Source: Tilletiopsis washingtonensis (Eukaryota; Basidiomycota; Exobasidiomycetes; Entylomatales). Taken from it: a DNA stretch of 64,000 nt. Position 1 is the first letter of the stretch. Every line of letters starts with the position of its first letter. The stretch covers positions 373,185 to 437,184 of the forward strand of contig NW_020312006.1 of NCBI RefSeq assembly GCF_003144115.1. Direction: 5' to 3'. Below the pieces are notes generated by a model, which saw only the letters and a list, made by a program, of their open reading frames with translations, made no database searches and was not told the DNA's origin. The translations under genes were made by a program, and so were the position numbers. Of this stretch, positions 1 through 64,000 are shown one piece after another.

Positions 1-1240
1 CGAGTTGCAGATCATGTCCGAGTCGTGGATGAGGATGCTCCAGCAGTTGACAAAGACGAAGAGGCCCATGTAGATGAAGCGGTGCAGCGGGAAGATGAAG
101 ACGAAGATGTGGTACGGCAGCGACTGCAGGTAGCCATCGATGGGGTGGAAGGCGTGCGACGCAAAGGGCGTGGGCACTGCGCGTGGCGTGAGCAAGAGCG
201 TCAAAGTAGGCACGCACGCGCTACGCACCGATCCACTTGTGGTGCGGCTTGTGGATGTACTTGTACAGCCGCGGGTGGTGCTCGAGGCGGTGCACCCAGT
301 AGATGCAGAAGTCCGTGAACACGAGGAAGAGCGGGATGCTGAACAGCGCGTAGGCGATGCCGTAGTCGCCGATGTGGTCGTACAGCATCGAGTGGCCGCG
401 CACCTCGGCCAGGAACCACGGCAGCGTGAGGGCGTCGAGCGGCGCAAAGGCGTTGAGCGACGATTCGATCTCGAGGCGCACCTGGTTCTTGAGGAAGCGC
501 GGGTGCTTCTTCATGTCGTGGTTGAAGAAGGTGAAGTAGGAGAGCGAGGCAAAGGAGAAGTACAGCAGCAGAATGCCGAGGTATGTGATGCCGTACAGCG
601 AGATACATTGCCTGTAGGCGCCGCTTGTCAGTATGCGCAAAGCCAGCAGCAAGGGCAAGGGCGCCTGAGGCAGGACACCGAGCCCTTCACCTGAGGCAGG
701 ACACCGAGCCCTTCAGAACAAGCCAAGCGCAGGCGCTTGCAGCAGCGCATGGCGCCTCGGACACCGGCACAGCGCAGGAGCGGACGTCTGGGCTGGACCG
801 TGCCAGCGCAACATGCCACGCTGAGCCGGCTACGAGCTCGCCGCTGCCAATCCACCGCGCGAATCGCTGTGGCAGCACGGCTGGCAACGCTGCTGGTGAT
901 CGAGGCTGGAAGCTGAGGCGCCTCCGTCACCGTGCCAGCTACCACCTGTCGCCAGCCCCCGCTCTTATGTGGCAACGCGACTCGCAGGCCAAACTCACCG
1001 CAGCCAGTAGTCGCGACCCCACGAGCTGGCGTTCAAGAGGCGCACGGCGTTGCGCTCGTCAGCTGCGGCGGCCTGTGCGGCCTTGCCGGTCCAGCCCATG
1101 ACGTTGGAGGTGAGGTTCAGGATGGCGCTCGGGCTGGCGCGTGCCACGGCCTTAGAGATGTCCTTGGGCACGGCGGGCAGGGCCCACGCGTAGACATCGT
1201 CGAGCAGGTAGTGGTCGAAGATCTGGAGCACGACGTCCAT
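1..1240 (-). CDS. ERG3: C-5 sterol desaturase (ERG3), 3' end outside the window
   Basis: Exons read 1240-999, 611-229 and 176 to the window edge. This is the di-iron ER enzyme that introduces the C5-6 double bond in ergosterol synthesis. The N-terminus ([15 protein letters not shown]) closely matches yeast Erg3. A membrane segment precedes the conserved block [14 protein letters not shown], and histidine boxes HRLEHH and HKPHH are followed across intron 2 by [12 protein letters not shown]. Splicing joins WLR to QCISLYG (codon CG|G) and KW-I to VPTPF (codon G|TG), both restoring family sequence. The start is the ATG at 1240; a TTG three codons upstream is not used. Intron 1 is unusually long (387 bp) and carries a perfect 26-bp tandem duplication; intron 2 is 52 bp. 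Roughly the last quarter of the protein is missing. The identification is very secure. Confidence 0.95.
664..715. repeat. Perfect 26-bp tandem duplication in ERG3 intron 1
   Basis: Two identical copies, 664-689 and 690-715, lie inside the first ERG3 intron. Read on the gene strand each copy begins GTGAAG and ends CTGCCTCAG plus G, so each resembles a donor at one end and an acceptor at the other. Confidence 0.9.
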
Positions 1241-2951
1241 CGTGGGCAAGCGGCGAGGCGGCTAGGCCAGACGAAAGGGAGGTGCGAGGCAGAGAGCGAG
1301 GAAGCGGCACGCGCGTGAGAGAAACACACGAGAGCGAGGCGGCGCGCGTAGAAGAAGGCGCCGCGGGTGCGAGGCGAGGCGGTCAAGGAGCGTGAGTGGG
1401 TGAGGCAGGTGCGAAGGTGGTGGCGGGAGGGTGAGCAGCACGCAGAGCAAGGTCGGCGGCAACAAACGTCGAGGGAGCCGAGTCAGGTGATGGAGAGAGA
1501 GGTGCGAGACACGCCTGCGAATTCGCGAAGCTGGCGCTGCCACAGACGCCGGAGCGGCGCGGCGCGGAGGCACGGCACGGCGGCAGCGGCAGCGCGCTCG
1601 AGGCGCCTTGCGAAGCCGCCTTGCACCCGTGTCGCGCGGCAGGCGGCTCGCCGGCGTGCGGGCGCTGGAGTTGGAGCAGCCGTCCTGCGCCGCCGCGCCG
1701 CCCATGTGGCGTGGTGCAGCGCCCTTGCTGCGCTGCGTGCCGGCCGGCCTCTCACGCGGCACGCCGACAGCACAGCGGCAGTACCGCGGCGTGCTGCTCT
1801 CCAAAATATAAACGCTCGGTGGCGCCGCCCGCCGCGAGACGGGGCACGCCACGAGCAGGCGGACGCGGCGCATCAGGCCCCATCAGGGCGGCAGCTCGCG
1901 CTAGCAGCGCCAGGCAGGAGCCCAGTGTGCGGAGGGTGGCCTGACAAGATGCAGCAGGCGTTCTTCTGGCGCGCGGCCTGCTTCCTCCGCGCGCCGCCGC
2001 GGCGTCCGCCCCGTCTCCGCTCGCTCGCGCCTCGCTCGGACAAGGCGCACGTGAGGCAGACATCTCCGAGGCACGCGCGCGACAGCCACGAGAGGTGGCT
2101 GGCGATGGCAGGCTGCACCAGCTGCAGTGGAACGACGGCGAGAGGCGAAAGAGGCGCGAGGGCACTCAAGCAAGTCTGATGAGTGCAGAGGCTTGGCTAG
2201 AGCGGCGACAGGAGACGGGGCGGGCGCAAGAGATGGGATGCGGCGAGGCCAGCGGATCAGATACGCGCGCGGAGGCGAGGCGCGGCCCAGCAGCGCATGG
2301 CTCGCTGATGCTGAGGGGGCCGGAAAGGCGTTGCCGGCCAAGTCAGCCTGCCGCACGACAGGAGCATGCTTCAAAGGCTGGCCGCTGCTGCTCTCGAGGG
2401 GTACAGAGCCCGAGATGTCAGCATGAGGCGGCAGCGGCGGCGGACGAGCACCGCAGCACCATCCGGACCCGTCATGCGTGGGCACACGACAGCACGCCGC
2501 CGTGCGGGGCGCGGAGAGCCGCCCGCGGCCTCCGACCTGTCCGTCGGCTGCGCGCCACAGCGCCCAGCAGCAGCAGGGCCCCATCTCTGGCTGTGCCAGC
2601 GCTCGCTTGCGTGGCACGTCTGCACAGCCCTTCGACAGCGGTGGCATCGGCATGGCGTGTGCGGATGGACGATCAGGCCACTGCTGTCGAATCGGGCCAT
2701 CGAGGAGGGCGGATCTCGGCGGCCGCTCGCGCCGAAGCTGGCGCCGTGTGCGGCGGCGGGTGGAGCTGACGGCGCACGGCACAGCCACCTGCTCCGCGAC
2801 AACCAACACTCGGCGTCGACATCTGTCAAGCATCGCATCAGCAGGGCCGCGCAAGCTCCCGCACCGGCATCCGTCTCGCGCCGGAGAGCGTGGTGCAAGC
2901 GCACGGCCCCGCGAGGACGAGTCGGGCTGTGCCAAGCGCCGGACACGTCTG
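1241..2951. other. Intergenic, shared upstream region of ERG3 and the F-box-like gene
   Basis: I see no recognisable protein or RNA gene. Long open frames here are GC-driven and low in complexity. The one AT-rich spot is an AAATATAAA motif near 1804-1812, a possible TATA element for either flanking gene. Confidence 0.6.
1802..1814. promoter_or_regulatory. Possible TATA-like element
   Basis: CAAAATATAAACG stands out in otherwise very GC-rich DNA, about 560 bp upstream of the ERG3 ATG and 1.1 kb upstream of the F-box-like ATG. The distance argues for long 5' UTRs or against function; no transcript evidence is available. Confidence 0.25.
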
Positions 2952-3984
2952 ATGGCCCTCCTGGCGCTGCCGCTCGAGCTGCAGCTGCACATCCTCGCCC
3001 TGCTGCCGCTCTCGAGCCAGCTGCTCTTCACGTACCAAGTGTGCACGGTGCTGCGGCAACGCTTGCACCCGCTGCTGCTGCCGGCGCACACGCTCTCGCT
3101 GGCGACGTGGCGCATTGCGGCTGAGGAGACCCGACATGTGCTAGCTCGCGGCAGCGAAGAGGTGGTGTCAGATCAGACGGTCGCCGGAGTCACCAAGCAC
3201 GCCTCGAGGGTGCATCTGGGCGCACCCACCTCGCCTGCCACAGATGCACGCTTGCTCGTGCGAGTACTGCGTCTGCTATCGCTGCTCGACGAACCCGAGA
3301 CGGCATCAAGCGTCGCTCCTCTGCCGTCGCCGGCGCCGGCGCATCCGCTGCGTGCTCTTTGCCTCATCGGCTGGCGCGGAGTCGGAGCAGATCTCGTGCG
3401 CCGTCTGCTCTGCGAGCCCGGCCTGGCAGACGTTCGCACCGTAGTCAAGACGGAGCGCTTTGACCGACGTGAGCAGGAACAGCACCCGTTGGCTTGTCTC
3501 GCCAGCTGACTCCTTTGACTCAGATGCCTGGACACGCCCGCTCGCGCCGCACGAGCGCAGCGCACCCATCAGCGTCTCCGAAGGCGGCAACAGCGCCCTG
3601 GCGCAGCACTATCTGCCCGCCTCTGTCGTGTCTGACAGCGAGCCTGGCGGTAGCGACAAGGCCGCAGCACCGCTGGTGGTGGTCACGCAGGCCATGCTCG
3701 TCATCGGCAGCCGGCAGGCGCCGCACCAGCGCATCCCGGGCAAGGGCGTGCAGGTCGGCTATGAGGCGCTGTGCTTTGCGCCGAGCTTCGCGGACCAGAT
3801 CACAGCGGTAGAGCCCGTCGAGGAGGGCACAGCCGCCGCCAGTGCAGTCACTGCGCCAGACGCGCCACTGCACGTCATCTTTCAGGGGCGGTACAGCGCC
3901 GCCGACGCCCTGCAGTGCGAGGCACAGCTGCGCTGCTCGCACATCCGCTGCGGCCACTGCCGACAAGAGATCTGGTTCGGTTAG
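2952..3984 (+). CDS. F-box-like protein of unknown substrate
   Basis: Exons 2952-3468 and 3524-3984 give 325 aa. The first ~50 residues (LPLELQLHILALLPLSSQLL..., then VCTVLRQRLHPLLL) look like an F-box, which in other proteins binds Skp1 in SCF ubiquitin ligases. The rest has no repeat domain I recognise. It ends in a cysteine/histidine-rich tail (CSHIRCGHCRQEIW) that could bind a metal. The 55-bp intron has a GTGAGC donor, a CTGAC branch site and a TTTGACTCAG acceptor, and the join (codon C|AT) keeps the frame. An in-frame ATG also exists at 2652, but the sequence between is low-complexity, so I start at the F-box. Function is not assigned. Confidence 0.65.
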
Positions 3985-4123
3985 CGCTCAGTCTGGACTG
4001 TCGCGGGTGTGAGAGGTCTATTGTAGCAGAACACCGGGCTTGGACAGGCGACGAGCGCGTCCAAGCCCGCTGCGTGCTGTTCTCCGCACGCGCAGTCGTT
4101 GCTTTTGATGCAGCGTCACTGGC

Positions 4124-6927
4124 TCAGTCCCAGTCACTCTCCTCTGCCTCCTCCTCCTCGGCGCCCTCGGCCTCGGTGCCGCTCGACCCGTCGTCGTCGT
4201 CGTAGCGCACCGAGCGCACCTTCTCGCCGCGCATGGCGGCCATCTGGCCGGCGAGGCTGCGGCGTTGCGTGAGCTAAAGGCAGATGCGGGCGGCAGACAA
4301 AGCCACTCACGTGTCCTCGTCCGGGTCTGAGATCTCGTCCTCGCGCACGTCGTCCTCCAGCACGCTCGGGTCCTCGACCTTGAGCTTGATGGGCAGCGCC
4401 GCATCGGAGCCGAGGTACGAGTCGCTCTTGAGCAGCGCCGTGAAGGTGTAGAGGCCGGGCTGCGGCGGCGCCTGGAACTGCACCGAGTACATGCGCACGG
4501 CGTCGGGCCCAATGTCCGTCACGCGCGTCGGCTGCACAATGATGCGGCTCTGCTTGGGGTCCGCGATCATGGCCCACCACTGCGGCTTGCGCTCCTGCAG
4601 TCACAGGTCAGCCTACAAGTCTCGCGGGCCAGGCTATGCGTGAGCAACGCACCTCAATGAAGTGCGGGGCGTGCGCAACGCCGACGGGCTGCTTGCCCTC
4701 CTTCGACGTCTTGGTGTCCGTCCGGCCGATGAGGTGGTCGAGCGAGACCTCCTCGTCGTCCTCGGTCGATGGCCGCACGCTCGACTCCTCGTCGCGGCGC
4801 GAGGCCTCGGTGCCCGGGCGGGCGCCGGAGTTGAGCATCACGCCGTCGCGGCGGAATGGCAGGGTGCGTGCCTTGATGACGAACTGCACGATGGCGCCCG
4901 TGGTGACGAGGCGCTCGCCGTTGACTGCGAAGGCACATATGAGCAAATGCAGAGCTTCAGCACGCAGAAGCAACGCACCCTTGAAGAACGAGTCGACGAG
5001 CTCAATGCGCGGCCACTCGCCCACGACGCGCATCAGCTCGTCGTACTGCTTGGCGCTCAGCGCATCCTTGCCCTCCTTGCCGACGCCGAGCAGCTTGCGG
5101 CGCTGCGCGTCCTCCATCTTCCAGAAGCCCTGCAGGCCGAGCTCGCCGAGCTTCGCCTTGCGCGTCACGGCCAGCGCGAGGGGCAGCGTCATGTGCGGCA
5201 GCTGCATCAGCTCCGCGGCCGGACGCAGCTCCACGGCCGGCGGCACAGCCTGCACGAAGCACTGCTGCATGTCCATCAGCTGCAGCGTCAGGTCCATCCA
5301 GTTGTGCGCCAGCGAGATGGAGAGCATGGCGGTGATGAGCCGCTCGGCCGTGGCGCCGATGACGTAGCGCTCTGTGAGGCGTGTTGCGTCAGCGAGTGGC
5401 CACAGGCCATGAAGAGCCTCAACGCACCCTTGGTCAGCGTCGCGTTCTTGGTGTCGATGCGCAGCAGGTAGGCGTAGAGCAGCACGAGCGTCTTGCGGAT
5501 CGACTGCGTGCGGAACTGTGCGCAGCGCTGGGTTCAGCAACGGACCTGCCAGACGAAGCACGAGCACGTTCACTCACCGACTCGATAAGAGCCCAGCGCG
5601 GGCCGAGCGCCTCAACCTGCTCGCGGACCTGGGTCTCGAGCACCTTCAGGTCCTCCTCGTTGGCGTCCTTGCCGCGCTTCTCCAGCTTCGGGTCCACAAA
5701 CTCCTCGCTGATGGCCAGCAGCGCGAGGATGCGCGCGGGCGGCGTGTCCTCGCGCAGGTGCTGGAAGAAGTTCTGTGCCGTCAAGTTGATGATGCCGTCC
5801 TTTGTACGCGCGCGCGAGCCGTACCACCAGCGAGCCTGCCAGAGATACGTGAGCACGCCTGCGCGCCAAGCAGTGCGTCTGCGACACCCACCACGAGGTA
5901 CGGCAGGCCCAGGCCGAACACCAGGCCATACACGCCCAGCACCCAGCCGCTGTTCTGCGCCTCGACGACCCACGTCGGCAGGGCAATGCCCATGCTCATC
6001 TCCTGACGGCCATCGGGGTGGCCGTACAGCTCAAAGTTCTTGCGGATCGTCTCGTCGGTGAGCGACTTGTACGCCTTGGTCAGGTCGATGTAGTGCGACT
6101 CGGCATCCTCCTTGGTCTGGTTCTCGGACAGGCGGATCTTGTCCGGGTGACTGGGCGCGCACGTCAGTCAGAGGTCCAGCGCGGCGAATCGAAGGCTTTC
6201 GGGCGCGACATGGTCGGCCGGCAGTCCCTGTTCCGCTCTGTCCGCTCGCTCGTCGGCCCGCGCGTCGCGCCGATACAGCCTCTCGCCACATCGTTCGGCC
6301 TGCTCGCTCTCACACTCACAACTTGATGCTGAGCTTCTTGTAGTGCTTCTTGATCTCCTTCTCCGTGGCACTGGCGGTGATGCCGAGGATGCTGAACGGG
6401 TCGTACACGGCGTGCGAGCTGTTCGAGGCGGCGTTTGCGATGCGCTGCACGAGGAAGAAGACGGAGATCCAGCCGACGACGACGAGGAGAAGCCTGTGTG
6501 CTGAAGTGTGAGCCAGATGCTGGGAGAGACGGCGCGGAACATGTGACCCCTCCGGCGCGGCAGGTACGCCAGTCATGCTCGGCACTGCGCGTGGCCCTGC
6601 GCTGCTGTGCCTGCCGTCTGGCGCACGAGCCAACTGCCAGCCACTGGCGCCCTTCACCCTGCCGACGCTGCTGCATCTCGACGCCCTCCCACAGGCCTGC
6701 ACTGCTGCCACTCACCGGCGCCCGATCTTGGGGTTGCGCAGGCTGCGGCGCGCGAGGCGGCGGATGGCGGCGACCTTCTGGCCGCGCGCATCGAGCCAGC
6801 CCTGCTTGCCCTTTGCGCTGACGCGCGACGTGAGCAGCGAGTAGGTGAGCGGCAGCAGCACGAGCAGCAGGAAGGTGAGCACAAAGGTGAGGAACTGCCC
6901 GCCCTCCTCGTCGTATTTGTACTGCAT
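4124..6927 (-). CDS. SEC63: Sec63, ER translocon J-domain protein
   Basis: Nine exons (6927-6716, 6493-6320, 6150-5892, 5835-5578, 5515-5428, 5371-4979, 4924-4653, 4594-4311, 4256-4124) sum to an intact 690-aa protein. Sec63 is the ER membrane subunit of the Sec62/63 translocon that recruits the luminal Hsp70 Kar2/BiP. Visible features: an N-terminal membrane segment (~10-32), a second (~72-90), a luminal J domain with HPD at 130-132 created across intron 2, a third membrane span ending PYLVARWW, a long Brl domain (repeated matches such as PHMTLPLAL and GFWKMEDAQRRKLLG), the IAGQMA-like block EDTLAGQMAAMRG and a very acidic C-terminus ending SDWD. Introns 1 and 2 are 222 and 169 bp; the rest are 54-62 bp. 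It shares its upstream region with the divergent CDC20-like gene. Confidence 0.96.
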
Positions 6928-7259
6928 CGTGGGCGGCGGTGGTGGAGTGGTCGTGGCGGGAAGGTGCGCGCTGCGACGCCGACACGACCCCTGGGCGACA
7001 AAGCGGCCTCCTCGCGGTGCGGCGCTGCGCCTTCGTCGTGGCGCGCCGTCGTGCCGTGGCGCAAGCTCAGGCGCGCCGGCACTCGGGAGTGCGCCGCGGG
7101 AGCCCCGTGCATGAGCTGGCGACGTGGAGGCGGCGCACGTGACGCCTCGCGCCGTGCGAGTCCAACACCTCGGCCCGAGAGAGCAACATCTACCGCGGCA
7201 CCCCCTCTGCTTCCTGACCCTCTTGCTCTCCTCCCATCTCTCCAGCGCCGACCTCTCCA
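6928..7259. promoter_or_regulatory. Divergent promoter region, SEC63 / CDC20-like
   Basis: 332 bp between two start codons facing away from each other. It ends in a pyrimidine-rich stretch just before the CDC20-like ATG. I see no specific operator. Confidence 0.5.
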
Positions 7260-9162
7260 ATGGCTCCCTGCACACCCGTCCGCCGCGGCCCCGGCGGCGG
7301 CGCGCCGACCGACTCGCCGCTCGCGCTCCTCTCGAGCAACATGGCCGCCGCGCGCCTCGACGCCCTGCCCGCGCACCGCGGCGGCAAGGGCGCCGCCGCC
7401 TCGGGCCTTGGTGCTCGCGGCGGCGCATCAACGCTGCGCCAGCACATGCCTGCCTCGGCGGCCGCAGCGCGTGAGGAGACGCTGCCGCCGCCGGGCGCAC
7501 ACCTCGCCCTCGACCTCACCAAGGACTGGGAGGCGGACGGCAGCGCCAAGCCGCGCAAGAGCGCTCACTCGCAGAGCGTGAGTCGCATCTGAAGCGGACA
7601 GGGCAGTTCCAAATAGCAGTCAGTAGCAGTGCTCATCCTCTCTTCACAGCGCGGTGACCGCTTCATCCCGAATCGCGAGCTCTCGCGCAGCCAGGGCGGC
7701 TCGCACGACTCGCTGCTCGACAACACGGGCGGCGAGACGCTGCACAGCGCACACGCGTCGTCGTCGGCCTCGTCGACGTGCGACGACGTGAGCCTGAGCC
7801 AGAGCATTGCGGCGGCGAACCAGATCCCCACCGACGTGGCCGGCGCCGGTGCCGAGCTGCCGTCGTTCGATGATGGAGGCGTGCCGCAGCAGCGCATCCT
7901 CTCCTTTAGCGCCGCCGCACCGCCGTCGCTAAGCCAGCCCGACGTGCGAGCACGCTACGCCGCCACGCGCGCCAAGGCTGCGCTGCCGTCGAGTCTGCTC
8001 GCGGGAGGGCGGCGCAAGATCCAGACGCACGCCATCAAGACGCTCGACGCCGTCGCGGTGGCGCCCGACTTCTACCGCAACACGCTGCACTGGAGCAGCC
8101 GCAACGTGCTGGCCGTGAGCCTGGCCGAGTGCGTGCACCTTTGGAACGGCGACACGGGCGAGGTCGAGATGCTGTTGGACCTGCAGGAGCAGAGCGAGCG
8201 CTTCGGCGGCGGCGCGCACGGCGCCATCACCAGCCTGCGATGGAACGGCGATGGCCAGTCGCTCGCCGTCGGCACGGCCAGCGGACACATGCAGATCTGG
8301 GATGCGGCGTCGAAGCAGCGCCTGCGCACACTGCGGCCTTCCGCTGAGGGCGGCGCCGACTGCGTGGACGTGAACGCCTGCGCGTGGGGCGACGAAGGCA
8401 TGCTCAGCCTCGGCTTTGCCAGTGGCCTGATCCGCGAGCACGACGTGCGTGTGCGCGAGAGCGTCGTCCGCGAGCTGCCCAATGCCCACGCCGGCGCCGT
8501 GTGCGGTCTGGCGTGGCGCCGCGACGGCGTGCTGCTGGCGAGCGGCGGTAACGACAACGTGGTGCAGGTGTGGGACCGGCGCTCCGATGCGCCGCGCCTG
8601 CGCAAGAACGTGCACAGCGCTGCGGTCAAGGTGAGCTCTGGCGCTGTGGCTCCTGCAGTCGATCCTCGAAGCTGATCCCTGCTTTCCCCAGGCTCTGGCA
8701 TGGTGCCCCTGGAACGACAGCATCCTCGCGACCGGCGGCGGCTCTGCGGACCGCAACATCCACTTCTGGAACGTGACGGCCGGCTCGCGCACGCAAAGCA
8801 TCAAGACGGATCACCAGGTCGTCGGACTGCACTGGAGCGAGCAGCACCGCGAGATTGCCTCGATCCACGGCGAGGCCGTGGGCGCAGCGTACGAGCGTGC
8901 CGGCGCCATCTCCGTCTGGGCGCATCCAGCGGGCAGCAATATCGCCACCATCGAGGCGCCGCACGACGGCCGTGTCATTCGCAACTCGGCGCTCAGCCCT
9001 GACGGCCAGACCGTCGCGACCATCGGCGATGACGAGAGCCTGCGCATGTGGGCGCTCTTTGAGGTCAGCGAGGAGGACGCAAAGAGCGCAAAGCGCAGAG
9101 GTGCACCGGGCTCGGGCGACGGCGCCGGCCGTCTGGCACATGCGTCGCGCGGCCTCAGGTGA
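7260..9162 (+). CDS. CDC20: CDC20/Fizzy-type WD40 activator of the APC/C
   Basis: Exons 7260-7577, 7650-8630 and 8692-9162 give 589 aa. Members bind the anaphase-promoting complex and present destruction-box substrates. A canonical C-box (DRFIPNR, residues 109-115) sits immediately after intron 1. A family-typical entry to the propeller follows (KTLDAVAVAPDFY, then LHWSSRNVLAVSL). WD40 repeats are clear, including AWCPWNDSILATGGGSADR across intron 2. The N-terminal 100 residues are low-complexity with an RxxL. The protein ends in Leu-Arg where most family members end in Ile-Arg (the IR tail). I see no KEN box. Cdc20 seems a better fit than Cdh1 because of the propeller signature, but a meiosis-specific paralogue is possible. 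Confidence 0.9.
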
Positions 9163-9391
9163 CCGTGCTCCGCTCCCTCTCTCCCCTGCGTTTCGTCCTG
9201 TTCCGTTGCCGCTCCTTCCACTCATCTAGCCTCTCTGGCGCCCCTGCCCAGTCTCTGCCCCCCACATACAGCTCTCATACCGTGTTACCCTCATTCAGCA
9301 TCCCTTCTCGGCCCTCTCAATGCATCTCTACACCCCCGTGCTTCTTCGCTGGGCCGCACCTGCTGCGGCTGATGGTATATTGCGCTCTGCC

Positions 9392-10536
9392 CTACACAGC
9401 TCTGACCTTCTTGGCACCAGCGCCCGCGCCGGCCCGGCGCTTCTTGAACATGCCACCGCCGCTGTTGCCGCCTGCCTCTGGCGTCTCCTCCTTCGGCGCA
9501 GCAGGCGGCGGCGCTGCTTCGTCCGGCGGCGCACTGCCAGCTTGTTCTGGCTCTGCCTTCGGCTCGTCTGTCTTGTCAGCCTGCTCTTCCGGCTCGCCCA
9601 GCTCCTCCTTCTTCGGCACAGCAGCGTCTGGCTGCTCTTGCTTCTTCGGCTCGAGCTTGAGTGCCTGCCACTGTGGCAGGCGGTGCTTGCGCTCCTGCGC
9701 TTCTCGCGCCGCCTGCTGCTCCTTGCTCTCCAGCTTGATGCGCTTCTTGACGACGATCTCCGGCTTCTCATCCTCGTCGTCGTCGTAGCTGTCAAAGGCA
9801 GCCCGCTTCTCCTTAATCTTGTACGCGCGTGCCTCTTCGCGCTCCTGCTGCTCCGAGCCAAGCATCACCGCCGCTGGTGGTGGCGCGATCGGCGGGGGTG
9901 GCGGTGGCGCTACGACCTCCCACTCGCCTGCCACGCCCTCCTTGGCACGCTGCTCAGCCAGCTCGCGCGCTGCCCGCGTCTCGGGCGTCTCGCCGTCGGC
10001 ATCGGCAAAGCCGAGCGAGGCGGCACTCGAGTAGGCCGCCAGCTTGTCCGCTGGCCGCCAGGCGGGCTTCTTGGCTGCGCCGGCTGCCGCCTCCTTCTCG
10101 CGCCGCGCGGCGGCCTCCTTGGCTGCGGCTGCGAGGGATGACGAGGAAGAGCCCTCGCCGTTGTTGTCGAGTGCATTCGCTGCTGCTGCGAGCTGCACAG
10201 AGGAGGTGTGTCAGTTGATGCCTGACAGCGAGAGATGTGCCTTCGTCCGATGTGCCTGGGGCTGTCTGGCGAGCAGCTCGCGCTCCCTTGCCCGCCCACA
10301 CAGAGCAGGTCCGCTGCAGCACTCACCTTCTCGATCTTGCGCATCTCAGCCTTTGCCTTCTCCTCGTCGCGGCGCGCCTGCTCGCCCTTGCGGTACGTCT
10401 CCTTGAGGGAGCGCTCGACGTTGCCCTTATGGCGCATGCCGCCTTCGTGCTGCATGCGCGACGGCACATCGTCGTTGATGGTAATGTCGCAGTACGGACA
10501 CGTCCAGCGCTTGCGCGACACCCAGAACTCGGACAT
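9392..10536 (-). CDS. U1-type zinc-finger protein, WBP4/FBP21-like splicing factor
   Basis: Exons 10536-10327 and 10192-9392 give 336 aa with a 134-bp intron between. The N-terminus MSEFWVSRKRW, then CPYCDITI and HEGGMRHKGNVE is a U1-C/matrin-type C2H2 finger at the extreme N-terminus, as in WBP4/FBP21 and related spliceosomal proteins that contact RNA or Prp19/U2 components. A charged helical stretch follows (KETYRKGEQARRDEEKAKAEMRK), then alanine-, proline- and lysine/glutamate-rich low-complexity sequence. The C-terminus has the MFKKRR block common in these proteins. No WW domain is visible, so the match to WBP4 is to its N- and C-termini only. It is convergent with the CDC20-like gene and probably nuclear. 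Confidence 0.8.
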
Positions 10537-10854
10537 GCTTGGCGAAGTGGGAGGAGTGTGTCGGGGGTGAGAGGTGGTGGAAGACAGGAAGGAGGTGGCT
10601 GAGGGCTGCGCACCTCGAGGCAGCTGCGCCGCCGCCTCATGTGGAGCGCATCACGTGACGCTTCCCAGCAGCACCCTCGTCCGTGCGGCGCCCCGCAGCG
10701 CTCGCAGCGATCAGTCGTCCGGTCTGTATCTAGATCTGATTGCAAGAGGAAGCACGGAACAGCACAGCAGGAGGCACAAGAGTCGAGCAGACGACTGGCA
10801 GACGCGTGCCAGACCCTCTTCGCCCCATCGCGCCAGCCCGGTCCGTCTGCGCGC
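10537..10854. other. Intergenic spacer
   Basis: 318 bp between the zinc-finger gene start and the end of the complex I subunit gene, both on the minus strand. It should hold the zinc-finger gene promoter and the other gene's 3' UTR. I see no further gene. Confidence 0.6.
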
Positions 10855-12626
10855 TCACTTCTTCTCCGGCTCCTTCTCCTCCTTCGGCGGCACAAGCGTG
10901 TAGCCCTGCGGCTGGAGACAGGGAGGCAGAGCTGCAGTCAGTGCGATGCTCCAGCCCTCCTGTACGGCACACGCTCACCTGGTAGTTCTTGCCCTCGCCG
11001 ACCTGCTCCCACGGGCTGGTGCCGCTGAAGTCGCGGAATGCCTGCGCCAGCTGCAGCGGCTCGTGCACGACACGCTTCTTCTCCTCGTCGTAGCGCACCT
11101 CGGAGTAGCCCGAGAGGGGGAAGTCCTTGCGCAGCGGGTGGCCCTCGAAGCCGTAGTCGGTGAGGATGCGGCGCAGGTCGGGGTGGCCGACGAAGAAGAC
11201 GCCGTACATGTCCCAGATCTCGCGCTCGTACCAGTCGGCACTGCGGAAGATGCCCGTGGCCGAGGGCACGGGCGTCACCTCGTCGGCGTACGTCTTGACG
11301 CGGATGCGCGCGTTGTAGCGCACGCTCAGCAGGTGGTACACGACCTCGAAGCGCTGGCTGCGCGTCGGGTAGTCGGCGCCGCTGATGTCCATGCACGCCT
11401 TGAACTGCGTCTGCGCGTGGTCGCGCAGGAACAGCAGCACCGGCTCCACCGCAGACGGCGCAATGTACAGCGTCAGCTCGTCCTTGACCACGGAGAACTG
11501 CTGGATGAACTTGGGCAGGCCTGTGTGCGCAGTGTGAGCAAGCCGTGCGGCACGGTCGTCATCGGGGCATAGCGGCTGGGCGGAAGATGCACCGGCGCAT
11601 GCGAGCTGGGCGAGCATGCATCGCTGTGGCGGTAGCTTCGCGCAATTGACGCAGCACACACCGTAATGGCAAGCCAGCGAGCGCAAGCGCCTTACCTTGG
11701 CCCACTGTGCGCCGAAATGAGGCCAAAAGCCAAGCCTCAGGCGCGAGAAAGCCCAACAGCTGCGTCGAGGCGATGCAGAAAGATCTGGCATGCATCTCAA
11801 GCGACGAGGACAGTGCTGGCCAGCCTGTGGTGCTGCAGCTCGCCGCCTGTGCTTCCCCGTCCCTCTCTCGACTCAAGGCTGGTCACCCGCGACTGGCCAG
11901 CCTGTGGTGCTGCAGCTCGCCGCCTGTGCTTTCCCGACCCTCTCTCGACTCAAGTCTGGTCCCCTGCGCTCGCCCGCAACACTTAGCAGTCCTCTTCCCT
12001 GTCTCTTTAGCCTCTCTCCTCCATGCCTATCCCGCTCCTGCTAGCTCTCTCTTTTGCTCCTCCGCCTGACCGGCCACGAGATACGCACAGCTGGTGATGT
12101 AGGCGCCGTAGTCGTGCAGGCCCTTGATGATGTCCCGGTACTTCTCCGCCTGGTTCTCGCCGGGCGAGAGCGGGAAGGGCGAGTGCGGGTTGACTGCGAG
12201 CGGAGGAGCGATCAACAATCGGAGCAGAGAGACGAGTGAGCGTAAGACAGAGCGAGCCCTGGGCGTTCCGAGATGCCGGACTGTCCTGGCGGCATCGCCG
12301 CGGCTGCTGCAAGCCAGGGCAGGAGCAGCAGGGCCCGCCGCTGGTCTCTCAAGCTACTGAGACCCAGCACCAGGCGCAGCTGGGTCATAGAGACAGCGCC
12401 CGAGTCGGCCAGATTGCCTCCCGCGCGCCGTCCCACTAGCGCATGTCCTCCATGTCCTCCAGACTGCGCACGAGCACGCACCCTTGTCGCCCGCCACGCC
12501 CTGGATGTTGGCACGCGGCGCCGCCGAGGAGAGGGCGCGCGAGGCCGCAGCAAGGGCGCGCGGCGCCGCAGCGCCGGAGCGCACTGCCGGTGCAGCGCGT
12601 GCGAGAAGACGCGCGGGAAGAGCCAT
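10855..12626 (-). CDS. NDUFS3: NADH:ubiquinone oxidoreductase 30-kDa subunit (NDUFS3/NUGM)
   Basis: Exons 12626-12482, 12193-12089, 11520-10979 and 10911-10855 give 282 aa. This is the nuclear-encoded 30-kDa subunit of the complex I hydrophilic arm in the mitochondrial matrix. The first ~40 residues are Arg/Ala/Ser-rich without acids ([18 protein letters not shown]), a typical mitochondrial presequence. Family blocks follow: [11 protein letters not shown] joined to [19 protein letters not shown], then [22 protein letters not shown], the signature [35 protein letters not shown], and [14 protein letters not shown]. All three junctions restore the frame. Introns are 288, 568 and 67 bp; the 568-bp one is the second longest seen in the window and contains a 77-bp tandem duplication. 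Confidence 0.96.
11816..11969. repeat. 77-bp imperfect tandem duplication inside an intron
   Basis: Copy 1 (11816-11892) and copy 2 (11893-11969) both begin CTGGCCAGCCTGTGGTGCTG and share a CCCTCTCTCGACTCAAG block. They differ at a few sites, mostly in the last third. They lie in the second intron of the complex I subunit gene. Confidence 0.85.
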
Positions 12627-12894
12627 GGTGAGGGGGAGGGGATGGGGTGGGAGAGAGGCTGCGATCGCGGAGCGGCCTCGGAAGGCTGGCCGCGGCTGCT
12701 TAGGTGGCAGCGCCGCGGCGATGAGCGTCCCACGGTGCACGCGCCCGCTTCTATTGGGCGGCGCGGGGGGGCTTGTAATCGCTCTATTCAGCACGTGACG
12801 CTGGCTCTACAGTCGCGGCAGCGCAGGCTCGCAGCCGCCGTCGGCCAGCTCCACCTCCTTCCTCCCTCCCACCCGCACCCGATACCCCGCAGCC

Positions 12895-13962
12895 ATGGCC
12901 GCCCGTCTCACGCCCGCCTTCGACGCCCTGCCGTACGCCGACGGCGCGCCCGAGCCCGCCACGGCGCAGGCCGTGCAGCGCCTCATCGCTGCAGAGCAGG
13001 CGCGCATGCCGCACCGGCCTGATGACGATGACGCGCGCCTGCCGCCGCCAAGCGCTGTGTTTGAGGTGCGTGCTAGAAGGAGAGGCTGAGGGGCAGTGGG
13101 AGAGGTGTTGCGCCAGGTTTGCGACGTGCGATCAGGTGCAGAGCTCAGCGCAAGGTGCGCATGTCTACGGGCGACCGGTGCCTCCCGCGCGACGGTGTGA
13201 TGTCTCGAAGCATGCCTCTGCGTTTCGGTGCCGCGCCTGCGAAGCGCAGAGGGACAGTGAAGCCTTCGAGGTCGCTGGAGGTGTTCAGATGCACTCTCAG
13301 CTTTCCAACTCACACTCTTCTCCACTTCAGATTTCGCCTGCTCTCGCCGAGCTCTACGCATCCACGACCGGCCCCGACGCAGCGCCAACACGCGCGATCG
13401 ACCCAAGTCGCTATGCCTTGCAGCCGCCGGCCGAGAGCTCGCCTGAGGCATGGAGGGAGGCGCTGCAGCGCGCAGATGCGGCGCTGGAGTACGCTGAGGC
13501 GCGGAGAGGGACGCTGGAGGTCGAGCGGAAGATGGGCGGTGAGTACGCGCTTGATGTTCTGGCGTAGGGTATGAAGGAACCCCGGCGAGACTGGGCGAAG
13601 CGCCAGCTGGAGCTGTGCGTCGCATTCAGCGACACGCACCTCCGAGGCTCGGTCCGTTGTCCGGCCACTGACGCTTCTCCTTCACAGCCAACCTCTGGCA
13701 GCTGCACAACTACCAGCTCTCCTCCTCTCTCACCGCCTACCAGACCTCGCTTTCCGAGTCACAAGCCGCCACTGCAGCGCTGAACTCGGCGCGTGCGCAA
13801 CGCCAGCGTGCTGCAAAGGCGGAGATGCAGCGGCTGGAGGGCAAGTGGGCGGATGGCATCGCGGCCGAGCTGCAGGTCGAGGTGGCGCGGTTGCAGGGCG
13901 AGCGAGAGTGCGAGGAGCTGGAGGCGCAGGTGAGGCAACTGCGGAAACAGCTCGGAGAATGA
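12895..13962 (+). CDS. BCAS2: Pre-mRNA splicing factor SPF27 / BCAS2 (Cwf7)
   Basis: Exons 12895-13065, 13331-13538 and 13688-13962 give 217 aa, the usual size. SPF27 is a core subunit of the Prp19/NTC complex of the spliceosome. The family start is clear (DALPYADG), followed by AVQRLIAAEQARM, the LYASTTGPDAAPTRAIDPSRY block, then NLWQLHNYQLSSSLTAYQ and a C-terminal coiled coil ending QVRQLRKQLGE. Introns are 265 and 149 bp; the G|CC join at intron 2 gives MG-ANLWQ. It is divergent from the complex I subunit gene, with 268 bp between starts, and convergent with the next gene. Confidence 0.93.
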
Positions 13963-14235
13963 GATGCGGGCTTTGCAGAGCAAATGGGTGTGACAGCGAC
14001 GCTGTCTGTTTAGGGAGCAGTCATCGGCCGCTGCACCACGACGCGGCATGCGGCGGTCGCAATCATGCGGGATGGCCAGCCGTGGTCAGGCCCGGCACAG
14101 ACACGCAGTGCGATCAGGCGGCCGCACTGCCTCATATCCGGCGGCTGAAAGGCTCGCGAAGGGTATAGGATTGGCCAATGCTGCGGCGCGCTCATGGGCA
14201 CATGCCGCTGCGACACGCATCTTGGTGCTCGAGTG

Positions 14236-15414
14236 TCATCGCGCCAGGTTCCGGAAGATGCTGGCGGTCGGCTTCCTTCTGCGCTCGCGCTCCAGCTTGA
14301 TGCGGCCCACGATCGCCGCGTCCTGCGCCACGCTCAGCTCTCCCCCCTCGACGTGCGGCAGGCGCAGGGCCGGCTGAGTTATGCGTCAGCGGCAGCGAGC
14401 GTCCAATGAGGCAGGGCAAAGACTCACAGCCTCGCCGGCGTCCTCAGCCCGTCTACGTAGTCGTTCGACGCGCTCTTGCAGCGCCTCTAGCTCCTGCGCT
14501 TGGGTGCGAAGCGTCGCCGAGAGGGCCACCGTCTCCAGCGCTTCCGGCAGCAGAAGCGACTCGAGCATCGCCTGGCGAGCGCGCGTCAGCGTTGCGCGCA
14601 ATGCTTGCCGTATGGGCACGTACCTCATCACCGCCTTCGCCCAGGAGACTCTGCTCTGCGTCTATCTCCTCCTCCAGACCCATGCCCGCCTCGCGCTCCG
14701 CCCGCCAGCGCACCATGCTGCCGGCAGTGCTGGCTGTGCCGCCGACACCGCTCGTGCCCGCCGTGCCCGCCGGCAGAGGCTTCGTTGGCGGCACCAGGAG
14801 ACGCTCGAGCGCGCCGTCGAGGCGAGTGAGGGAGCGCGAGAGGATTGCTGATGCTGAAGCGCGATGGTTGCGCGGCAATTGCGCGAGGATTGGCCTGCTC
14901 AAGTGGGTCAGCATGGTGCTTGGCGGAGGAGTAGGCAGGTGGCTGCTGCCTGCAGGCCACGCTGCGCCGAGCTTCCTCGCTTTGCAAGCCCGTACAAGCG
15001 CTCCATGCTGCTCGCGCTACATTTGCTGTCCACTCTGCAGTCCACTCACCTAGCGCATGCCCACACGGCGCCGCCCTCGCTGCACACAGCCTCGCGCTCC
15101 TCTGCGCCGACGCGGCGCCAGCGACGCAGCTTCTCCTTCTCGCTGAGCCGTTCGCTGCGGCCGCCACCGCCGCCGCCGTGCTCCTCTGCCTCAGACGCCG
15201 AGTCCGACTCGTCTCCCGCAACAAGCGAGCCCTGCGAGCCGTCGTCCTCGCTCGAGTAGTCGTCGCTCGCCTCGGAGCCCGACGCGGCCTGCGAGCCCGA
15301 GTGGAAGGAGGACTCGTCGCCGGACGATTCGGAGGCGGCACGCGCGCGCTTCGAGGCGCCGCCAGCGGGTAGACGGCTCGAGCTGGCGACGGGAGCAGGG
15401 CGCTTGGGCGGCAT
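14236..15414 (-). CDS. Uncharacterised acidic/coiled-coil nuclear-type protein
   Basis: Exons 15414-15050, 14894-14624, 14571-14428 and 14373-14236 give 305 aa with every junction in frame. Residues 1-90 are basic (MPPKRPAP, KRARAA) then strongly Ser/Asp/Glu-rich, typical of a nuclear protein. LSEKEKLRRWRRVGAEEREAV follows, then a helical region and a convincing coiled coil (AMLESLLLPEALETVALSATL, then LRTQAQELEALQERVERLRRR). The C-terminus is basic (KLERERRRKPTASIFRNLAR). I do not recognise the family. The layout resembles small kinetochore or chromatin linker proteins, but that is only a guess. Intron 1 is 155 bp; the others are 52-54 bp. Confidence 0.7.
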
Positions 15415-18400
15415 TGCGGCAAGGTGTGAGACGGTGTGAGTGGGACGATATGGAGCGCAGCAGACGTCTGCGAGGCGCGGCGGAGTGGGTGTTGCTCCCA
15501 CGCGCGCCGACGCGTCGGGAGGCGCGGCGTGTTGCTCGCCGCACCCACGTGGCGCTGCCTTGCCCCCTCCGACACGAGCCTGCCGCCGCCCTCCTTACCA
15601 TCGGCTCGTCAGAAGCCGGCAAGGCTTCGCTTTTGCTTCGATTTTCTCGATCCAGCTGTATCTTGTGCAGGCGGTCAGCGCTCAGCGTTTCGAGATGCAC
15701 GCAGTACGCGCCGGAGCGAGTGCTCCACCTTGGCGGCGCTCGCCACGCTCAAGCAATCCGCTTGTCACCGCTTGTCCTTCTGCGACAAGCAACAACTCCC
15801 GAACTCCAGCGAAAGCAATTCGATTGGTGCAGCGGTCACCGACGCAATATCCGGCCCTCTCCGAGCAATCTCAGTAGCGCTACGTAGCATCCTCATTGGC
15901 TCGGGAGGGGAGATTGCGCGTGCAACGTTGTGCAGCTCACTGTGGGCGGCACAGCTGGCGGACAGGCGTCGCCCTCTGACCAGCCAGGCGCTGCAGCCAC
16001 GAGACCCACCGAGCGGATGCCGGACGCGGGCTTCCGAGCCGCAGCGGTACGTCGCAGACGGCATCGTAGACCTCTGAGCGCCAAGGATGAAGCTGATGAG
16101 GCTTTAGCCGCAGGCGCAACCCGAACGTCCGCACGCGGCCGCCGGCGCTGCTCCGCTCGGCGCGGGCGCGCATCGCTGAGGCGCGCCGCGCCAAAGGGCA
16201 TGCGAGACGTGTGGCTTGGGCAGCGTGTGCCACACGCCCTCGACTCAGACCCAGCGATCGCTCCGGCAGAAGGCAGCGCTGTCTCACGCAAGCCGCCCAT
16301 CGATGCAGCACCCAGCCAGACGTGGGGTATTCGCAGCCCGCCCACACGAGGGAAGCGTCTGCATCATCGCTCCGGCATAGAAGCAGGCACCCACGCATGC
16401 CCTCGCGCTCGCTCGGGCCGAGCGGAGTGCGTCGCAGCATCCGGTATGCGGCCAACTGGTCGTCCTCGGAGTCCATCACCGTGCGGTGCGCTCCTCGGCA
16501 ATCTCGTCTTGTGGCGGCGCATCCACGGCTCCACATACCTTGTGCAGCGAAGAGCCAGTGGCACTGGGATCGGTACGCGGGCCGGCAGAACTCGAATGGT
16601 CTGACCCGCATCGCCACAAGCCAAGGCTGCGCAGCGGGAACGGCCATGTGCGCACGTAGGTCCACGATCCTGAAGCCTCTGCGGCATGCCTCGGACAGCC
16701 ATCGCCTCAGACGGGACACGCTGGTCGGACGACTGCTCATGTCACCTGCCCAAACCGCGTCGCGCTGTCCGCCCCGGTATCGCAGCATCGAGCTCGCAGC
16801 GCTGCAAAGAAAGAATGTGCAGTGTGCGTGCAGGAGAGACGACCTGCTCGTTACATGCTTCGCCGGGGCTGTGGCATGCGCTAGGATCACTGAGGGGGCT
16901 GCTCTACAACCCAGGAGCAGTCGACGCCGCCAGATGGCCTCGGAGCCGCATGGCTGCATCCTGTACCGGCTGCTGCAGCTCAGCCCCTCTCGGCTCGTTG
17001 AGCCTCACGCTAGTCAGAGCTCCCCAGCTAGTCCAAAGCCGCTCGTGAGGTTTAAGCGAGGCCAGCTCGAGCGCTGCGCTAGCGTACCAGCACAGCCGCA
17101 GCAACTCTATTCCTGTCGATGGGCTGCAGCGCTCAGGTGCCGGTGGATGTGCGGTACAATGCGCCGAGAGCCCGTCGCGCCATTCTGACGTGCTACTCAG
17201 ACTGCCTACGATCTGATGGCTCCGAGGCGGGATAGTGAGCGACTGTCTCTGCGCCTGAGCGGAGAAGCTGCCTGATGCTGCACGCATGCTTGGCTCTCTC
17301 GAGCCCTGCTTCAACTCGGGCCTCCTCTTCTGACGACTGTGCGGATCGACCGCGTGCTCTGTGCCTTGCCTCGGGGGCGACATGCGGCAGCATCGGAGGT
17401 CGCTCCCGAGGCACGGCATCCTTGGCGCAAGCGAGCACGAGTCTTGGGGCCGAACGTGCGTGCCGCGGGAGAGGGCGCCTCTCATGCACCCCGAACCGCC
17501 TCGCTTGCCGCCGCTCGGCCTCGACGAGCGCCCTGGAACGGCTCCGTCAAGCACTACCTGCCAGCGCTTGAAAACAGAAAAGCATACATAGCGTAGCGCT
17601 GGGGTCATGCTCGACGGCGCTTGATGCTGCGTGAGCAGAGCTTGCCACGCCTGATCGCCAGACGTGCGGCCTCTTGCGCTCAGGCATCTCTCCGGTGTCC
17701 GGCACCCTCCGCGTCCGCGTACCATTCCTGTGGGCGCAGCTCGACGAGGGCAACACGGAGGCAGTACACACGTGGCCGGCGAGCAGGCTGTGGCAACGCA
17801 GACGTAGCAATGGGGCGTCGAGCGCGCAGGCCTCCGGCGGAGGCCAGAGGGTGCCGGGAGGGTCGAGCAGCGTCGAAGCAAGGGCGGCCGGGGCTGCCGC
17901 CCGTGCCGGGCGGAGCGGCGGACAGTTGCGTCGCAACTCCCGGATGATCCTCGCCTCTTGGGGTCTGCCGGACGCCATGCCTCGGCCGCCGAGGCTTCTG
18001 CGTGCTGCGGTACCCGTCCCGTCGGAAGCGTGGGCAGGACGAGCATGAAGGATGCAGGGTGCATGGCGCAGGAGCGCGGCATGCGGCGCGGCGACCTCGA
18101 TCGCTGCCGCATGCCGGCGGGCGGTGCGTGCGCAGAAGCCGTGCTGTTGACGCCGCAGGCTGTGCGTCAGGGCAGGATGGGCATGCTGCCAAGAGGCTCT
18201 CGGATTGCCATGCCGGATGCGAGGAGAGCGGACGTCGATGTCGGCTGTGCTGTGTGCCTGTGGCGCCTCGGGCGAGGCAGCACTGCAGCACTAGAGCACA
18301 GCCAGCCCCCAGCGCGTGGCTTTGCTCCGCCGTCACGTGTGCTGCTCCTGCTTCAGCCCCCCCTCCCCAGCCCGCTCGTCTGACGCCGTGGCGCGCAGCT

Positions 18401-19960
18401 TATCGCCTCGGCACTCTCTCGCTCGCAAACGTCCGAGTCTCAACGCGCGCCAGCGTCCGTCGCTGATCTCGCGCTGCACCTGCGCTGCTGCAGGCGCGAG
18501 TGGCGGCACACGTCCGCTCGGCGACCCTGACGCGCGCGCCGGCTCGTTCTCTGCCGGGTGCGGCGCTTCCAAGCCGGCTGCGTTTGCGTTTTTGGACAGA
18601 CAGCTGCAGCAGCGTGCTGCAGCAGCGCTGCAGGCGCAAGGTACCGCCGACGGCGAGCGATAGACTGCCCGACAACGTCGCGTCGCCGACGCCGGCGCCG
18701 AGTCGCTGCTGGTGCTGCCGTGCTGGTGCTGCGGCTGTGCTTTGCGGCCGCCTTGTTCGGACGTGCGGAGAGGAGACCTGCATCCCCGCAGGCATTGCAG
18801 CACCTCAGCCCGGTGGTGCCGCGGCTGGAGAACAGCGGCATTCTGAGCCAGCTGCTGAGCGCTGCGCCTCGCCGTCGCTCCGCCTCGGCATCGGTGTGCG
18901 GGTGCTGCACCCTCCCGCTCCGCCTCCGGCTCAGCCGCCAGCTTCGACGAGGCGTCCGAGCTTAGGATCGTGCTTCTGCGCCGCTCCGCCGCCGCCGCAC
19001 GACGCCTCAGACCTGAGCGTCCCCCCAGTTTAACCGGCTAGCGTGACACGCGGCGCGCATCTGCGCCGCCGCTTGCTCTGCAGCTGTTCTGCCCGGCATC
19101 GGCTGCGTCCGCCGCTGCGCCAGTGCCCGCGCCGGGTGCCGACGCCGACACGGGCTGCTTGTGCCGCTGCACGCTGCGCAGCCCCGAGCCGTCGGATCTC
19201 AGGCAGCATCAGCGCTGCGGCCGCAACCGCGTAACGCGCTTCTGCCGCCGAGCGTCGCGGCGCCGAGTCCGGAGTCCACGCACGCGGCGCCGGGCCCCGG
19301 CCTGGATTCAGCGGGCCACGCCCGCACGCCGCCGTTCCGCCTCTCCGTCGTTCCGCACACACTTGGCGGCAGCGCCTGACACCTGCGACGTACGCCCGTG
19401 CTCCCGTGCGACACCAGCGAGCACAGCGTGCGGCAGGGCTGCAATCAGCACGAGGGCGAATTCAGCACACGAGGGCACGGAGGAGCAGCCGGCGCGGCGA
19501 AAGCAGCAGCAGCACGCGGGAGCAGCATCAAGAGGCGTTTCTGGCCTGGCGGCTTCTACCGCAAGCACCACGCCGCATCCTCACGTCCGTCTGTTCGCCT
19601 GCTCTACCCAGCCTGGCGCCTGCCCCTTGCTCCCGGGCTGCGCTTTGCTTCGGGACCACGCCGCTTCCGATTGCGCTCGCCGGCTCCTCTTAGGCGCGTG
19701 CCTTTCATTCGCTGCGCCGCGTCTTGCTCCCCACCCACTCCGTCGGATCGCCTGCCCGAGCCCTCTCAGTCCCGCTCCCGCGCTCCGCACCGCGCATGCT
19801 GCCGCTCCGTCACCTCGCCGTCTCGCCCGCCGCGCAGCCGCCCGTCCTTGCGTCCGCACCACCACCACCACCGGCGCCGCCTCTCACCCACCTCGCCTCG
19901 CCGCCGCGCCCGTCCGCCACTCCGCGTCCACAGTCCAGCGCGCCCGTGCGCCTGCCCGCG
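15415..19960. other. 4.5-kb gene-poor stretch
   Basis: No protein domain, conserved splice-joined frame or RNA gene could be supported. Several 200-400-codon open frames exist on both strands, but they overlap each other, are rich in Arg/Ala/Ser/Cys and show no family resemblance. It should contain the upstream regions of both flanking genes. The last ~300 bp are pyrimidine-rich and probably 5' UTR of the transcription factor, or coding if its upstream ATG at 19796 is used. Confidence 0.5.
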
Positions 19961-22900
19961 ATGAGCAGCAGCAGCAGCGTCTTCAAGAGCCTGCCGAGCT
20001 CGCACCACGGCGGCATGCCGTGGCCGGCGGCCTCGCCCTCGGCGCTCAGCCCGCCGCCGCTGAGCGACTGCACGCCGAGCAGCGAGTCGTCGTCGCGCAC
20101 GTCGCCCGCCACCGCACCGACGCCGCTCTCCTCGTCGGCGTCCGACCGTGCGCCGCCGGCGCCCGCGAGCAGCAGCAGCAAGACCGGCGGCAGGCCGCGC
20201 AGCCCGTCGCCCGCACGCGCAGAGGGCAGCAGCTCGCCGCCGCGCTCCTCTGCCGTGCCTGTGGTCCAGCCAGCGCGGCCCTCGCAGGCAGGGGCGGACG
20301 CAGGCTACACACCGTGAGTGAGAGAGGCCGCCAAGCTTTTCATCTTTGCCGCTCTGCCGAGGCGAATGGTCATATTCACGGCCTGAGTGGTGGCCCGGAT
20401 TTGCACTCGCGGCACTTTACGACGCCATGAGCTGCCAATTGCGGTGTCTTGGGTCCAGGGCCGATCAATGACTGCGCCCTGCGCCAATGTGTGCCTCGCG
20501 CTGACCCCTGTCTTCCCTCAATCAGATCCTGCAGCCGCTGCCGCGCCAAGAAGCTGCGATGCAACTGCGAGACGCCGTGCTCCAACTGCATCAGCAAGGG
20601 CCTGCAAGACGAGTGCCACAAGGACCGACGGTGAGTCTCGATCGGCCGTTCGCAGCTCGCAGCGACACTGACGCTTGCTGCACAACCCAGCATCCCGCGC
20701 GGCCGCAAGCGCTCGCGTCTGGACCAGCACCCCGCCGTCGAGCATGAGATCACGACGCTGCGGCGCAAGCTGCGCGAGCTCGAGTCGCAGAGCCGCATCG
20801 CTCCGTCGCCATCGTCGGGCTCGTCGTCATCGCATGCTGCTGCGCCTGCTTCGTACACACACTCGGCGTACGCAAGCAGCCCTGCCTCCGGCCGGTATCA
20901 AGACCTCGGCGCGGGACGGCACCACGTGCCGCGTGTTCCGTCGCCAGTGCCCGAGCGTCGTGCACCGCTGGAGCGGCGCGGCAGTGCTCTCGGCTCCATC
21001 GCCTCGGACGGAACGGGCCGCTCGCTGGATGCGGGTCCGAGCAACTGGGTCCCGCGAGACGGCTACGGCGCATCGCGCTCTGCCGCCGAGGCCCTGTCTT
21101 CGCTCAGCAGACCGTCACCGTCGCATGCCCTCTCCGGACACAGCTCCTCATCGCGCACGTCCTTGCTCGCCGACGCCACCCTGCCGCCACCGCGATCCTT
21201 CCAGCCTCTGCGCCCGCGCGACCCATCGCACATGGATGTCGCGGCCCAGTCGTTCGAGTCGCTGTCCCACTCTCGCTGGACTCGGGGCTCTGAACCACTG
21301 CGGATGAGCGGCCTGGCTGCTGATCGCCAGAGCAAGTACTGGGCCGATCCTGCTTCGATCCACGAGCGCCGTGCCCTCATCGAAGAGGTGCAAGCCGCGG
21401 CACCCGAGCTGAGCGTGCTCAACGAGCTGACGCACACCTTCCTGTGAGTTGCGCTCTCACCCGCAAGGCATCCTCTGCTGATCTGTTTTGGCGATTCAGC
21501 TACAGAGCCAATCATTTTGGCGGGCACGTCGTACATGAGCCATCCTTCCGCGAGGCGACGCAGGTGCTCATGTCCGGCAGCGTCGACGAGGTGCTGCATT
21601 CGTCCGTCTTCGCCGACCCCGCGGCACTCGCTGTGTGGCTCCTCGTGCTCGACTGCGGATACCAGTTCCACCCTTTCTCGGGCCCAACGTCGAGCACGCC
21701 TGGCTTCGCCGGAGTCCACGCCATGCGCAACAGCGGCGCGGATCCTACGCGCCACTGGCAGGACCTGGCGCGCCGAGCGTTCGCGATCGAGCGCACCTAC
21801 GCGATCCGCAGCATCAGCGGCCTGCAAGCGGCCTGTCTGTTCATCCTGCTTGGCGAGCGCGACTCGGCGTGGGTCCGCATGGTGGGCCACGCGGCGCTGA
21901 CCGGCGCCCGCGAGATGGGACTCGCACGTCTCGGCGCAGCGCCGTGCAGCGCCGACATGTCTATGCGCGAGTTTGTCCGCCTAGAGACTGCAGTGCGCAT
22001 CTGGAACTTTCTCTGCGACCGCGACTGGTGTGCAGGGCAGCGCGACGGCAGCTATGCCATCCACCGTGGACAGTTCGACACGCGGCGTCCGCTAAACCTC
22101 AACGATGCCGACCTCGAGGCTGGATTGAGTGACTCGCGCCCAGCATCCGAATGGACAGAGATGTCCTACGTGCTGGCGCATCTCGATCTCGCCGAACACG
22201 TCCGCGATGCCATCGACGTGCGCAACCTGCACTCGCGACTGCCGAACGGCGCTCCCGGCGAGTTGAGCGCCGCGGCCGTAGAGCAGCTCGACGACGGGCT
22301 GCGGCGCTACTTGCAGTTCAAGCTGCCGCGCTTCTTTGCGCTGGGCAGCAACTTCTGCCAGCCGCGCATCGCGGTGCCGCAGCGCTGGATGCTGCACCAG
22401 CAGGTCTTCAGCCAGCTTCTGTCGCTGCACCGCTCGTCGATCACTACGGCTGCGGGCCGCTCGACGTGCCTCTCTGTCGCGATGGCCACGCTCGACCTGT
22501 TCGCCGAGATCCGCACCATGTGCCCCGTCATCGAGGGCCTCTACGTCAACTCGCAGCACCTCTTCACCGCCGCGCTTATCCTCGTGCTCGACATGCTCCA
22601 CACGAGCTCGCACGAACGACGCCTGGATGCGCGCCAGAAGGTGGCCAGCGCCATCGAGCACCTCGCAAACTCGCCGCGCTCCGCAGTCATCCTCAGCGTC
22701 CTACTAGACGAGGAAGAGGCGCAGCAGCAGCGCCGCGCCAACCGTCAAGAGCCGCCGAACACGCCGCTCGACGTGGCCGCGATCTCCTGGCGCATCTCGC
22801 GCACGCTCGACTCCATCCCGTCTACGCCGCCTCACAGTGCGCGCGTGCCCGACGAATGCGCCGCGCCAGCGCTGGCTCCGTCGCTCTCTTCTCTGGGCAT

Positions 22901-23249
22901 CGCCAGGCTCCCGCCCACGCCGTCCGGCCACTCGCTGCCTCCGATGTCGCGCGACATGCCACCGCCCGACAACTTGCGTCTGCCTCTGCCGCGTCCGAGC
23001 CCGTCACGCTCGCACTACTCCAGCTCGCCGTCGCCGCGTCTGCCGCACCCTGCCGAGCGCGGCCACTTCTCGTCGCAGCCGCAGCCGTATCCGCAGGCGC
23101 ACTCGCACCCGCAGGCCCCGCCCTGCGCGCAGCAGCCGCACGTCTCGTCTCCCCCGCACACCAGCCACGCCGAGGCGTTCGGCGACGACGAGGCCGTCTG
23201 GGCCTGGATCCTCAATGCGGGCCTGCCGCTCGACGACGTGTCCTACTGA
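19961..23249 (+). CDS. Zn2Cys6 zinc-cluster transcription factor (first of a convergent pair)
   Basis: Exons 19961-20313, 20526-20630, 20691-21443 and 21500-23249 give 986 aa. Residues ~118-150 form a zinc cluster C-x2-C-x6-C-x5-C-x2-C-x8-C (SCSRCRAKKLRC, CSNC), encoded almost entirely by the 105-bp exon 2. It is followed by basic RGRKRSR and a short heptad helix (ITTLRRKLRELES) suited to dimerisation. After a Ser/Pro-rich linker comes a fungal-type regulatory domain (residues ~400-810: FREATQVLMSGSVDEVL, then ARRAFAIERTYAIRSISGLQA and VRLETAVRIWNFLCDRDW). The C-terminus is Pro/Ser/His-rich and ends with an acidic-hydrophobic patch (DDEAVWAWILNAGLP), a plausible activation motif. An in-frame ATG at 19796 would add 55 low-complexity residues; I prefer 19961 because the stretch before it looks like C-rich UTR. 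The target pathway is unknown. Confidence 0.88.
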
Positions 23250-23464
23250 GGCGTCCACTCTGTCGTCCCACGCACTCTTTCCCTTTCAGACGCTCCTGCG
23301 CGTCCCTGTATTCTTCGCCATCGGTCCTGTTCCACTGCCTGCTCTTAGCTCTCTAATTAGAATGCACGACGTTTCACATTATTCAGAGCAGGTCCGTCGT
23401 CGGACTAATGATACAGGGGGATGCGGGAAGAGCCGCAGATGGAAGGGCGTGATTGAGGGAGCGT

Positions 23465-23492
23465 TCAGAAGGGCTGCTCATGGTGGGAGTGG

Positions 23493-23527
<35 letters not shown>

Positions 23528-26500
23528 GCGCTGCTGCGCTTCTTGCTGCTGCTGCTCGTGCAGCTTTTGCGCAAAGAGGGCTTCGAGCGTCTCGAGCTGA
23601 CCGCCGATGTCGAAGGCGTAGCCAAGCTGCGCGATGCCCTCGAGCACCACACCGACCTCGCGCTGCTTCGCGGCCAGGTCGTATGTGCCGAGGTGGTCAA
23701 CGCTGCTGACCGAGACGTGCGGCGCAGCGTCGCCTTGCTGCTTCTGACCGCCAGAATTGTTCGGGAGCGGAGCGGTGTTGTGCTGCGGCGACCGGCCGAG
23801 GGCGCTTGGAGAGGGGCTGCCGACGGACGGCAGGGCGCAGAGGCCTGCCAGCGCAGCAGGCGAGAGGAAGGTGCGCGGGTCGACGTGGTCGCTCGGCGCG
23901 TACGGCGTCGCCATGGCATCGAGGTCGCCCCAGGCGTGCTCCTGCGCGGGCGACGGAGGCGCCGGCGGCATCGTGACGACGTAAGGAGTGCGGATCAGGA
24001 ACTGCGCCACGGCGCTGAGCTGGCCGAGGATGGTGCCGCCGGTGTGGAAGACACGCCGCGGCAGCAGCACCTCGCAGACGAGCGCGAGAGAGCGGCAGGA
24101 GAGAAGCGTGCGCTCGCGGCTGCGCTGCAAGAGCCGGCTGAGCGTTGCAGCGTGGGCCGCGTCCTCGCTCGTCTCCGCCGAGCCGGGAAAGGCGGCGTGG
24201 AGCGCTGCCAGGTGCGCCGCTTGCACCTGGAAGCGCTCGCCAAGCACGCGGTAGACCGCAAGGTCAAGCATGCACGCGCTGACCTTGATCGTGGCGATCC
24301 ACGGCAGCTGAGCGCAGTCGTGTCAGCGCTGCACGCGATAGTGGTGCACGCCAGCAACTCACGTGCTGAAAGGCAGTCAGGTTGTTCATTGTAGCACGCG
24401 CCGCCTCGATGCAGCGGTCGAAGAAGAGGAGCAGACTGTCGATGGAGCGCCAGAGGCTGGAGCACGCCTTCTCCAGGCGCTGCATCTCGGGCGTCGTCGG
24501 ACGCTTGCCGAAGCGGTCTTGCGCGGTCACCAGGGTGGTGGACATGCCAACGGGCATCGGATTGTCGATGTGGTTGCTGAGGAAGCGAGCGAGCGCACCG
24601 AGCTGCACCTTGGCAAGCACTTCGGAAGCATGTCGTCAGCGTCATCCAAGTCATGTTCAGTGCAGTGCGACTCACGGCTGAAGCTCAAGCCCATCTCGCC
24701 GCTCAGCTGCACTCCGCCTGCTGGCGAGGAGGCATTCTGCGCGCTGCGGCCCCCCTTTTGCTTGCCCGCGCCGGCCTGGATGCCGATCGCACGATCTGCC
24801 TCGTATGGCGGCCGCGTGCGTCCGAGCAGCGAGATCAAGGAGGCATATGTCCACGAGACGGTGTACACGCGCCCGTGCTGCATCTTGTTGATCAGGCCCT
24901 CGACGGCTGCTTGGTCCTGCTCGTGCACCTCTTGTGGCTGCTCAAGCCCGAGCGTGATGACATGCCGAGCGGCTGTCTCGGCAAACACTACATGGCTGTG
25001 TCAGTCCAATCCACGCTGCCCGCGAGAAGGCATGCGACTCACACGGCGTGCTGGCAGGGTCGATCCTGTCGAGGATCTGGGAGAGAATGAGCAGGCACTG
25101 AATGCCCTCGACCGAAGGCTTCCTGCACGCCCTCGAGTCTCAGCAAAGCACGCAACGACCGCAAGGCTAGCGCTCACCGCAAGAGATCGTGCTTGTGCAC
25201 CAGAGCCACTGCCTTCGCCAACATCTCGTGGCAGAAAGCGCGGCGTGCGCGGCCCCAGCGCAGGAGCTCCTTGGCTCGTCCGGCAGTGTACTGCTCAGTG
25301 ATGCGAGGACCGCCGTTGATCCAATCGCTGTTCTCCTTGCCGCGGTCTTTCCACGCATCTACGCCCACCTCTTCGGCCAGCTGCGTGGCGGTGGCAGCGA
25401 GCTCGCGCGGCACCTGGCCCGGAATGACGGGCGCCACAGGAGGCAGGTTGTTGTCCTTGCGCTTGGTGTTGATGTACTCCTGCGTGCACACGATGCGCTT
25501 GTCCTCACAGCGGCTGCAGCCGAGTCCAGCCGCACGCTCCGTGACGTCGCAGCGCACCCGCCGCAGGCTGATGGCCGCGCAGATGCCGTCAGTGATGTGC
25601 TCCCACGCCTGGCTACCAGCCGCCACTCACCGGCACGTGTCGCACGCCACTCCCTGCTTCCGCTTTGGCCGCCGGCCGCCGGCGACTGGTGCGCTGCTGG
25701 ACTGCGTGCCCAGAGAGCCGTCGGCACTGGTCGGGGCCAGCGAGTCCGCAGGCCATGCCGCGCTGGCCCATGGCGTCTCGCTGGAGCCGCTCTTGGGATC
25801 AAGAGCTACGCGAGGCAGAGTCTTGTCGTCGGTATCCTGACGCTGGCGAGAGCCACTGCCGAGCACGGCCGAGCTGGATGCCTCTTGTTCGTCCGACTCG
25901 CGGAAGCCCAGCGCCGCAGCGTGCGGGCCGAATGCGATCGGCATGTCCGTGTAGTGGGCCGCCCACGCATGCATGACGGCAATGAGCACCTGCGACGTGC
26001 CTGGCGTCGCCAGCGTGCTCTCATTGGTGGACGCCCACGTACGCATGCGCAGGCCGGGCGCAGCAAGTGGTGCCGAAGGGATGCCCTCGTCGCGGTTGCC
26101 GCCGTTGCTCATGATGCTCATGATGCGCGGGTTGCCGCGCGCAAAGTTGTAGCGCGAGGAGAAGTGCGCAAAGTCGACGATGGGCAGCTGGATGTGCGCC
26201 GTGGCGAAGAAGCAGGTGAGGAGACGGAGCGAGATGGAGCCGGCCATGACGCGCGATGCGAGACGTGCATCGCCTCGGTCGCCCGAAGCCACCTCCGGTT
26301 GTGCGAGCGACAACAGCGCCTCGCCCTCCGCATCGCCTGGCATGCTGCCATGCAGCATTCTGCTCACGCGTCAGCAATGCGGAAGCAATCTGAATTTCGA
26401 ACCGCACTGACCTTGCTTGCTCGATGCGCTTGCCTGTCCGGCTCGGGCGTGGGTACCGGCGTGATGGCGGCGCGTGGTTCTTGCCACCTGCACAACGCGG

Positions 26501-27688
26501 GCTGTCAGACGCTGGATTCGTCGTTCTGTCGCGAGTACGCTCACATGTCAGGCCCTTCTCGGTGCAGCGCGAACACTTGACGCCTTCTGCTGAGCGTCCG
26601 TCGGGGCTAGGTGGCAGGCCGCTGCTCACACGCCGCTCGAGCAAGTCGCATCTCAGGTGCTGAGATGGCAGCATGGTCAGTTTGCCGCCAATTCTGAGCA
26701 TGGACGCTCTGCTCACCTTCGCTCTGCATGCATCGCAAGTCTGCTCAGGCGAGCTCAGCCTAGGCGCCGGCATCTCAATGAAGGCAACGTCACTTACCAC
26801 GCCTTGCCGCCGCTGCACCTTGGCCCGCCCGTCTGAGCTCTGCCCATCAGCAGCTCCATCTTCGCCATCCTCCATATCATCATCGCTCCCGTCATCCTCG
26901 TCGCCGCTGGCGCTGATGCTTCTGCGGAGGCTCTCGCTCGATTCTTCCCGCTCTTTCCGCTTGCCGCCAAAGAAGGAGTGTGCGTGCGTGTGGTCCATCG
27001 AGGGCGCCACGGGCTGGGCCGGGTGCATGAAGGATGCATCGCCGCTGTGCGGCAGCAACGTGCCATCCTGTGCGGCCTGCTGCCACAGCGTATCGAAATC
27101 AGGATAGCTGCCATGCGCAAAGACGGGATGCTGCCCGTGAGCAGCGGCGGCGGCAGCGGCGGCCGCTGCAGAGTCGGCGTGGTTCGCAATGACGTTCTGC
27201 GCAGAGGCAGGCATGGCTGGCGTGTCGCAGAGCGGCGGAGGCATCGGCGGCACGCCGCTGCGTGCGCCAGAGAAGTCATCGAAGTGCGTGGCCCACTCGG
27301 CTGCAGTGCCCGGGTTGGGCGAGTCGAGACCCCAGATCCACGCAGCCGCACTGCTGCCGTCGTGTGCGCCCGGCGGCACGCTGATGGCTGCGGCGATGGC
27401 ATGTGCTGAGTGCGAGTCATTCGCAGCGTGGTCGTGGGACAGCAGAGAGGCCAGCGCATCGGTATGCGGCGAGTGCGCGCCGATGCCTGCCGGCGTGCGG
27501 CCGGAGTGCGCAGCGGCGCCGCTCGAGGGCAGCGGTGAGCGCGGCTGGTAGCTCGACGCCGCCGAGGCACCGCCGGTGCTCTCAGGCGTCGTGTGCAGCG
27601 TGGCCAGATGGGCATCGGCCTGGCTGCTGCCCGAGCCTGAGGCTGAGGCCGCGGCGGAGTGGTCGGCCATGAGGCCGTGCCGCTGCAT
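23465..27688 (-). CDS. Zinc-cluster transcription factor with two complete Zn2Cys6 clusters
   Basis: Eleven exons (27688-26798, 26740-26717, 26659-26632, 26589-26545, 26487-26412, 26359-25631, 25567-25178, 25122-25043, 24987-24676, 24619-24363, 24307-23465) give 1224 aa with all phases matching. Cluster 1 has Cys at 299, 302, 309, 320, 323 and 330; cluster 2 has Cys at 594, 597, 604, 615, 618 and 625. Both are C-x2-C-x6-C-x10-C-x2-C-x6-C, about half identical, and preceded by QGV. Cluster 1 is followed by basic RPSRTGKRIEQAR. The regulatory domain starts before cluster 2 (LRLLTCFFATAHIQLPIVDF) and resumes after it (RRAFCHEMLAKAVALVHKHD, then PSVEGIQCLLILSQIL). The N-terminal 290 residues are Ser/Ala/His-rich; the C-terminus is polyglutamine. 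Introns 1-4 (57, 57, 42, 57 bp) lack stops and are multiples of three. An additional upstream exon cannot be excluded. Targets are unknown. Confidence 0.85.
23494..23527. repeat. CTG/CAG trinucleotide run coding polyglutamine
   Basis: A near-pure CTG run on the plus strand codes for a polyglutamine tract near the C-terminus of the minus-strand transcription factor, followed by a His-rich end. A second shorter run lies just downstream (about 23547-23560). Confidence 0.85.
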
Positions 27689-29530
27689 GGCGCGGCTGCT
27701 GCTGGCGCGCGTGCGCCTCCTCGTAGCGCTGCTCGAGCGACACTCTGCGGCCGGTGTGGCACACGCAGTGGGCCACAGGTAGGAGAGATGGAAGCGAGAC
27801 GCGCCGCAGCCGGTGTGAGGAAGAGCGGCTGCGCTGTGTGGTACGGCGGTGTGGTGGGTGGTCGTCAGGAAGCAAGATGAGAAGGAGGAGGAGCGGAGTA
27901 AAGGCGCGCAAGGCGCGCAAGGCGCACAGGCCCCAGACAGCGCTGCACCCCGCGCGGCATCTCTGCGGTCTGCCGCTGCTGCTCCGCTGCGCCCTCTGCA
28001 CGCTCTGAGAGGCTGCTCTTGCTCCGCCGTGCATCTGCTGCGTGCTGCGCTGCAGCTGCCGCTGCGTCTGCATGCTGCCCGCGCCAGCCTTGGCGAGCTC
28101 TGGCGCCGAGGGCAGCTGCGACACCCTCTCACGCAGCACGGCCGCGTGGCTTCTCAGCATGAACACGTTGCGATCGGGCATGAGTGACGACGAGCACGAC
28201 GTCGTCCAGCCTGGCTCTCACGCAGCGTGAGTGGAGCAAGGGCTCTGCGGAGTGAGTCGAGGAGGCGGCACGGCCGGCGTCCGCGGCGCGTCGGCCCGAG
28301 GCGCCGGACGGGCGGAGGAGCGCTGCATCTGGCGCAGCGGCGTGCCGCCTTCTAGACGGCGGTGCAGCGGCGAGAGACTCGACTCAGCACAGGCTGGGCT
28401 CGCACACAGCCTCGTCTCGCCACAGCGGCTCGCTCTGCCGGGTGCAGGAGAGAAGTAGGCGCCTAGTGCAGCCACGCCGACGGCATGCGGCAGCGAGCGC
28501 ATCGGCGTGCGGGGGACCACGCCAAGGGCCGGCTCGGGACACGGGAGTCTACATGCTAGTGCGTGTGCCGGTGTCGTGCTGCCGCATCCTCTCCAGATCC
28601 GCTGCTCAGAAACAGCCGCTCGACGACAACGTGCAGCTGCAAGAGACGGCTGCCTGAAAGCGCTGAGATGCAAGGTGAGATCGAGCTGCACGCCATGCCG
28701 CGGATGTGCAGCTCGCAGCGCCCGGGGCGAAGATGGGGTCCGTCGGGCGGTGCAACGAGGTCAAGTGCAGCCGCGGGAGCTCCACGCCTCGCGCGTTGAA
28801 AGAGGCTGCCTTGCAACGCAGCTCGCTGCCTGCTATGGTACAGCTGCAATCAACGATCTGGCCGCTGACGTTGCTGAAAGGACAACGGCATGCTGATGCT
28901 CAGATTGAGAGAAGGAAGCCTAAGGGTGTCTGCATCTGTGAGCGCTTCGCCTGGCAGCGGCCGCGTCTCCCTCGGCGCAGACGTGAAAGCATGCGCGAGG
29001 CGGCAGCTGCTGGGGTGCTTCGCGTCGCGAGCTCGCTCGTGCGCCGCTTGCCCATCAGCGCGTGCGTCCTGCCCCGTCCGACCGGCCCATGATCCTGCTC
29101 AGGGTTGCACCGCTGCTGCACCATGACCAACCTGTGGATCTAGACTGGCGTCAGCGAGATATTCCGGACGGCGCCGTTCATGCTGATGCTCGTGCTGTCT
29201 TGATTGGCCTCGACCGCCTCCAGCGGCAACTTGGCGCAGCAGACGCAGGGCGAGCCTTCGTCCCCCTCATGTCTTCCGGTCCTGCTAAGGCCGAGACTGC
29301 TGTCAGATGACCACCCCGACGCCGTCCTAGCTGCCCTGAACATCTTCCCACGCCAGCGCTCGCAGCCGCTGCAGGGCGCCAGCGTGGGTGTGAGCGACGC
29401 CGGCGAAGGCGCTGCGTCTGCTGTCCTTGGGCAAGAGCGCAGCTCGGTCCGCCTCCTCCACCCGCCACATCCCGCGGCTTATGTTAGCTCTCTCACACCA
29501 CGACCGCCACCCTCTCCCGCACTCCTCAGC
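27689..29530. other. Upstream region between a transcription factor and COQ7
   Basis: About 1.8 kb between divergent genes. Most looks non-coding. Around 28180 two start codons on opposite strands overlap, each opening a plausible short coding stretch, described separately. The 150 bp before COQ7 are CT-rich, as expected for a fungal leader. Confidence 0.5.
28180..28657 (+). other. Possible orphan first exon / tiny two-exon gene
   Basis: ATG at 28180 opens MSDDEHDVVQPGSHA and runs at 28226 into a good donor (GC|GTGAGTGG). An acceptor (TCTCCAG) at 28596 would join in frame to a 61-bp exon coding SAAQKQPLDDNVQLQETAA and a stop at 28657, for 35 aa in total. The first seven residues resemble the start of eIF5A (MSDEEH-), but no other part of eIF5A is present downstream. 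A minus-strand ATG at 28181 overlaps it. This is speculative without transcript data. Confidence 0.2.
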
Positions 29531-30401
29531 ATGGCCTCTCGTTCACTCCTCACACGCGGCGCCGCCGCCACCCGGCAGCAGCTCGGCCGCAGCAGCATCG
29601 CCGGACCGTCGCGCGTGCGTCTCTCTTCCACCGTCGCCTCGTTGGCATACACGCGCGACACGGCTGGCGAGAGCGGCGCCGCCGAGCCGCCGGCTGCGAC
29701 GGCCAGCACGCCGCAGCTCTCGCCGCACGACCGCGAGCTGCTGACTCGCATGCTGCGCGTCGACCATGCGGGCGAGGTGGCGGCCAACACGATCTACGAG
29801 GCACAGGCGCGCGTCTTTGGGCGCATGGGCGATCCCAAGACGGAGAAGCTGATGCTGGAGATGTGGGAGACGGAGAAGAAGCACCTGGCCGTCGTGCGGC
29901 AGCTGCTGCAGCAACATCGCGTCTCGCCCAGCAAGCTCATGCCGCTGTGGAGCGCTGCCGGTAGCCTGCTCGGCGGCGTCACGGCGCTGCTGGGCAAGGA
30001 GGCGGCGATGGCGTGTACAGAGGCAGTGGAGACGGTCATCGGCGAGCACTATGACGAGTGAGTAAAGGCCGAAGGCTGCAGCTGCTCGGCTGGCTGCAAG
30101 GCGCGCACAGGCAAGGTGCTGACACCTCTTCTCCAGCCAACTAGTGCATCTGCGCACTCTGACGGAGACGCCGGCGGCCTCAGCCTCGGCCGCGACGCAG
30201 ACCACAGCGTCCGGCGAGCCGGCGCTGCACCCGTCGCTGCCGCTGCTGGCCGACGTGATCACCGAGTTCCGCGACGACGAGCTCGAGCATCTCGACACGG
30301 CCGTCGAGCACGACGCGCAGATGGCGCCGGCGCATGCTCTGCTCTCTGCTGTCGTCGGCTGGGGCTGTCGTGGCGCCATCGCCATCGCTGGACGTGTCTG
30401 A
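29531..30401 (+). CDS. COQ7: COQ7, 5-demethoxyubiquinone hydroxylase
   Basis: Exons 29531-30057 and 30137-30401 give 263 aa. This is the mitochondrial inner-membrane di-iron monooxygenase for the penultimate step of ubiquinone synthesis. A Ser/Arg-rich presequence (~45 residues) is followed by the ferritin-like core. Iron-ligand motifs are all visible: [19 protein letters not shown], then [25 protein letters not shown] created across the intron (codon GA|C), and [18 protein letters not shown]. The C-terminus [13 protein letters not shown] matches the usual family end. The linker between helices is Ala/Thr-rich and a little long. The intron is 79 bp with a TTCTCCAG acceptor. The ATG lies in the context CAGCATGG after a CT-rich leader. 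Confidence 0.96.
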
Positions 30402-30855
30402 TGGCAACGCATCTATTTATCAACCTCACTCTTGCGTGCAGCGGGCTGGTCAAGCGTCGATGTATGCAGGGAGCGCAGCGCAGAGGCACTTGACTCGAGA
30501 GAGGGAGGGAAGCCTGCGTACAGGCGGACGAGCGTGATGTGAGAGACGGATGGATCTGGATATGTCATGACGGCAGCCAAAAGGAAGAACATGCCTGTGT
30601 GTGGTGCGACGCCGGCGAGCAGGTGGGCCGCCGGAGACGACGAGGAAAAGTGCAAGTGGACAGAGGGCGCTATAGCTAGGCTCGGCGCGCAAGAGGAGAG
30701 ATGACCTGAGCGCAGAGGGACCTTGATAGCAGAGGGCGTGGCGACGCAGCGGAACGAGCGTCGACGGAATCGAGAAAGAGTGAAGGTGCGGCGAGCTGTA
30801 TGTATGGGAGTCGGGAACGAGAATGCTGGGGCCGTGACGCGCTGGATCGTGAGCC
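30402..30855. other. Convergent 3' spacer
   Basis: 454 bp between the stop codons of COQ7 and the SKG6-like gene. It holds their 3' UTRs; I see no further gene. Confidence 0.6.
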
Positions 30856-33153
30856 TCATGGTGCTGGAGCACGCGTGTTGCCGGCCCATCCGCCGTACGA
30901 TGGCGGCAGCTGTGGAGGCGTCTGTCAGTTTGTGCGTGCAGCGGTGCAGCAGAATCTAGACTCACCTCCTCGACGGCATCTTCGGCCGGCTGAGCAGGCG
31001 TCATCGGTCCGGCATCGCTGTGCTGGATGTAGCGCGACGACGAGCCCACAGCCGCATCGTCGCCAGGCAGCGCGCCCTTGACCGGCAGCGGCGGAGCGTC
31101 GCCAGCCGGCTCAGCGTTGCGCGCCGACAGGCGGTAGGCGCTGCCTGCCGCGACGCTGCCGGGTCCGTGGCTGGTGGCGCTCATGAAGTCGGCGCCCGCC
31201 TCGCTGCCGTGCATGGTGCTAGTGCCCTGCCAGCCAGAGCGGCCGCCATCGGAGAGCGCGGTGCCCGGCGAGGGAGGGTAGCGCATGCCGGCAGCTGATA
31301 CGCCCGAGATGGAGGCACCGCGGCCAGACTGGCCCGAGAAGCTGCCGGGGCGCATCGGCGTGCGCAGCGGCTCGTCGCGGTACGCAGCCGCAAGGTCCGG
31401 AGACGATCCGGCCGCTGCAGGGTCATACGTGAACGGCGTGGGTGCGTAGGACTGGCTGACGCCGCCGCTGTTGCGGCCGCGACGTGCAGCAAGCGCCGCA
31501 GACGAGCCAGGTCCGTCCTCATCGCCATCGAGGTCGATGAACTGCGGCTGCTCCTTGCGCGCCTCGTCACGCTTCGCACGCTGCCGTCGCCGGTAGATCA
31601 GGAAGGCGACGAGCGCGGCCACGATGACTGCCACAGCAATGACGGCGCCGATGATACCGCCGACGAGACCGCCTGTGCTGCGGGTTAGCGAGAGGAGCAT
31701 CACTCAGCCGCGCTGCAGCTCACCGTTCGTTCCGCCGCCTCCGCCTCCACTGTTGCCGCTGCCCGACGTGCTGCCGGGCGTGCCAGCAGAGGAGGAAGAG
31801 CTGCCGCCGAACATGGCATTGGCCTGGTCCTGCGTGAGCGCGCCCGCCTCGTTGCGGAACGAGGCGCTGAGCGAGCCAACAGGAATGGCGCGTTCGATGG
31901 AGTTGGCCACCGTGCGGCCGATGCAGCTCGTCGAGTTGGAGCGCACCGTCGCCACGGGGCTCGAGCCGCCGCTGCCGCTGCCCGTGGCGTCGCCGAGCAT
32001 CGTGATGAAGGACGTGCCCTCGGTGAAGGGGACGGTGAGGTTGTGGATGAAGTAGCTGATGTTCTGCGTCGATGCATCGGGCACCTGCAGGAACGGTGTG
32101 AGCATCCGTCTCAGAAACCTCTCGCTGAGCCACGCACCGTGATCGAGATTGGCACGCCATTGAAGGGCGCCATCGTGATCGTGAACGGGCGTGTGCCGCG
32201 CAGGCTGCCAACCGGGTAATACTGCGACGCAGACATCAGCACGTGCCTCTGTGCGAGCCATCATCTCGACCACTCACGCGGACAGGCGTGCATGAGGCAC
32301 GCTCGCCGAGAGCGCCACTGCCCGTGTTGTCTGCCGCCCAGCTGAAGGCGGTGGTGACGCCGTAAGGCGCGCAGCCCGTGTTGCTCGCTGGTTGGCCGAG
32401 ATTCAGCCTCTGGGCGGGACTGTGCCGCGACGTGTCTACTCACACTCGCGCGTGTCGGGCACCAGCAGCTGGGACGTGTTGCCCGCGCCAAGAGCATCGG
32501 CCACTGACACCACGAAGCCGCTCGAGAACGAGCCGGCTGGTGGCTGCAGGCGGGCAAAGGGATGAGCAAGCGCTACGCCGCAGCCGCGCACAGACCACTC
32601 ACCGGCACGTCCCACTGGAATGTCAGTTCCGAGGCGCCGCTCTGGTAGCTCGAGTCGATGTTGTACGTTTGAGCTGCAGGCTGCTGTCAGCACAGGCTGC
32701 AGACCACCGCCGATGGACCGTCCACCTCGAGCGCTGATCTGCGCTACCCCGCGCTGCTTCGCTACTCAATCCGCCATGCCGCACGTGCCGTCGAGCAGCG
32801 CACGCTCGCGCTGATCGTCGACACCTCACTTTCCGCATAGAGCAACTCATGCACGCTTGAAGTGACGAGCTGAGCCGCACGCGCAGGGCAATGCCGATTC
32901 CGCAGCACAGCACGACGCGACTCCGGCCCATCCGCACCCTCATTGCAGGTCCAGCAACGCGCCTGGCCACCAGCGACTCACCAGCAAAGCCGTTGGCCAT
33001 CACCGCAACTGTGAACGGGTACTGGCGCGAGCTCTCGACGGGCCAGGTGATGTTGAGCGGACGGCACTGCGACGGCCAGCTGGTGGTGAAGCTGAGCGCC
33101 TGGGCGGTGCTGGCCGCCACAGGCACGAGCGCCAGGAGCGAGTGCAGCCTCAT
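30856..33153 (-). CDS. Secretory single-pass membrane protein, SKG6/KRE9-like
   Basis: Eight exons (33153-32982, 32673-32603, 32543-32444, 32387-32278, 32221-32138, 32084-31724, 31672-30966, 30909-30856) give 552 aa. A signal peptide (~20 residues, ending AQALS) leads a beta-rich extracellular domain of the type common in basidiomycete wall-associated proteins (SWPSQCRPLNITWPV, QTYNIDSSYQSGASELTFQW, FSSGFVVSVADALG). A Ser/Gly-rich stalk follows, then one transmembrane helix (LVGGIIGAVIAVAVIVAALV, then AFLIYRRRQRAKRDEARKE). The ~250-residue cytoplasmic tail is Ser/Pro-rich and ends in a short exon coding PPSY and APAP. It is probably a plasma-membrane protein linked to cell-wall or polarity functions; that is an inference from architecture. 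The 23-kDa ectodomain is split over six short exons, all in frame. Confidence 0.82.
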
Positions 33154-35619
33154 CGTGAGAACGAAGCTGGGCGAGGAGCGAGTGCGGATGCGGCGTCTAG
33201 GTCGAGAGGACAGAGCCTCTTGTATCGCTCGAGAACAAGCAGAGCGCTCGCGCGGTGGAGTAGCGCGTGTGCGGCACGGCGATCAGGCACGCACGGGCGG
33301 CAGGTGCAGTGATCGACGCAGGCGGATATTGACCAGCGCAGGCGCTCAATGAGAGGCTTGGCACGCAACGGCGTCTATGCAGCGCTCGGGTAGCCACGAT
33401 CGGCGCCGAGGGGCAGCGCTGCTGAGGCGACTCTGCTCGAGCGAGAGGCGGCCGGATGATCTAGCAGGACGCGCGCGGCGGTGCGGCGCTGCCGTGCAGA
33501 GGCGGTGCGGCAGAGAAGAGGGGTGCGGCGTCGGAGAACGGACGACGAGGCGCGGCAGGCTCGGGTATGTGCCGGTGTCGTGGGGTGAAGGGGGGTGATG
33601 GGGGTGCAAGACGAAGGGTGTGCCGGGCGAGCGTGTGACCGCAAGGTGACCCGATGCAGGAGCAGAGCGCAAGAGGCAAGCCGCCGTTTCTCTGACGCGG
33701 TGCGGCGGCGGCGCGCGGCCGTGTGCATCTCGCCGGCGTCCATCACGCTTTGCTGCGCTGCGGCACCACGGCAGCGAGGAGAGCACGCCGCCGCCGCGGG
33801 TGCGTGCTCGGCGCGGCAGCCGCGGCACCCCGGCGCTGAGGAGAGCGAGAAGCGCACACACAGCGCTCCTGCCGCTCCTCCGCTGCGGCCGCGGCCCGAG
33901 CAAGCGCAGGGCGCCTTTCCGCCCTCGTGCGTCGTCCTGCCGCCGCGAGGGATAAGGCCCCGCCTCCGGCCCACGAGGCGGCTCTTGTGCTCGACGAAGG
34001 CAGCCGCTGCGCCCAACGAACGTCGGCAGGCATGCCTTCTCTGCACAGCATGCAGGCTGCGCATGCTGCATGGCGGCCTCCCTCCCGTGCCGCCGCTTCA
34101 TGCCTTCGGGACCGCACCCATTAGAAGTGCGAGAGGGGTGCTGCCGCTCGAGGGTCAGGAGGAGCAGAGGCCAGAGGGGCACTAAGACTCCGCGGGCCGG
34201 CCCGAGATCCAGGCCGTGCGCTGAGTGGTGCGATGGCGGGCAGCGGCAGACACTCCCGCCTGCGCTCGTTGGGCAGCGGAGCGCAACGTCGTGCAAGCAA
34301 CACCTTCGCGCTAACGGCATGCTGGCGCTGGAGCGGTCTGCGACGGCCGGCTGCCTGCGTGACAGCGCAGCATAGGCATCAGCGCCGCCGCACCGCCGCC
34401 GCGCGTCTGGGGTCCCCGTGCACCTCGCGATGTCACAAGGTGAGCTCGAGCCTCCGCTGCGAGGCATCGAGCAGTGGCTCATGAGAAGATTACCGAGGTC
34501 ACTCGAGGTGGAGGCGAGGAACCTCTTGGTCGGGCACGCTTACGGCTCCTCGCCTCTCGGCCGCTGCTCCTCAGCCCGAGCCAGGGAGCGACCACCACCT
34601 TGCAAAGTCCCTCGCGCGACAGCGGCGTCTCTGTGGCTGCTGTCAGGGCGGAGCCAACGTCGAGCAAAAGGCACCTGACTCAGCGCTTGCAGCAGGAGAT
34701 GAGGGCGTGGCGTCACACGCGCTCGCCGAGCGGGTCGTGCCAAGCCTTGGGGTCCGGCGAGCGGGGCTAGCCAGGGGATCGTGCCGTACGGCTGGCTGCC
34801 GTTGCTGCGGCGCTCCGCCTCCTCCCGCAGCGGCCTTGTTGCGCGCATGATGGACGGCGAGATGCTCTGCTGATGCTGAGATGCTCTGCCTGCGGCCCCG
34901 CAGCTCTCTTCACGCGCGCAGAGGCTCGGTCAGACCGCCATGCCGAGGCGTCATGCGACGCGGGAACACGCGCTATTTGGCTGCTGAGGTGGGAGCAGCA
35001 GGACAGCAAGCGCAACCTCATCTTGCGAAGCGAGATTGCGCCCCACAGCCGGGGCGCTTTTCTTGCCTTCGCCACAGCCGCCAGGGCGCCGCGGGGGGGG
35101 GGGGGGGGCTGCGCTCTCGTCTGGCATCGGGGAGTGGAGCGCTCAATGGTGCGCACCGTGCTGGTCCCACGAGATCAGCCCACTCTCGCCGAAGCCTGGC
35201 CGCATGGGCTGTGAGAGCTTGGACGCCAATTCTGCGTACTCTGCCTCAACAGTACGAGCGCCAAGTGCGACCCTAGGGTTGCAGGAGAGCATGAGGCGAG
35301 CCAATGAGACGTTGCGCCCACACCCGCAGGCCCGGAACGCGCCAGGGCAGCATCGCCACTTCACGTCGCAGCTCGCCGCGAGACGGTCATCTGTCAACAG
35401 GCACGGCTCAGTCGTGGGATAGCATCGAGACATCGAGCTTGTGTAGGCGCATAAGGAGACTCTGACAGGAAGGAGCGGTGAAGGAGTCGGGAGACCGGTG
35501 ACACGGAGCGAGGGAGAACGAGACGTCGTGGCACATGATCAAGCGAGGCAAAGCTCGCATAGAGACGGCAGGCTGGGTATCGGGAGAGCAGCAGCGTGTG
35601 ACAAGCACGGCGAGGGCGC
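33154..35619. other. 2.5-kb intergenic region
   Basis: It lies between the start of the SKG6-like gene and the stop of the RING gene, both on the minus strand. Open frames here are GC-driven and unrecognisable. A 16-base G homopolymer sits at 35093-35108. Confidence 0.5.
35093..35108. repeat. 16-base G homopolymer
   Basis: An uninterrupted run of 16 G in intergenic DNA. It could form a G-quadruplex or an assembly-prone site; length may be uncertain in the source assembly. Confidence 0.9.
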
Positions 35620-38177
35620 TCAGGTGCTTGTCTGCGCCATCGTCTTCTCGTCTGCGGCCGAAAGATGAAGCATGGAGGTAAAGGCTACAAGAGAGCAACG
35701 TCAGCAGAGAGCGCACAGCATCAATCCTCCGCCGAGCACTCACCTCGTCGGCAAGCCGGGCAGTTGTACTTGCGTCTAGGCGTGCGGCCACGTCGCCGCT
35801 CCGTCTCGCGCATCGCCTTGACGCTCTCGCGCAGCTGCACGGCGCACTCGAGGCACAGTGAGTGCGTGCACGGCAGCAGCAGCGTCGTGGGCGGCGCCGA
35901 GAGGCAGATGAGGCACTCTGAGCCATTCGTGCCGTCGAGATCGACCATCGGCATGGGCGCAGCCTCGCCGTCTCCATCTTCGCCCTCGCCCTCGACGGGC
36001 GCGGGCTTGACGGCCGGCGGCCGCGTGGACAGGCCGTACAGCTCTTGCAGCTGGAAGCGGTGGGGGCCGATCTGCAAGGCGGGTCAGCTCCGAGTGGATG
36101 ATGTGCTGGCATGCGACGCCGCTCACCTCGGCCTCCTGTCCCTCAACCTGCACAGTCCAGACGCGCTCGACGGCCGGCGTAGCCTCGGCCTCGGCAGCGG
36201 CAGCATCCGCACGTGGCCGCGCGGGCAGCGATGTGAGACGCAGATACGTCGTCTGCAGGTTCGGCTCGCGCAGAGGCCGGCCTTCGTCGCCTGAGTCAGC
36301 CTTGGGCACCGTGTCACAGCCCGGAACAGCAACTCACCGTCCTCGTCAAGTGCCTCCACCACAACAGCGAGCTTGAGCGTCTCGCGCTCGAGCTTCTCCC
36401 GCGCCAGACGCGCCTCCTTCGTCTCTTCGCCAGTAGGCTCGACAGCGGCAGGCGTGGCCGGGGCAGCGCTTGCGTCGGTGGCGCCAGGCAGGTTGAAGGG
36501 GTTCGCGGCCGGCGCCGCAGCCGGCGTCGGAGGAACGCCGAGCTGGCGCTGCACGTTCAGGCCAGGCGTCTCGGCGGGCATCTCCTGCAGGTTCTCCTCG
36601 TCCTCCTCCTCGCCATCAACAGCACCGGCACTGCGCTTGGCAGCCTTCGGCGGCGCGTAGTACTGCAGGTGCAGCGCGAGGGCGGCGCGCATCGGCTCGC
36701 CGAAGCCGCGACGCAGCCGAGCAGAGTGCACCGGCCAGCCCAGGACGTGCGGCGGCGGGCCACGCTGCGCCAGGTAGCCTGCACCACCGGCAGAGGTCGC
36801 ACTCGCCTCGCTGTTCTCGTTCCACGAGCCATGCTTGCGGCTGGCGCGCAGGAAGAGCTGCACGCTCGCAGCAGGCGCTGCGCAGTCGTACTCGAAGTAC
36901 AGCGTGTGGCTGGACGGCGGGAGAGGCCCGGCTGCGCCGTGCGGCAGCTGCAGGCCAGCGTGGCCTCCCGGCGCGCCCTGCATGAGAGAGATGTTGCCGA
37001 GCGAAGGAGCGTGCCGCAGACTGCCAAGCGCGTCCTCGCCGACCACGGGGGTGAGCGGCTCCGGCATGAAGGGCTGAGCCGCGATCGGCGAGGCCGGTGC
37101 AGCAGACGTGCCAGCCACGGGCTCGAGCCCGAGCTTGACAGTGTTACGCTTGAGGTTCACGTAGCTCTGCAGCGTTGAGCAGATGGCCGGCGGCGCACCC
37201 GAGGCAGTGCTCGAGGGCGCGCCGTTCGTGGTCTCGCCTGGGTGCACCTCGAGCGCACCGCCGTCGATGCTGCGCTCGATCCACTTGCGCAGCGTGTCAA
37301 TCTCGATGCCCTCGGCCATGGCCACCACGTCGTCGACACCCTCGGCGCGAGCCGATGCGGGTGCCGCCGAGCCGTCGAGGGGATGCGGCATGCTGCCGAG
37401 CGGCAGGCTCGTCACGCTCTCGCCGCCATCCAGAGGCAGACTGAGCTGGCTGCCGATGCCGCTGAGGCTGGCGCCGCGCGCGCGGCCACGACTGCCCAGG
37501 CGCGCCTTGCGGGCTGTGGCGTTCGCCACGGCTGTCGAGTCTGTGCTGGCCAGCTCCTCCTCGCCCGTCGCGGGTGCAGCCGGAGCGGCGCCGGCGACAG
37601 GAGCACTCGCAGCAGCCGCAGATGCAGAAGGTGCAGCACCGGAGCTGACACTGCCGCTGCTGAAGTACACGGCAAGATTGGGGCCAAAGAGCGAGCTGGC
37701 CTCCTCGCGCTCGCGGCGCGTCGGTCCGCGCGGCGCCTGCGGGGTGCCGCCACGCAGGCCGGCGAGGTACGCGGCGTTGCGGTTTGTCGGCGGATACGTG
37801 GGCGGGTAGAAGGTGTGATTGATGGGCATGCCGTGGGCACGCTGCAGCGCTGCCAGCTCAGCAGCGGCAACGGCGCGTGCCTCGATGTCGGCCTGCGTCG
37901 TGTTGCGCGTCGTCTCGCGGTCCTGCCCACGCAGCGTCGCCAGGCGCTGGCTCAGCGCAGAGCGGGCACTGCCTTCGCGCGCGTGCTGCGGCACTGGCTG
38001 CTCGTCGCCCTGCTCGGCATCCTGGGCGCGCGGACGGCGCTGCGAAGGCATGAGCGCCGCGAGCCGGCCGCCGATGCGCTGCGAGAGCGGCGGCGGCGAC
38101 TGTTGCTGCGCGAGCTCGACGTCGGCATTGGCCTGCGACGGCCCGGCGAGAGGCGGAGCAGCGACAGTGCTAGACAT
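35620..38177 (-). CDS. RING E3 ubiquitin ligase, mahogunin (MGRN1/RNF157)-like
   Basis: Exons 38177-36338, 36290-36127, 36071-35744 and 35684-35620 give 798 aa. The C3HC4-type RING starts at Cys721 (ECLICLS, LPCTHSLCLECA) and ends near 777 (YNCPACRR), with a long basic insert between its halves. The short last exon adds AFTSMLHLSAADE, resembling the helix after the RING in the MGRN1/LOG2 family. A large region before the RING carries family-like elements: LYFEYDCAAPAASVQLFLRA, LHLQYYAP, the string PNLQTTYLRL, and RVWTVQVEGQEAEIGPHRFQLQELYG across an intron. This looks like the domain that precedes the RING in mahogunin proteins. The N-terminal 300 residues are low-complexity, with FYPPTYPPTNRNAAYL standing out. 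Substrates are unknown. It likely acts in the cytosol or at endosomes, as its relatives do. Confidence 0.85.
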
Positions 38178-40308
38178 GCCGGCGAGGGGTCTGGGTGTGG
38201 TGGAGGAGAGAGCGAGTGGCGGTGACGGCAGCGTTCGCACGCAGCGGCCCGGCCGATGCGGGGAGCGCGAGATGGGCTGACGCCGGCGTGGCCGTGCCGT
38301 GCGGTACAGGTCACCGGCTCCGGACGCCGGCGGCGCCCGCCTGTCGTCGCGCTTTCGCCGCCGTCGCGCTCGCAGGCCGTCTCACCCGGCTCGACGAGCC
38401 CTGATCCGTGAGAACAGCACCTGCTCGAGGGCTGCAAATTCACCTCCATACGACCCCAGACGCAGCTCGCGGAGAAGCTGCTCCGCGTCCGCGATCGGCG
38501 GCATGTCGGAGGCGTGCGACGCGAAGGGGGTGGCAGCAGCACGCGGCGGCAGAGGAGGCGCGCCGCCAAGCGCTGCCGCCTGCGTGCCTGTCCCCTCGCA
38601 GCGAGGCGCCGCCACGCGGACTTGGCGTGGCTGCGCTCTTGCTTGCGCTCAGCTCGAGACAGCAGCATGGAGACGTCGCATCCGGCACTCGCTCGACACA
38701 GCACAGGAACATCCGTCTGCGAGGATGGAGGAGCAGCAGACAGCATGCGATGTCGCATCGCTGCGGCAGCTCAGCGTCGGAGGCCGCGATCGAGAAGGAG
38801 CGACGTGCCGAGTGCCGCGAGCCGCGGCCGTCGCCGGGTGCCGTCGGTGCCGCCGGCGTGCTGTTGCGGCACCCGGTGCCGCACGGCCGCACTACGGCGA
38901 CAACGTCAAATAGCGCGACGCGAGGCCAACTCGCCGGCAGCGCGATGTCCATGCCCTGGGCCCGTGTCTGGCCCGCGCGCCGTGCCTGAGCGCTGACATG
39001 TGCGGTGACACGAGCCTTGCCGCCGCACGGCGAGAAGGAGGTGCCAGCCGCGGCACGACGGAGGCGGCTGCGAGCGCAGCATTCAGCGATGCAGCCGCGG
39101 AGCTGACAAGGCGCAGAGATGGAGGAGGCACGCGGGCTGCGCGCATGCGGGCGCCTGATGATTTGAGGGTGGGCGCCGACACATCAAAATGAGCGGAGCT
39201 TGAAGCCGCTGGAGCAGGGTCGAGGATCGGCACCGCTGCCGGCGCGCCGCAAGCAGGCCGCCGCAGGTAGCCGCGGCCTCTTCACGGAGCCGGAGGAGCC
39301 CTTCCGCCTCGAGTGTGCTTGGCTGCACGCCTGATCGTGCCGTGCGCAAATCGAGGCCGGCCAGAAAGACTTTTCTCCTCCAAGACACCGCACCGCTGCG
39401 TGCGAGCCGCTGGCGGTGGCGCCGACCGCTGCGGCGAGCAGTCGCTCAGGGTGCAGGGCGAGCGAGGAGGCGCGGATGGCGTCGCGTGAGCAGGGCGGCG
39501 ACGGCGGCCGAAGGCTGCTGCTGCACGCTGCACGCGCCTGCCGCCCGCCGCTTGGCGTCCTGCGCGGCTGGGCCAGAAGACTGCTCCTGCGCCCGCAGGG
39601 TGCTCGACTTGCCCTGCGCGCGAGCTCTGAGGCACGACAGCTGCACTGCGCCGGCACTCAGTTTCGTGCGCCGCACGCTTTTTCTGCTCGCGGTGCGGAG
39701 ACTGGCGCAGCGCCCGGCCGGGCATATCGGGGCGCTCGGAATGCTCTCTCGCTGCGCCCGATGGCGCGGCGTGCAGCACCCCTCGCCCTCCTCGCTTGCG
39801 CCCTGCCGGAGGCTTTGCTGCGCGCTGCATGGGCTGGGCGGCTGTGAGACGCTGCAGCAGCACCTGAGCACGAGGGCGATGGTGCGTCAATTTGAAAGGA
39901 GGGCAGCCTCCCGCGGCGCGGCGGGAAAGAGAGCCGCTGAGAGCCGCGAGAGGAGAGACGAGTGCTGCTGCGGTGCGCGGTCGAGTCGCCGCAGCGGCGG
40001 CGCGCAGCAGCTCCATCATCGCCCGCCGGCGTATTGCGCAACGGCCGGCCGGCAGCGGCTGCCGCGGCGGCCGATGGGGCTGACTGACACCTGGTGCCTC
40101 GGCGGCTGTTGCTGCCTGCAGCTGTGTGTTGCTGCTCGATGTTGCGGCCCTCGAGACCCGGAATCCGGCCATCAGCGATGCGCTGCTGCTCCTGCTTCCC
40201 CTCCACGTCTCCCACCTCGCAACGCACACCTTCTCACACGCACCCGGACATCTCACCTTGCAGCTGCAGTCGCGCCCTCCCTTCTCGCCCGCTGCTCCTC
40301 TCCTCGTC
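38178..40308. other. 2.1-kb divergent upstream region
   Basis: It lies between the RING gene (-) and the hydrolase-like gene (+). I see no identified gene. A minus-strand ATG at 38504 opens 40 codons of unusually protein-like composition, listed separately. The ~100 bp before the hydrolase-like ATG are CT-rich leader. Confidence 0.5.
38382..38504 (-). other. Possible small ORF or upstream exon
   Basis: ATG at 38504 opens MPPIADAEQLLRELRLGSYG, continues through EFAALEQVLFSRIRARRAG and stops at 38382. It has balanced, amphipathic composition, unlike surrounding frames. A donor-like GTGAAT after GSYGG and a GTGAGA at the end are present. It could be an independent microprotein, a uORF or an upstream exon of the RING gene. 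There is no homology that I recognise. Confidence 0.25.
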
Positions 40309-41856
40309 ATGCGGCTCGCTCTGCCGCTGGCGCTCTTCGCGCTCGCCGTGCCGGCACTCGCCGGGCCCTCGGCGCCGCCCGCTGTGCGCCAGATGCTGGT
40401 GCCTCGGTCGCGCTCGCAGCGCCTCGCCGTCCGCGACGCAAGCACAGACATGAGCAAGCTGGGCCCGGAGAACACCGAAGGCGAGGTGAGTGCTGTCCTG
40501 ACGACGAAGACGGGCACCGAGCGATGGAACGTGCCCTGAGCGACGCACAGCGCCGTACCGCGTCTGAGAGGGTCAAGCAGGCGGTCCTGTGGCGCATGCT
40601 GACCACGCGCGTGTCTGCAGGCCCATGGCGAGATTCGCGCGCCGTCTGGCTCGCGCTTCACCAGCGTGCCCGTCGGCTCTGGCGGCGAGGAGATCGCGGC
40701 GTACTGGACGCGCAACCCGGCCAACGACACGGCGACGCAGGCCTACATCATGATCCACGGCAAGCTGCGCGACGGCGACGGCTACTGGAGCACGATGAAC
40801 AGCATTCTCGCCTCGGCCGTCAAGGACGACTACCCGGGCGTCGATGAGAATGCCATCGTCATTGCGCCGCAGTTCTTCTCCACGCTCCTCAACCAGGGCC
40901 AGTACGGCGAGAGCGAGCTCGCATGGGACGACACCAACGCCTGGCAGGCGGGCGACCCGGCCAACCACCCGGCCGGCACGACGCTGACGTCCATCGACGC
41001 GCTCGATGCGCTGATCGACGTCTTCGCCGACGCCTCGCGCTACCCGGCCATGCGCAACGTCACCGTCGTCGGGCACGGCGGCGGCGGCCAGCTCGGCCAG
41101 CGCTACGCCTCCGTGGCCAAGCCGCCGCCGTCCAACGTGCATGTGCGCTACATCCACGGCGACCCTTCGTCGTGCGCGTACTTCACCGAGGACCGGCCCG
41201 TGACGGACATCAGCATCGCCAGCAAGGTGACGTGCCCCACGTACAACGACTGGCGCTACGGCTTCAAGGGCTTCGCCGGCACGTCCGTCGGGCTCAAGAC
41301 GCCGCGCGAGTACTTCCAGCAGTACATCAGCCGCGACGTCGTCAGCGTGGTGGGCTACCAAGATACCGACGCCGGCGGCGACCAGTACTGCATGGCGCTG
41401 CTGCAGGGCGGCGAGGCGCGGCGCGACCGCAACCTCTCGTGGTGGAAGTACATCAACATGCTCGCCAAGACCAACGAGGACCTCACCGGCTTTCCCGGCA
41501 ACTTCTCGGCGCTGCCAGACTGGTCCGACCTGAGCGGCGGCATCATCGGCACGCGCCTCGTCGTCATCGAGGATGCCGACCACGATGCCGAGGAGGTCTT
41601 CTCGAGCGCCGAGGGCCGTGCGGCGCTCTTTGACACCGGCAGCCTGCCCGTCGGCTGGCGGCCATCTGGCTGGCGCCAGCGGCCGGCTCGCAAGCTCAAG
41701 AGCCCCGCGACGGCAACGAACAGCTCCTCGGCGGCTGGAGCGCGCAGCACCACGGCTGGCGCCTCTGGCGGCGCATCGAGCGGCGCTGCAAAGCTGCCTG
41801 CCGTTGGTGTCGCGTCGCTGCTGGCGCTGCCGTTCCTCGGCATGCTGCTGCTCTGA
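40309..41856 (+). CDS. Secreted alpha/beta-hydrolase-like protein, probably GPI-anchored, nucleophile missing
   Basis: Exons 40309-40485 and 40621-41856 give 470 aa. A signal peptide (MRLALPLALFALAVPALA) and a short propeptide-like region precede an alpha/beta-hydrolase core: strand and oxyanion motif AYIMIHGKLRDGDGYW, nucleophile-elbow region NVTVVGHGGGGQLGQRYA and a late VIEDADHDAEEV that would carry the acid/histidine. At the elbow (residues 210-214) the usual G-x-S-x-G is GHGGG, with Gly212 where Ser is expected. N-glycosylation sites (NDT, NVT, NLS, NFS, NSS) are frequent. The C-terminus has a Ser/Thr/Gly-rich stretch and a hydrophobic tail (VASLLALPFLGMLLL), typical of a GPI signal. It is probably a cell-surface protein, either catalytically unconventional or non-enzymatic. 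Confidence 0.8.
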
Positions 41857-42680
41857 GCTGGCCTGTTCACCCCTTCTCCCTCTCTCCTCTATCACGACAA
41901 CGCTCGCTGGGCCGAGCTACTTTCCCTCTACTCACGACCCACCACATGCTGCACATCTCGTCCCACACGCATACTCATCCACACAACCGCATCTTCATCA
42001 CCTCGCCGCATACCACGTGCCGCTCGAGACCTAGCTCGCCACTCCGGGCACCCCACATCTACCTCATCGCGTCTATTGCCAGACGCCTAATCCACACATC
42101 AGCCGTGCATCGCCATTGTGTCTTGTCTCTCAGCTGGTGACGACTAAAGCAGAATGCGTGAGCGTTGATTGCGTCACAAGAGCGGCGAGCGGGTGCGGAA
42201 CAAGGTGGGTGCAGAGCGGGCGAGGGCGGGCAGTACGGTGCGCAGGGCGTAGCAGATGTTGCGTGCGGGGGCCTACTGCGAGTCGCCGGCACATGTGCGA
42301 GGAATGGGCGATCCTGCGCATGTGCCGCGACTGCAGCCGAGCCCGGTGCGAGGGAACGAACGAGACGGGAAGGGATGACGGGCTGCTGAATGGTGGGACG
42401 AGGCTTGGTTCGGTTCGTGAGTTGGGGTCGAAGGTGATAGATGAAGGCTTGTGCGGACGGCGCAGCACAGCGAAGGACTCTCTTGCGTCGTTCGCTGGGC
42501 CGCTCGGTGCGCTGGAAATGGTGGCCGGAAGCTTGTTAGATGAAGGCGAACATGGTGCGTTGAAATGCATAAGAAGCCGCGGAGCGTGTGTGGGAACGAG
42601 TCGGGACTAGGACTCGTGTCAGCGCGAGGGGGGCAGGATGAGGCGTGCAACTCACTCAGTTCAGTGGGCTTGAGGCAGCT
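41857..42680. other. Convergent 3' spacer
   Basis: 824 bp between two convergent stop codons. The first ~250 bp are C/T/A-rich (likely 3' UTR of the hydrolase-like gene). I see no further gene. Confidence 0.6.
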
Positions 42681-45600
42681 TCAGCGGTCGGCGAAGAAGA
42701 CGCCGTGGTCGAAACGAGCATTGGCGCGCGACGCCCCGGCGGTGCTGCGGAAGCTCTCCTCGGACGAGTCGCCAAAGGTGATCTCGTCCGAGGTGATGCA
42801 TGGCTTGGGCGGCGTCGTCTCACGGTCGCTGAAGGCAATATCGGCGCCGAGCTCGCGGGCATGGAAGGGCGTCCACGGTGAGCCTGAGTCGGAAGAGAGC
42901 GTGGTGCTAGTGCGCGTCGAGCCAGGCGTGTTCAGCGCAGACTCGGGCGCACGGCGGGCTTGCTGAGGGCGCGCTGTGGCCTTGCTCGTCTCGTTGCGCC
43001 GGAGCCCGAAGACGGCGTCGCTGGGAGACGTCGGTGGCGACGAGCGTGTCTGTCCGACGGCGCCGAAGGACTCGCGGTCGAGGCTGGGCGCACTGCTCGT
43101 CGTTGCGTTGGAGCTGCTGCGGTCGCGCAGGCTGACGCCGCTCAGACCGAGGCCGAGACCGTGGACCTCGGCCTCGTCCCAGCGCGAGGAGCGACGCGAG
43201 CTGTTGTCATCCGACGCCTGCTGGCGCCACAGCGACCATGGCGCTGCATGCGTCGAGCCGCTGGTGCTTCGAGGCGTCGAGGCGGAAGTTGTCGATGCTG
43301 CGTGCGCGCCGCGCTGCTCAAACGCGGTTCGCAGCGGGCCGAAGAAGTCGGCGTCGCGGTCGTCGCTGCGAGGCACAGTGGCAGTCGATGCCGCAGGTTT
43401 CCAGATGGATGCAGCGCTGTCGGTTCTCGACGGCTGCGGGGTACCACGCATCGACGCAAAGTCCGGCAGACGGATGGTCGCTGAAGCCGGCGGCGAGGAG
43501 AGGTTGCGGGCAGTGCGACCGTCACCACAGGCGCTGCCGCCTGGCGTCCACGAGCCACGAGCACGGCTTGTTGCATCGGTGAGCGACTCGGTGCTGTCCA
43601 CGCGACGCGGCATGTCGGCGCTGTAGTCTGTGCCGCCGAGCATCTGCACGCTGGCTGAGCTGTGTGCACGGCCGCGACGCAGGTCCTCGGCCCACGACGG
43701 CGTGTTGGCGATGGCTTCGCGCAGCACAGAGACGGCCACGTCGCCGGAGCGAGGCGAGGGTCCAGACGCGGCACGGTTGCGCTCCGGTGTCACGACACTG
43801 GAGGCTCCGTTTGAGACACCGACGCGAGCCAGCAGAGGTACACGGCTGCGAGTCACCTCGTCGGTCTTGCTCTCCTCGCTTGGCTCGTCGCCCGGGCTCA
43901 TCTGTACGAAGACGAGGTCAGCGTCGCGCTCGAAAGAGGTCAGAGCGGAACGCACGTGGATGAAGCAACAGCGACGCGCGTACGGGCACTGGCCGGTGCG
44001 CCAGAAGGTGCGGCAGATCTCCGTCTTGTACTTGGCGTGGCGCTGGACGGGGCGGAGCTCCTCGTTGCCGTGCGCGAACTGGCACTTGCTGCCGTAGCGG
44101 CAGTTGCCGCGCTCCTCCCAGCTGCGGCAGAGCTCCGTCTTGTACAGGCCCAGCTTGCCTGTCGAATGGACACATTCAGCAGCGCAGAGTGCTAGTGCTC
44201 AGTCGACTCACAGTTGTTGGGACTCGGTCCGCCGCCGTTGTTGTACTGCTGCTGCGTGCGGATCTGCTCTTTCCACCAGGCCTCGTCGCCGCCGTCGAAT
44301 GAAAGAGGCGGAGCGGGACCGCCGGCTGGCCATCCTGCGAGCGGCGAGAGAGGCGGTGCGGGCTGCATGGGCATCGACAGCGGCGCCGGTCGCCCCGCCT
44401 GCTGCAGCGTGTGCAGCTCCTCCTGGAAGTGCTCGAGCTGTGTCTGGGCCGTCTCGGCGTCGAAGTAGCCTTGCTGTAGCGCAAGCTCTTGCTCCTCGAC
44501 GGTGCGACGAAGTGCGTCGAGGCGGGCAAGCCGCTCCGATGTGCAGTCTACTTCACCTGGGCTGCTGAAAGGCAGAGCGTGCGGCGGCAGGCCGCAATGC
44601 GAGGCGGCGCCGAACGCGTGACCGTCGCGTCGGAATGACGGCGGCAGAGGCACGCGGCTGCGCCACGATGCATCTGCTCCGGCATCGCCGAACGGCAGCG
44701 GGAAGCTAGTGCTGCCGAACGGTGGCGGAGCGGGTCCCAGTGCCGATCTGCGAGACGACAGAAGTGACTCGGTGCTCGAGAATGTCGATGAGCTGCCGGG
44801 CGGAGGGTACGGGCTTGGCGGTCCGGCGCCGGCCATCTTGGCGAAGACATCGCTTGCGCGTGTGGGCGGCTGCATCGCAGGCATCAAAGGCCCGGCCAAG
44901 GTCGGACGAGGCAGTGTCGATGGATGAGGCAGCGGCACAGACGACATGGTCAAAGCGCGAAGGCGTTGACGATCGGCCTGGCCGCCGGCAGCCGTGGCAT
45001 GCTCAGCATCCGTGAAGGACGAGCCGGAGTGGCACGATGAGCCGATGGTCTGGCTGAGCTCGGAGATGCCATCGCCGTCGCCACGGCTGCCCAGATCGGC
45101 GAGCGTCGTCGAGTAGTCAGGTCGCTTGCCGGAGCGCGTGGTTGATGATGAATGCGAGTCGACGAGAGAGGTCAGACGGCCTTCGAGCGGCGCCAAGTCC
45201 TGCGTCGACTCTTGCTGGCGTCGATGCGCGAGGTGGTCTTGCGATTGAAGCGCCGGTCGAGTGGGGTGGCTGCCGTTGCGAAGACGCCACGTACCAGGCT
45301 TGCGGTCGGAACGTGCTGCCGAAGCATGGTCGACGCGAGGTGATTGCTGCTCCTTGCGCCAGGTGGGCGAGTCGACGCCGCGACGAGGCGGTGGAGGAAA
45401 GGCTGCGCCGTCGATGCCTGCGCTGCTGCCGTCGTCGGTGCTTGTGCGCTCCCGCTCTGTTTGAGCCTCGCCGACCGGCGAGCGTCTGCGCTCGAGAGCC
45501 TCGATGGAGTCGAGATGCGGCGGCAGCTCGCGCTTGGACACGTCGCCGCTCGACTGCGTCTTGCTTGAGGGCGGCGGGTCGAGGCCGCGCTGGCGTTTCA

Positions 45601-45985
45601 GCCCCGAGCTGCTTGACGATGACGCCGTGGTAGCACTCGCAACTGCAGCAGGCGGCCGCGTAGGTTGAGGCTGCGGCCGAGAAGCCATCTCCTCCGCCGA
45701 GTCCTCGATCGAAGATGCCGAAGCCGAGAGCGACGTACCGAGGTCCAGGCTGCTGATCTCGGCCTGCGGGCTCAGGCGCGGCACGAAGGCGGGCGAGTTG
45801 AGCGGCGCTGCTGCTGCTGCGTCCGTAGTGAGCGGCCCGAGACCGACAGACGCGGGCGAGGAGCAGTCTGGCTGCGATGCGCCGGGCGAGTGCGCAGACG
45901 ACGACGAGGAGCGGACATGCGGCGCGTCCGAGGAGCTGCGTGGAGACTGCATGGCGCCGACGCCGAGCCCCGGGCTGGCCGCCAT
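42681..45985 (-). CDS. Tandem CCCH zinc-finger RNA-binding protein (TTP/ZFP36, Cth1/Zfs1 family)
   Basis: Exons 45985-44212 and 44158-42681 give 1083 aa. Two fingers of exact C-x8-C-x5-C-x3-H form lie at 601-620 and 639-658, separated by the canonical 18 residues. Each has the family lead-in (YKTELC, YKTEIC). TTP-family proteins bind AU-rich elements in 3' UTRs and recruit mRNA decay enzymes. Everything outside the fingers is long, Ser/Pro-rich and probably disordered; a coiled coil ([20 protein letters not shown]) precedes the fingers. At over 1000 aa it is much longer than yeast Cth1/Zfs1 (roughly 300-400 aa). The single 53-bp intron sits ten residues before the first finger. An upstream exon cannot be excluded, since the leader is long. 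Confidence 0.9.
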
Positions 45986-48871
45986 TGGTGGTGCGGCGCG
46001 ACCAGTGGCGTGAGCGAGGTGGCTTGAAGAGGCGATGGCGCGCTCCTGAGCGATGCCGGAGCTGGTGGGGCGGCTGAGGTGGAGGAGTGTGTGCGAGCAG
46101 GGCGGCGCGGCGGCGTGCCGGTCGAGAGTGAGCGTGAGGGAGCAAGGCCGGGAGCGAGGGCGATGTGCAGTTGGTGGTGGTGTGGGCTGGGCGGGACGGA
46201 GCGGGTCTATGAGGTGCAGCGGCGAGGAGGAGCAGGAGGAGGGAAAGAGAGGAGCGGGCGCAGAGGTGCTGCCTCATATATGCGGCTGGCCTGGGGGGCG
46301 GCGAGCGCGAGTGTCGGGCGAAGCACCCGCCGCGAGGCGCTACACTCGCCGCCAGCGGGCGCCCAGCGATGGGCACATCGCCGATGCAGGCCTGCCGTCT
46401 GCTCTGCTCTTCCGAACTGCTCTTCTCTGCGTCTGCTGGCAATGCTGGAGGCGGGCCGCGCTCGGGCGAGGTGCGAGCATGCGTCCAGGGGGCGGAAGCG
46501 TGGTCCTGCATCGCGGCGCTCGGCGCAGCAGCGCACAGCAACAGAGCAGAACAGAGCGAGGTGCAGAGGCAGAGAAGAGCTGCCTCGTGCGCCCTCTCGC
46601 TGCGTGCACCTCTGCAAACGGCGCCAGGCGCAAAGCGATCAAAGTGCCGCAAAGTGCTCCGAGCTTCAGCGCTTGTCATCTCGGCACGCCCCAGGGCGTC
46701 AGCAGGACGCGCTCGCTGTCGGCCTGCCTCTCGCGTCTGCGCCCTGAGACGCCGCAGCCGCTCTATCTCGCGCCGCCGCATGCGATGGCGAGCGCACGCC
46801 CTCTCCTGCTGCGGTTGCCTGAGAGGCAGCGCACGCGGCACGCAGAGGGAGGGCGCACCATCTCCTCTTTCAGGGGCTTGTGGCGGCTCGTATGCTCCTG
46901 TCTCTGCTCTGCGTGCCTACCACCTCGTCCCTGCGCAGCGAGCTGCGAGACCGTCGGCATCGAGGCGTTGCTGCGCCCCAACGCAGCGCTGGTTCGTCCC
47001 CACGCTCTTGCAGTCCGCGCTACCCGCGGTGCCGAGCCCGAAGGACACTCTTCTGCGCTGGCAGCGCAGTCCAGGCCGCGTCGCAGCGTGCCTGCAGGAG
47101 TCGTCATGCGTGCTGAGGCAGAGTGGTGCCAGGGGGCATTGAGCGCCCTATTTCCGTGCGTAGGCAGCGCCACGTGCTGCTTGAAGAGGGAGGCCAGGAG
47201 GCAGGCCTCACTTGTCGGCTGGGAGAGGCTGCGGCTCGGTCCGAGCGAGACCACTTTGCTCATACAGAGCAAGGCGGATACTCCGATGCAGATACGTCAC
47301 GGCTCCGCGCTGCCTCGTGCTGCGAGAGCAGCGCATGGGCGCCGCCGAAGACCGCATACTTGCAAAGGCTCTGCGTGTTGCCCTTGAGCGCACTTGGGAC
47401 CGCGCGAGAAGGACGCCCGGTGCAGCCGCATGCCGCACGGTGCGGAGAGAGCTCTCGTCCTTCCTGCTCGCCGTCTTGAGGCCCGGCGCTTCTTCCGCTC
47501 AGCTGATCCTTGTCTCAACACCGCGGATGACGAGCTGTTCAAGCCGCGGTTGTGATCACGGAGGTGCGAGGAGAGGCCGGAACGGGAAACGGAGAAAGCA
47601 AGGCGCCTGGACACCCAGGCTAGAGCGCAGTCTGAGCAGGGGTGCCTCGATGCGGCGCCAAAGCGGCATCAGAGTGGTCTTGGCGCTGCCCTGTCGACGG
47701 ATATAGACGGAAAGATGAGACTCATGGCGTACAGGCCTGAAGCAGGGCCGTCCCACGTCTCTTCGCGACGGTGGGTTGCGGGCTTTGGGCGCGAGTCTGA
47801 TGCGTGCTGCCCCTGCGATGCATGCGGGTGCTGCGCCTGCGTGCTGTGCACGGCTGGTGATGCATCTGCTGTCCGAGGGTGAAAGCACGCTTGTTAAGAC
47901 ACCCCTAGCCTCTCGGCCGTAGCGAGCACTCTGCGGCGGAGCTCTTGCGCCCAGCAAGAGGTCCTGCGGCTGGCAGATCTTCTTCCTCGTCTGCTCAGGG
48001 GACGAAGCGCGCACCGAGCATGCAGGCACAGAGCGAGCCCCTCGCGCGGCGGAAGGCCGTGGGCACTCTGAAGCCACAGGGACTGCGAAATGTGACGTCT
48101 GCGGAAGAAAGTGGGTCAGCACTGCCTGCGTGCTCTCTGTAGCCGCTGAAGTCACCGTCCGCCCCCATCGGGCGCGCGCGCGATGCGAGCTCGCGCACTC
48201 GCCATGACTCGCGGCCGGCCATGAGCTGTGCAGCATGGTAGCCGCGGCAAACAAGCTCGATCTCCTCAAGGCCTCATCCGCCCTTCCGTCTTGGGCTTGG
48301 TGCTGCAAGGTGCCGTCCTCCCGCCGTGCCGGAAACGCGTGTGCCAGCCAGCAGAGCGCGGCGACAGGTGCTGCGTCCGCCCGCTTGCCGTGTAGAGCTG
48401 CAGCTCGTCGGCATCTCTCGCGCTGGTGCTCTACTCAGCTCAGCGCCAATGGCACCTCTCGCCAAGTTGAGCTCGCGACCTCTGCTGTGCGTGCATCTCG
48501 AGCGTCGCCCTGAGGCCCTTGTGTGCTTTGGATGGCAAGAGGCGACATGCAGGCGGCGCGTCTCGTCGTGCGGCGTTCCTCCAACGGCCCTCCACCCGCC
48601 GCGGCGGCACGTGACGCGCGCTGCCCAAGGATTTTGCCCTCTGGCGGCGGCGCGCGCGGCGCAGGCGGCGGAGCGCGGCCAAAAAGTGGCCGGCGCTCGG
48701 ACGAAGGCGAAGGTGAGGCGCAGTCGAGTCGGGGTCTTGTGCACACGACCACCACCCTCGCCACCTCTCTCGACGAGCGCGCTTGCATCTGCCACAGCCA
48801 GCCACGTCCCACGGCAGCTCAGCACTGCTCTCACCTTCCGCGCCTCGTCTGCCCCGCGCCGCGCCGCCGCC
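45986..48871. other. 2.9-kb divergent upstream region
   Basis: It lies between the TTP-like gene (-) and NMD3 (+). Open frames up to ~570 codons occur but overlap on both strands and look random. I support no gene. Long leaders are common for regulatory genes such as the TTP-like one. Confidence 0.5.
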
Positions 48872-50892
48872 ATGGAGCTCGCGCCACACGTGCCGCAGGC
48901 CGGCATGGTGCTGTGCGCCGACTGCGGCGTGCCCATCGTGCCGTCGTCTGCGAACCTGTGTCTCTCCTGCCTGCGCAACTCGGTCGACATCACCGAGGGC
49001 ATCCCGAAGCAGGCGACGATCAACTTCTGCCGCAACTGCGAGCGCTACCTCAACCCGCCGCAGAGCTGGGTCACCTGCCAGCTCGAGAGCCGCGAGCTTC
49101 TGGCCATCTGCCTCAAGAAGCTCAAGGGCCTCAACAAGGTCCGCCTCATCGACGCCGGCTTTGTGTGGACGGAGCCGCACTCGAAGCGGCTGCGCGTCAA
49201 GCTCACGGTGCAGAAGGAGGTGAGTTCGGCGAAGCGATGCAGTGGCGTCACGCCTGGGTGGGACTGTGGAGCGCAGCAGCGGTCCGGCCGTCAAGCGCAT
49301 GGGCGCGCCGGAGCAGAAGCGCTGGGTGATGCATGTGCCTCTGCCGAGCGCCTGCCTGGCCTCCCCTGTGGTGTGGAGGCGTGGTCGCCAGACTGCCGAG
49401 TGGCCAAGCGCATGCTGACCACTCCCTCCTCAGGTGCTGACGTCGACGATCCTGCAACAAATATTCGAGATTGAGTTCATCGTGCAGTACGGACAGTGCC
49501 CCGACTGCACTCGATTGGCGGCGAAGAACACGTGGAAGGCGATGGTGCAGGTGCGGCAGAAGGGTGAGTACACCAGTGGCGGTCAAGCTGCCACCAGCAG
49601 TCACCGCATCTCACACGCCCCTGCAGTGCCGCACAAGCGCACGTTCCTGTACCTCGAGCAGCTCATCCTCAAGCATAACGCACACCGCGACACGATCAGC
49701 ATCCAGGAGAAGAAGGACGGCCTCGACTTCTACTACGTGCAGCGCTCGCACGCCGTCAAGATGTGCGAGTTCCTCGCCTCCGTCGTGCCCGTGCGGACGC
49801 AGTCGTCGAGCGCCGTCGTCTCGATGGACATCCACACGTCGACAGTGAACAACAAATTCAGCTACAGCGTGGAGATTGCGCCGGTCTGCAAGGACGACCT
49901 GGTGTGCCTGCCCAAGTCGCTGGCACGGCAAATGTCGCAGATGCCGCAGCTCGTGCTGTGCCAGCGCATCAACAATGCGCTGCGCTTCATCGACCCCAAC
50001 TCGCTGCAGATTGCCGACCTGCCCGCCGACAAGTACTGGCGCGAGCCGTTCGGCACGCTGTGTGCCATTCCCGAGCTCATCGAGTTCCTCGTGCTCGACA
50101 TTGAGCCGACGGGCGCCGTGACGGGCAACGGGCGCTGGGTCGCCGCCGACGCGCAGGTCAGCCCGATGAACGCGACCAGCTTCGGCCAGGCCGACGCCGT
50201 GTACCACACGCGCACCCATCTCGGCGCACTGCTGCAGCCGGGCGACACGGTGCTCGGCTACAACTTGCGCAACGCCAACTTCAACAACGCCATCTGGGAC
50301 TCGCTGGACCACGGGCGCACGCCGGACATCGTGCTCGTGCGCAAGAGCTACCCGGACAGCAAGAAGCGGCGGCGCGGCCGCAACTGGAAGCTCAAGTCGA
50401 TCGCCAAGGAGGCGGGCGACGACGTGGAGAAGGAGGGCACGGGCCGCGGCGCCCTCGGCCGCAAGGGCGGCCTCGACGGCAAGAACGTCGAGCGCGACTA
50501 CGAGATGTTCCTGCGCGAGCTGGAGGAGGACGAAGAGATGCGCGCCGGCGTCAATCTCTACCGCGACCCGGCCGCCGAGGCGCGTGCGCAGCGTCGCCGC
50601 GAGGAGAAGGCCCTGGCGCGGGCACGGAAAGCCGCAGGCCTCGATGCCGACGGCAATGTGCCCGGCCAGGACGGCATGGAGGTCGACGGCGAGGCGGAGC
50701 AGCCCGACTTCGACGACGGCCGCACGGACGACGGCTTCACCACCGACGGCGAGTCGGAGTTCGGCGACGACGATATCCCGCGTGTCCGTCTCGAGGAACT
50801 GCTCGACGAGTTCGAGGACAGTGAGTTGCACAGCCTCGTCGTGCCGCCCATGCTACGCTGACACTGCTGCAGAGATGGCCATCGAGGACTAG
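48872..50892 (+). CDS. NMD3: NMD3, 60S ribosomal subunit nuclear export adaptor
   Basis: Exons 48872-49219, 49434-49563, 49627-50820 and 50873-50892 give 563 aa. Nmd3 binds the 60S joining face and recruits Crm1/exportin. The N-terminal zinc-binding region is intact (CADCGVPI, CLSCLRNSVDITEGIPKQ, FCRNCERYLNPP), followed by the core (SRELLAICLKKLKGLNKVRL, then DAGFVWTEPHSKRLRVKL and TFLYLEQLILKH). The acidic C-terminus with hydrophobic spacing (VRLEELLDEFED) is the likely Crm1 export signal. The last exon is only 20 bp and codes KMAIED after the junction. Intron 2 is 63 bp, a multiple of three without an in-frame stop, so retention would insert 21 residues. It is slightly longer than yeast Nmd3 owing to a charged C-terminal region. 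Confidence 0.96.
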
Positions 50893-51055
50893 TCACGCAC
50901 GATCGTCGCTCCCACCCGCCGCGCAGTCTCTCATCCTGTACTCTCTTTCTCTGCATGCCACGCTCTCAACGTCACAATGCACGCTTCCGCCCACACTCGG
51001 CAGCCCCGAGCGCAGCGTGAGGTGCTCTAGTTGTTGGTGCATTAGCGGGTCCAGT

Positions 51056-54000
51056 CTATTTTGCGTCGTCGTCGGACTTGAGCGTCAGCCAGGCGTCGCG
51101 CGCCTCGACGGCCTCGAGGCGCACGGCTCGGCGCGGACTGTGGGCCAGGCGCTGCATCAGCATCGCTCCATCGGTCGAGCGTGGTGCAGACTCACTCATC
51201 GATGCCGACGCCTGGAGCGGCGAGGCCGCGCTGAACGCGCACGCGGTGCGGGTGCAGCACCGCGTACGTGACGGAGCGCGCGAGGGACGCGAGGCATCGC
51301 AGCGCTGCGATGCGAGTGTCCTAGGGCGTAGCAGTCAGCATCAAGGAGGCAGATGACTCTGCATGATGGCAGACTCACCGCCGGACTGTGCTCTGAAGGC
51401 GTGGCAACCGAGAGGAGCCGCTCGATGAGCGTGCTCACGTGGCTCTCGACCAGGTCGAGCGGCATGTTCTCGCGCTTTGGCGCGCCCTCAGGCACGCTGC
51501 CGGCGAGGATGGCGTCGCTGCGCTCCTTCTTGCCCACAGCCGCCGCCAGCGCCACGGTCTGAGCGGCACTGGCGCGTGCGCCGGCGTCGGGCAGGTCGAG
51601 GGCACGCAGAAGCAGAGGGAAGAGATCGCTGAGCCGTTCGCGCGTCGTCTGTCGTGGCATGCTCGGCAGCAGCGCGGCGAGTGCGATGAGGTAGACGCCC
51701 TGCACGGCCGCAGCCGGTGCCCCAGGAGCGGGCTGCGCCTCGCGGTAGCCGGCGATGATCTTGGGCAGGACGAAGGAGTAAAAGCGCTGCCGGTGCAGCA
51801 GCCGCACCACCGCGCCATTCTCTTTGGACAGAACCCCATCGTCGGTGCGAGCGATCAGACCAAGGCCGCGGGCGGCGTCGCGCGCCAGGTCGGGCGTGTC
51901 GAAGAGCGAGAGGATGCGCAGAAGCATGCCCTCGGCAGCCGCGCTGGTGCGCGTCATCAAAGCCTTTGCGATCCAGCACCAGATGCGCAGAGCAATGCGA
52001 CGCCGCTGGGGATCAGCCGAGGCCTGCTCGATGCACGAATGCCAAAAGTCGTCGAGCAGTGCCGCAGCCTCGGGCTGCAACGGCTCGGCGATCGACTTGT
52101 TGAAGACAGCGGCCAGAGCCGCACAGCCAGCGGTCTCTTCCGCCCGGCTCGCGGCCGCCAGCGTCCAAGGCAGCAGCTCGCGCGCCCACTGCACAGCATC
52201 GCCGCCGCGCGGCGGCGGCACTGACTTGTGCAGCGCCACGTAGGCCGCCAGAAAGGCGGGCAGCGCAGCGCGGTGCGCCGGCTGAGCATCGGTAGCCAGT
52301 GGCAGGAAGCGCACCTCGCTGGAGGCGAGGCCCGGGCCAAGAGAGAGCGGCCCTTGCTGGCCGGCCTCGATAAGAGGATAGAGCCAAGCGACAAGCGACT
52401 GCTGCTTTGCGGGCTCGAGCATGCGTACCAGCGTCGTCACGGCGCTGCCCACGTCTGCCACGACGCGCGGATCAGCGGCCACCGGCACAGCCGCAGCGCC
52501 GGCACTGCTGCGCACAGCGGCGGCGAAGACGAGAGAGAGGAGTCGCGGCGGCAGCGAGACGGCATAGCGCGGCAGGTCGGTGTGTCGCTCCGAGGCCTTG
52601 TCCTCCAGCAGTGTCTGCAGCGTGACGAGCAAGCCACGCACGTAGCCAACGTTTGCTTCACGCTCGGCCGGCGCCGAGTAGTCTGCCGCGCAGGCGAGAT
52701 CCAGCTTGGTGACAACGCGCACCACGAGCGTGTCGAAGAGGTTCGGCTGCGCACAGAGACGTGCCAGTGCACTGAGTGCACGACGCAGGCGGCTGCGCTC
52801 GGCCTCTTGTAGCGCTGCGTCGCCACTGCTGCTCATGCGGTCGGGCAGTGCTGCGAAGAGCAGCGGAAGCGTCGTCGCCTCGAGGATGTGCGAGTGGCGC
52901 AGCGAGAGCTCGCGCAGGCCGTCCAGTGCCGGACCTCGCACCTCGTCGCCGTGCGCCGCAAGCAGCAGCTCGTTGACGCCCTCGGTGAGGTAGTCGATCT
53001 CGCGCGCCTCGAGGAAGCCAGGAATTCGCGCGAGGGCCAGGAAGGCGTGCAGTGCCGGCAGGCGGTACTGCGTCGAGCGCAGGCCGTTTGCAAGAGCGCC
53101 GACGAGGTCATCACGAAACGGCTCGAGCGGCCGCGAGTCAATCTCGTAGCTGCGCGCCGGCGCTGGGGAGGCCTTGGGCGCCGCCGTGCTGCCTTCTGCC
53201 GATACAGGCGTGGGCGTGACGGCGCTTGTGCTCGAAGAAGCAGTGCCGAAGCCGACGGCCTTGGCGGCAGGCTGAGATGGAGCCGCAGCGCCCCACGTCT
53301 CGCGGCCCTCGTACGCATCGCGCAGCGCGCGCAGGAGCGTGCCGATGTGCTCCAGGATGGGCGCACGCACGCTCACGTCGTCGGCATTCTTCCAGTAGGT
53401 GAGCATCTGCTCCAGCATGCCGTACAGCGCCAGGTAGGCGGTACTGGGCGCCGCGCGCACGAGGCAGGCCAGGATGGTCGCGGCATGCGGCGCGAGCACC
53501 TTGGCTGGCTCCTCCAGCACGTCGAGACAGTCTGCCACTATCCGCGGCGCCAGGCCCTCTGGTGGCTCGACGCCGAGATACAACACGCGCATGAAGGAGA
53601 CGAGCGTTCGCTGCGACGCCAGAGAGGTTGCGTCGTCTGTGGCGTGCATGATCTGCGTGCACATGTCAGCAAGCTCGACCCACGCGTGTGGTCAAGAGGG
53701 GCACACTAACCTCGATCTTCAGGCCCTCCCACAAGCGACTCTCGTTGGCCAGGGCAGCCTCGCGGCCGAACACCGGCAGTGCCTCCTCGAGCACGGCAAG
53801 CGTCTCGAGCTTGGCGTTGCCGCCTGCCGCCGCCAGCTTCTCGAGCAGCAGCGGCATGGCGTGTGGCGCCAGCACGGGCGAGGCGACCAGGCAGCGGCGC
53901 AGCGCCAGGGTCAGCTGCTCGGTGGAGATGCCGTACGGATCGTCTGGCGGCGGCCGGAACGTGATGGGGAAGTAGCAGTACGTGGCGTCGAAGAAGGCCT

Positions 54001-54946
54001 GTCGCGTCCAGAGCATCTCAGCATGCATGTGGCAGCGTCCTGATCGACGTGTGCAAGACACTCACCTCGCCGAGCTCCCGGCTCATCTCAAACTCGCGCA
54101 GCAGCACCCAGTCAGTGGCGAAGCAGTAGAGCAGGTTGCGCGGGTCCTTTTCGCCCTCGACGAGCTTGAGATAGCCGCGCAGAAACGTCTCGCCCAGGCT
54201 GGCCTTGAGCGAGTTGCGATGCCGCGCCACGAGCACGTCGACGAGGCGGTAGATGAGGTAGCGCATTGCCTGTGGATACAGCGAGGGCGTGACATGGGCA
54301 AAGAGGCTAGACGCGGCAGGCACGTCAGCAGCTGCGGAAGGCCGGCCAGTGCTGCTGCGGCCTCGCAGCAGCACACGTTCTGTACGCACCTCTCGGCCAC
54401 GTCCTTCGCCGCCTCTGCGCCGAACACATCGAGCGCCGCCAGCCGGGCCAGCGCCTCGAGCGTCGCCGCCAGCGGCTCGGCACCGACGGGGATGCGGCGG
54501 TGGCGGAAGCTGGGCGCACTGCCGGCGACGGGCGGCGCAGCGGCGTTGTGGGCGCGCGCGAGCGAGTCGGCAATGAGCACGGCGTCCTCGAGCTTGCCGG
54601 CGAAGAAGCCGGCGAGCGTCAGACTGGCCTGCCGCTCGAAGAGCTGCGGCACGCCGGCGCTGCCGCCGGCACTGCCCTCGGCGGGGGCGGACTGCGCCGG
54701 TGCGAGCTCCGTGACGACGAGCGCGAGGAGACGCAATGCGCGGCCGCGGCGCGCCTCGTCGTCGTCGGTGAGGGCGTCGCCGAGCATGCGGATGAGCTGC
54801 AGCAGCGAGAGGCGGCGCGCCTCGAGCTGTGCACGCAGCTGCGGCGGCAGCGGCGCCGCGGCATCGTCGGCGAGAAAGGCGCGGATCGCCTGCGTCGCAA
54901 CGGACGACGGCGAGAGCGGCGGCGGTGGCGACGCCTCGGCGGCCAT
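51056..54946 (-). CDS. MMS19: MMS19, cytosolic Fe-S assembly targeting (CIA) HEAT-repeat protein
   Basis: Exons 54946-54390, 54306-54066, 54016-53711, 53652-51379, 51320-51196 and 51137-51056 give 1194 aa. MMS19 delivers Fe-S clusters to DNA polymerases, helicases such as XPD and other nuclear proteins. The diagnostic block is present: FFDATYCYFPITFRPPPDDP, then YGIS, preceded by SLYPQAMRYLIYRLVDVLV. Most of the rest is HEAT-like helical repeats in one 2.3-kb exon. The C-terminal repeat reads TRIAALRCLASLA and ends DDPRRAVRLEAVEARDAWL, as in other MMS19 proteins. The last junction uses the second of two nearby acceptors (CCCACAG, not GATGCAG), because only that one keeps the frame. It is convergent with NMD3 and divergent from the FunK1 gene. 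Confidence 0.95.
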
Positions 54947-55353
54947 GCTGACGGATGCGAAAGGGCGCAGCAAGAGGAGATGGCGGACGGGAAGACGGCG
55001 AGACGCGAGAGCAAGATCTGCTCTGCCGCCGCCGCTCGGCCTCAGCACCCGCTCCGCCCGCCGCGCGGCGCGCGCGGCGCGCCCGATGCGTCACCGTCAC
55101 GCGACCCCGTGCTGCCCTCTCTCCCTGTGATGATCACTGGCCGCTGCTCTGTTCCGCACCACCACCTCCGCCCTCAACTTTCGCCCTTTCCCGAACGCAA
55201 ACTCCACACCGCCTCTACCGCGGCTCTCGCTCCGTACTTCGCTGCAGACGCCGCGCAAGCGCCCACCGCAGCGCTTCTGCAAGCTGTCAGCAGAGCGGCG
55301 CAAGTCTGACACGCAGCTGCGGCGGTGCTCCTGACTTTGTCCGCCCCAGCGCC
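54947..55353. promoter_or_regulatory. Divergent promoter region, MMS19 / FunK1 kinase
   Basis: 407 bp between opposing starts, rich in CG-alternating sequence near 55060-55080 and CT-rich toward 55200. I see no specific site. Confidence 0.45.
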
Positions 55354-58321
55354 ATGGCGCTGCGTGCTCGCTTCGCCGGCTTCATCCGTCCCACGACGGA
55401 GAACTGGCACAGCGGCCATGCTGACCCACGGCTCCATCACTGCGGCGCCGACGCGCACCGCAAGACGACACTGCACTCTCGCCGCGAGTTTGTCGGCGTC
55501 GGCGAGGACGCTATCTCGTTTGAGACACAGCCAAGTGTCGGAGATGAGCCGACGGATTCAAGCCTCGTCGATGCTCACTCGACGAGCTCTTCTTGCGACA
55601 GCAGCCGCAGCGACAAGGACGAGATCGATAGTAGATCCGATCGGTACCTGCCGCACTACATCGACATTGAGCTGGCAGGCGGCGCTGCCGCTACCGAAAG
55701 AAGCAGAGAGATTGTTCGCGACCTGAAGGAGGAGCCGGCGTATGCTGCGTTCCACAGCTTGATACAAGAGCTTGATGCGCCTGGCTACACGGCCGAGTTC
55801 GGCGCCGAGGCCGGGGAGCGCAGAGTCGAAAGCATGGACTGCGGCGATGACGCGGATGGTCAGCCGAGGGCAAGGCGAGACACGGACACGCACGACGACA
55901 GAAGGCTGCGCGATGCCTTTGCTGCTCTTGCGAATCTTGTCGCCGCGCATGTGCGGGACCCGCAAGCCTCCCCGCCGGCGCCAACGTTTGCGTCCCGCTC
56001 GGAGCCTCGCATCTGGTACACGGTGGGTCGTGCTCACAAGGTAGAGAGCCAGAGACGTTCGCTGATCGTGCTCGCGCAGGAGTCTGTAGATCGCTGCAAG
56101 CCCAACATCTGCGTCCAGTACGAGGGCGGCGGCGACGCCTTCTCCCAGGTCGTAGCCGTTGGAGAGGTCAAGGCTGCAACAAGAGAAGACGAGAGGGACA
56201 GCCTCTTGACCAAGCTATGTCGCTACGCAGTGAGTCGTGCCGCATGATCAGCTTTAGCCACCTACCTCACAGCGTGCTGACTGCCCGTGACAGGCGGCAC
56301 TCGTCGGCAGACGTCCCTTCGTCACTGTCTGTCATGGCTTCACGCTCTGCGGCTCGGTACTGCGTCTGTGGCGTTTAGATGCGCAGTCGAATGCGTGCAC
56401 CATGGCCGTGGATCTGTGCGGCGGCGACGAGCATCTGCAGAGATTCGTCGCCCTTGTCGCCTTCCTCACGGGCGAAGATGCGCTGCGGCGCTGGTCTCCG
56501 GCGGAGAGCGACAGGTTTCGCCTGTGCAACGTGCGTGGAGAGGAGGAAGAGTTCGTCTGGGCGCAGGCGCCGCAGCAGCTCAACAGGAACTTCGAGCTCT
56601 TCGGCACACGCATGTGCTGTTGGGGCGGCAAGGCATACAAACTCGGCGAGCGAGATTCCATCGACGTCGTGCTCAAGCTCTCGTGGATACCGCCGCATCT
56701 GGTCGATCACGAGGGCGTCGTCCTAGAGCATCTGAAGGCGCAGCAGGTCCAAGACGTGCCGCATCTGCTCGGCCGCCTGCTTCTCGAGCCCGACCTCACC
56801 GACATTGCGTCAAACGGCGCGGCCTTTGAGCTCGAAGCCTCGTACGAAGGAGCCGCTCACGAGAGATCCGGTCTCTTCGTCCCCGAAATGATGCGCTGGT
56901 CACGCCGCGGCATGGCCCTCTCCGCATTCGCTGTGCGCAGCCCGATCGGCTACAGTATCGACGAAGCCTCGCCTTCGGTGGCGCTGGACTTGCTGCGCAT
57001 GTTTCGCGGCCTCGGCAAGATGCTTCGCCGCGTCGCTGAAGCCGGTGTGCGTTACCGCGATCTAAACACCGGCAACGTCCTCCTGCCACCCGTCGATGCG
57101 GATCCGGCTGCGCCTGCGGTGCTGCTCATCGACTTTGGCAACGCGCGCATAGGCGACACTCCCCGCGGCAACTTGCCTGCCGATGGCGCTGCCGCGTCGT
57201 CCAATGCCGGTATTACTGCGCCACTGATCGTGCGTCTCAGCGCCGATGACGCGCGCAGCATCAACGAGTACTTCGTTCCGCGGAAGACAATCATGGTGAG
57301 CTAGACTGCCGGCCGTCCTCTGGTTTGGCTGCAGCTGAGCCAATGTCTCGTCACACAGGGCGCAACGGCCGTCCAGGATGTGGAGCGAAAGTTCGCAGAG
57401 CGTGAGCTGGCTCGTGCTGCAGCTAGCCAGGGGGAAACATCCTCGAAGAAGCAGGGGCTGTTGCGCAATGCCGAGACCGACTTTGATCGCGCTATGGAGA
57501 AGCTCGAAGCGCTTCAGCACCGCCCTATCGACGACCTAGAGTCTGCTACGTGGTGCTTTCTCTGGCAAGTCAGTCGGCGTCGCGACGGCGTGCGCATGTA
57601 CCGCATGTTTTCTGACTTCCATGCGCAGAGTGCAGAGTGCGGCACCAACGACCTCGAGGGCCTGCACGACCTGAAGCACGACGATTTCAAGGCCAAGTGG
57701 CTGACGTACGGCAACACGACCGCACGCAGTGAGGTGCGTTTCGCTGCGCCGTTGCCTTGTCGGCGCTTCCTGACACGTCACTCACAGGTCGTCGAACGAT
57801 TCGGTCTGCAGAGCGACGCTTTGAAAGAACTGCTTCAGAGCGATGACGGACTGCCGTACTATCTCTTTCACGACGAGACTCGCGAACAGAGCACTCCGCC
57901 GCGTCGCGACATCCACTCGTCGCCTGGCGCAGCAACCTCGCTCCTGCGGGATCGCGATCGCGACGCATTTGATGAATGGGAGTCGGCATTCGCGAGGGCG
58001 ATCGCAACTGAGGAGCAGGCGGTCTCTGTCAGGGCCGCCGCCGCCGCCGCTGCCCCTGGCGCAGATGCCGCTGCCGCTACCGCCGGAGCTCCCGCTGGCC
58101 GTGCCACATCCGCTCCGCTAAAGCAGCGCGACAACACCGCAGCCGAAGCACGAGCGAGAGCGCCGGTGTCGAAGGCGACCAACATGGCGCCGCGTGTCGA
58201 CGGGCAGATCCCTGGCAAGTCCGCCTTTCCCTACCCCAAGCGGCCGCGCGAGCCCGAAAGCGGTGCGATGGCGAACGACACGGTCCCGCGTTCGCGAGCC
58301 TCTGATAGCCGCCAGACGTGA
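55354..58321 (+). CDS. FunK1-type fungal protein kinase
   Basis: Exons 55354-56229, 56294-57295, 57359-57733 and 57788-58321 give 928 aa. The FunK1 family is a fungus-specific kinase group, often expanded and of largely unknown role. Family marks include the upstream block RPFVTVCHGFTLCGSVLRLW and FVALVAFLTGEDA, an ATP-lysine candidate in DVVLKLSW, the catalytic loop YRDLNTGNVLL (Asp548, Asn553), LLIDFGNAR (Asp572), and a helical C-lobe. The catalytic loop has Tyr546 where HRD kinases have His. N-terminal ~290 residues are acidic and variable; the C-terminus is Ala-rich and ends with a basic patch (YPKRPREPE). Intron 3 (54 bp) is frame-neutral and stop-free. Codon style matches its neighbours, so I see no sign of recent transfer. 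Confidence 0.88.
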
Positions 58322-58736
58322 CGTGGCTTCTCTCCTCTGCCTGCATCTCCTCCTACCCGTCCACTCGCACACATGCGGGACCCAGACTTCTTCTCTTCAC
58401 ATCGACGCGGTCTCACGCAGCACACGTCACGTCTCATCACACCCTATCGGCTTCTCGCTCCCCTTCTGGCACATACACCACGCACACAAGCTCCCGACAC
58501 GTAGATACCCAGCACACGAATACCACCCCGCTTTAATCGCGCGCGGCGCGCCGCGTGGGCTGCAGCCAGGAAGGTCGCACGGCATGACATTGTCAGGCGT
58601 GTCGATGCTCGCCAGCAGCCGAGGCTGAGCAGGGCAGAAGCCATGCCCCACGCGAGGCCCCAACGGAGGCACAGCCGCGAGCGGGCGTGTGCGTGTGCGA
58701 AGAAGAGCCACCGGCGCCGTCGGGCAGGCCAGGCAC
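58322..58736. other. Convergent 3' spacer
   Basis: 415 bp between the FunK1 and TMA46 stop codons, C/T/A-rich in its first half as expected for a 3' UTR. I see no gene. Confidence 0.6.
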
Positions 58737-60835
58737 CTAGCTGGACACGCTTGCTGTCGCGCCGTTCTTTCGGCGGCCCTCCTCCTCGCCCTCGTCGCCG
58801 TTGATGCTGAGGCCTGCCACGCGCGCACGTGCGTCTTGCATCGGCTCCTTGGCGGCGTGCTGCGATGCGGCGTCGCCGTTGGTGCTGCCGCCGCGCGCCG
58901 TGCCCTCCTCGTCATCGTCGCTCTCGCCGGCGGAGTCTTCGTCGTCAGACTGCCGCTCCTGGTTGTAGTCCTTCATGTAGCCCGCCAGCTCGAACTGAGG
59001 CGCGGGACAGAGCGTGTCAGCACGTGCACCATGCCACCTCCCCCGCCTTGTCTCGCTCTCACCTCTTCGTCGCCGCCGTCGTCGCCGTCGTCGTAGAAGT
59101 CGGGGTTGAGCGTGAACATCTCGCGGCCGCTCAGGCCGGCCATCTTGTTGGCCGCAGCTTGCGTGGCTGTGTGCAGAATGTGAGCGGCTAAGGAGTCACA
59201 CTGTGTGAAGCCTGCTGCGCCGGCAACGCACCCTTCTTGTTGGCCATGGCCTCCTCCTCGGCCTCCTTCTTGTCCATCCGCTTGCGCTTCCACTCCGCGA
59301 AGGTCTCGGCCGTGACTGGTGTGAGATTGGAGCCGAGCTTGTGGCGTGCCGTCTCCAGGAACTCCTCGAGCGAGATCTCCAGCGCCTTTTCTGCCTCCTC
59401 GCGCTCGCGCTTCTGCGACTTGAGCACGAAGCCTGGTGGCAGGCTGCGGCGAAGAGGCTCAGCTTCCGCACGCTAGCGCTCATTGCGCGTCACCACTCAC
59501 CGATGCTTGTAGAAGCAGTCGTCGCCGCCATTCGGGCACACCCTGACCAGGCGGAGCCGTCAGCATCGCTTGCACGTGCGGCCACGCCCGCGCAACTCAC
59601 CAGAACCAGCCGTACTTGCCCTCCTCGACGGCCTGCAGGAAGAACTTGCACACCTTGTCCGTGGTGGACTTGGTGTTGCCGTGCTTGGAGAGGACGACGC
59701 GGTCGAGCTTCGCCTGGTCCCACTTGTCCATCGTGTCTGCCGACAGCGCGCGATCAGCGAGTGCATCGCAGGCTAGCGCTCGCTCGCTGCTCACCCGTCT
59801 TCTTGTCCTCCTCGCCGCCCTCGCCTTCTCGCATGTCGGTGTAGAGATCTGCATCGCGCAATCAGCACGCCGCAAAGCGCAGCGTCTGCCACATTGCCCA
59901 CGCACCCTTCTTCTCGACCTTGCGCGAGGCGTCGTTGGTGTGTGCAAACTTGCAGCGCGCGGCGCTTTTCTCGCACTTGCCGGCCTTCCAGAACTCGCAG
60001 GTGATCGTCTTTGGATCTGAGGGTACGGGGTCAGACGGGCGCAGTGGCACAGAGCCAGATGAGGGCCAACGAGACGGGCCAGATGCGTGGCCCAGCTATG
60101 CCGCCGTCGGCTAGGCTGCCTATTGACCGTCTCTGGCGCTACCGGTGCCGCGACATCGTCCAGCCCACTGATCGCACGCGCCACTCACCGACGCCAAACG
60201 GCACTTTTGGCTGGATGATCAGCACGTCCTCCATGTCCTTCTTGCGCTGCTTTTCCGCCTCGAGCTTGGCCTTCTTCTCCTCCTCGCGCTTCTTGGCCGC
60301 CAGCATCTCGGCGGGCGTCTTGCCCGCCTGGCTCTGCTGCTGCTGGATGATTTTGACCTGCTGCTGCGCCTTGGCTCCCTTCTTGTTCTTCATGCCGAAG
60401 GTCTGGAAGGATGCGCCGCGTCAGCATGCGCCCGGACGCCGGACTAGTCTGGATATGCGGCTTGCAGGTCGAGCTACAAGTCGGATCCCGATGAGAGCGC
60501 GCTGCGACGAGAGCGCGCTGGAGGTCTCCGCCTCGCTTGTGCTGCAAGCGCAGCGCAGCGAAAGCAAAGACGCAGCTGCCCGCTCTTCGTGCTGCGCCGG
60601 CAGTCATCGCGCGTCTCGCGCCGTTCCGGCCAAGTCGGCAGACCTTTGTGGCAGCATGCGGCAGCGACTGAACGAGGAGCTGAAGGGCGGGGCTTTCGCA
60701 AGAGCTCCTACAGCGTCCCCATGCGCCGGCCAGCCATGCCCGCCTGCGGTGCTCGCGACCCCTCGCCGCACGCACCTTATCCTCGACGACCTTCTTCGGC
60801 GCATTCTGCTTCTTGTCTGCCTTTTTCGGCGGCAT
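58737..60835 (-). CDS. TMA46: TMA46 / ZC3H15 (DRG family regulatory protein)
   Basis: Nine exons (60835-60776, 60402-60189, 60016-59906, 59848-59795, 59736-59601, 59542-59501, 59443-59232, 59166-59063, 58994-58737) give 396 aa. DFRP1-type proteins stabilise the GTPase DRG1/Rbg1 and associate with translating ribosomes. It starts [10 protein letters not shown], then [14 protein letters not shown], with a first CCCH finger ([20 protein letters not shown]), the DLYTDMR element, a second finger split over introns ([20 protein letters not shown] joined to [20 protein letters not shown]), the DFRP region ([15 protein letters not shown], then [20 protein letters not shown]), and [17 protein letters not shown]. 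The C-terminus is acidic. Exons of 42 and 54 bp are notable. Intron 1 is 373 bp. All phases agree. Confidence 0.95.
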
Positions 60836-62314
60836 GATCGGCAGGCGAGCGGGAGTGTGGAGAGCGCAGAGGGCGAAGCGTGTGTGTGTGCCTCAGCGGT
60901 GCAGATGGTGCTGTCGACGCTCGGGCGTGCGGCACCTGAGCGAGGCCAGGCTGGCAGTGGCGCTCGGGCAGCTGCAGAGTCGGAGAGCGCGCACGGGCGA
61001 GGTCAGGCGCAGCGAAGAGCGAGCTGTGAGCGAGGAGCGGCGAGCACCGAGCAAGAGGAGTGAGAGAGCCTGCTCGGCGGGGAGTACGAGGGGGGAGAGG
61101 CGGGAGCAGAGGCCGACGCCCAGAGCGAGAGCTGAAGCCGCGCCTTGGGCGGGGCTGTGGAGGCAGCTCGCACGGCAGGAAGCCTCTGCCGCAGTCGCTC
61201 TCGCTGCCGCGCCGCGCTGCAGCTGCCTCGTGTGACCGAAAACGTCAGCCGTCCCTGCGCTGTGGGGCGGCCCGTCGTCGAGCGTGCGCCCAGGAGCAGC
61301 TTGCCGCATGCCGAAAGAGCCTTGGACAGCACCATGCAGCGCAAGAGGAGCTTTGGCGATGACGGCGCGGTATCTCGTCGGCCGGCCGGCTCTCTGTGCG
61401 GTGCGCTGCCACGGTCGGCGCAGAAGCGAGGTGGCAGACCAGCCGCTCGCCGCCCGCACCCCCATCCGCTGCCTTCTCTGCGGCCGTGTGTCGTTATTCC
61501 TGTGCACTAGCGGCTGCGTCGAGCTTGCCGCCGGTGCTCTGCGAGAAGGAGGCAGCTCATGGTCGAGCCCTGGGGGCTGAGGGCTGCTCTCACGCCTGCC
61601 GCGCTTGCCGCGGCACCACTCCCGTCACGATCGAGCTCGAGAGGGACGCGCGCGCGATCTTCCGGCGCCGGCGCGTCGCGCTCTGGAGACGCGCCATCGG
61701 CAGGCAGTCGCTCGCGCAGAGGTCGCGCCGTGCGCCGCCCACACCCCACGCTCATCTCCACAAGCGGCCCAGTCGATGGCGGGAAAGCGGAGAGGCAGCG
61801 ATGGAGGCGCCGTGCTGCAGTGCGGATTCTGCCTGGCGCCAGAGGCAGCCGCAGTGGTGCAACAGCGACGGTCAGCGACGGAAGGACGGCCCCGGCAGCG
61901 GCGCGGTGCCGCGATGAGAAGGAGCTCGAGCGGCACGCGCGGAGCGGCCACGGCGCGGCTCCGCGCCTGCCTTGCTGCGTGAGTTCGTGCTGTGCTGCGC
62001 TGCTGCTGCTCCGCCGCGGCCGCGCATCGCGTCGTGCCCACGTCGTCGCGCGCCGTGCGCTGCGCTCGTCTGCCTCCCGCCACCACCGCGTCTCTCATCA
62101 AGCCCACAAGCCGCCGCTCGCACCCGTCGGTCGTGCGCATCAAGTCCGCGCGCCCCTCTCGCAGCCTGTCTGCTCGTCGTCTGCAGTGCACCCTGGCGCA
62201 CGCCTCTCGGCTGGCAACTCCACCTTCCAGCGCCTCGTCTGGTGCCTTCTCGTCCCTTCGCGTGTCAGGAACAGCCACGCGCGGCCGTGCCACTGCGCAC
62301 ACTCATCAGACGCA
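60836..62314. other. 1.5-kb divergent upstream region
   Basis: It lies between TMA46 (-) and the PWWP gene (+). Purine-rich up to ~61100, CT-rich from ~62090 to 62300 (leader-like). No gene is supported. Confidence 0.5.
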
Positions 62315-64000
62315 ATGGCAAAGTCAAAGGCCGGCTCGTCGGCTTCGCGCGCCGCAGCGGCGGCGGCGGATGAGAGCGGACACTCCTTGTGCGTATCTCT
62401 CGCTCGTGTGGCTTGGGTGGAGCAGGCGGCACGGAATGCAGGGCCGGTCGTGGTGTCGGTGACGGCACGGCTACTGCGGAGCGCGACATGGGCGCTGTCG
62501 GCCGCTGTGAAGGGCTACCTGCAGCGTCGTGGCGGGCGAGCCGTGCGCGATTGGTGGCATACAGGCGCTGCACGACCCTGCACGGGCCATAGCTGTCTAT
62601 GCTGCGTAGACACGTGGCGGCGCCGGACCTTCATGCAAGGCAGGCGCTGCATGTCTCTCGCCGTCGGCGAAGCGTATGCTGGGCGACTGGGCAACGTGTC
62701 AGCCGCCGTGCTGTGTGCCAGTCGTCGCTGCGACGCGTCTCGACGATTGCGCGTCACGCCGTGCTCAGCGTGGCTGGCATCGCCGAGAGTGGACTTGCTG
62801 GCCGCTCTGCGCGGCACGCGTCAGGCACGCAGCCCTCGTCGCCGATACCTTTGGACTCGATCGGCGCACTGCATGCCTTGGGCTCTATGCATCAGCCCTG
62901 CGGTGGCTGCACATGGTCTGCGCGGGCAGCCCGCGCATGTGCCGCCTCGCCGCGACCAACACCCTCTCTCTCTCTCGCTACCCATAAGCGCTAACACTGC
63001 TCCTCCCATGCAGCGGCCCCGGCGACATCGTGATGGCCAAGGTCAAGGGCTACCCGGCGTGGCCTGGTGTGGTGAGTCTGGCAACGTGCGATACTTGGCT
63101 CGCGTGCAGCGCGCTGCCCGGACAGGCTACTGGCCATCCAGCACGGAGGCGCACCGAGCAACAGGTGGATGCTGTTGCGCGCCGCAGCCACAGCCGCGCC
63201 GCTCAGGCAGATGCGAGCATGGCGGCCGACGAGCTCGGCCTAGCACATGCTGCTGCGCGGCAGAGACCTTCCGCAGCAGTCCACGAGCCGTGCTGCCGTT
63301 GCACGCGCGTCGCACGTCAAGCCAGCGAGCTCTCGGGCTTGCCCTTCCGCACTCTGTGATTGCCGCTCCGCAAGCTGACACGCACGCCGCAAGATCTGCG
63401 ACGAGAAGAACGTGCCCTCCAAGGTGCGCGCTCAGAAGACGATCAAGAGCGCCTTCACTGTGCGCTTCTTCCCGCATGCCGACTAGTGCGTTGCCGCTTG
63501 CGTTGTATCTGTCTTGCACGTGTCGCTGACGCAGCTGGCGCACGCAGCAACTGGTTCAAGGCACGCGACATGACGCTGCTGACGCAGCGCGAGATCCGCG
63601 CGTACCTCGACGACCCGCATAAGAAGCAGGCAGACCTGCGCCAGGCGTACAAGGTGGCGCTCGACCCGCACGCCTGGGTGCAGGAGCAGGACGAGATTGT
63701 GGCGGCGGCGGAGCGCGCAGCAGAGGATGAGGAGGAGGGCGTGGATGAGCTGGATGGCGAGGAGGCCGACGAGGACGACGTGCGTCCGGCAAAGGGCGGC
63801 AAGCGCAAGCGCGCATCGGAGGAGAAGGGCGGCAAGGTGCGCGAGAGCGCCGACACCAAGGCCAAGAAGAAGAAGAAGCTTGAGGTGCGTGTGGGCTGGT
63901 ACGGCGAGCGCGTGCCCCGCGCGCATGTGCTGCGCCTTTGACTGACGTGCGCGCCCGTCGATGCAGGCGGCTGAGCCGAAGAAGAGCGCCGCCAAGGCCA
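62315..64000 (+). CDS. PWWP-domain chromatin protein, 3' end outside the window
   Basis: Exons 62315-62388, 63014-63071, 63394-63485, 63548-63884 and 63967 to the edge. The PWWP domain is assembled over four exons: GPGDIVMAKVKGYPAWPGVV, then ICDEKNVPSKV, then FTVRFFPHAD joined to YNWFKARDMTLL (codon TA|C), the usual beta-barrel-plus-helix order. PWWP domains read methylated histone tails and bind DNA; the strongly basic/acidic tail (KGGKRKRASEEKGGK) fits a nuclear protein. A helical region (IRAYLDDPHKKQADLRQAY) follows the barrel. Introns 1 (625 bp) and 2 (322 bp) are far longer than usual here, while introns 3 and 4 are 62 and 82 bp. The domain start depends on the TT|C join at intron 1, which is less certain than the others. 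The family member cannot be named from this part. Confidence 0.82.

What the first reader, a model, noticed from the sequence alone, without database searches (positions are those of the whole stretch)
25178..26740. One transcription factor with two near-identical Zn2Cys6 clusters, the second nested in the regulatory domain
Seen: cluster 1 (Cys 299-330) and cluster 2 (Cys 594-625) have identical spacing C2C6C10C2C6C, share 16 of 32 residues and a QGV lead-in, and both are produced only after splicing. Known: zinc-cluster factors normally carry a single cluster, with the fungal regulatory domain C-terminal and uninterrupted. Inference: internal duplication placed a second DNA-binding module in a loop of the regulatory domain, which could allow one polypeptide to contact two sites or to dimerise intramolecularly.
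Basis: partly seen in the sequence, partly recalled or inferred. Interest (0 to 1): 0.75.

Follow-up and report, generated by a model that had tools for sequence, protein, structure and literature searches.

The report
Fungal regulator with two zinc clusters
A fungal gene appears to encode one gene-regulating protein with two complete DNA-reading zinc clusters where its relatives usually have one: an unusual variant of a very common protein family.

Summary
A minus-strand gene model (27688-23465, 11 exons, 1224 aa) encodes two intact Zn2Cys6 clusters, aa 299-330 and 594-625. Each alone passes Pfam's Zn_clus cut-off (31.0 and 28.7 bits against 21). An open 729-nt exon joins them in frame and 7 of 10 introns carry a CTGAC branch site, so one polypeptide is the best reading; no cDNA was available. 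"Near-identical" is too strong: 16 of 32 residues match, six being zinc ligands; 7 of those 16 share a codon (9.8 expected at saturation) and no intron position is shared. The pair is old, by duplication or by domain capture. Cluster 1's spacing rests on an ambiguous third intron (X10, X9, X8 or X6). The "regulatory domain" was found by no profile or PDB-sequence search, so nesting is untested. Two clusters in one protein are already in print (PMC6471507, PMC7295025). Best explanation: a two-headed factor whose clusters, each behind a basic AlcR-like lead-in, read two DNA sites from one chain; the binding step is inferred. New variant of a known kind.

The parts
23465..27688 (-). Two-cluster Zn2Cys6 gene, 11 exons: 27688-26798, 26740-26717, 26659-26632, 26589-26545, 26487-26412, 26359-25631, 25567-25178, 25122-25043, 24987-24676, 24619-24363, 24307-23465; 1224 aa
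   Evidence: Manual splice model, frame kept with a single terminal stop; 7 of 10 introns have CTGAC in the last 30 nt against 1.4% of CDS 30-mers; GC3 above GC2 in 10 of 11 exons, the exception being the 24-nt exon 2
26486..26737 (-). Zinc cluster 1, aa 299-330, spread over exons 2-5
   Evidence: Pfam Zn_clus 31.0 bits alone, cut-off 21; 32.4 bits in a shorter query
26590..26631 (-). Intron 3 in the adopted model (42 nt, no CTRAY branch site); alternatives 26631-26587, 26631-26584 and 26629-26576 change the C3-C4 spacing from X10 to X9, X8 or X6
   Evidence: all four keep the frame; Pfam scores; intron-like lengths in the window
25631..26359 (-). Exon 6, 729 nt, open: joins the region after cluster 1 to the first half of cluster 2 in one frame
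   Evidence: 36 of 4000 random Markov stretches of 242 codons stay open
25486..25644 (-). Zinc cluster 2, aa 594-625, split by intron 6
   Evidence: Pfam Zn_clus 28.7 bits alone, cut-off 21
25568..25630 (-). Intron 6 (63 nt, GTGAGT donor, CTGAC branch site, CAG acceptor), inside cluster 2; retention gives an immediate stop
24676..25485 (-).
   Evidence: No relevant Pfam, NCBIfam or PDB-sequence match; resemblance to the middle homology domain is by eye only

Best explanation
This is one zinc-cluster transcription factor with two working DNA-reading heads. Shown: one frame runs through both clusters; both keep all six zinc ligands and pass the family's cut-off. Inferred: each cluster binds one DNA half-site as a monomer-type head, helped by the basic lead-in just before it (QRRQGV, KRKQGV), as described for AlcR and TerR; the link of about 260 residues lets one molecule hold two sites, not necessarily of equal sequence, since the residue at the Gal4 base-contact position differs (His in cluster 1, Arg in cluster 2). 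The second cluster was gained long ago, by duplication or by capture from a related factor, and has been kept by selection.
For: Both clusters above Pfam cut-off. Exon 6 open across the link. CTGAC branch sites in 7 of 10 introns, including intron 6 inside cluster 2 and introns 2 and 4 of cluster 1. Synonymous codons saturated while all six Cys stay in both, which suggests selection on both. The best PDB sequence match of cluster 2 is AlcR (E 0.0058), aligned over the basic lead-in; AlcR and TerR are described as monomeric, with a basic N-terminal stretch that aids binding (PMC4360782, passages; AlcR also PMC5559640, passages). Gal4 Lys18, which contacts adjacent guanines of CGG (PMC5559640), lines up with His in cluster 1 and, by position, with Arg in cluster 2.
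Against: No transcript, expression or binding data. Introns 1, 3 and 7 lack a CTRAY branch site, two of them in or next to cluster 1, and intron 3 is unresolved. No homologue was reachable. The AlcR match is weak and has a longer loop; for cluster 1 the top PDB match is an unrelated bacterial protein (E 0.033), with AlcR second (0.057) and Gal4 third (0.076). In the long query AlcR reached only E 0.15. My heptad scan found no strong coiled coil after cluster 2 (83 of 200 shuffles as good) but a borderline one after cluster 1 (10 of 200), which would argue for ordinary dimerisation; its intended positive control returned nothing, so it carries little weight.
Confidence: 0.45

Rival explanations
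1. Only one cluster (most likely cluster 1, in the usual N-terminal place) binds DNA; the other binds zinc but serves protein contacts or control.
For: Cluster 1 lies in the first third of the protein, as do the clusters of 59 of 66 Pleurotus ostreatus zinc-cluster proteins; 3 of 66 have theirs in the middle third, where cluster 2 lies (PMC7295025, section 11).
Against: Both keep family-level scores and basic lead-ins. Cluster 1, not 2, has the less Gal4-like residue at the base-contact position.
Confidence: 0.27
2. Two products from one locus: a long form with both clusters and a short form from a start inside exon 6 with cluster 2 as its only head, or simply two genes joined by my model.
For: Eight in-frame Met codons lie between the clusters.
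Against: Exon 6 is open and coding-like (GC3 0.80, GC2 0.59); a short form would begin inside this continuous exon, so a long form could still exist beside it.
Confidence: 0.13
3. Splicing switch: retaining introns 1-4 (each a multiple of three and stop-free) leaves a full-length protein with cluster 1 broken, while retaining intron 6 stops translation inside cluster 2, so splicing chooses the active head.
For: Lengths 57, 57, 42 and 57 with open translations; intron 6 retention gives a stop at once. The read-through form of cluster 1 scores 12.7 bits, below cut-off.
Against: 8 of 10 introns read without a stop (all but 6 and 7) and 57 nt is an ordinary length here, so the pattern is not striking; no isoform data.
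Confidence: 0.06
4. The second cluster is a chance motif or model artefact.
For: It exists only if intron 6 is spliced.
Against: 0 of 100,000 tail shuffles make the motif; Pfam 28.7 bits; GTGAGT, CTGAC and CAG in intron 6.
Confidence: 0.04

Closest known systems
Single-cluster Zn2Cys6 (GAL4-like) transcription factors
   Same: Cysteine motif, Pfam PF00172 score, cluster 1 in the N-terminal third
   Different: A second complete cluster about 260 residues downstream; no Fungal_trans match
AlcR (Aspergillus nidulans; PDB 1f4s and three further entries) and TerR (A. terreus)
   Same: Weak sequence match of AlcR to both clusters; basic stretch just before the cluster, described as aiding monomeric binding (PMC4360782, passages)
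   Different: AlcR has a longer C3-C4 loop; each is described with one DNA-binding cluster in the passages seen
Proteins with two C6 domains: CCG_02279 (Tolypocladium guangdongense), CCM_00582 (Cordyceps militaris); PoZCP55 (Pleurotus ostreatus)
   Same: Two zinc clusters predicted in one protein (PMC6471507, passages; PMC7295025, section 11)
   Different: CCG_02279 and CCM_00582 have C3-C4 spacings of 5 and 6 and are discussed among the DUF3468 proteins; PoZCP55 has both clusters at the C-terminus with septin domains
Dual-specificity fungal factors (for example Cmr1, C2H2 plus Zn cluster)
   Same: Two DNA-binding modules in one chain; deleting either one affects function in Cmr1 (PMC5415576, passages)
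   Different: There the two modules are of different classes; here the same class occurs twice

Membership tests
Zn2Cys6 zinc-cluster proteins | C-X2-C-X6-C-X5-16-C-X2-C-X6-8-C motif | tested here: met
   Twice, aa 299-330 and 594-625; cluster 1 also in the three other versions of intron 3
Zn2Cys6 zinc-cluster proteins | Pfam PF00172 above curated cut-off | tested here: met
   31.0 and 28.7 bits alone, 44.1 for the whole protein, cut-off 21
CeGAL (Zn2C6 plus middle homology domain, PMC10141177) | Fungal_trans / middle homology domain after the cluster | tested here: inconclusive
   No Pfam match, no NCBIfam match, no relevant PDB sequence match. The neighbouring Zn2Cys6 gene's ORFs had no match either, so there is no positive control
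Dimeric GAL4-type DNA-binding domain | Linker and coiled coil after the cluster | tested here: inconclusive
   Simple heptad scan: 10 of 200 shuffles as good after cluster 1, 83 of 200 after cluster 2; control returned nothing
Dual-specificity TFs in the sense of PMC5415576 | Two different classes of DNA-binding domain | tested here: not met
   Zn_clus is the only family that passes its cut-off in the whole protein
Two-cluster zinc proteins | Both clusters bind zinc and DNA | not testable with these tools
   Needs protein work

The most novel reading that the evidence does not exclude
A conserved class of two-headed zinc-cluster factors in which the second head sits inside the regulatory domain, and splicing decides which head is intact: retained introns 1-4 break cluster 1 without a frame shift or stop, retained intron 6 cuts the protein inside cluster 2.
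Probability: 0.06. Interest if true: 0.75.

Novelty: new variant of a known kind. Interest (0 to 1): 0.36.

Why it matters
Zinc-cluster factors are among the largest classes of fungal regulators and are mostly thought of as one reading head per chain, paired by dimerisation. A chain with two kept heads would test whether site pairing can be built into a single protein, and would add same-class pairs to the known dual-class factors.

Tried and rejected
Relatives: protein scans of viral contigs (no pattern match) and genome contigs (22 pattern matches, none confirmed); cluster-alignment scans of viral contigs (30 pattern matches, none confirmed) and genome contigs (82 pattern matches, 1 confirmed by tblastn). 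That one, a Streptomyces stretch (L001), lacks the cluster cysteines when translated and was dropped as chance. Plasmid tblastn with cluster 2: no match. By their descriptions these collections hold viruses, bacteria, archaea and plasmids, so the absence says nothing about fungi. No whole genome is held for the window.

Structure: two AlphaFold jobs on single exons without an alignment gave mean pLDDT 41.7 and 52.2. Both were too poor to use and no fold search was run.

Regulatory domain: alignment of the protein to the neighbouring gene's long ORF gave no signal in 4 of 4 segment comparisons (Z -0.5 to -1.0). A loop-removed composite found only unrelated PDB chains (3 matches up to E 10).

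Flanks of the clusters: upstream flanks, which include the QGV lead-in, are weakly alike (7 of 300 shuffles as good); downstream flanks are not (216 of 300). Similarity is thus limited to the cluster and its lead-in.

RNA: no tRNA and no Rfam match in the window.

Literature: nine searches were answered. Mentions of two clusters in one protein came from papers listed. I found none describing a second cluster inside a regulatory domain in these searches, but most of the listed papers were not opened, and of those opened I saw passages only (one section for PMC7295025). PMC10141177 (passages) speaks of 1905 domain architectures among middle-homology-domain proteins; two-cluster ones may be among them and I did not see that list. 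Passages of PMC3998117 and PMC5988728, and a find in PMC2447501 (no occurrence), gave nothing on two clusters in one protein. A search for cluster letters in text found 0 papers. The Valsa paper's remark on an Alternaria factor with two Zn2Cys6 domains (PMC10305253, passage) was not traced to its source. The CLR-1/CLR-2 passages mean two proteins, apart from one table line that reads 'Two zinc binuclear cluster' for the pair.

Full report
What is there. The window is GC-rich (64-72% GC per 4-kb block) and no genome is held for it. Its content is that of a fungus: among 20 of the 58 candidate ORFs that I scanned, pieces pass Pfam's cut-off for the 30-kDa subunit of complex I, COQ7, NMD3, MMS19, CCCH zinc fingers and a fungal protein kinase, and a CDC20/Fizzy-like WD40 piece scores high but below its cut-off.

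Gene model. Working from the raw minus strand, I placed 11 exons from 27688 to 23465 giving 1224 aa and one terminal stop. Introns are 42 to 63 nt, nine of the ten 52 to 63. Seven of 10 have CTGAC in their last 30 nt, against 1.4% of 30-mers from the coding sequence; introns 1, 3 and 7 have no CTRAY site. Intron-like stretches in the window as a whole peak at 55-59 nt (14 of 27, where random sequence gives 0.4). Exon 6, 729 nt, begins 25 residues after cluster 1 and runs open into cluster 2; 36 of 4000 random stretches of 242 codons stayed open. One polypeptide is thus the simplest reading, but it rests on a model, not on RNA.

The clusters. Pfam finds two Zn_clus stretches in the protein, and each passes alone. 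They share 16 of 32 residues plus QGV before the first Cys. In BLAST, 21 of 49 aligned residues are identical, E 2e-15 for the single comparison. As a yardstick, they score 46 to 71 against the neighbouring gene's cluster, AlcR, Gal4 and Leu3, and 129 against each other. Those four are a small set, three of them from ascomycetes. Clusters from basidiomycete factors of the same subfamily were out of reach, so the closeness of the pair cannot be called unique.

Weak point: intron 3. The X10 spacing of cluster 1 needs a 42-nt intron with a GTGTGA donor. Three other in-frame choices give X9, X8 or X6; the X6 one has the commoner GTGAGC donor and a typical 54 nt. Pfam scores 32.4 for X10 against 28.3 for X6, and the X10 form fits cluster 2 better (129 against 111). 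The choice changes the claim 'identical spacing', not the claim 'two clusters'.

Origin. Of the 16 shared residues 7 have the same codon, where the gene's own usage predicts 9.8 at saturation; introns fall at cluster positions -1.00, 7.00, 16.33 and 31.33 in cluster 1 and 4.67 in cluster 2. So the pair is old. An internal duplication and the capture of a related cluster are both open. That all six ligands survive in both after synonymous saturation suggests that both have been under selection.

Place in the protein. By eye, the stretches before (about aa 390-500) and after (about aa 690-830) do resemble the two ends of that domain, with a hydrophilic link between (aa 501-593: 85% of residues from a disorder-promoting set, 14% hydrophobic). 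No tool confirmed it: Pfam, NCBIfam and PDB sequence searches gave nothing relevant, and two single-exon structure predictions were too poor to use. The neighbouring Zn2Cys6 gene was also blank, so the tests lack a positive control. This part stays unproven.

How it may work. The best PDB match of cluster 2 is AlcR (E 0.0058), described as a monomeric binder aided by a basic stretch before the cluster, as is TerR (passages of PMC4360782; AlcR also PMC5559640). Both clusters here have such a stretch. For cluster 1 the match is weaker: an unrelated bacterial protein comes first and AlcR second. The position of Gal4 Lys18 is His in cluster 1 and Arg in cluster 2. I therefore favour two monomer-type heads that may read different half-sites. 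That is inference from sequence; that one head has another job is a serious alternative.

What is known. Two C6 domains in one protein are reported for CCG_02279 and CCM_00582 (PMC6471507, passages) and for PoZCP55 (PMC7295025, section 11). Dual-class factors are well described, and the passages I saw define them by different domain classes (PMC5415576). Hence a new variant of a known kind, not a new kind.

Noticed in passing
20530-23249, + strand: A second Zn2Cys6 gene lies tail to tail with this one: cluster CSRCRAKKLRCNCETPCSNCISKGLQDEC at 20530-20616 followed by long ORFs to 23249. The two coding regions end about 215 bases apart. No full gene model was made.
   Followed up: partly
26797-26488, - strand: Introns 1, 2 and 4 (57 nt each) and the adopted intron 3 are multiples of three and stop-free, so their retention keeps the frame but breaks cluster 1.
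   Followed up: partly
23468-23560, - strand: The C-terminus is a glutamine- and histidine-rich tail, which gives a weak Pfam TFIIA match below cut-off (15.1 bits against 36.2).
   Followed up: no
L001 5001-5090: A Streptomyces stretch matches RCDLLERP by chance; it lacks the cluster cysteines.
   Followed up: yes
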